Shown here: positions 1 to 32,564 of the stretch, one piece after another
How the letters are laid out: every line of letters starts with the position of its first letter
Position numbering within the stretch: the stretch's first letter is position 1
Assembly: GCA_903868545.1 (NCBI GenBank)
Contig: CAIPVR010000313.1
Coordinates: 1 to 32,564 of the forward strand
Origin: an uncultured Actinomycetes bacterium
GTDB taxonomy: Bacteria; Actinomycetota; Acidimicrobiia; Acidimicrobiales; Microtrichaceae
Reading direction: 5' to 3'
Length of the DNA stretch: 32,564 nt
Position numbers and translations under genes: made by a program
Notes under the pieces: model-generated
Told to the model about the DNA's origin: nothing
What the model saw: the letters and a program-made list of their open reading frames with translations, nothing else
The model's database searches: none

Positions 1-187
1 CCTGCGCCGTCGGCCCCCGTGCCGGCGGCCTCCGGGCGGACCGCCCGCCGGGACGGGCGACCATGCACGTCCCGACGCGGCCGGGCCGGTAGCCTCGGGA
101 TCCGCGTGACGGATGCGGCCACCCTTCGCGAGCAGATGACCGCAGAGCGACCGCAGGAGTGGGGCAGCATGACCGTCCGACGGGGTT

Positions 188-271
188 TTCGACACGCAGC
201 CGGGCCGGATCGACACGGAAAAGTGTCACTTCGACACCTGTTTGTAATGAGCACCCGGGCGTGCCTAAGCT
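188..271 (+). promoter_or_regulatory. Putative promoter with three 21-bp-phased GACAC sites
   Basis: Three copies of (T/A)TCGACAC start at 188, 209 and 230, exactly 21 bp apart, so they lie on one face of the helix. GTGTC at 223-227 forms an inverted pair with the last copy (GTGTC-N5-GACAC). Directly downstream are a possible -35 (TTGTAA, 242-247) and -10 (TAAGCT, 266-271) with an 18-bp spacer, 8 nt before the ATG at 280. The layout resembles an activator array abutting -35. The repeats are seen; the promoter is inferred. The rest of 1-279 shows only a GC hairpin near 33-47, possibly the end of an upstream gene. Confidence 0.45.
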
Positions 272-279
272 GCCCCCCG

Positions 280-1470
280 ATGGATGGAAACCGCGCCTTC
301 TCCCGCCGGGGCCGCGTCGTCGCCGTCACGGTGACCGCCGCCGCCCTGCTCGCCGGTGCCTTCGGCTCCGGCTCCGCCTCCGCCCAGAGCATCGACGACC
401 TCCGCGCCCGCGCACAGTCGATCGCCGCGGAGCTCGACCAGCTGAACGAGCAGGGCGACCAGCTCGAGCAGGAGTACCTCGCCACCGGTGAGCAGCTCTC
501 CGAGGTGCAGTCGCAGATCGAGGAGAACAAGGCCGCCGTCGCCGACTCCAAGACCCGCATGGAGCAGGCCGCGCAGCAGGCGGGCAGCTACATGGTCAAC
601 GCCTACATGGGTGCCGGCTCGGGCACCGAGTTCTCCGGCGTGGGCGCCGACGACCCGAACGAGGCCGTCAACGAGAAGGTGCTCCTCGAGACCCTGCAGG
701 GCGGCCGCCAGCAGGTGGCCGACGACCTCCGCGGCGCCAAGCTCGAGCTCGAGGAGAAGTCCCAGGAACTCGACGCCGCCAACCGGCAGCTCGAGCAGAT
801 CCGGTCCCAGCAGGCCGACATCATGCAGCGCATGAACGCCGCGATCGCCCGGCAGAAGCGCCTCCTCGACGGCGCCAACGCCGACCTGCAGAACGCGATC
901 CGTGCCGAGCAGGAGCGTCGTCGGCGCGAGGCCGAGGCCCGTGCCCGTGCCGCCCTCGAGGCCGCCGCCCGTCAGGCCGCCGCCCAGCGTGCCGCCCAGC
1001 AGGCAGCAGCCCAGTCCGCTGCCGCCCAGCAGCCCCGGGCCGGTTCCGGCTCGGTGGCGAGCCGGGCCGCCGCCGGTCGCGGCGTCGCTCCGGTCGCCCA
1101 GCGCGCCGCATCGGCCTCCTCGGTGCCCTACGCCGGCGGCAACGCAGCGATCCAGGCCGCCCTGGCCAAGCTCGGCACCCCCTACCGCTGGGGCGGCACC
1201 GGGAACGGCGGCTACGACTGCTCCGGCCTCACCCAGATGGCCTTCGCCGCCGCCGGCAAGAGCCTGCCCCGCACGGCCGCCCAGCAGTACTCGGCCACCC
1301 AGCGGGTGTCCGACCCGCAGCCGGGCGACCTGATCTTCTGGGGCGGCGCGAGCGCCAGCCACGTGGCGATCTACATGGGCAACGGCCAGATGGTGGCCGC
1401 GCCCCGCACCGGCGACGTGGTGAAGGTGCAGCCGGTCTACGGCAACCCCACCTACGGCCGGGTCGGCTGA
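280..1470 (+). CDS. Secreted coiled-coil NlpC/P60 peptidoglycan endopeptidase (RipA-like)
   Basis: Predicted secreted cell-wall hydrolase that cleaves stem-peptide bonds in peptidoglycan, probably at division or growth sites. The 396-residue product has a signal peptide (residues about 8-33, cleavage near ASA-QS), a long Glu/Gln/Ala-rich coiled coil (about 35-220), an Ala/Gln/Arg-rich linker, and a C-terminal NlpC/P60 domain (about 285-396). Catalytic Cys314 lies in YDCSGL and His361 in SHVAIY. An earlier in-frame ATG at 247 was not chosen: it would put a non-signal segment in front and lies in the likely -35. No good ribosome site precedes 280, fitting leaderless or near-leaderless expression. 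The domain order matches the RipA/CwlO type; family is sure, exact bond specificity is not. Confidence 0.9.
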   Translation: MDGNRAFSRRGRVVAVTVTAAALLAGAFGSGSASAQSIDDLRARAQSIAAELDQLNEQGDQLEQEYLATGEQLSEVQSQIEENKAAVADSKTRMEQAAQQAGSYMVNAYMGAGSGTEFSGVGADDPNEAVNEKVLLETLQGGRQQVADDLRGAKLELEEKSQELDAANRQLEQIRSQQADIMQRMNAAIARQKRLLDGANADLQNAIRAEQERRRREAEARARAALEAAARQAAAQRAAQQAAAQSAAAQQPRAGSGSVASRAAAGRGVAPVAQRAASASSVPYAGGNAAIQAALAKLGTPYRWGGTGNGGYDCSGLTQMAFAAAGKSLPRTAAQQYSATQRVSDPQPGDLIFWGGASASHVAIYMGNGQMVAAPRTGDVVKVQPVYGNPTYGRVG

Positions 1471-1493
1471 GCCACCCGCACCCGAGCGGTCTC

Positions 1494-1524
1494 ACGGAGC
1501 CCCGGCCCCCGGCCGGGGCTCCGT
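1494..1524. terminator. Bidirectional hairpin between convergent genes
   Basis: Perfect 13-bp arms (1494-1506 and 1512-1524, starting ACGGAGCCCC) with a 5-nt loop. It sits between the plus-strand NlpC/P60 gene and the minus-strand oxidoreductase. There is no T-tract, as is common in GC-rich actinobacteria. Confidence 0.75.
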
Positions 1525-1566
1525 CGCGTTCGGCGACGGCGGGGCGGGCACCGGCCCCGCCGGCGC

Positions 1567-2505
1567 TCAGGTGCCGGCGAGTCGGCTGATGAGGGGGGCC
1601 ATCTCCTCGAGCGACGAGGCGGAGAGCCCGATCGCGGACACGCCCAGGCGCTCCCGGCGTTCCACGAGGTCGTCCGCGATCTGGTCGAGGGTGCCGCAGA
1701 GGGCGTGGGGGCTGCGGCGGGCCTCCTCCGGCGTCAGGCCGAAGCCGCTGGCCATCGCGTCGTACACGGCGTCGCGTTCGTCGGTCACGATCGCCAGGTG
1801 GATGCGGGTCCCGAGTTCGAGCCGGTCGAACCTCGATCCGGCCGCGTCGCGCACCCACCCGATCTTGCGGAGGGTCGCCTCCTCGGTGGCCGTGGCGCCC
1901 GCCCGGGCGTCGATCACCCCGGCACGAAGGTCGGGGTTGAGGTGGATCACGTCCGCCTGGCGTCCCGCCACCTCCAGGACCTTGCGACCGCCGCCACCGA
2001 TCACGATCGGGGGGTGGGGCCGCTGGGCCGGGAGCGGGCGGCCGACGAGGTTGCTGATCCGGTAGTGCTCGCCGTGGTGGTCGACCGGGTCGCCGCTCCA
2101 CAGCGCCCGGATGACCGTGATGGCCTCCTCCATCCGGGCGATGCGCACCGAGGGGCGGTCCAGGGCGATCCCGGCGCCCTCGTAGTCGGTGGCCATCCAG
2201 CCGGCGCCGAGCCCGAACTCGAGCCGGCCGCCGCTGAGGCGGTCGATCGTGGCCGCCTCCTTGGCCAGCAGGGCGGGATGCCGGTAGTCGTTCGCGAACA
2301 CCAGTGAGCCGACCCGCAGTTCGGTGGTGGCGTCGGCGGCGGCCATGAGGGCGGCCAGCGGCGCCAGTTCGTCGTCGAGGTGGTCGGCGACCGTGAGGAC
2401 GGCGACGCCCACGTCCTCGGCCCTGCGGGCGAGCGGGATGAGCTCCTCGGGGCCTGCCATGTGGGAGGCCTGGATGCTGAAGCGGAAGGGTGGGGGCGCG
2501 GACAC
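1567..2505 (-). CDS. LLM-class F420-dependent oxidoreductase
   Basis: Luciferase-like monooxygenase-fold flavin/F420 oxidoreductase of 312 residues; substrate unknown. It looks like the actinobacterial MSMEG_2516-type family: N-terminal strand FRFSIQ, ADHLDDELAPL, an LRVGSLVFANDYRHPALLAKE stretch, and the SGGRLEFGLGAGW signature followed by YEGAGI, then PPIVIGGGGRKVLE and a C-terminal LGVSAIGLS strand. The start is GTG at 2505; a TAGCCT box ends 7 nt upstream and no Shine-Dalgarno sequence is visible, so transcription is probably leaderless. It is transcribed divergently from the next NlpC/P60 gene. F420 rather than FMN use is inferred from family resemblance. Confidence 0.85.
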   Translation of the reverse strand: MSAPPPFRFSIQASHMAGPEELIPLARRAEDVGVAVLTVADHLDDELAPLAALMAAADATTELRVGSLVFANDYRHPALLAKEAATIDRLSGGRLEFGLGAGWMATDYEGAGIALDRPSVRIARMEEAITVIRALWSGDPVDHHGEHYRISNLVGRPLPAQRPHPPIVIGGGGRKVLEVAGRQADVIHLNPDLRAGVIDARAGATATEEATLRKIGWVRDAAGSRFDRLELGTRIHLAIVTDERDAVYDAMASGFGLTPEEARRSPHALCGTLDQIADDLVERRERLGVSAIGLSASSLEEMAPLISRLAGT

Positions 2506-2512
2506 GGGCGGC

Positions 2513-2518
2513 AGGCTA
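2513..2518 (-). promoter_or_regulatory. -10 box for leaderless oxidoreductase transcript
   Basis: TAGCCT on the minus strand ends 7 nt before the GTG start at 2505, placing the predicted transcript start at or next to the first codon. No convincing -35 was found. Confidence 0.45.
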
Positions 2519-2554
2519 GGCGGCGGCGCGCACCCTGATCGACGGGGTGCACCT

Positions 2555-2570
2555 TGTCACATGGGTGACA
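2555..2570. promoter_or_regulatory. Palindromic operator-like site TGTCAC-N4-GTGACA
   Basis: A perfect 6-bp inverted repeat with a 4-bp spacer lies in the divergent intergenic region between the oxidoreductase and the second NlpC/P60 gene. It is typical in size for a dimeric regulator. TGTCAC also occurs at 224-229 upstream of the first NlpC/P60 gene, so a shared regulator is possible. The binding protein is unknown. Confidence 0.5.
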
Positions 2571-2586
2571 TTGCTCCGTCATGGAG

Positions 2587-2621
2587 TTGTCATATTCGGA
2601 ATGTGTCCGACATACTGTCGG
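2587..2621 (+). promoter_or_regulatory. Promoter of second NlpC/P60 gene, -10 inside a palindrome
   Basis: A -35 like TTGTCA (2587-2592) and a -10 like CATACT (2611-2616) with an 18-bp spacer predict a start of transcription at or next to the ATG at 2623. The -10 lies within the palindrome CCGACA-TAC-TGTCGG (2607-2621), which would suit a repressor blocking RNA polymerase. The palindrome is seen; its function is inferred. Confidence 0.45.
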
Positions 2622-2622
2622 C

Positions 2623-3321
2623 ATGTCGGATTTCCCTCACTCCCGACGCGCGCGCCCCGGCGTGCGCACCCCGCTCCTCGCCGCCCGACCCACCGGGCCC
2701 GTTCTCCGGCGCCCCGCCACCATTGCGGTCGCGGTCCTCGCCGGCCTGGCCCTCGTCGCCGGGACGGCCGTCACGATCGCCCCCGCGGGCGCTGCCCCCG
2801 CCCGGCCCGCCGCGCCGGCTCCCGCGGAGGGCTCCGCCCGCCGCGACCGGGGCCCCGTCACCTCGGGCGGCTGGCTGACGCAGGCCCTCCCCGTGGCGGC
2901 CACGACGGGCGCCGCGGTCGCCCTCGGTGGTGCCGCCGCGGACCTGTCGGTGGCGCTCGCCCCGCCGCCGCCGGCCCCGGGCGTGGTGGCGGTGTTCGCC
3001 GCGATGTCGGTCCTCGGCACGCCGTACCGCTACGGCGGCACCGGCCCGGGCGGGTTCGACTGTTCCGGGCTCACCGGCTGGGCCTGGGCGAAGGCCGGCG
3101 TGCGGCTGCCCCGGGTGTCGGGCGCGCAGATGTCGGCGGGCACCAGGGTGGGCGCGTTCGACCTCCGTCCCGGCGACCTCGTGTTCTACGGCTCCGGCCA
3201 CGTCGGTCTCTACGCCGGCGACGGGCGGGTGGTGCACGCACCTCGCAGCGGCCGGAACGTGGAGGTCGTCCCACTCGAGCGCGGTGGCATGCGACCCACG
3301 GCGTTCGTCCGGCCCGCCTGA
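2623..3321 (+). CDS. Exported NlpC/P60 endopeptidase
   Basis: Predicted 232-residue cell-wall hydrolase. Residues 1-31 are a basic N-region, 32-52 a hydrophobic signal or anchor segment ending near AGA-AP, followed by a Pro/Ala-rich linker and an NlpC/P60 domain (about 120-232). Catalytic Cys147 is in FDCSGL and His193 in SGHVGLY; LGTPYRYGGTGPGGFDCSG is the usual domain start. Unlike the first hydrolase it lacks a coiled coil. An in-frame ATG at 2581 would add 14 residues but would place the likely promoter and operator inside the gene, so ATG 2623 is preferred. The substrate bond cannot be told from sequence. Confidence 0.88.
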   Translation: MSDFPHSRRARPGVRTPLLAARPTGPVLRRPATIAVAVLAGLALVAGTAVTIAPAGAAPARPAAPAPAEGSARRDRGPVTSGGWLTQALPVAATTGAAVALGGAAADLSVALAPPPPAPGVVAVFAAMSVLGTPYRYGGTGPGGFDCSGLTGWAWAKAGVRLPRVSGAQMSAGTRVGAFDLRPGDLVFYGSGHVGLYAGDGRVVHAPRSGRNVEVVPLERGGMRPTAFVRPA

Positions 3322-3417
3322 CCGCTGGTCCGGGCCCCGGCCGCGGCGGGCGACCCGTTTCCCGACGTCCGGGCGGGCTCGGGCTCCGGTTCCGGGGGCC
3401 GGTCCCGACACCCGACC

Positions 3418-3423
3418 TAGGGT
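3418..3423 (+). promoter_or_regulatory. -10 box for leaderless transcript
   Basis: TAGGGT ends 6 nt before ATG 3430, so the predicted transcript starts at the start codon. No Shine-Dalgarno sequence has a better claim, although GCAGGG lies next to the ATG. Confidence 0.45.
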
Positions 3424-3429
3424 GCAGGG

Positions 3430-4245
3430 ATGACCGATCCGGCTGCCGTGTTGTCGGGCTTCGAGCGCGACGAGTTCACCTTCGACTCGAAGCGTCGGAC
3501 CGTGTGGCGCTCCGGCGACGGCCCGGGCGTGGTCGTCATGGCCGAGATGCCGGGCATCACCCCGCGGGTGGTGGAGTTCGCGGAACGGGTGCGCGACCGT
3601 GGGCTCACCGTCGTGCTCCCGCACCTGTTCGGCGAGCCCGGCGAGCCGCCCGGGGCGCTCGCCTTCGCCCGGTCGCTCCCACCGGCCTGTGTCAGCCGCG
3701 AGTTCGCGGCGTTCGCGCTGCGCCGCACCCCACCCGCCGTCGACTGGCTCCGGGCGCTGTGCCGCGACACGCACGCGCGCTGCGGCGGCCCGGGCGTGGG
3801 GGCGGTGGGCATGTGCTTCACCGGTGGGTTCGCCCTTGCGATGGCCACCGAGCCGGCGCTCCTCGCGCCGGTGCTGAGCCAGCCGTCGCTGCCCATCGGG
3901 CTGGGCGCCGGTGCCCGCGGTGCGCTCAACATCTCCGACGCCGACCTGCTCGCGGTGAAGGAGCGGTCCGAGGAGGAGGACCTCTGCGTGCTCGGCCTGC
4001 GCTTCACCGGCGACCGGATGGTCCCCGCCGAGCGGTTCGCCACCCTGCGCCGCGAGCTCGGCGACCGGTTCCTCGCGGTGGAGATCGACTCGTCGAAGGG
4101 CAACGGTTGGGGCCACCGGGCCACCGCCCACTCGGTGCTCACCGAGGACCTCGTCGACGAGCCGGGCCAGCCCACCGGGGAGGCGCTCGAGCAGGTCCTC
4201 GACTTCCTCGCCGCCCGCCTCCTCCCCGCCACCCCGGCGAAATAG
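3430..4245 (+). CDS. Dienelactone hydrolase family alpha/beta hydrolase
   Basis: Cytosolic alpha/beta hydrolase of 271 residues, related to carboxymethylenebutenolidase. The nucleophile elbow is G-M-C-F-T-G-G with Cys129, the cysteine type used by dienelactone hydrolases, with likely Asp195 (FTGDRMVP) and His229 or His234 (GHRATAHS). Glu39 (MAEMPGI) matches the family glutamate that steers the cysteine. The substrate is unknown; no aromatic-degradation genes are nearby, so a general hydrolase role is as likely as a true dienelactonase. The gene stands alone with its own predicted leaderless promoter. Its TAG stop falls inside a degenerate copy of the AATAGGGGTCC repeat. Confidence 0.82.
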   Translation: MTDPAAVLSGFERDEFTFDSKRRTVWRSGDGPGVVVMAEMPGITPRVVEFAERVRDRGLTVVLPHLFGEPGEPPGALAFARSLPPACVSREFAAFALRRTPPAVDWLRALCRDTHARCGGPGVGAVGMCFTGGFALAMATEPALLAPVLSQPSLPIGLGAGARGALNISDADLLAVKERSEEEDLCVLGLRFTGDRMVPAERFATLRRELGDRFLAVEIDSSKGNGWGHRATAHSVLTEDLVDEPGQPTGEALEQVLDFLAARLLPATPAK

Positions 4246-4251
4246 GGGTCC
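4241..4251 (+). repeat. Degenerate copy of gene-end repeat (core AATAGGGGTCC)
   Basis: The 11-bp core AATAGGGGTCC overlaps the TAG stop (4243-4245) of the hydrolase gene. Fuller copies occur at 22247-22279, 23284-23345 and 24102-24120, also at gene ends. Only the core matches here, so this member is the least certain. Confidence 0.45.
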
Positions 4252-4255
4252 GCAA

Positions 4256-4299
4256 CGCCCGGAACGGGCGCGGAGGCGCCCGAGATGCCGGAATCGGGC
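4256..4299 (+). terminator. Hairpins downstream of dienelactone hydrolase gene
   Basis: CGCCCG-GAA-CGGGCG (4256-4270) is a perfect 6-bp stem. A second GCCCGA/TCGGGC pair follows by 4299. There is no T-tract. Confidence 0.5.
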
Positions 4300-4314
4300 G
4301 TCAGGGCCGACCTG

Positions 4315-4320
4315 TAGATT
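4315..4320 (+). promoter_or_regulatory. -10 box for leaderless pcrA transcript
   Basis: TAGATT ends 7 nt before GTG 4328, predicting a transcript that starts at or next to the start codon. No Shine-Dalgarno sequence precedes the GTG. Confidence 0.45.
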
Positions 4321-4327
4321 CGGGCCC

Positions 4328-6547
4328 GTGACGGACCACCTGCTCGAGGGGCTCAACCCGGCCCAGTACGAGGCCGTCACCCATCCCGGGGGCCCGCTGC
4401 TGGTGGTGGCGGGCGCCGGGTCCGGCAAGACCCGGGTGCTCACGCACCGGATCGCCCACCTGATCCAGGCCCGGCACGTGTCGCCGTTCGAGATCCTCGC
4501 GATCACCTTCACCAACAAGGCCGCGGGGGAGATGAAGGAGCGGATCGGGCGGCTCGTGGGACCCGTCGCCGAGAAGATGTGGGTGTCCACGTTCCACTCG
4601 GCCTGCGTGCGCATCCTCCGGCGCGACGCGAACCTGCTCGGGTATCCGTCCGCCTTCACCATCTACGACCAGGCCGACGCGGTGCGCCTCACCGGTTACG
4701 TCGTGCGCGACCTCAACATCGATCCGAAGCGGTTCCCGCCCCGGTCGGTGCACGCCGCGATCTCGTCGGCCAAGAACGAGGGCCACGACCCGGCCTCCTA
4801 CGCCGAGGCCGCGTCGGTGATCCACGAGCGCCGCATCGCTGAGGTGTTCACCGAGTACCAGCAGCGTCTGCGCCGGGCCGGGGCCATGGACTTCGACGAC
4901 CTCCTCGGGGTCACGGTGGAGCTCCTGCGCGCCCGCCCCGAGGTGCTCGAGCACTACCGACGCCGTTTCGCGCACGTGCTGGTCGACGAGTACCAGGACA
5001 CCAACCCGGTGCAGAACGACCTGGTGATGCTGCTCGGTGAGGAGCACCGCAACGTCTGCATCGTGGGCGACCAGGACCAGTCCGTGTACGCCTTCCGCGG
5101 CGCGGACATGCGCAACCTGCTCGACTTCGAGACCACCTTCCCCGACGCCACGGTGGTGGTGCTCGAGCAGAACTACCGCTCCACCCAGACCATCCTCGAC
5201 GCGGCCAACGCGGTGATCGCCCACAACCTGTCGCGCAAGCCGAAGGACCTGTGGACCGACGCCGGCCACGGCGACAAGATCGTGCGCTTCCAGGGCGAGG
5301 ACGAGGGTGACGAGTCGCAGTGGGTCGCCCACGAGCTCTCACGACTGCACTCCGACGGCTCCCACCGCTGGTCCGACATGGCGGTCTTCTACCGGACCAA
5401 CGCCCAGTCCAGGGTCCTCGAGGAGCAGTTCCTCCGCTCGGGCATCCCCTACCGCGTGGTGGGCGGCACCCGCTTCTACGACCGGCGCGAGGTGAAGGAC
5501 GCGCTGGCGTACCTGAAGGCCGTGGTGAACCCCACCGACGAGGTGAGCATCAAGCGCGTGCTCAACGTGCCCAAGCGCGGCGTGGGCGACCAGACCGTCG
5601 GCCGCCTCGACGCCTACGCACGGGCCCACGGGATCTCCTTCATGGACGCGCTCCGCCGCTGGGACGACGCCGGCGCCTCGTCCCGCGCCGCGCGCGGCAT
5701 CCAGTCCTTCGTGGACCTCCTCGACGACCTCGCCGCGGAGGTGGCCGACGGGCCCGGGCCCCTGCTGGAGCGCATCCTCGAGCGCACGGGCTACGACGCC
5801 GAGCTCGAGGCGTCCGGCACCATCGAGGACGAGTCGCGGCGCGAGAACCTGGCCGAGCTCGTGGGCCTCGCGCGCGAGGTCGAGTCGGTCGAGGAGTTCC
5901 TCGAACAGGTGTCGCTGGTGGCCGACACCGACGTCCTGCCCGATCCGGACGACCCCTCCGACACCGGCGTGGTCCTGATGACGCTCCACTCGGCCAAGGG
6001 GTTGGAGTTCCCGGTGGTGTTCCTGATCGGGATGGAGGAGGGGGTGTTCCCCCACATGCGCTCGCTCACCGAGCCGGCCGAGCTCGAGGAGGAACGGCGC
6101 CTCTGCTACGTGGGACTCACCCGGGCGCGTGAGCGCCTCTTCCTCTCGCACGCGTGGTGCCGCACCCTGCACGGCGCCACCCAGTACAACCCCCCGAGCA
6201 GGTTCCTCCAGGAGATCCCGGCGGAGCTGGTCGAGGAGTCCGCCGCCAGCCGCACCCGGTCCGGCGGCCGTCCGTCGGCCCGCTCCGGTGGGTGGGAGTC
6301 CACCAGTTGGTCGCCCCGCGGCCGTGAGCGGGCGGTGGAGGGTGCGCTCCGTCCGGCACCTCCGCAGCAGTCAGGTGCCCACGAGCTCGGTATCCGGGTG
6401 GGCGACGACGTGCGCCACGCCAGCTGGGGTGAGGGTGTGGTGCTGCTGGTGGAGGGCCAGGGCGACAAGGCCGAGGCCGTCGTGCGGTTCCCGTCGGTGG
6501 GGGAGAAGCGCCTGCTCCTCTCCTGGGCCCCGCTGGAGAAAGCGTGA
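4328..6547 (+). CDS. pcrA: ATP-dependent DNA helicase PcrA/UvrD
   Basis: Superfamily 1A 3'-5' DNA helicase acting in nucleotide excision repair, rolling-circle replication and removal of recombinase filaments. The 739-residue length is typical of PcrA. Walker A AGAGSGKT has Lys34; Walker B DEYQDTN starts at residue 220; further helicase motifs are GDQDQSVYAFRGA, VVVLEQNYRST, VLMTLHSAKGLEFPVVFLIGMEEG and CYVGLTRAR. The C-terminus (VGDDVRHASWGEGVVL...) is the PcrA Tudor-like domain that contacts RNA polymerase. Start is GTG 4328, after which the conserved LLEGLNPAQYEAV begins. It lies upstream of sucCD as I recall in other actinobacteria. Identification is secure. Confidence 0.97.
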   Translation: MTDHLLEGLNPAQYEAVTHPGGPLLVVAGAGSGKTRVLTHRIAHLIQARHVSPFEILAITFTNKAAGEMKERIGRLVGPVAEKMWVSTFHSACVRILRRDANLLGYPSAFTIYDQADAVRLTGYVVRDLNIDPKRFPPRSVHAAISSAKNEGHDPASYAEAASVIHERRIAEVFTEYQQRLRRAGAMDFDDLLGVTVELLRARPEVLEHYRRRFAHVLVDEYQDTNPVQNDLVMLLGEEHRNVCIVGDQDQSVYAFRGADMRNLLDFETTFPDATVVVLEQNYRSTQTILDAANAVIAHNLSRKPKDLWTDAGHGDKIVRFQGEDEGDESQWVAHELSRLHSDGSHRWSDMAVFYRTNAQSRVLEEQFLRSGIPYRVVGGTRFYDRREVKDALAYLKAVVNPTDEVSIKRVLNVPKRGVGDQTVGRLDAYARAHGISFMDALRRWDDAGASSRAARGIQSFVDLLDDLAAEVADGPGPLLERILERTGYDAELEASGTIEDESRRENLAELVGLAREVESVEEFLEQVSLVADTDVLPDPDDPSDTGVVLMTLHSAKGLEFPVVFLIGMEEGVFPHMRSLTEPAELEEERRLCYVGLTRARERLFLSHAWCRTLHGATQYNPPSRFLQEIPAELVEESAASRTRSGGRPSARSGGWESTSWSPRGRERAVEGALRPAPPQQSGAHELGIRVGDDVRHASWGEGVVLLVEGQGDKAEAVVRFPSVGEKRLLLSWAPLEKA

Positions 6548-6614
6548 GCGTTCGGAGGGGGAGCGTGAGCGTCGGTGAGGGGAGTGTGACGGTCCTGCGT
6601 GAGAGGCTGGGGTC

Positions 6615-8150
6615 GTGCTGATCGGCCCCGCGGAGGTGATCCGTCGCCTCGACCTCGCGCTGCGCCGCCGGGCCACCCTCGGCGACCTCATGGACCGTCT
6701 CGCCGCGGTCCACGGCGACCAGCTGCTCGTCACCGAGGAGGACCACCCCACCGAGCCCCGCAGCCTCACCTACCGGCAGGCGGCGTCGCAGGTGGCGCGG
6801 TGGTCGGCCGCGGTGGCCGCGCGCAGCCGTCCCGGCCTGCCCGTGGTGGTGGCCACGCCCAACAGCTACGACCAACTCCTCGTGTCGCTCGCCGTGGCCC
6901 GTGCCGGGGGTCTCCCCGCCCCGGTGAACGACCGGATGCGCCCCGCCGAGGTGGAGCACGTGATCGCCGACAGCGGCGCCCGCCTGGTGGTGCGGCACGC
7001 GAGCGAGCTCGACGCAGGGCCGGGGTCGCGCACGGCCCCACCGGAACCGGCCCGCTCCCGGCCCGGCGACGTGGCCGCGCTCTTCTACACCTCCGGCACC
7101 ACGGGTGCGCCCAAGGGTGCGGCGCTCACCCACCGTGCGCTCGTCGGGCAGGTGTCGTCCGCCGCGCTGTGGCCGGGGTTCCTGCGCCGGGACGACGTGC
7201 TCATGTCGCTGCCGGTCGCCCACATCATGGGCTTCGTGGCCCTGCTCGCGGCCGGGGTGGCGGGGGTGCCGGTGACGTTCCTCCCGCGGTTCTCGCCGGG
7301 CCGGGTGCTGGACCTCATCGAACGGCGTCGGGTCAGCGCCTTCGTGGGAGTGCCGGCCATGTACCGGATGATGCTGGAGTCGGGAGCGGCCGAACGCGAC
7401 CTCACGTCGGTCCGGGCGTGGATGTCCGGCGCGGACGTGATGCCCACCGACCTCGCGCGTGAGTTCAAGCGCTTCGGTGCCATGGCCACCCTGCCCCTCG
7501 TGGGGCCGGTGGGGGAGGCCGCGTTCTTCGAGGGCTACGGGATGGTGGAGGTGGGCGGCGGCGTGGCGGCCAAGGTGTCGCCACCCCTGCTGCCCTTCGG
7601 CCTCGGCGACTCACTCGGTGTGCCCCTGCCAGGCTGGCGGTTCCGCGTGGCCGACGACGACGACCACGTCGTGCACCCCGGAGGAGTGGGCGAGCTGCAG
7701 CTCCACGGTCCCGGGATCCTCGCCGGCTACTGGGGCGACGACGAGGCCACCGAGGCGGCCCTCACCGCCGACGGCTGGCTGCGCACGGGCGACCTCGTCC
7801 GCTCCGGCCCCCTCGGCCTGGTGCTGTTCCAGGGCCGTTCGAAGCACGTGATCAAGTCCGGCGGCTACTCGGTGTACCCGGTGGAGGTGGAGGCCGACCT
7901 CGAAGAGCATCCGGAGGTGCTGGAGGCCGCCGTGGTGGGCCTGGCGGACGACACGCTCGGGGAGGTCCCCGCCGCAGCGGTGCGGCTCCGGTCCGGCAGC
8001 ACCCTCACGCCCGTCCGGCTCGTGGAGTGGGCCGAGGGTCGCATGGCGCACTACAAGGCCCCCCGCCGGGTGGTGGTGGTCGACGACCTGCCGCGCACCG
8101 GCACCCGCAAGGTGCAGCGGGCCGCGGTGGCCGCCCTGTTCGACGACTGA
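6615..8150 (+). CDS. Acyl-CoA ligase (AMP-binding, class I adenylate-forming)
   Basis: Predicted fatty-acid or aryl acid CoA ligase of 511 residues that activates a carboxylic acid as acyl-AMP and transfers it to CoA. The P-loop YTSGTTGAPKGA is at 158-169, followed by the acyl-pocket regions SLPVAHIMG and GYGMVEVGGG, the hinge region GWLRTGDLV, and catalytic Lys499 in GTRKVQR. The C-terminal KSGGYSVYPVEVE segment is typical of CoA ligases rather than NRPS domains. The chain specificity cannot be read. Start is GTG 6615; a GAGGCT sequence 6 nt upstream is a weak match to the leaderless pattern. The 67-nt gap after pcrA contains GAGCGTGAGCG twice. A separate origin from the pcrA-sucC core is possible. 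Confidence 0.88.
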   Translation: MLIGPAEVIRRLDLALRRRATLGDLMDRLAAVHGDQLLVTEEDHPTEPRSLTYRQAASQVARWSAAVAARSRPGLPVVVATPNSYDQLLVSLAVARAGGLPAPVNDRMRPAEVEHVIADSGARLVVRHASELDAGPGSRTAPPEPARSRPGDVAALFYTSGTTGAPKGAALTHRALVGQVSSAALWPGFLRRDDVLMSLPVAHIMGFVALLAAGVAGVPVTFLPRFSPGRVLDLIERRRVSAFVGVPAMYRMMLESGAAERDLTSVRAWMSGADVMPTDLAREFKRFGAMATLPLVGPVGEAAFFEGYGMVEVGGGVAAKVSPPLLPFGLGDSLGVPLPGWRFRVADDDDHVVHPGGVGELQLHGPGILAGYWGDDEATEAALTADGWLRTGDLVRSGPLGLVLFQGRSKHVIKSGGYSVYPVEVEADLEEHPEVLEAAVVGLADDTLGEVPAAAVRLRSGSTLTPVRLVEWAEGRMAHYKAPRRVVVVDDLPRTGTRKVQRAAVAALFDD

Positions 8151-8154
8151 GCCG

Positions 8155-8201
8155 ATCTCCGGGGCCTCCGCGCCCGGATCGGTCGCCCAGGCCCCGGAGA
8201 T
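8155..8201. terminator. Hairpin with 13-bp perfect arms between convergent genes
   Basis: ATCTCCGGGGCCT (8155-8167) is the reverse complement of 8189-8201, with a 21-nt spacer. It lies just after the acyl-CoA ligase stop and before the 3' end of the opposing gene, so it can serve both. Confidence 0.7.
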
Positions 8202-8245
8202 GCGTGGGCCGGCACCCGGGGATGCGGCACCCGGAGATGCGTGGG
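8193..8245. repeat. Short repeats next to gene end
   Basis: CCCGGAGATGCGTGGG occurs at 8193-8208 and again at 8230-8245. Between them a 15-bp near-tandem unit (GCACCCGG(G/A)GATGCG) is repeated at about 8212-8241. The first copy overlaps the right arm of the terminator, and the second touches the stop codon of the minus-strand gene. Confidence 0.75.
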
Positions 8246-8809
8246 TCAGCCCCCGTCGCGGTTGGCGGTTCGGCCGTCCTCGGGGCGCAGGTCGACGATC
8301 AGGTTGCCGGTGGGGTCGATCCGCCAGGGGAAGGCCTCCAGCGTCGATCCGTCGCTCGAGCCGGAGCCGTCGGCGGAATAGGTGACGTCGCGGCACAGCT
8401 CGCCCACCCGCCGGCCGGCGCCGTCCACGTTGGCCCGCTCCTCGAAGAGGTTCCGCTCGGCGTTCCACACGAGGAAGCACCCCTCGGGCGCACCGGGCGC
8501 CCTCGCCGACAACGCCACCCACCGCAGCTTCGGGTCCTCGCCGAAGTGGTTCACCACGATCGGCTGGACCTGGCCCCGCCCGGACACGTCGCTGAACAGG
8601 ATCGGCCCGTCGGCCGCCACCTGCCGGGCGAGACGGGTCGCCTGGCCGGCGTCGAACACGTCGTCGCCCAGTTGCACCTGCACCGGGCCCTTCCCCCCCG
8701 ACGCGAGGGCGATCACGCCCCAGGCGAGGCCGACCGCCACCACGAGCGCGGCCACGCCCACGGCGATCGCCGTGGCCTGCCGCCCGCCGGAGCGCCGTTC
8801 GACCGGCAT
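8246..8809 (-). CDS. Membrane-anchored protein of unknown function
   Basis: I do not recognise this 187-residue protein. It has a short basic N-terminus, one hydrophobic helix (about 13-34), then a soluble domain with strands such as VQVQLGDDVF, GPILFSDVSG, GCFLVWN and GNLIVDLRP, and two cysteines (CFLVWN, LCRDVTY) that could pair outside the cell. An N-in, C-out topology is likely. A longer reading frame begins at TTG 8851, but that extension is encoded by a palindrome and lacks a ribosome site, so ATG 8809 was chosen. It is transcribed divergently from sucC; there is no other functional clue. Confidence 0.65.
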   Translation of the reverse strand: MPVERRSGGRQATAIAVGVAALVVAVGLAWGVIALASGGKGPVQVQLGDDVFDAGQATRLARQVAADGPILFSDVSGRGQVQPIVVNHFGEDPKLRWVALSARAPGAPEGCFLVWNAERNLFEERANVDGAGRRVGELCRDVTYSADGSGSSDGSTLEAFPWRIDPTGNLIVDLRPEDGRTANRDGG

Positions 8810-8830
8810 CAGCCCGCTACTCCCCGGCTT

Positions 8831-8872
8831 TGTGTCGCGTGGCGACTGCAAACGCCACCCCTGCGCGACACA
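8831..8872. repeat. Nested palindrome (TGTGTCGCG ... CGCGACACA)
   Basis: Outer arms of 9 bp (8831-8839 and 8864-8872) enclose inner arms TGGCG (8840-8844) and CGCCA (8853-8857), with an 8-nt loop and a 6-nt bulge on the right. It lies in the divergent region between the membrane protein gene and sucC. It may be a regulator site or a dispersed REP-like element; one window cannot separate these. Confidence 0.6.
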
Positions 8873-8921
8873 GAGCGCGGGGGTCCAGAGGTGCGGAATG
8901 GGCGGTGGGGGCGCACGCCCT

Positions 8922-8927
8922 TAGTAT
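8922..8927 (+). promoter_or_regulatory. Possible -10 box for sucCD
   Basis: TAGTAT lies in a short AT-rich patch about 115 nt upstream of the sucC GTG. No good -35 was found. A transcript from here would have a leader of about 105 nt, consistent with sucC having a real Shine-Dalgarno site. Confidence 0.35.
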
Positions 8928-9040
8928 CACGCGCCGTGCGCCCGCCCACCTGACGGCGGGGGCGCGACCGATCAGCCCGGCACTCCAGCGGCCCGACGTA
9001 CCGGCGTCAACGGACCGGCAACCAGCAGAAAGGCCTGAGG

Positions 9041-10186
9041 GTGGACCTCTTCGAGTACCAGGGGAAGCAGTTCTTCGCCTCCTTCGACATCCCCGTCTCG
9101 GCCGGTGAGGCCGTCACCACCGTGGAGGACGCCGTGGCCGCGGCCGAGCGCCTCGACCAGTGGCCGGTGGTGGTGAAGGCACAGGTGCACACCGGCGGCC
9201 GGGGCAAGGCCGGCGGCGTGAAGCTCGCCAACTCCGTCGAGGAGGTGCGGGAGCACGCCACGAACATCCTCGGGCTCGACATCAAGGGCCACATCGTGAA
9301 GATCGTCTGGATCGAGGTCGGCTCCGACATCGCCGAGGAGTACTACGCCAGCTTCACGCTCGACCGGTCCGCCAAGAAGCACCTCGGAATGCTGAGCGCC
9401 CAGGGCGGCGTGGAGATCGAGGCCGTCGCCGAGTCCGACCCGGACGCCATCGCGAAGATCTGGATCGACCCGGTCGACGGGCTCGACGAGGCAACCGCCC
9501 GCGAGTGGGTGGCCGCGGCGAAGCTGAACCCCCAGGCCACCGAGGGGGCCGTCGACATCCTCCTCAAGCTCTACCGCGCCTACACCGAGGGCGACGCCGA
9601 CCTCGTGGAGATCAACCCGCTCATCCTGAAGCCCACCGGCGAGGTCCACGCGCTCGACGCCAAGGTCACCCTCGACGCCAACGCCGCCTTCCGTCACGAG
9701 TGGGCCGAGTACGAGGCCACGCAGTCCCGTGACGAGCGTGAGCAGGCGGCACACGAGAAGGGCCTGCAGTACGTGGGCCTCGACGGGTCGGTGGGCATCA
9801 TCGCCAACGGCGCCGGTCTCGCCATGTCCACCCTCGACGTGGTCAACCAGGTGGGCGGGTCGCCCGCGAACTTCCTCGACATCGGCGGCGGCGCCAACGC
9901 GGACGTCATGGCCGGGGCCCTCGAGGTGATCAACAACGACCCCTCGGTGAAGTCGATCTTCATCAACATCTTCGGTGGCATCACCCGCGGCGAGGAGGTG
10001 GCCAACGGGATCGTCGAGGCGCTCAACCGGGTGACCATCGACGCCCCGATCGTGATCCGTCTCGACGGCACCAACGCGGACGAGGGCCGGGCGATCCTGG
10101 AGCCGCACCTCTCCGGGCAGCTGCAGATGCAGCCCACCATGCTCGACGCCGCCCGCACCGCCGTGGCCCTGGCCGCGGACCGCTGA
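9041..10186 (+). CDS. sucC: Succinyl-CoA synthetase beta subunit (ADP-forming)
   Basis: TCA-cycle enzyme subunit that, with SucD, interconverts succinyl-CoA and succinate with nucleotide phosphorylation. At 381 residues it has the ATP-grasp domain starting DLFEYQGKQFF, the nucleotide-binding stretch VVVKAQVHTGGRGKAGGVKLA, the metal/ADP region DLVEINPLIL, and the CoA-ligase domain with FLDIGGGAN and FINIFGGITRGEEVANGI. GTG 9041 follows a good Shine-Dalgarno sequence AGAAAGG (9027-9033, 7-nt spacer). sucD follows after 56 nt. Identification is secure; ADP versus GDP preference is not determined. Confidence 0.97.
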   Translation: MDLFEYQGKQFFASFDIPVSAGEAVTTVEDAVAAAERLDQWPVVVKAQVHTGGRGKAGGVKLANSVEEVREHATNILGLDIKGHIVKIVWIEVGSDIAEEYYASFTLDRSAKKHLGMLSAQGGVEIEAVAESDPDAIAKIWIDPVDGLDEATAREWVAAAKLNPQATEGAVDILLKLYRAYTEGDADLVEINPLILKPTGEVHALDAKVTLDANAAFRHEWAEYEATQSRDEREQAAHEKGLQYVGLDGSVGIIANGAGLAMSTLDVVNQVGGSPANFLDIGGGANADVMAGALEVINNDPSVKSIFINIFGGITRGEEVANGIVEALNRVTIDAPIVIRLDGTNADEGRAILEPHLSGQLQMQPTMLDAARTAVALAADR

Positions 10187-10242
10187 GCCCCGACCGCCGA
10201 GCAACTTCACGCCGAGCAACCGAACGAGCAAGAGGACACCCA

Positions 10243-11139
10243 ATGAGCATCTTCGTCGACGAGAACACCAAGGTCGTCTACCAGGGCCTCACCGGCAGCC
10301 AGGGCCGCTACTACGGGCTGCTGAACCGCGACTACGGCACCCAGGTGGTGGCCGGCACGAACCCGAAGAAGGCCGGCGAGGAGGTGGACGGCATCCCGAT
10401 CTTCGCGTCGGTGGCCGACGCCGTGTCCGCGACGGGTGCCACCGCCAGCTGCATCTTCATCCCGGCGCCCGGCGTGAAGGCCGCCGTGATGGAGGCCGCC
10501 GAGGGTGGGGTGGAGTTCATCGTGTGCATCACCGAGGGCGTGCCCGCCCAGGACGAGGCCTGGTTCTTCAACAAGCTGCAGCGTGACTTCCCCGGCGTGC
10601 AGCTCCTCGGCCCGAACTGCCCGGGCATCATCAGCCCCGGGAAGTGCAACATCGGCATCACCGCCGGCCACATCGCGAAGGAGCCGGTGCCGGGCGAGAA
10701 GAACGTGGGGATCGTCAGCCGGTCCGGCACCCTCACCTACCAGGCCCTCTACGAGCTGAAGCTGCAGGACGTGGGCGTGACCACCTGCGTGGGCATCGGC
10801 GGCGATCCGGTGCCCGGCACCAGCTTCATCGACTGCCTCGAGCGTTTCGAGGCCGACCCGGAGACCTCGGCCGTGATGATGATCGGCGAGATCGGCGGCT
10901 CGGCCGAGGAGGAGGCCGCCGAGTTCATCAAGGCCAGGATGTCGAAGCCCGTGGTGGCCTACATCGCCGGCCAGACCGCGCCGGCCGGCAAGAAGATGGG
11001 CCACGCCGGCGCCATCGTCTCCGGCGGCAAGGGCACGGCCAAGGCGAAGATGGAGGCGCTCACCGACGCCGGCGTCCGGGTGGGCGCCCACCCCACCGAG
11101 GCCGGCAGCCTCATGGTGGAGGTCATCCGCTCCCTCTGA
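10243..11139 (+). CDS. sucD: Succinyl-CoA synthetase alpha subunit
   Basis: Partner of SucC; carries the phosphohistidine and the CoA-binding Rossmann domain. At 298 residues it has [15 protein letters not shown] (CoA binding), [25 protein letters not shown], and the active-site histidine His254 in [19 protein letters not shown] 10243 follows AGAGGA (10231-10236) with a 6-nt spacer. It is co-transcribed with sucC and followed by a strong hairpin. Confidence 0.97.
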
Positions 11140-11159
11140 GCCGCCCCACGACCGGGTCC

Positions 11160-11191
11160 GGGGCCCCGCCGCCGCACGGTGGCGGGGCCCC
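11160..11191 (+). terminator. Terminator hairpin after sucCD
   Basis: GGGGCCCCGCC (11160-11170) pairs with 11181-11191, and inner bases extend the stem around a GCAC loop. It is very stable but has no T-tract. It separates sucCD from the pilus operon. Confidence 0.75.
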
Positions 11192-11339
11192 GGCGCGTCC
11201 GGCGTTGGGTCGTCCGGCCCATTCCGGTGGGGTATCGGCCCCGTTCCCCGGGCGCGGCCGTGGCACCACACTTCGCGGGCGCCCCGGTGTCGGGAAGGTC
11301 CCGTGGAGGACATCGTGGCGTCGCGAGGAGGAGCGCCGG

Positions 11340-13337
11340 GTGGCCACACGACGTCGGAGCAGGTCGCAGAAGCCCCGCCCGTCCGCCGGTGGCGGCGTGG
11401 GGGTGAGGTCCCGCCCGGCCACCAGCACCTCGTTCGACGAGGAGCACCTCCAGGCCCAGGTGGACGCCTGGGTGGGGTCGCGCCGGGCGAAGCTGGGCGA
11501 CGTGCTCGTGGCCGCGGGCACGATCAGCGCGGACGACCTCCTCGAGGCGCTCGCGGTCCAGCGTCGGGCCCGGGGCCGCTCCGGAGCCGGCGGCGAGGCC
11601 CCGGACGCCGGCGGCGAGGCCCCGGAGGCCGGCGGCGACGACCCGGCCGCCGCCACCCCGGTGGGAGGTCCCCGCCTCGGCGAGGTGCTCATCGACCTCG
11701 GGGTGCTGGGCGAGGACTCGCTCGCCGGTGCCCTCGCCGAGCAGTTCGGCGTGCGCACGGCGGACCTCACCGAGGAGGACGTGGAGCACGCGGCGGTGGA
11801 GCGCGTGCCCGAGGAGGTGGCCCGGCGCCACGGCGTGCTGCCCTGGCGCGTGGAGGGCGACCGCGTGCTCGTGGTGGTCTCGGACCCGCTCGACACCGAC
11901 GCCATCGTGGAGCTCACCGCGACGTGCCGGAACATCTCGCTGGTCATCGGTCCGCGTGCGCACATCGACCGCCTGATCGACCGCACCTACGACGCGCTGT
12001 CCACCGCGGACGACGTGATCCGCGCGTTCGAGCTCACCGCGGCCGAGCAGGAGGCGTCCTCCGACGACACCTTCCGCGTGGACGAGAGCGCCCCGGTGGT
12101 GCAGGTGGTGAACCGCATCCTCACCCAGGGCGTGCGCAGCCGGGCCTCCGACATCCACGTCCAGCCCGGCCACGGCGACGTGCGGGTCCGCTTCCGTGTG
12201 GACGGCGCCATGACCGACGCCATCCGGCTGCCCTCGTCGATGGGGCCGGCCGTGGCCAGCCGGCTGAAGGTGATGGCCGAGCTGAACATCGTGGAGCGGC
12301 GCAAGCCCCAGGACGGGCAGTTCTCGGTGAGCGTCGACGGCCGGCCGATCGACGTGCGCCTCTCCGTGGTGCCCACCATCGACGGCGAGAAGTCGGTGAT
12401 GCGGCTCCTCGACAAGACCGGGTCGGTGATCTCGGTGGACCAGCTCGGCATGGTGCCGTCGGTGGCCCGTCCGTTCCTCGACATGGTGCGTGCCCCGCTG
12501 GGCATGGTGCTGTGCACCGGGCCCACCGGCTCGGGCAAGACCACCTCGCTCTACGCCGCCCTGCAGGAGGTGAACGACCCGACCAAGACGGTGGTCACCA
12601 TCGAGGACCCGGTGGAGTACCAGTTCGACGGGATCGCCCAGATGCAGGTGAGCGACACCGGCATGGACTTCGCGGAGGGGCTGCGGGGCATTCTCCGCCA
12701 GGACCCCGACGTGATCCTGGTGGGGGAGATCCGCGACGCGGAGACGGCGCGGATCGCCATGCAGGCCGCGCTGACCGGCCACCTGGTGCTGAGCTCGTTG
12801 CACGCGATCGATGCCGTCTCTGCGGTGCACCGCTTCATCGGGATGGGCATCGAGCCGTTCCTGGTGGGCTCCGCCATCAACGGGGTGGTGGCCCAGCGGC
12901 TGCTGCGCCGCCTGTGCCGGGCCTGTCGGGCCGAGACCACTCCGAACCCCAACGAACTCCGGCTGCTGGCCGAGATCACCGACGGCATCCTGCCGGAGAC
13001 GTGGTTCCGGCCCAAGGGCTGCAACCTGTGCGCCGGCACGGGCTACCGCGACCGGGTGGGCGTGTACGAGCTGCTCCGTTTCACCGACACGGTGCGCGAG
13101 CTGGTGGCGGCCCGTGCGGCCCCCAGCGAGATCAAGGCCGAGGCGTTGGCCGACGGGATGCGGACGATGCAGCAGCAGGCGTTCCTGATGGTGGCCGACG
13201 GGGTCACCACGGTGGAGGAGGTCATGCGCTGCGTGTATGCGCCGACCGCCACCGACACGGCCAAGGGCCCGGCGGAACTGACCGAGGGTCGCCGCGCCAT
13301 CAGCGCCGGTCCCGCGAGCGAGGAGGGGGCGGCATGA
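11340..13337 (+). CDS. pilB: Type IV pilus assembly ATPase, PilB/GspE type, with split MshEN region
   Basis: Hexameric secretion ATPase that drives pilin polymerisation at the cytoplasmic membrane; 665 residues. The two 24-residue MshEN half motifs (c-di-GMP binding in the family) are at 51-74 (KLGDVLVAAG...) and 112-135 (RLGEVLIDLG...), but are separated by 37 residues rather than the usual 5. The linker holds a repeated AGGEAP(D/E) unit. Next come the N2 region with SAPVVQVVNRIL and RASDIHVQP, Walker A GPTGSGKTT (394-402, Lys400), the Asp box TIEDPVEYQ, Walker B ILVGEIRDAETA, the His box LSSLHA, and a four-cysteine zinc site (CRACR and CNLC). GTG 11340 has a strong Shine-Dalgarno AGGAGGAG (11326-11333). 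First gene of a five-gene operon. A second PilB-type gene begins at 30638. Confidence 0.94.
   Translation: MATRRRSRSQKPRPSAGGGVGVRSRPATSTSFDEEHLQAQVDAWVGSRRAKLGDVLVAAGTISADDLLEALAVQRRARGRSGAGGEAPDAGGEAPEAGGDDPAAATPVGGPRLGEVLIDLGVLGEDSLAGALAEQFGVRTADLTEEDVEHAAVERVPEEVARRHGVLPWRVEGDRVLVVVSDPLDTDAIVELTATCRNISLVIGPRAHIDRLIDRTYDALSTADDVIRAFELTAAEQEASSDDTFRVDESAPVVQVVNRILTQGVRSRASDIHVQPGHGDVRVRFRVDGAMTDAIRLPSSMGPAVASRLKVMAELNIVERRKPQDGQFSVSVDGRPIDVRLSVVPTIDGEKSVMRLLDKTGSVISVDQLGMVPSVARPFLDMVRAPLGMVLCTGPTGSGKTTSLYAALQEVNDPTKTVVTIEDPVEYQFDGIAQMQVSDTGMDFAEGLRGILRQDPDVILVGEIRDAETARIAMQAALTGHLVLSSLHAIDAVSAVHRFIGMGIEPFLVGSAINGVVAQRLLRRLCRACRAETTPNPNELRLLAEITDGILPETWFRPKGCNLCAGTGYRDRVGVYELLRFTDTVRELVAARAAPSEIKAEALADGMRTMQQQAFLMVADGVTTVEEVMRCVYAPTATDTAKGPAELTEGRRAISAGPASEEGAA
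11586..11639 (+). repeat. 21-bp in-frame tandem repeat in pilB linker
   Basis: Two full 21-bp units (11586-11606 and 11607-11627) differ only at the last base and are followed by a partial third. They encode AGGEAPD and AGGEAPE, between the two MshEN half motifs. A multiple-of-three unit allows length change without frameshift. Confidence 0.85.
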
Positions 13338-14587
13338 CCGCGGTCGACGAACTGCCGGAGGAGCTCGAGGTCGCGAGCGGCGGCAGCCGGTTCCGCTACA
13401 CCGCCGAGACGCTCGACGGCGAGTCGGTCACCGGTGAGATCCGGGCGTGGTCGGCCACCTCCGCCCGCAACCGGCTCGCCGTGCAGGGCCTGCGGGTCAC
13501 GCGCCTGCGCGAGCGCAAGGGCCTGCGCATGGAGGTCACCAAGCAGCGGGTGCCGCTGGTGGAGATCATGCACTTCTGCCGGCAGATGGCGACCTTCCTG
13601 CGCGCCGGCGTGCCGCTCACCGAGGCGCTCGACGAACTGCGCCTCGACGCCCGGAACCAGCGCTTCCGGGGCCTGCTCGGCGAACTGCTGGAGCAGGTGG
13701 CCGCGGGGCGGTCGCTGGCCGACGCCCTCGCCGCCCACGAGGACGTCTTCCCCTCGTACTTCCTCGCGATCCTCCGCTCGTCCGAGCTCACGGGCCGGAT
13801 GGACGAGGCGTTCGAGCAGTTGCAGGCCTACATCGAGCGCGATCTCGACCTCCGCCGCCAGGTGCGGAAGGCGATGATCTACCCGCTGATCCTGCTCGGC
13901 CTCTCGCTCGCCGTGTGCCTGATCATCGTGGTGTTCGCGATCCCGCGGTTCGCCACCTTCTTCGCCGACTTCGGCGCCGAACTGCCGCTCCCCACCCGCA
14001 TGCTGATGGCGGTCGCCGACTTCGTGCAGTCGCCCGCCGGTCTGGCCACCGGGCTCGTGCTCGTGCTCGCCGCCGTGGCGACGGCCATCTGGTCGCGCAC
14101 CCCCCGGGGCCGGTACGTGGTGGACGGCCTGCTGCTGCGGATGCCGATCGTGTCGAACGTGGTGGTGTACTCGTCCACCGAGCGCTTCACCCGTGTGCTC
14201 GGCGCGCTGCTCGAGGCCGGTGCGCCGCTGCCCGACGCCCTCCCGACCGCGGCGGAGTGCTCCAACAACCTCGTGTTCCAGGAGCGGATCGGCGCGGTGG
14301 CCGACGGGATCCTCGCCGGTGAGGGGTTCGCCGACCCGCTGGCCCGCACGGAACTGTTCCCCCGCACCGTGATCCAGATGGTGCGGGTGGGGGAGCGCAC
14401 CGGTGCGCTCTCCGACCAACTGGAGAAGGCCGCCGGGTTCTACGAGTCCGAGCTCACGTACGCGGTCGACAAGCTCACCGCGTGGTTCGAGCCGCTCACC
14501 ATCATCTTCATCGGTGTGGTGGTGGGCTTCGTGGCCCTCGCCATGGTGAGCGCCATGTACGGCATCTACAACCAGGTGCAGATGTGA
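13334..14587 (+). CDS. pilC: Type IV pilus platform protein PilC (GspF family)
   Basis: Inner-membrane platform protein that links the assembly ATPase to the growing pilus; 417 residues. It has an N-terminal FRYTAETLDGESVTGEIRA segment, then two T2SSF domains (about 75-200 and 275-400). The first contains FCRQMATFLRAGVPLTEAL, the second FTRVLGALLEAGAPLPDAL, the usual paired motifs. Three membrane helices are visible: about 180-205, 235-255 and 390-413. Its ATG overlaps the pilB stop in ATGA, so translation is coupled. Identification is secure. Confidence 0.95.
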   Translation: MTAVDELPEELEVASGGSRFRYTAETLDGESVTGEIRAWSATSARNRLAVQGLRVTRLRERKGLRMEVTKQRVPLVEIMHFCRQMATFLRAGVPLTEALDELRLDARNQRFRGLLGELLEQVAAGRSLADALAAHEDVFPSYFLAILRSSELTGRMDEAFEQLQAYIERDLDLRRQVRKAMIYPLILLGLSLAVCLIIVVFAIPRFATFFADFGAELPLPTRMLMAVADFVQSPAGLATGLVLVLAAVATAIWSRTPRGRYVVDGLLLRMPIVSNVVVYSSTERFTRVLGALLEAGAPLPDALPTAAECSNNLVFQERIGAVADGILAGEGFADPLARTELFPRTVIQMVRVGERTGALSDQLEKAAGFYESELTYAVDKLTAWFEPLTIIFIGVVVGFVALAMVSAMYGIYNQVQM

Positions 14588-15048
14588 ACCACCGCACCCG
14601 GGGGCAGGCCGGCGTGACGCTGGTCGAGATCCTCGTGGTGGTCTCCGTGATCGTGCCGGTGGTGCTGGCCGCCACCCTCGGCCTGTTCACCGCGGTGACC
14701 ACCAGCGAGCAGACCGGCGCGCGCCAGGAGATGCAGCTGACCCTGTCGGCGCTCGCCGACGGGCTCCGCACCCTCGATCCCTACGTGGCGTGCGGCACCG
14801 CCGCCCAGTACGACGGCGCGGCGCGCACCGCCCCGGGGCTCGCCGACATCACCGATGCCACCGGCGACGTGGGCAGCGTGGTGCGGGTGGAGTACTGGGA
14901 CCAGACGACCGGCACGTACGGACCCACCTGCGGCACCGACGGCGGCGCCCAGCGGCTGGTGCTGCGGGTCACCCGGGGTGACCGCACCGTCGACGGCGAG
15001 GTCGTGAAGCGCAATCCCGACGCTCGGCCGGCGGCGGTGGCGCCGTGA
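14584..15048 (+). CDS. Short type IV prepilin-like protein
   Basis: Pilin or minor pilin of 154 residues. The short basic leader ends at Gly10, followed by VTLVE with Glu15 at +5, the prepilin peptidase and methylation signature, and a hydrophobic helix at about 11-33. The C-terminal domain has two cysteines (VACGTA, GPTCGTD) that may form a disulfide, as in many pilins. The GTG start overlaps the pilC stop in GTGA. Small size suggests a minor or core pilin; whether it is the main subunit cannot be decided from sequence. No prepilin peptidase gene lies in this window. Confidence 0.88.
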   Translation: MNHRTRGQAGVTLVEILVVVSVIVPVVLAATLGLFTAVTTSEQTGARQEMQLTLSALADGLRTLDPYVACGTAAQYDGAARTAPGLADITDATGDVGSVVRVEYWDQTTGTYGPTCGTDGGAQRLVLRVTRGDRTVDGEVVKRNPDARPAAVAP

Positions 15049-17054
15049 GCCGGCGGCGACCCGGGCGCCGGCCCGCCCGCGACGCGACGGCCCCGGTGCC
15101 GACCGGCCAGTCCGGCGTGACCATGGTGGAGACCCTCATGGCGCTCGCCCTGACGGCTCTGCTCATGGTGCCGATGCTGGGGTGGGCGTTCTTCGCGTTC
15201 CGGTCCCAGGTGGACACCCGGGAGCAGAGCCTGCAGGGCAGCGGCATCGGCATCGCACGCACCTACCTCGTGCGCGACATCGCCTCGGCCGACTGGTCCG
15301 CCACCACGGGGACCGACGCCGTGGACTGCGCCGGCGGCGACGGTGCCGGCGGTCGGGTCCTGCTGGTGTCATCGGGTACCTCAGGTCGGGCCGCGTACAC
15401 CGAGGGCGCCTCCCTCGACCGCCCGGGCACCTACTCGTTGTGGCGGCGCAGCTGCGCCGTGGCCGGTGGCCCGGTCACGGCCTCGGTGGAGCTCCTCCGG
15501 GTGGAGCGCAACGCCACCACCGTCACCTGCATCCAGGGGAGTGCCCCCGCAGGTCGTTGCAGCCGAGTGGTGGTGCGCCTGGTGCTGCCCGACTCGGCGG
15601 CCCTCACCCTCTCGGCCTCGGTGCGCTCCGACCCCGCCGGCACCGTGGACCAGCCGGTGGCGGACCCGGTCCCGCCCACCGTGGCGCTCGCCGTGTCGCC
15701 CACCACCGGGTTCCGCGGCACGCAGTTCGCCTTCAGCTCCGCCGGCTCGTCGGACCCCGGTGGCACCACCGTCCGCTTCCTGTGGGAGTTCGGCGACGGC
15801 ACCACGTCGACCGCCGCCAACCCCACCAAGGCCTACGGCGCCGTGGGCTCCTTCACGGCGGTCCTCACGGTCACCACCGCCGGCGGCACCACCGCCACCG
15901 ATTACGTGGAGGTGCGGGTGGACAACCGGCTGCCCACTGCCGTGATCGCGGCGCCGGCCGATGACGCCACGGTGTTCCGGGGCCAGACGGTGAACTTCTC
16001 CTCCGCCGGCAGCGGTGACGGGGACGACGCCGCGTACGGCGGGAGCGTCGTCGCCCGGCGCTGGGACTTCGGCGACGGCACCACGTCGACCGCCGCCAGC
16101 CCCACGAAGTCCTTCGACCAGCTGAGCCCGGCCGGCGGCTTCGTGGTGCGCCTCACCGTCACCGACGACCTGGGCGCCGAGCACCAGGCACAGGTCCGCG
16201 TGGTGGTCGCGAACCGGCTGCCGACCGTGGTCGTCAACGCCACGCCCGCCACGGGTGCGTCGCCGCTCGTGGTGAACCTCACCAGCACCGTCACCGACGA
16301 GACCACGATGACCACGAACCCGGCGGTGACCTACGCCTGGGACTACGGCGACGGCCGCACGTCCACCGCGGCCAACCCCGGCAACGTCACCTTCACCGGG
16401 TCGGGCACCCGCACGGTGACGCTCACGGTCACCGACGACGCGGCGGCCACCGCCACGGCCAGCCGGACGATCACGCTCAACACGCCGCCCACCGCGGCGT
16501 TCACCCTCTCGCCGTCCTCCGGCCGGGCACCCACGTCGGTGTCGTTCACCAACTCCTCGGCCGACACCGACGGGACGATCGCGTCGTACGCGTGGAGCTT
16601 CGGCAACGGGGCCACCTCCACCGTACGGTCGCCCGCTGCACAGACCTTCACCTTCGACAACGCCGCGTCGGACACGTTCGTGAGCGCCACGTACACGGTC
16701 ACGCTCACCGTGACCGACAACGGGGGTGCCACCGCGAGCACCACGCGCACGGTGAGCATCACCGGTGCGCCGGCGCCCACCAACCTGCGCCGGACGGCCA
16801 CCGGCTCATCCGGTGGCCGTCGCTACCTCGACATGGCGTGGAACTCGGTCACGGGCGTGAACCTGTACCAGGTGGAGGCCACCTGCACGTCGAACAACTG
16901 CACCGATGTGATCACCACCACTTCGTCCGGCACGACAGCGCGGGTGACCACGCTCACCAACTCCGGCCGGAACTACAACGTGCGGGTCCGCGCCCGTGAC
17001 TCGGTCACCGGCAAGTGGGGCGCCTGGAGCACGACGCTGGGGACGAGCACGTGA
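15045..17054 (+). CDS. Large prepilin with four PKD domains and a fibronectin-like C-terminus
   Basis: Predicted surface-exposed minor pilin of 669 residues. The leader ends at Gly24, followed by VTMVE with Glu29 at +5 and a hydrophobic helix to about 48. A pilin-like domain with three cysteines runs to about 205. Then come four PKD-type beta-sandwich domains (about 211-293, 297-389, 393-478 and 481-573), each with a (W/A)(D/E/S)(F/Y)G(D/N)G core and a terminal LTVT strand, and a fibronectin type III-like domain (about 576-666). PKD domains usually mediate protein or glycan contacts, so an adhesin role at the pilus tip or along the fibre is inferred. GTG start overlaps the previous stop in GTGA. 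The sizes are far above ordinary pilins. Confidence 0.88.
   Translation: MSRRRPGRRPARDATAPVPTGQSGVTMVETLMALALTALLMVPMLGWAFFAFRSQVDTREQSLQGSGIGIARTYLVRDIASADWSATTGTDAVDCAGGDGAGGRVLLVSSGTSGRAAYTEGASLDRPGTYSLWRRSCAVAGGPVTASVELLRVERNATTVTCIQGSAPAGRCSRVVVRLVLPDSAALTLSASVRSDPAGTVDQPVADPVPPTVALAVSPTTGFRGTQFAFSSAGSSDPGGTTVRFLWEFGDGTTSTAANPTKAYGAVGSFTAVLTVTTAGGTTATDYVEVRVDNRLPTAVIAAPADDATVFRGQTVNFSSAGSGDGDDAAYGGSVVARRWDFGDGTTSTAASPTKSFDQLSPAGGFVVRLTVTDDLGAEHQAQVRVVVANRLPTVVVNATPATGASPLVVNLTSTVTDETTMTTNPAVTYAWDYGDGRTSTAANPGNVTFTGSGTRTVTLTVTDDAAATATASRTITLNTPPTAAFTLSPSSGRAPTSVSFTNSSADTDGTIASYAWSFGNGATSTVRSPAAQTFTFDNAASDTFVSATYTVTLTVTDNGGATASTTRTVSITGAPAPTNLRRTATGSSGGRRYLDMAWNSVTGVNLYQVEATCTSNNCTDVITTTSSGTTARVTTLTNSGRNYNVRVRARDSVTGKWGAWSTTLGTST
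15789..16098 (+). repeat. 31-bp exact direct repeat in PKD-coding region
   Basis: A 31-bp identical sequence starts at 15789 and at 16068 (both beginning TTCGGCGACGGCACC). The copies encode the FGDGTTSTAA core of PKD domains 1 and 2. The distance of 279 bp is 93 codons, so recombination between them would remove or add one PKD domain in frame. Confidence 0.85.
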
Positions 17055-20053
17055 GGCGGCGCCGTGCGTTCCCCGTCCCGGTGCCCGGAGGTCCGCTCGG
17101 CTCCGGCGGGCGCCGCCGTCCCGGCCAGGGAGGCTTCGCGCTGATCGCCGGGCTCGTCATCGTGGTCGCCCTGTGCACGGTGACGTTGATCGCGCTCATG
17201 AACCTCACGGTCAGCGGCTCCAGGATCTCGGTGAGCCAGGCCACCCAGGCCCGTCAGGCGCGCGCCGCGGACTCGGCGCTCGACACGGCGATCACCCGGA
17301 TGCGCATGGACCCGTCGGGTCGGTCCGGCACCCCGGCCGACACCGCGGGCGGTTGCGTCGACCCGCCCGGCGGGGCCGCCGGCATGGACTACACCGCGGT
17401 GGACGGCACCCAGGTGCTCGTCACGGCCACCTGCGACGAGGGCTCCGGCCGGATCGCGGCGCCGGAGGCGGGCCAGTCGTCGGTCCCGCCGATCGACGTG
17501 GTGGGCGGCGGGTACTCCTCCCCGGCGGCCCTGCCCGACTCGGTCGGGTTCGGTGTGGACTGCCAGTCGGGGAGCACGGGCGGCACCACCTGCTACCCGT
17601 GGCGGGCGGCCATCGGCGGCGCCAACCTGGCCGACCGGGCCGGTGAGATCGCGGCGGCCAGCCCGTCGGTGGTGCACACCACCGAGGCCGGTGTGGACGA
17701 CGGCGCCGCCACCCTGGGGTTCTCGGGTGACCTCAACGTGGCCGGCTCGGCGCTGCCCATGGTGAACCCGCCGAAGCGACCCGGCGTGGCCGGCCTGTCC
17801 GTGGCAGGGGCGTTCCGGCAGGGCTCACCCGGACTGTTCTCCGACGTCACCGGCGGCGGCTGCGGCATCCTGGCCGGCGGCTTCCCGTGGGGGGTGCCCG
17901 GGAGCCGGGTGGTGGACACCGACGACGGCCCGGGCGAGCCGACCTGCGGCACCCCGGTCCTCACCGCCGGCGACGGGCTCGCCGCCCCGGCCTCGTGGAG
18001 CCGCGTCAGCCCGCTCGCCACCACACCCGCATGCCCCTCCGGCTCGGGGTCGGTGGCCACCTTCGGGCCCGGTGCGTACACCGCGGCGGAGACCCGCAAG
18101 CTCAACGACCTGATGGGCGGGTCCTGCCCCGGCCGGGTGCTGTGGTTCCAGCCGGGCGAGTACTGGTTCGACGTCGACGATCCCACCAACCCGGCCGTCA
18201 CGCGCAACGCCCTGGTGGTCGACGACCCGAGCATCCGCGTCGTGATGGGCAAGCCCGCCGGCGGCACGAACGCGGCCGCGGCAGCGTCCGCGGCGTTCCC
18301 GGCCGCGTGCGACACGGCGGCCGCCGGTGTGTCGATCACGCTGTCGCCCCGAACCTCGATCCGCCACCAGCAGGGCCGGGTGGCGGTGTGCGACCGCTCG
18401 GCCGCCACGCCCGGCAACACCACGCCGCCCGCGGTGTGGCAGACCCCCGACGCCGACGGCGGCTGGGTGGGCACGCCGGACCCGACCCGCAGCACGGTGA
18501 CCCTCACCCGCGACACCACCTGGATCGCGTGGGGCACCGCCACCAACACCGACACCGACAAGGCGTGGGTCGTCGACGGCCAGAGCTCGCTCGCCACCTC
18601 GTCGTGCACCGTGATCCTCGCCGGCGGGTGCGGGGTGGACGTCAACGTGGCGGCGTCCCGGATCGGTGCGTCGACCCCCGCCCCGTCCGCCGCGGTGGGC
18701 GCCTCGCGGGTCAACTCGCTCGACCTGATCGTGAACGCGGTCGCCCGCAACACCCAGGGCTTCACCGTGAGCCTCGTGGGAGGCGGGCAGTCCTCCACCC
18801 GCATCACCTTCACCAAGGCGGGTGCCACCAGCCCCACGTGCGCGGTGGGCTTCCCGTCGATCCCCGACCCCCGTTCCTCCACCGTCAGGAACACCGTGGC
18901 GTACGACCTCTTCTCCCCCCAGGCCGAGGCCATCCCGGGACTGCCCCGCTGCATCGACGTCCGCGACGGCGCCGGCCTGACCCGCAGCGACCTTCGGGGT
19001 TCAGCGATCGACCTTCGCTACCGCGCCTACTCCTTCCTCACGCTGTTCGGGAGCTACACCACCACGGTCGGCATCGACGGAGTGGAACTGCGGGCGGGTT
19101 GGGACCTCACCCCCTCGGCCGCCACCGGCGGCGCCAACTGGAACAACCCCACGAACGTGCTCGCGCTCGACGGCCAGCACGGCGGCTACACCCTGAGCTG
19201 CTCGGGCAGCACGTGCCCCACCGCGACCCGCAGCGTGACCGCCACCGGCTTCGACAACGCCACCAACCCCTGGGTGCCCACGTCCGGGGCGCTGCTCGAG
19301 GCCGGCGTGATCGTCACCGGCGAGACCACCAAGCAGAACTTCTTCACGAACGGCTCCTACTTCGACGTGGAGGGCGCGCCCGACGTGGCCGACAACTCCA
19401 CGATGAAGGTGACGGTGGGCCTGGCCGACGGCGGCAGTTGCGTCGCGCAGTGGCCCCGCATCCCGTTCTGGGGCCAGGGCCTGTACCTCGACCTGCTCGA
19501 CGCCCCCGGGAACTGCCGGGCGACGCTGACCTCGGCCGCGCAGCTCATCGGGGCCTCGGCGACGCTCGAGGTGTTCGTGCAGCGCAACTCGGGGTCCTCC
19601 ACCACCACCTACGGCACCAGGATCGACCACCTCAAGATCTCGACCGTGAGCGGCGGCCGCTACACCGGCCCGACCTCGCCGTTCCTCGTGAACCAGTCGT
19701 CGCCCACCAGCGGCACGGCGTCCACGTTCAACGTCTTCGGCGGCCTCTCCGCGCCGCGGGCCACGCTCAACCTCCTCTGGTCGGGTCCGAGCCCGGTGCG
19801 GAACCTGTCGCCCGTGCCCGTGCTCGGCGGCCGCAGCGTGATCGGCGCCGTCGGCAGCACCGTGCGCCAGGGTGGCGAGGCGGGCGTGGTGTGCTGCGCG
19901 GGCACCCGTCCGTCGGAACGGCTCGTGAACCTGCGTGCGGTCGCCGTCCTGGCCGACGGTTCGCGCCCGCTGATCGGCACCGCGTCGGTGCGGATCAGCG
20001 ACCGGGGTGCGAACGGAGCCTCGGTGCGGGTGCTGAACTGGTCCACCGGCTGA
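17051..20053 (+). CDS. Very large PilX-like prepilin
   Basis: Predicted exported pilus-associated protein of 1000 residues. A basic leader ends at Gly28, followed by FALIAGLVIVVALCTVTLIA, a hydrophobic helix (29-51) of prepilin type with Ala rather than Glu at +5, as in some PilX and GspK proteins. Next is the helical start MNLTVSGSRISVSQATQARQARAADSALDTAITRM, also typical of PilX. The remaining 900 or so residues are Thr/Ser/Gly/Asn-rich beta-type sequence with about 20 cysteines, and I recognise no named domain. GTG start overlaps the previous stop in GTGA; it ends the operon. Likely a tip or adhesin component beside the PKD prepilin. Prepilin status is likely; the passenger function is unknown. 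Confidence 0.82.
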   Translation: MRRRRAFPVPVPGGPLGSGGRRRPGQGGFALIAGLVIVVALCTVTLIALMNLTVSGSRISVSQATQARQARAADSALDTAITRMRMDPSGRSGTPADTAGGCVDPPGGAAGMDYTAVDGTQVLVTATCDEGSGRIAAPEAGQSSVPPIDVVGGGYSSPAALPDSVGFGVDCQSGSTGGTTCYPWRAAIGGANLADRAGEIAAASPSVVHTTEAGVDDGAATLGFSGDLNVAGSALPMVNPPKRPGVAGLSVAGAFRQGSPGLFSDVTGGGCGILAGGFPWGVPGSRVVDTDDGPGEPTCGTPVLTAGDGLAAPASWSRVSPLATTPACPSGSGSVATFGPGAYTAAETRKLNDLMGGSCPGRVLWFQPGEYWFDVDDPTNPAVTRNALVVDDPSIRVVMGKPAGGTNAAAAASAAFPAACDTAAAGVSITLSPRTSIRHQQGRVAVCDRSAATPGNTTPPAVWQTPDADGGWVGTPDPTRSTVTLTRDTTWIAWGTATNTDTDKAWVVDGQSSLATSSCTVILAGGCGVDVNVAASRIGASTPAPSAAVGASRVNSLDLIVNAVARNTQGFTVSLVGGGQSSTRITFTKAGATSPTCAVGFPSIPDPRSSTVRNTVAYDLFSPQAEAIPGLPRCIDVRDGAGLTRSDLRGSAIDLRYRAYSFLTLFGSYTTTVGIDGVELRAGWDLTPSAATGGANWNNPTNVLALDGQHGGYTLSCSGSTCPTATRSVTATGFDNATNPWVPTSGALLEAGVIVTGETTKQNFFTNGSYFDVEGAPDVADNSTMKVTVGLADGGSCVAQWPRIPFWGQGLYLDLLDAPGNCRATLTSAAQLIGASATLEVFVQRNSGSSTTTYGTRIDHLKISTVSGGRYTGPTSPFLVNQSSPTSGTASTFNVFGGLSAPRATLNLLWSGPSPVRNLSPVPVLGGRSVIGAVGSTVRQGGEAGVVCCAGTRPSERLVNLRAVAVLADGSRPLIGTASVRISDRGANGASVRVLNWSTG

Positions 20054-20087
20054 ACGCCGGCCGGATCGGGGCGCCCCGGGCCGCTGC

Positions 20088-20093
20088 TAGCTT
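20088..20093 (+). promoter_or_regulatory. -10 box upstream of purN
   Basis: TAGCTT ends 8 nt before ATG 20102. No Shine-Dalgarno sequence lies between them, fitting leaderless or near-leaderless transcription of purN-purH. Confidence 0.45.
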
Positions 20094-20101
20094 CCCGCCC
20101 G

Positions 20102-20665
20102 ATGCGCCTCGCCGTGCTGGCCTCCGGGTCGGGAACCCTCCTCGACGCCATGGCGGGCGCCGGGCTGCCGATCTCGCTCGCCATGGTCGACCGCCACTGC
20201 GGGGCCGAGGACGTGGCCACCCGGCACGGCATCCCCTGCGAAGTGGTCGAGCGCACCGACTTCTCCAGCACGTTCGACCGTGACGCGTTCACCGGTCGCG
20301 TGGTCGACGTGCTGGCCGTCCACCGCATCGACCTGGTGGCGATGGCGGGCTGGGGCACGATCCTCGGCCCGGCCGCGTTCCGGGCGTTCCCCGGCCGGAT
20401 CGTGAACACCCACCCGGCGCTGCTCCCGTCCTTCCCCGGGTGGCACGGCGTGCGCGACGCGCTGGCCTACGGGGTGAAGGTCACCGGCTGCACGGTGCAC
20501 GTGGCCACGGAGGAGGTGGACGACGGCCCGATCCTCGCCCAGGAGGCGGTGCCGGTCCTCCCCGACGACGACGAGGCGACCCTGCACGAACGCATCAAGG
20601 CCGTGGAGCGCCGCCTCTACACCGAGACCATCCGCCGCATCCTGGAGAGAGGTGAGGTCGCATGA
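20102..20665 (+). CDS. purN: Phosphoribosylglycinamide formyltransferase
   Basis: Transfers the formyl group of 10-formyl-tetrahydrofolate to GAR, a step of purine synthesis. The 187-residue protein has the phosphate-binding SGSGTLLDAM, the folate-pocket AGWGTILGP, the catalytic VNTHPALLPSFPG (Asn102, His104) and EEVDDGPIL (Asp140 or Asp141). The usual SGSGSNLQA and AGYMRIL forms are changed here, though the catalytic residues remain. It overlaps purH by ATGA, so the two purine enzymes are translationally coupled; the folate cofactor links them to folD further along. Confidence 0.95.
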   Translation: MRLAVLASGSGTLLDAMAGAGLPISLAMVDRHCGAEDVATRHGIPCEVVERTDFSSTFDRDAFTGRVVDVLAVHRIDLVAMAGWGTILGPAAFRAFPGRIVNTHPALLPSFPGWHGVRDALAYGVKVTGCTVHVATEEVDDGPILAQEAVPVLPDDDEATLHERIKAVERRLYTETIRRILERGEVA

Positions 20666-22236
20666 GCGACACCCCGCAGTCCGCCACCACCGACGGGCCC
20701 CGCCCGCGACGCGCCCTCCTGAGCGCCTACGACAAGACCGGCATGGTCGAACTCGGCCGGGCGCTGGTGGACCTCGGCTGGGAGCTGGTGTCGTCCGGCG
20801 GCACTGCCCGGGTGCTGGCCGCCGCCGGCCTGCCGGTGATCCCCACCGAGGACGTGACCGGCTTCCCGGAGATGCTCGGGCACCGGGTGGTGACCCTGCA
20901 CCCCGCCATCCACGGCGGGATCCTCGCCGACCGCGACGAACCCGACCACGTGGCCGACATGGCCACCTACGGCGTGGTCCCGATCGACCTGGTGGCGGTG
21001 AACCTCTACCCGTTCGGCTCCGACCCGTCGGTGGAGCTCATCGACATCGGCGGGCCGGCCATGGTGCGTGGCGCGGCGAAGAACCACGCGTACGTCACGG
21101 TGCTGGTGGACCCGGCCGACTACGACGTGGTCCTCGACGAACTGCGGTCCACCGGGGAGGTCGCTGCGACGACCCGTCGCCGCCTGGCGCGCGACGCGTT
21201 CGCCCACACCGCCGCCTACGACTCGGCCATCGTGTCGTGGTTCGACGAGGGCGGCCCGGGCGAACTGGCCCCGCCGGTGGGGGAGGAGGCCCGCGGGCCG
21301 CTGCCGCCCACGGTGCACCTGTCGGCCCGGCTCGCCCAGCCGCTCCGCTACGGCGAGAACCCGCACCAGCACGGCGCCCGGTACACGTTCTCCGGTGACG
21401 GCTGCTGGGACCGGGCCGTGCAGCACGGCGGCAAGGAGATGAGCTACCTCAACGTGTACGACGCCGACGCGGCCTGGCGTCTCGTGTGGTCGTTGGGGGA
21501 CCGGCCCGCCGCGGTGGTGATCAAGCACGCCAACCCGTGCGGCGCCGCCGTGGCCGACGACATCGCCACCGCCTACACCCGGGCCCACGAGTGCGACCCG
21601 GTGAGCGCCTTCGGGGGCATCGTTGCGCTGAACCGGACGGTCACCCGGCCCCTGGCCGAGGCGCTGGCCCCGGTGTTCACCGAGGTGATCGTGGCCCCCG
21701 GCTACGACGAGGACGCGTTGCTGGTGCTGCTGGAGAAGCGCAACCTGCGGGTGCTCACGGCGCCCGAGCCGGAGGTGCCCGCGCTCGACGTGCGCTCGAT
21801 CGAAGGCGGCCTGCTGGTGCAGACCCGCGACGTGGTGTCGCTCGACCGGTCGAACTGGCAGGTGGTGACCGACCGGGCGCCCACCGACGCGGAGTGGACC
21901 GACCTCGAGCTCGCGTGGCGGGTGGCGGCCCGGGTGACGTCGAACACGATCGTGCTGGTGAAGGACGGGCAGGCCGTCGGCATCGGTGCGGGCCAGCAGA
22001 ACCGTCGTGACGCGGGGCGGATCGCGGCGGAGAAGGCCGACGGCCGGGCCGTGGGCGGGGCGTGCGCGTCCGACGCGTTCTTCCCGTTCCGCGACGGGCT
22101 CGACGCCGCCGCGGCGGCGGGTGCCACGGCGGTGATCCAGCCGGGTGGGTCGGTGCGCGACGAGGAGGTGATCGCGGCGGCCGACGAGCAGGGCCTCGCG
22201 ATGGTGTTCACCGGCGAGCGCCACTTCAAGCACTGA
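20662..22236 (+). CDS. purH: Bifunctional AICAR formyltransferase / IMP cyclohydrolase
   Basis: Carries out the last two steps of IMP synthesis; 524 residues. The N-terminal MGS-like cyclohydrolase domain (about 17-150) has RALLSAYDKTGMVEL, SSGGTARVL, HRVVTLHPAIHGGIL and LIDIGGPAMVRGAAKNH. The C-terminal formyltransferase has LRYGENPHQ, VVIKHANPCGAA, DPVSAFGGIVALN, GIGAGQQNR and the closing QPGGSVRDEEVI...FTGERHFKH. ATG overlaps the purN stop. The TGA is followed within ten bases by the first 33-bp flanking repeat. Confidence 0.97.
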   Translation: MSDTPQSATTDGPRPRRALLSAYDKTGMVELGRALVDLGWELVSSGGTARVLAAAGLPVIPTEDVTGFPEMLGHRVVTLHPAIHGGILADRDEPDHVADMATYGVVPIDLVAVNLYPFGSDPSVELIDIGGPAMVRGAAKNHAYVTVLVDPADYDVVLDELRSTGEVAATTRRRLARDAFAHTAAYDSAIVSWFDEGGPGELAPPVGEEARGPLPPTVHLSARLAQPLRYGENPHQHGARYTFSGDGCWDRAVQHGGKEMSYLNVYDADAAWRLVWSLGDRPAAVVIKHANPCGAAVADDIATAYTRAHECDPVSAFGGIVALNRTVTRPLAEALAPVFTEVIVAPGYDEDALLVLLEKRNLRVLTAPEPEVPALDVRSIEGGLLVQTRDVVSLDRSNWQVVTDRAPTDAEWTDLELAWRVAARVTSNTIVLVKDGQAVGIGAGQQNRRDAGRIAAEKADGRAVGGACASDAFFPFRDGLDAAAAAGATAVIQPGGSVRDEEVIAAADEQGLAMVFTGERHFKH

Positions 22237-22246
22237 CCCCCCTCCC

Positions 22247-22279
22247 CCCTCCGGGGGAATAGGGGTCCTCAGGGCGCTG
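22247..22279 (+). repeat. Left copy of 33-bp direct repeat
   Basis: Identical over 33 bp to 23284-23316 (core CCGGGGGAATAGGGGTCC). It starts 10 nt after the purH stop codon. Together the two copies bracket the AbiEi-like/DUF559 gene. CTCAG-GGCG-CTGAG at its right edge forms a small hairpin that may terminate purH. Confidence 0.9.
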
Positions 22280-22359
22280 AGGGCGCCCGCAACCGCCGCG
22301 AACGTGGCATGGGCCGACCGGGCACCGCTCCCCGCTGACGACCAGGGGTGCCCGGGGGT

Positions 22360-22384
22360 GGACTCGGCGGATGCCGCCGAGTCC
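22360..22384 (+). promoter_or_regulatory. Perfect palindrome with the start codon in its loop
   Basis: GGACTCGGCGG (22360-22370), ATG (22371-22373) and the exact reverse complement (22374-22384) form an 11-bp-arm inverted repeat. In RNA the start codon would sit in a tight three-base loop; in DNA it is a good dimer operator. AbiEi proteins are known to repress their own promoter through inverted repeats, so autoregulation is plausible. GGGCACC (22319-22325) and GGTGCCC (22347-22353) form a second, longer-spaced pair upstream. Confidence 0.7.
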
Positions 22385-23279
22385 GGATCAGACGCTTCTG
22401 TCGTTCGCCCGCGCGCACCACGGGCTCTTCCGTTCCTCCGACGCGTTGCGCTGCGGCCTCAGCACGGCGCAATTGAAGAACCGGGTGCGGCGGGGGCTGG
22501 CCCAGCCGGTCGGTAAGGGCGTGTACCGGATCGGCGGCGCCCCGAGCGGCCTCCGGCAGCACCTGCTGGCCGGTTCGTGGCGGGTGAACGGCCCTGCGTC
22601 GCACCGGTCCGCAGCAGAGTTGCTGGGCATCTGGGATCGCCCTGCCCCGAGACCCGAACTCAGCGTGCAGCGCGCCGGGGCCCATGAGTTCTCCGGACTG
22701 ATCGTGCACCGCAGTGGCGACCTCGACCGCTCCCTGGTGATCGAGCGCCACGGGATCCAGGTGACCGGCCCGGCCCGCACGCTCGTCGACGTCGGCCAGG
22801 TGGTGTCGCCGGCGGTGCTCGAGCAGATGGTGCACCGAGCGGTCCACCTCGGCATCGTCCGTCTCCAGGACGTGGTGGACGAGTACCGGGCGTTGTCACG
22901 GCCCGGCCGTCGCGGTGCCGGCCCCATCGGTGAACTGCTCCGGTCGATCGCGCCGGGCATGGCCGCTGCCGAGAGCGTGCTCGAGGTGCTGATCCTGCGG
23001 ATCATCCGTGACGCGGGCCTGCCCGAACCGGTGCGCCAGTTCGAGTTGGCGGTGGACGGCCGGCGCGTGCGGCTGGACTTCGCCTACCCGGACCAGCTCG
23101 TGTTCCTCGAAGGTGACGGGTTCGGGGCGCACGGCACGCGGTCGGCGTTCGAGAGCGACCGTGCCCGTCAGAACCTGTTGGTCGTGGCGGGCTGGCGACC
23201 GCTGCGCTTCACCTGGCGTCAGGCCCGGTTCGAACCGCACGCGGTGTCCGCCACGGTCGCCGCTGCACTCGGTCTGTGA
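22371..23279 (+). CDS. AbiEi-like HTH protein fused to DUF559 (Vsr-like) nuclease domain
   Basis: Protein of 302 residues. The N-terminus (about 8-60: LLSFARAHHGLFRSSDAL...LSTAQLKNRVRRG...GVYRI) looks like the winged-helix domain of the AbiEi antitoxin family; the middle (TGPARTLVDVG) is typical of such proteins. The C-terminus (about 205-300) is DUF559-like, a PD-(D/E)XK-type fold: RLDFAYPDQLVFLEGDGFGAHG, then SDRARQNLLVVAGWRPLRFTW. Putative metal residues are Asp in RLDF and Glu/Asp in LEGDG. No AbiEii toxin (nucleotidyltransferase) gene is adjacent, so this is not a full AbiE pair. The gene lies alone between direct repeats and starts inside a palindrome. Biological role is unknown for this family; nuclease activity is inferred. 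Confidence 0.85.
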   Translation: MPPSPDQTLLSFARAHHGLFRSSDALRCGLSTAQLKNRVRRGLAQPVGKGVYRIGGAPSGLRQHLLAGSWRVNGPASHRSAAELLGIWDRPAPRPELSVQRAGAHEFSGLIVHRSGDLDRSLVIERHGIQVTGPARTLVDVGQVVSPAVLEQMVHRAVHLGIVRLQDVVDEYRALSRPGRRGAGPIGELLRSIAPGMAAAESVLEVLILRIIRDAGLPEPVRQFELAVDGRRVRLDFAYPDQLVFLEGDGFGAHGTRSAFESDRARQNLLVVAGWRPLRFTWRQARFEPHAVSATVAAALGL

Positions 23280-23283
23280 CCCT

Positions 23284-23345
23284 CCCTCCGGGGGAATAGG
23301 GGTCCTCAGGGCGCTGTGCGATCCCTGAGGACCCCTATTCCCCGG
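23284..23345. repeat. Right copy of repeat, forming a 23-bp inverted repeat with a third copy
   Basis: The direct copy 23284-23316 matches 22247-22279 exactly. A reverse copy at 23323-23345 pairs with 23288-23311 with only one unpaired C, giving a 23-bp stem and an 11-nt loop. It lies between convergent genes and could act as a two-way terminator. The reverse copy supplies the TAG stop (23337-23335) of the minus-strand methyltransferase. Confidence 0.9.
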
Positions 23346-24030
23346 TTCGGGTGGGGGGGCGGGTGGCCACGAGGAGCAGGTGCGGGTGCACGTCCCGTCG
23401 GTCCACCGGCACCGAACGCACCCTGAGGCCTGCGTCCAACAGCGTCCCGACCATGACCTCGGGAGAGACCAGCTCCACCCGCTCACCCTCCGTGTAGCGC
23501 AGCACCCGGGTGGCCCCCACCTCCTGGATCTCGGTGAGGCGACGTTTCCACCGGGGCTCGAGGCCCATCTCCTTCACGAGCACCGTGCCGCCGGGTCGCA
23601 CGGCACCGGTCATCGCCCGGAGCAGGTCGACCGCGGCGGTCTCGCCCAACAGGTAGAGCACGTCCACGCAGAGCACGGTGTCCACGCCCCGGTCCGGGAG
23701 CAGTCCGAGCGGCAGTGAACCGTCGGCGGAGTGCACCAGTTCCACGCGGTCGGCCACCCCGAGCCGTCGGGCTGCGGCCCGGCCGAGCTCGAGCTTGTCG
23801 ACGTCGATGTCGACGCCGACGACCCGACGGTCGGTGTCCTCCATCGCGGCGAGCACGGAGAACAGGCCGTGGCCGCAGCCGACGTCGAGCACGGTGCCGC
23901 CGGCGGGGATCCGCTCGAGCACCTCCCGGACCGGGCAGGTGGCGGTTCGCAGGAACACGTGCAGCTGGTTCGGCCGGGAGTCGCCGAACGCGGCGACCGC
24001 CCGCCGCTGCAGGGCGTCGGGGATCGGCAT
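23335..24030 (-). CDS. Class I SAM-dependent methyltransferase
   Basis: Rossmann-fold methyltransferase of 231 residues; substrate unknown. Motif I LDVGCGHG is at 48-55, the acidic ribose-binding residue is Asp74 in VVGVDID, and motif IV-like VDTVLCVDVLYLL and post-motif RPGGTVLVKEMG follow. The N-terminal TATCPVREVLERIPAGG and the WKRRLTEIQEV segment differ from common housekeeping methyltransferases. The ATG overlaps the upstream deacetylase stop (TGATG), so it is the last gene of the glycolipid-type operon, and it may modify the same sugar or lipid. The final GE-stop is encoded by the gene-end repeat. Confidence 0.82.
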   Translation of the reverse strand: MPIPDALQRRAVAAFGDSRPNQLHVFLRTATCPVREVLERIPAGGTVLDVGCGHGLFSVLAAMEDTDRRVVGVDIDVDKLELGRAAARRLGVADRVELVHSADGSLPLGLLPDRGVDTVLCVDVLYLLGETAAVDLLRAMTGAVRPGGTVLVKEMGLEPRWKRRLTEIQEVGATRVLRYTEGERVELVSPEVMVGTLLDAGLRVRSVPVDRRDVHPHLLLVATRPPTRTGE

Positions 24031-24932
24031 CAGTCGGTCCCGTCGCTCGCGCCGCCGCTGCTGCCGCTGTTCTCGGCGGTTGGGGTATCGGAGAGGTTCC
24101 CGAGGACCCCTATTCCCCGGAAGGAGGTGAGGGTGAAGCCGGCGCGGGCGACGGCGTCACGCGCTGCGGGGGAGCAGAGCGCCTCGAGCTCGTCGGGCCA
24201 CCAGTAGCCCCACTCGTAGCGGACCCGGTCGGGGTCGTGGAACTCGCCGGGATGGCACGCGAGCTCGGCGGTGGCGGCACCGGTGCGCCCGAGCCACGCC
24301 ACCGCGTCCACCAGCCGCGCCTCGGTCAGGTGGCCCGCCTCGTCGAGTCCGGTCGACGCCGCGGGCACGGCCACGCCCGCGGCGCGGGCCCGCCGTGCCA
24401 GGCGCGCCGAGAGGGCGCGCACCCCGCCCGAGGTGGCGTTCCACGACGAGGTGCGGGTGAGGCGCATCGCCCGCACCCCCCGCGCCGTGGCGAGCTCGAG
24501 CACCACCCCGGCCACCGACGGCCACAGATGCAGGTTCTGGTGCGCGTCCACGTGGGTGACCTGCACGCCCGCCGACTCCAGCACGTCGAACTGGGCGGTG
24601 AACTCCCGGCGCAGGTCGTCGGGATCCACCCGGCCGCGCACGGCGCGGGCCACGAACTGCTTCCAGGTGAGGGGGAACCGGCCGCGGTCGTCGACGAGCG
24701 TCGGCACCTCGGCGGCCGACAGCACCGGGGGGTCCTCGCCCACGGCGGCGAGGTGGGCGCCGGTCGGCAGGCCGCTGTCGGTCAGCGCGCCGGCGTGCGC
24801 CGCGAAGGCAGGGCCCACCGCGAGCGCCGTGGTGCTGGAGACGATGCCGTCGCGGTGGGCCCGGAGGATCGCCCGGCACACCCCGGGGGTGAGGCCGAAG
24901 TCGTCGGCGTTGACGACGAGCAGCCGGCTCAC
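24030..24932 (-). CDS. YdjC/ChbG-family (HpnK-like) carbohydrate deacetylase
   Basis: Metal-dependent deacetylase of N-acetylated sugars; 300 residues. The N-terminal LLVVNADDFGLTPGV gives the metal-binding Asp10/Asp11; GAHLAAVGE gives His60; THVDAHQNLHLWP gives His127, His131 and His135; ELACHPGEF is the C-terminal family motif. GTG 24932 overlaps the stop of the GT2 gene (GTGA). Residues 273-300 (GIGVLGNLSD...) are encoded by, or lie beyond, a copy of the AATAGGGGTCC repeat; related proteins normally end soon after a SFRDL-type motif, so this tail looks acquired. Placed between a GT2 and a methyltransferase, it probably acts on a lipid-linked sugar; a free chitobiose role is less likely. 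Confidence 0.87.
   Translation of the reverse strand: MSRLLVVNADDFGLTPGVCRAILRAHRDGIVSSTTALAVGPAFAAHAGALTDSGLPTGAHLAAVGEDPPVLSAAEVPTLVDDRGRFPLTWKQFVARAVRGRVDPDDLRREFTAQFDVLESAGVQVTHVDAHQNLHLWPSVAGVVLELATARGVRAMRLTRTSSWNATSGGVRALSARLARRARAAGVAVPAASTGLDEAGHLTEARLVDAVAWLGRTGAATAELACHPGEFHDPDRVRYEWGYWWPDELEALCSPAARDAVARAGFTLTSFRGIGVLGNLSDTPTAENSGSSGGASDGTD
24102..24120 (-). repeat. Copy of gene-end repeat inside deacetylase 3' end
   Basis: GAGGACCCCTATTCCCCGG on the plus strand matches 19 bp of the reverse copy at 23327-23345. Read on the minus strand it encodes RGIGVL at the end of the YdjC-family domain and leads into the extra tail. Confidence 0.85.
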
Positions 24933-25738
24933 GACCGGCCGCTGCCGCGGTCGAGCTCCGGGCCGAGCGCCTTCATCTCGCGCAGCAGCGTGCGGATCAC
25001 CTCCACCGACGACAGGGTCGACACGCCCCGTGTGCGGGGGAAGTAGTCGACGCCGAACTGGATGACCCGGAACCCGGCCCGCTCGGCGCGGATGAGCAGC
25101 TCGGCGTCGATGAAGCTGCCCTCGCTCGACAGCTGCACGGCGTCCACGACTTCGCGTCGCATGAGCTTGGCGGCGAAGTTCACGTCGCGCACCTTCAGGC
25201 CGAAGCGCACGCGCACCATCGTGTTGTACACGTAGGAGTACACGAGCCGCCGCAGCCCCTCGCCGGTGCGGCTGAACCGGAACGCGGTGACGATGTCGGC
25301 GTCGTAGGTGCGCATGAGGCGGAACGCCTTGCGCAGGTCCCACAGGTCGAAGGGCAGGTCGGCGTCGGTGTAGAGCACCCAGCGTCCGCGGGCCGCGGCG
25401 AGCCCGGTGCGCAGGCTGCCGCCGAGCTTCCGGTTCACCTCGTGGTGCAGCACCCGGAACCGGGGGTCCGACGCCTCGAGCTCGTCGCAGATGCGGCCGG
25501 TGTCGTCGGTGGAGGCGTCGTCGACCACGACGATCTCGAACTCGTCGATCTCGCCGAGTCCGGCGAGGTCGCGCCCGGCCTCGTGCGCGGCCTCCACCAT
25601 GCGTTCGATCGACCGCTCCTCGTTGTACGCGGGGATCACGAGGCTCAGGCCGCGCCGCTCGAGCAGGTCGACGTCGAGCGGGCCGGTGGGGCCCTCCTCG
25701 TCGTGGGGCCGGTCGCCCACGGGGGGTCGTTCGCTCAC
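24929..25738 (-). CDS. GT2 glycosyltransferase, polyprenyl-phosphate sugar synthase type
   Basis: Inverting GT-A transferase of 269 residues that probably moves a sugar from a nucleotide donor onto polyprenyl phosphate. It has LSLVIPAYNEERSI (31-44), IVVVDDASTDDT (69-80), NRKLGGSLRTGLAAARG, the metal-binding DAD motif (Asp125, Asp127) and a C-terminal RVIQFGVDYFPRTRGVSTLS segment as in DPM1- and ArnC-like enzymes. No C-terminal membrane helices are present. GTG overlaps the GT-C stop (GTGA), and its own stop overlaps the deacetylase start. Sugar identity is not readable; the adjacent deacetylase suggests an N-acetyl-hexosamine. Confidence 0.87.
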   Translation of the reverse strand: MSERPPVGDRPHDEEGPTGPLDVDLLERRGLSLVIPAYNEERSIERMVEAAHEAGRDLAGLGEIDEFEIVVVDDASTDDTGRICDELEASDPRFRVLHHEVNRKLGGSLRTGLAAARGRWVLYTDADLPFDLWDLRKAFRLMRTYDADIVTAFRFSRTGEGLRRLVYSYVYNTMVRVRFGLKVRDVNFAAKLMRREVVDAVQLSSEGSFIDAELLIRAERAGFRVIQFGVDYFPRTRGVSTLSSVEVIRTLLREMKALGPELDRGSGRS

Positions 25739-27024
25739 GTGAGGTACACCCCGTGGGAGTAGAAGGCCATCATCGCCACCGCCGCCAACGCTGACACGGC
25801 GAGCCAGCCGCGGGCCAGACCGGGGCGTGCCGCCAGCCGGATGCCGAGGAGGGCGAACACCGGGAACACCGAGAGCATGTAGCGGCCCCCACCCTGGAAG
25901 TCGGCGGTGAACACGAACGGCACGGCCGCGGTGAGGCCCACGAACGTGGCGTAGCCCCATCCGAATCGGCGGCCCACGAACGGCGTGCTGAGCAGCACGG
26001 CGAGCAGGATCAGTCCCTGCGCGGTGCGGGTGCCGAGGATGAGGCCGGTCTGCGGCCGGCGGAGCATCAGGCCGTAGTCGGAGTCGGTGAGGTACTGCAG
26101 GTAGTAGTGCTTGAACCAGGTGCGCGGCCCGGACGGCTGGCCCCATGCCTCCTGCACGGTGGAGAAGAGCTTGGGGTCGCCCCAACGGGACCACAGGTAG
26201 AAGGAGTAGGCGGCCACCCCGAGCAGGGCGATCCCCGCCGGCACCACCTGCCAGGCCCGGAGCCGGTCGAGCCGGACGCGCACCGGCACCTTGAACCGTG
26301 CCAACAGGCCGGTGCCCGACGGCGGGCGCAGCGTGCCGCCGCGCTCGAGGGCGAGCACGAGCAGCCCCAGCGCGACGACGAAGCCGGTGGGCCGTCCCGC
26401 GGTCGCCGCGATCGCCAGCACGCCGGCCCACCACCACCGGCCCCGTTCGGCGAGGAGGAACACCCCGACGGTCACGAGCAGGAACAGCGCGTCGCCGTAG
26501 ACCACCCCGTAGAGGAAGATCCCGTAGGGGTACAGGAGCTGGGCGAGGAGGGCCGTCCGTCGTTGCCGGAGGTCCAGGCCCACCCGACCCAACCACGACC
26601 ACAACGCGACGGTGGCCCCCGCCCCGGCCGCGGTGGTGAGGAGGATGCCGGCGAGCGCGTGGTCGCGCACCACCGTGGTGACGGCACGGATGCCGAGCGG
26701 GTACGCGGGGAAGAACGCCACGTTCGACTGGGCGCCCGGCGTGTAGGAGTAGCCGTCCCGGGCGATGCCCACGTACCACCCGCCGTCGAAGCGCACGAGG
26801 CCGTCGAGGAACGAGCTGCCCGCGAAGTCGGGGAGCGGGCCGCCGGTGGGCTTCACCCCCCAGTAGGTGAACGACACCCACTGGACGATCCACATGACGG
26901 CGCAGATGACACCGAACGCGGCGAGCGCCGCCGGCCAGCTCGACGTCCACGGGGCGCCGGTGCCGGACCCGTCCGAGGGGTCCCCGGCGCCGGGCGGGTG
27001 TTCAGCGGGAGCGACGGCCGACAT
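25735..27024 (-). CDS. PIG-V-like GT-C membrane glycosyltransferase
   Basis: Multi-pass transferase of 429 residues expected to use a polyprenyl-phosphate sugar donor outside the membrane. About nine or ten hydrophobic helices are visible. The first outside loop has FDGGWYVGIARDGYSYTPG followed by NVAFFPAYPLGIRAV, close to the PIG-V/COG5542 signature, with an acidic residue in the FDGG stretch as the likely catalytic site. It starts 18 nt after the lipoprotein gene and overlaps the GT2 gene downstream. Family assignment is good; mannose specificity, usual for PIG-V, is only inferred, and an aminosugar is possible given the neighbours. Confidence 0.82.
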   Translation of the reverse strand: MSAVAPAEHPPGAGDPSDGSGTGAPWTSSWPAALAAFGVICAVMWIVQWVSFTYWGVKPTGGPLPDFAGSSFLDGLVRFDGGWYVGIARDGYSYTPGAQSNVAFFPAYPLGIRAVTTVVRDHALAGILLTTAAGAGATVALWSWLGRVGLDLRQRRTALLAQLLYPYGIFLYGVVYGDALFLLVTVGVFLLAERGRWWWAGVLAIAATAGRPTGFVVALGLLVLALERGGTLRPPSGTGLLARFKVPVRVRLDRLRAWQVVPAGIALLGVAAYSFYLWSRWGDPKLFSTVQEAWGQPSGPRTWFKHYYLQYLTDSDYGLMLRRPQTGLILGTRTAQGLILLAVLLSTPFVGRRFGWGYATFVGLTAAVPFVFTADFQGGGRYMLSVFPVFALLGIRLAARPGLARGWLAVSALAAVAMMAFYSHGVYLT

Positions 27025-27042
27025 GCGGCCGCGAGTCTTGCA

Positions 27043-28689
27043 TCAGCCGCCCGTGCCGCCGGTGCCGCCCGAGTTCCGGGCCAGCAGTTCGCGCGAGGCC
27101 ATCGCGGATCCGGTGGCCCCGCCGAGTTCCGGCCACGTGGCCCCGACGACCTGACGGTTCCGGTAGACCACCTCCTCGTCGTCCGGACCGCTCACCCGGA
27201 CCGACACCACGTTCACCGTCTGGCCGACCTCGTCGACCTTGGTGACCCAGAGGCGGCCGCCGCGGATGAGGTTGATGCCGGTGGCCCTCGCGCTCAGTCG
27301 GGTGGTGGGCCCGTCGTCGTGGGGTCCGAGGACCATGATCTTCTGGCGCTCGGAGTCCGGTTCGAGTCCCACGAGCAGCGCGGTGCCGTCGGCGTCCATC
27401 GCCTGGAGCTGCAGCTGGTCGAAGCCGGTCACCGGCACGTCGCTGCCGTCGCCCTTGAACTCCACCCGGGCGAGGGCGGCCTTGCGGCCGACGGTCACGA
27501 CCATGAGTGCGGCGCGGTCCGTCACGACCATGTTGTCGATCGAGGTGGTGGCCGCGTCGGCCGGGTCCTCGATCGGCAGCGACGTCACCTTCGCGGGCTC
27601 GCCACCGTCCTCGGACCGGTAGAACTCGACGGCCGTGTCGGTGGCGCGGGCGAGGACCACCTCGCCGGGGACCGCGGCGCCGGCCCACACGCGGCCCTTC
27701 AGCAGTTCCTCCGGTTCGCCGCCGGGTTCCCAGCTGCGCACGGCGTCGCCGGTGCCCTCCGCCCCCTCGAGGCGGAGGTAGACGACGTGGTCGGTCACCG
27801 CGACGGGGAGCAGCCCGGGGGCCTCGTCGATCACCGACAGCTCGCCGGCGGTGGAGATCCAGAGGAGTTGCGTCCCCTCACCCGTGCGGGCGAGGGCGAC
27901 GAACCCGGTCGCCCCGTTCGTGGCGGGCACCACGTCGAGGGCGTCGTAGGTGTCGCTCCTCCACAACCGCTCGCCGGTGCCGGCGTCGAGGAGCACCAGC
28001 GACGAGGTCGCACCGTCCTGGTCCACCACGAGCACCCGCTGGTCGCGTCCGAGCACGGAGGCGGTGAGCACGGACAGACCGCGCACCGTGCGTGTGGAGT
28101 CGTCCGGGAGGTTGCGGATCGTGAGGTTGCCGGGTTCCTCCGGCCACGACACCACCCACCGTTCGTCCTCGCTGATCTGGCAGCGGCCGCTGCCGATGCG
28201 CTCGGCCGGCGCGCCGTCGGTCGACAGGCGGCAGTCGTCCGCGGTGATCACCGCCACGCCGCGTTGGAGCACCAGCGCGCTGAGGCGCTCCTGTGAACCG
28301 ACCTCGTCGATCACCGAGGGGGTACCACCCGGAGCGCCGAGCGTCAGGCGGCTGCCGTCGGCGGTCTGGTAGGCGAGCAGGTCCTTGCCCTTCCAGTCCC
28401 GACCCAGCTGGTTGTACCAGGCCCGCCCGTCGGCCAGGAGGCTGGAGATGCCGAGCGGTTGCTCCGCTCGTTCGGCCACGAGGTTCGACTCCGCGGTCGC
28501 GGCGCCGGGCGCCACCGACCACACGCGCGTGGGCGGGTCGGCCTGGCCGGCCTGCAGGTCGGGGGCGGATCCCACGAGGAGTCGACCGGAGTCGGGGCCC
28601 GCGCACGAGGTGAGGAGAGCGGTTGCTGCCGTCAGTGCGACGGCCAGGAGCGCGAGGGTGCGCCGGGGGCGGGGAGGGACGACTGGCAT
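27043..28689 (-). CDS. Predicted lipoprotein with beta-propeller-like repeats
   Basis: Secreted lipoprotein of 548 residues of unknown role. A signal peptide (10-28) ends in the lipobox LTSC with Cys29. The mature part is full of repeating beta-strand blades (such as [52 protein letters not shown]) that resemble PQQ/WD-type propellers, and ends in a Gly/Thr-rich tail. The start ATG 28689 follows a TAGCGT box by 7 nt; a frame from 28728 would add a non-signal extension across that box. It heads the operon, so it may help a surface glycan or lipid step, but sequence gives no direct proof. Confidence 0.8.
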
Positions 28690-28696
28690 GGCGGGG

Positions 28697-28702
28697 ACGC
28701 TA
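28697..28702 (-). promoter_or_regulatory. -10 box for leaderless lipoprotein operon
   Basis: TAGCGT on the minus strand ends 7 nt before ATG 28689. It shares a 44-nt divergent region with the folD promoter, so the two may compete for polymerase. Confidence 0.45.
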
Positions 28703-28719
28703 CCCGTCCCGGCCCCACG

Positions 28720-28725
28720 TAGGAT
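28720..28725 (+). promoter_or_regulatory. -10 box for folD
   Basis: TAGGAT ends 8 nt before ATG 28734, with no Shine-Dalgarno sequence in between, matching the leaderless pattern. Confidence 0.5.
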
Positions 28726-28733
28726 CACCGCCG

Positions 28734-29588
28734 ATGACCGCCCGAACGCTCGACGGCGAGGCCCTGGCCGCCACCGTCAAGGACGACCTCCGCTCGCGCG
28801 TGGCAGCGCTCGCCGAGCGCGGCATCACCCCCGGGCTCGGCACCGTGCTGGTGGGCGACGACGGCCCGTCGGCCAACTACGTGTCGATGAAGCACCGGGA
28901 CTGCGCGGAACTCGGCATCGCGTCGGTCGACCGACGCCTCCCCGCCACGGCCACCCAGGCGGAGGTGGCCTCGGTGGTCGCCGAACTGAACGCGGATCCC
29001 GCGGTGGACGCGTTCATCCTCCAGTACCCGTTCCCTGCCGGCCTCGACTACACCGCCGCCATCCTCGCGGTCGACCCGGCGAAGGATGCCGACGGCCTTC
29101 ACCCCGTGAACCTCGGCCTCCTCGTGATGGGGGAGGACGCCCCGCTCGCCTGCACGCCGTTCGGCATCCTGTCCCTGCTCGAGGCGAACCACGTGCCGCT
29201 CGCCGGCCGTCACGTGGTGATCGTGGGCCGGGGTCTCACCATCGGGCGTCCGCTCGCCAACCTCCTCACGCTCAAGTACCGAGCGAACGCCGCGGTCACC
29301 GTGGTGCACACCGGCGTCGATGACATCGGCGCCTACACCCGAACGGCCGACGTGGTGGTGGCCGCCGCCGGCTCGCCGGGCCTCATCACCGCGGACATGG
29401 TGCGTCCCGGTGCGGCGGTCGTCGCCGCCGGGGTGAGCTTCCGCGACGGCCGCCTCCTCTCCGACGTGGACGACGGTGTGGCCGAGGTGGCCGCGTGGCT
29501 GTCGCCGCGCGTCGGCGGGGTGGGCCCGATGACGCGGGCGATGCTGCTGGCCAACACCGTCGCCGCCGCGGAGCGCTCCGCCGGCTGA
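28734..29588 (+). CDS. folD: Methylenetetrahydrofolate dehydrogenase / cyclohydrolase
   Basis: Interconverts methylene-, methenyl- and formyl-tetrahydrofolate, supplying formyl groups to PurN and PurH. The 284-residue protein has the catalytic Lys motif [10 protein letters not shown], the folate-binding [10 protein letters not shown], the NADP-binding GRGLTIGRP and the C-terminal [16 protein letters not shown]. The GRGLTIGRP form (instead of GRSxxVGRP) is the version I recall from actinobacteria such as Mycobacterium. ATG 28734 is chosen over an upstream frame that would include the promoter. metF follows after 24 nt, so the two are probably one operon. Confidence 0.96.
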
Positions 29589-29612
29589 GCCCGCGCCACC
29601 CCCGGTAGGACC

Positions 29613-30470
29613 ATGACCCGCATCGCCGACCTGCTCGCCACCCGCCGCACCGTGAGCGTGGAGTTCTTCCCCCCCAAGACGGAGGAGGGCGCCGCGCAGC
29701 TCCGGCGCACGGTGGAGGAGCTCGAGCCCGCGTCGCTCGACTTCGTGTCGGTGACCTACGGCGCAGGCGGCTCCACCCGCGACCGCACCCGCGACCTGGT
29801 GGTGGAGCTGCAGGCCGCCGAGCCGTACCCGGCGATGGCCCACCTCACGTGCATGGGTGGCACGCGGGCCGAGCTCGAGGCGCTGCTCGCGGACTACGAC
29901 GACCACGGTGTGCACAACGTGCTCGCGCTCGCGGGGGACCCGCCGGCCGACGGCTCGCCCCCCGGCGGCGACTTCCGGTACGCGTCGGAACTGGTGGAGC
30001 TCGTGCGGGCGCGGGGGGATCATTTCTCGGTGGGCGTGGCCGCGCACCCGGAGCTGCACCCTCGCAGCACCTCCCGGGCGGAGGACCGCCGCCACCTGGC
30101 CGAGAAGCTCCGGCTCGCGGATTTCGGCGTGACCCAGTTCTTCTTCGACGCCGATGACTACTTCCGTATGGTCGACGAACTCGCGGCGCTCGGCTGCACC
30201 ACGCCGGTGCTGCCCGGGGTGATGCCGCTGACCAACCCGGCCGGCGTGGCCCGCATGGCCGACATGGCCGGCGCCACGTTCCCGTCCGCGCTGGCCGAGC
30301 GGGTGGAGGCCGCGGCCGAGGGCGAGGAACGCACCGCCGTGGTGGTGGAGGCGGCGGCGGAGCTGGCGGCCCGGCTGCTCGACGGTGGTGCGCCGGGGCT
30401 GCACCTCTACTGCCTCAACCGCTCGGCGGTGGTGCTGGCGCTGCTCGACGCCCTCGGCGAACGCCCCTGA
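29613..30470 (+). CDS. metF: Methylenetetrahydrofolate reductase
   Basis: Reduces 5,10-methylene-THF to 5-methyl-THF for methionine synthesis; FAD enzyme of 285 residues. It has VSVEFFPPKTEEG with the catalytic glutamate, DFVSVTYGAGGSTRDRT, the FAD region AHLTCMGGTR and NVLALAGDPP, GVTQFFFDADDYFRMV, PVLPGVMPLTN and the C-terminal GLHLYCLNRS. A GGA triplet lies just upstream of the ATG, so translation may rely on a weak ribosome site after folD. Substrate comes directly from FolD. Confidence 0.95.
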   Translation: MTRIADLLATRRTVSVEFFPPKTEEGAAQLRRTVEELEPASLDFVSVTYGAGGSTRDRTRDLVVELQAAEPYPAMAHLTCMGGTRAELEALLADYDDHGVHNVLALAGDPPADGSPPGGDFRYASELVELVRARGDHFSVGVAAHPELHPRSTSRAEDRRHLAEKLRLADFGVTQFFFDADDYFRMVDELAALGCTTPVLPGVMPLTNPAGVARMADMAGATFPSALAERVEAAAEGEERTAVVVEAAAELAARLLDGGAPGLHLYCLNRSAVVLALLDALGERP

Positions 30471-30493
30471 GGGCCCCATACCGCGTCGCGCCC

Positions 30494-30581
30494 GGCCGTA
30501 CGGCCCCGGTGCATGGGGAATCTGCCCGTTTCCTCAGGAACGGTGCGCACTCACAGTGGTGATCGCTTCCCCGTTCCGGGG
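30494..30581 (+). terminator. Three small hairpins after metF
   Basis: GGCCGTACGGCC (30494-30505) is a perfect palindrome without loop. CCGTTTCCT-C-AGGAACGG (about 30526-30543) pairs with one bulged T, and CCCCG-TTC-CGGGG (30569-30581) is a short stem. Any of these may stop metF transcription, or the last two may sit in a leader of the next gene. No T-tract. Confidence 0.45.
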
Positions 30582-30590
30582 GGCCTGAAC

Positions 30591-30596
30591 TAGCTT
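30591..30596 (+). promoter_or_regulatory. Possible -10 box for second pilB
   Basis: TAGCTT in a short AT-rich patch would place a transcript start about 35 nt before GTG 30638. No clear -35 precedes it. Confidence 0.35.
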
Positions 30597-30637
30597 CATA
30601 GGGCCTGCAGTGGCACGCCGGAGGGGGCGGGATCTAC

Positions 30638-32564
30638 GTGTTGAAGCGATCTCGACGTCAGAGCACCGACCGAAGTGCCGGTTTCAGCGCGTCGTCGGAA
30701 CGGCTCGAGGAGGAGATCCAGGAGTGGGTCTCCGAGGAGCGTCGCCGCATGGGCGAGATCCTCCTCGACGACGGCCTCATCACCGCCGAGCAGCTGCTCG
30801 ACGCGCTACAGGTGCAGCAGGAGACCGGCCGCCGCCTCGGCGACATCCTCCTCGAGCAGGACCTCGTCGACGAGCACCAACTCGCCGGTGTCCTCGCCGA
30901 GCAGTTCCACATCGACCGCGCCGACCTTCGGATGGTGGAGCCGTCGCCGGCGGCGATCGCCCGGGTGAGCGAGGAACTGGCGCGCAGGCACCAGGTGATC
31001 CCGTTGCGGGTGGAGGATGACGATCGCATCGCGCTCGTCACCGGCGAACCGCTCGGGGTGGAGGCGATCCGCGAGCTCACCCAGCACTGCAGTCGGATCC
31101 GGATCATGGTGGGCGCCACGTCGGACATCCAGCGGATGCTCGACCAGGCCTACAACGCGCTGGCCCTGGCCGACGAGCACATCCAGGCGTTCAACCTCAT
31201 CGCGGACGAGGACGAGTCCACCGCCGATGCGATCAACCTCGAGGTCGACGAGAACGCGCCGATCGTCCAGGTGGTCAACCGCATCCTCATCCAGGCCGCC
31301 CGTGCCCGCGCCTCGGACGTGCACATCGAGCCGCACGAGCACCAGGTGGTGGTGCGGTTCCGCATCGACGGCGCGTTGAGCGTGGCCATCCAGTTGCCGC
31401 GCCGGATGGGCCCGCCGGTGGCGTCGCGGCTCAAGGTGATGAGCGACCTCAACATCGTGGAGCGCCGCCGACCGCAGGACGGCCAGTTCTCGGTGAACGT
31501 CGACGGCCGCCCGATCGATGTGCGCATCTCGGTGGTGGGCACGGTGCACGGCGAGAAGATCGTGCTCCGGATGCTCGACAAGACCCGGTCGCTCATCTCG
31601 CTGAAGAACCTCGGCATCACCCCGGCGATCCTCCCGGAGTACCTCGAGATCGTGAAGGCGCCGCTCGGGATGCTGCTCTGCACGGGCCCCACCGGCTCGG
31701 GCAAGACCACCACCCTCTACGCCACCCTCACCGAGGTGAAGGACCCCACCAAGAACGTGGTCACCATCGAGGACCCGGTGGAGTACCAGTTCGCCGGGAT
31801 CAACCAGATGCCGATCAACGAGATGGCCGGCATCACCTTCGCCGACGGTCTCCGCGGCATCCTCCGCCAGGACCCCGACATCATCCTCGTGGGTGAGATC
31901 CGCGACGTGGAGACGGCGCGCATCGCCACGCAGGCGGCGCTCACCGGCCACTTCGTGCTGAGCTCCCTCCACGCGGTGGACTCCGTCTCCGCGATCCACC
32001 GCTTCACCGACATGGGCATCGAGCCGTTCCTCGTGGCCTCCGCGGTGAGCGGGGTGGTGGGTCAGCGGCTGCTGCGCCGGATCTGCAACAGCTGCCGGGA
32101 GGAGTACGAGCCGCACCCCGACCACGTGCGCCTCACCGAGGGCTTCGCCGGGAAGGTGCCCGACCGTTGGACCCGCGGCGCCGGCTGCAACCTCTGCTCC
32201 GGTACCGGCTACCAGGGCCGGGTGGGCGTGTACGAGTTGCTGAAGATCTCCGACGGCATCCGCGGCCTCATCGTGATCAAGGCCACGGCCAAGGAGATCC
32301 GCGACCTGGCGGTGGAGGAGGGCATGCACACGATGCAGGCCGAGGCCTTCCGCCTGGTGGCCGAGGGGTCCACCACGGTCGACGACGTGCTGCGGAGCGT
32401 GTACGCACCGGGCATGGAGTCCCAGCTGCTCGACATCTCCGACGTCGAGTCGATCGACCTCTCCGACGTCGAGGTCCCCGACCGGCCCACCACCCCACTG
32501 TCGGCCCCGCCGATCGACGTCACCGCCCGGGAGCGGGTGTCGGTCGCCGCCGGCCCGGCCGCCC
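30638..32564 (+). CDS. pilB: Second PilB/GspE-type pilus ATPase with canonical MshEN motifs (3' end cut)
   Basis: At least 642 residues, running past the window end. The two MshEN half motifs are at 37-60 (RMGEILLDDG...) and 66-89 (RLGDILLEQD...), with exactly five residues between them, the spacing of c-di-GMP-binding MshEN domains. Then come APIVQVVNRILIQ, RASDVHIEP, Walker A GPTGSGKTTT (from Gly350, Lys356), the Asp box TIEDPVEYQ, Walker B ILVGEIRDVETA, the His box LSSLHA and zinc cysteines CNSC and CNLC. The tail is acidic (LLDISDVESIDLSDVE). GTG 30638 is preceded by purine-rich GGAGGGGG (30620-30627). PilT is excluded by the N-terminal domain and the zinc site. Probably the first gene of another pilus operon. 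Confidence 0.93.
   Translation, partial: MLKRSRRQSTDRSAGFSASSERLEEEIQEWVSEERRRMGEILLDDGLITAEQLLDALQVQQETGRRLGDILLEQDLVDEHQLAGVLAEQFHIDRADLRMVEPSPAAIARVSEELARRHQVIPLRVEDDDRIALVTGEPLGVEAIRELTQHCSRIRIMVGATSDIQRMLDQAYNALALADEHIQAFNLIADEDESTADAINLEVDENAPIVQVVNRILIQAARARASDVHIEPHEHQVVVRFRIDGALSVAIQLPRRMGPPVASRLKVMSDLNIVERRRPQDGQFSVNVDGRPIDVRISVVGTVHGEKIVLRMLDKTRSLISLKNLGITPAILPEYLEIVKAPLGMLLCTGPTGSGKTTTLYATLTEVKDPTKNVVTIEDPVEYQFAGINQMPINEMAGITFADGLRGILRQDPDIILVGEIRDVETARIATQAALTGHFVLSSLHAVDSVSAIHRFTDMGIEPFLVASAVSGVVGQRLLRRICNSCREEYEPHPDHVRLTEGFAGKVPDRWTRGAGCNLCSGTGYQGRVGVYELLKISDGIRGLIVIKATAKEIRDLAVEEGMHTMQAEAFRLVAEGSTTVDDVLRSVYAPGMESQLLDISDVESIDLSDVEVPDRPTTPLSAPPIDVTARERVSVAAGPAA

Follow-up and report, generated by a model that had tools for sequence, protein, structure and literature searches.

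Repeats around the nuclease gene

The window analysed here is a stretch of 32,564 nucleotides from an uncultured bacterium of the Acidimicrobiia. Downstream of purH, whose stop codon lies at 22234-22236, it carries a gene for a 302-aa protein (22371-23279, plus strand) that is bracketed by two direct repeats. Direct comparison bore out the coordinates and the identity given for these repeats in a first-pass annotation of the sequence: the same 33 bp, CCCTCCGGGGGAATAGGGGTCCTCAGGGCGCTG, are found at 22247-22279, beginning 10 nt past the purH stop, and at 23284-23316, beginning 4 nt past the stop of the 302-aa gene. The 33 bp are the identical stretch rather than the whole element, which extends to about 50 bp once copies are aligned. 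As aligned, the upstream copy is a type B repeat at 22254-22306 (plus strand, identical stretch 22247-22279 included), situated just 3' of the purH stop and approximately 65 nt 5' of the nuclease gene; the downstream copy has the same orientation.

The window also holds copies beyond the pair originally noted. Allowing up to three mismatches, GGGAATAGGGGTCCTC has five matches in the window against 0.22 expected by chance. The third copy is inverted (23318-23345, minus strand) and stands head to head with the downstream copy, so that the two form a joint palindrome at 23291-23342; the TAG within it serves as the stop codon of a methyltransferase gene (23335-24030, minus strand). The fourth, again of type B (24066-24118, minus strand), lies within a YdjC-like gene, the next but one, where it is read in frame as the C-terminal tail of the protein, following the domain. 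Type A, a sister type, is represented at 4237-4289 on the plus strand. Elsewhere in the window, a repeat of about 80 bp occurs three times at a spacing of 276-279 bp (15758-16392), and two related stretches (12078-12957 and 31244-32126, 75-79% identity) are separated by about 19 kb.

A predicted DNA-binding protein fused to a nuclease

Profile searches found two domains in the 302-aa product, AbiEi_4 (E 2.5e-11) and a nuclease domain of the MTES_1575/DUF559 type; a sequence profile also picks up 3hrl, an endonuclease-like protein. The conserved residues E205, D236, E247, D249, H254, D263 and R266 are all retained. In the predicted structure (mean pLDDT 92.8), Foldseek matched the N-terminal half to AbiEi (6y8q, E 7e-8) and the C-terminal domain to the endonuclease I-Bth0305I (3r3p, TM 0.74 across the domain). 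On these matches, the gene is predicted to encode a fusion of an AbiEi-like DNA-binding protein with a nuclease of the I-Bth0305I/DUF559 type. PADLOC AbiEi models matched all four proteins tested. No gene for a partner toxin (nucleotidyltransferase-like, DUF1814) was seen beside the window gene, which stands between purH and the methyltransferase gene.

Repeats and nuclease genes across the genome

The repeat is dispersed throughout the genome to which the window belongs. Its core, AATAGGGGTCC, has 77 matches there, counting exact core matches only, while a reversed-pattern control has none; alignment of the copies separates them into type A (39 copies) and type B (38 copies). With genes called by a simple rule based on open reading frames and GC3, 68 of the 74 copies that could be placed are at a gene end, compared with 29% of random positions, and 36 of the 74 are between two gene ends, compared with 4%. 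In other words, the repeat is scattered mostly outside genes, as are the palindromes of REP/RAYT systems. The core is absent from each of 32 other genomes of the same family.

The AbiEi_4 profile detected three genes in the genome and the DUF559 profile one more. All four of the DUF559-type nuclease genes found in this way are bracketed, each with a different repeat: the window gene by type B, a paralogous gene on contig C19 by type A, a gene on contig C229 by the palindrome GAACTCGTTGCG...CGCAACGAGTTC, and a gene on contig C236 by the palindrome GCTTTGTGTCGCGC...GCGCGACACAAAGC, the downstream copy of which is partial. A genome search for the C229 palindrome (type C) with up to two mismatches returned only its two flanks, plus three matches at the level of the control. 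The first-pass annotation had stated that its reading would fail if the repeat were spread over the genome without any tie to DUF559 genes. The spread is there, but so is the tie: all the DUF559-type nuclease genes found in this genome are bracketed.

Bracketing in other actinobacteria

The suspected link between such genes and repeats turned out to be general. Among AbiEi_4 genes in the host family, 34 of 45 with the nuclease domain are bracketed, versus none of 21 without it (Fisher p 1.4e-9, a value that is too strong because related genes are not independent). At named loci from many orders of actinobacteria, 44 of 74 nuclease genes are bracketed, versus a single one of 363 neighbouring control ORFs. 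At the threshold used, 11 of the 45 nuclease-bearing genes in the host family and 30 of the 74 at the other loci are unbracketed. Two short stand-alone DUF559 genes showed no bracketing. Pairs of a nuclease gene and its bracketing palindromes are widespread in actinobacteria. Most upstream palindromes are 60-165 nt ahead of the gene start. At one locus (L302, G024:C365), tandem repeat units are found 5' of the nuclease gene.

In five genomes with several such genes, we compared each upstream palindrome with every downstream one. The resulting matrix is diagonal; that is, an upstream palindrome best matches the downstream palindrome of its own gene. The exceptions are L306 against L301, an off-diagonal match at threshold (18.0), and the gene L081, whose own pair is weak (16.0). 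Some families of palindromes consist of no more than the two flanks, whereas one family in a complete relative reaches about 30 or more copies; all these sizes are lower bounds, with 40 candidates scored per genome. In G004, three of six palindromes have few or no scored copies besides the flanks. Several palindromes, type C and these three included, are thus nearly confined to the flanks, and spread is not universal.

Fixed genes and changing palindromes

The Geodermatophilaceae allow the same locus to be followed between species. The nuclease gene holds one syntenic locus throughout, which indicates mostly vertical inheritance. Its palindromes vary from species to species, and only the closest species have one in common. 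Within a species the upstream and downstream palindromes agree, and between species they change together. Solo palindromes, those away from nuclease genes, are common to some orthologous sites and missing from others when species are compared, and one and the same gene end bears different palindromes in different species. In one Geodermatophilus genome (G038; L253 421-480, L271), a palindrome is read in frame within the linker of a glycosyltransferase-like protein and is absent in G047 and G049. The LaPlata loci L109 and L110 represent the same locus with the nuclease gene in opposite orientations relative to its neighbours.

Among 26 Geodermatophilus genomes, three (G054, G055 and G056) lack the gene at this locus and hold a single palindrome there, and the left neighbour, too, is incomplete in G055; two others (G051 and G060) have no palindrome at that locus. 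In the first-pass annotation, the gene and one repeat were taken as a possible cassette that inserts where a repeat is already present. Loci that lack the gene and hold a single palindrome do exist, in relatives of other species than the window organism that carry such genes, but the gene keeps its place, and because most species have it there, these loci are likely losses rather than ancestral empty sites. Recombination between the flanks may have produced them.

A probable constraint on DNA

Mismatches between the palindrome arms bear on whether the constrained form is DNA or RNA. An RNA hairpin would tolerate GU pairs, whereas the arms show no such bias: on the sense strand, GT mismatches (52) are about as frequent as AC mismatches (60). 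This points to a constraint on DNA and argues against an RNA hairpin as the constrained form. Rfam gave nothing at gathering threshold in the window; within 22200-23400 only sub-threshold miRNA and sRNA models matched, and these to the head-to-head hairpin. The head-to-head pair (23291-23342) is predicted to fold strongly as RNA, while a single type B copy from the window folds no better than its shuffles (z -0.65), so copies in this genome are only partly palindromic. Inspection by eye revealed no core motifs of an attC/integron site. The published AbiEi protein binds two 23-bp inverted repeats that are 3 bp apart, and neither AbiEi nor Rv2827c binds the repeats of the other (PMC7319586). Taking the analogy with this operator, both the size of the palindromes and the one-to-one matching of genes and palindromes fit binding by the AbiEi half.

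Proposed explanation and alternatives

We observed that the genes are bracketed, that this depends on the nuclease domain, that each gene has a palindrome of its own, and that the two flanks change in concert; to these come the dispersed copies mostly at gene ends, the differences in copies between species, the gene-less loci holding one palindrome, the lack of an RNA-type bias in the arms and the two predicted domains. We consider it probable that each nuclease gene and its own bracketing palindrome of 45-60 bp constitute one functional pair, acting through binding, cutting or nicking, and repair-copying. The AbiEi half would most likely bind both arms of the palindrome as a dimer, and the nuclease domain would nick or cut at the bound palindrome. 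Repair of the break would copy the palindrome to other sites and would also keep the two flanking copies alike. In this way each protein would sustain a repeat family of its own, just as a RAYT sustains its REPs. We infer the binding, the cutting, the copying in the course of repair, and the ability of the gene to move together with its flanks. We put forward more tentatively, at somewhat less than an even chance, the wider proposal that this is a second, independently evolved system of repeat dispersal, in which a site-specific AbiEi-nuclease fusion that is not a transposase maintains and spreads its own palindromes in actinobacteria.

Several alternatives need to be weighed against the functional pair. 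By binding 23-bp inverted repeats in the promoter, AbiEi and Rv2827c act as repressors of their own operons (PMC7319586), and the usual position of the upstream palindrome, 60-165 nt before the start, would suit an operator for autorepression by the AbiEi half, the other copies being secondary sites. Yet the same genes have a second copy past the stop codon, the dispersed copies are placed at the ends of genes, many of them where two genes converge, and none of the 21 nuclease-less AbiEi_4 genes has the arrangement. Autoregulation may well operate alongside, though it would leave the downstream, dispersed and nuclease-linked copies unexplained, and we regard it as unlikely to be the full explanation. 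We hold a transposable cassette to be equally improbable, one in which gene and terminal palindromes excise and insert together and solo palindromes are non-autonomous relics. It would explain palindromes at both gene ends, gene-less loci holding one palindrome, and orthologous sites that have a solo copy in one species and none in another. Against it, the gene is fixed at one syntenic locus across the Geodermatophilaceae, paralogues within a genome have different palindromes, and recombination between flanks explains the gene-less loci equally well.

It is much less probable still that chance placed the repeats around nuclease genes and that they are simply ordinary bidirectional terminators or RNA hairpins. 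Their location at gene ends, often convergent ones, and the strong RNA fold of the head-to-head pair are what terminators would show, but GU-type mismatches are not in excess over AC-type ones, Rfam has no match at gathering threshold, some copies lie within coding frames, and the tie to nuclease-bearing AbiEi_4 genes is specific, compared with one of 363 control genes. A scheme of protection or addiction, whereby DNA without the palindrome is harmed by the nuclease, or the nuclease is held in check by the palindrome, has similarly little to recommend it: AbiEi is an antitoxin family, matched by the PADLOC models in four of four proteins, and the nuclease residues of the window protein are intact, but no partner toxin stands beside the window gene, between purH and the methyltransferase, and such a scheme leaves the dispersed gene-end copies and the concerted change of the flanks unexplained.

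If the proposed dispersal system is real, REP-like repeats have originated on at least two occasions, each time with an enzyme unrelated to the other, and there is a testable agent for the spread of short palindromes in actinobacteria. Each of the common AbiEi_4-DUF559 genes would have a defined candidate DNA site, and together they would supply many proteins with their cognate sites for studies of specificity. In the open-access literature we found no paper that ties DUF559 or AbiEi genes to such repeats; most subscription papers were outside this search, and an earlier description is possible.

Comparison with known systems

The protein combines features of two known groups. With the AbiEi antitoxins (AbiE, Rv2827c) it shares the predicted N-terminal fold (6y8q), and the palindromes are about as long as the AbiEi operator; unlike them, it has a nuclease fusion and no toxin partner seen at the window gene, and its putative binding sites lie on both sides of the gene and genome-wide. 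With the I-Bth0305I or Vsr-like (EDxHD) homing endonucleases it shares the predicted catalytic fold (3r3p) and conserved acidic and histidine residues, of which E205, D236, H254 and D263 are, judging from the sequence, putative counterparts of the published active site. Here, however, no intron or intein was seen, the DNA-binding part is AbiEi-like, and there are dispersed palindromes where a homing endonuclease has one homing site. Rickettsia palindromic elements are palindromic repeats able to sit in frame within coding genes. In-frame copies in coding genes occur here too, but the repeats described here have a candidate partner gene.

The closest likeness, as the first-pass annotation aptly suggested, is to REP/RAYT. 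There, too, a gene lies between two copies of its own palindrome, with further copies dispersed outside genes, and orthologous genes stay in place while both flanking palindromes change yet remain palindromic (PMC2817692). If a layout of this kind were the sole criterion, the nuclease and its palindrome would be a REP/RAYT variant. The RAYT enzyme, however, is a Y1 HUH transposase related to IS200/IS605, whereas here the protein is an AbiEi domain with an I-Bth0305I-like nuclease, and the palindromes are 45-60 bp long and lineage-specific. We rejected a RAYT as the true partner of the repeats, since none is encoded in the window genome, where the Y1 transposase profile PF01797 has no match. 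As far as the two can be compared, the system works like REP/RAYT and is not a member of it; we set it apart as a new kind because its protein and the RAYT, the known partner of such repeats, are unrelated.
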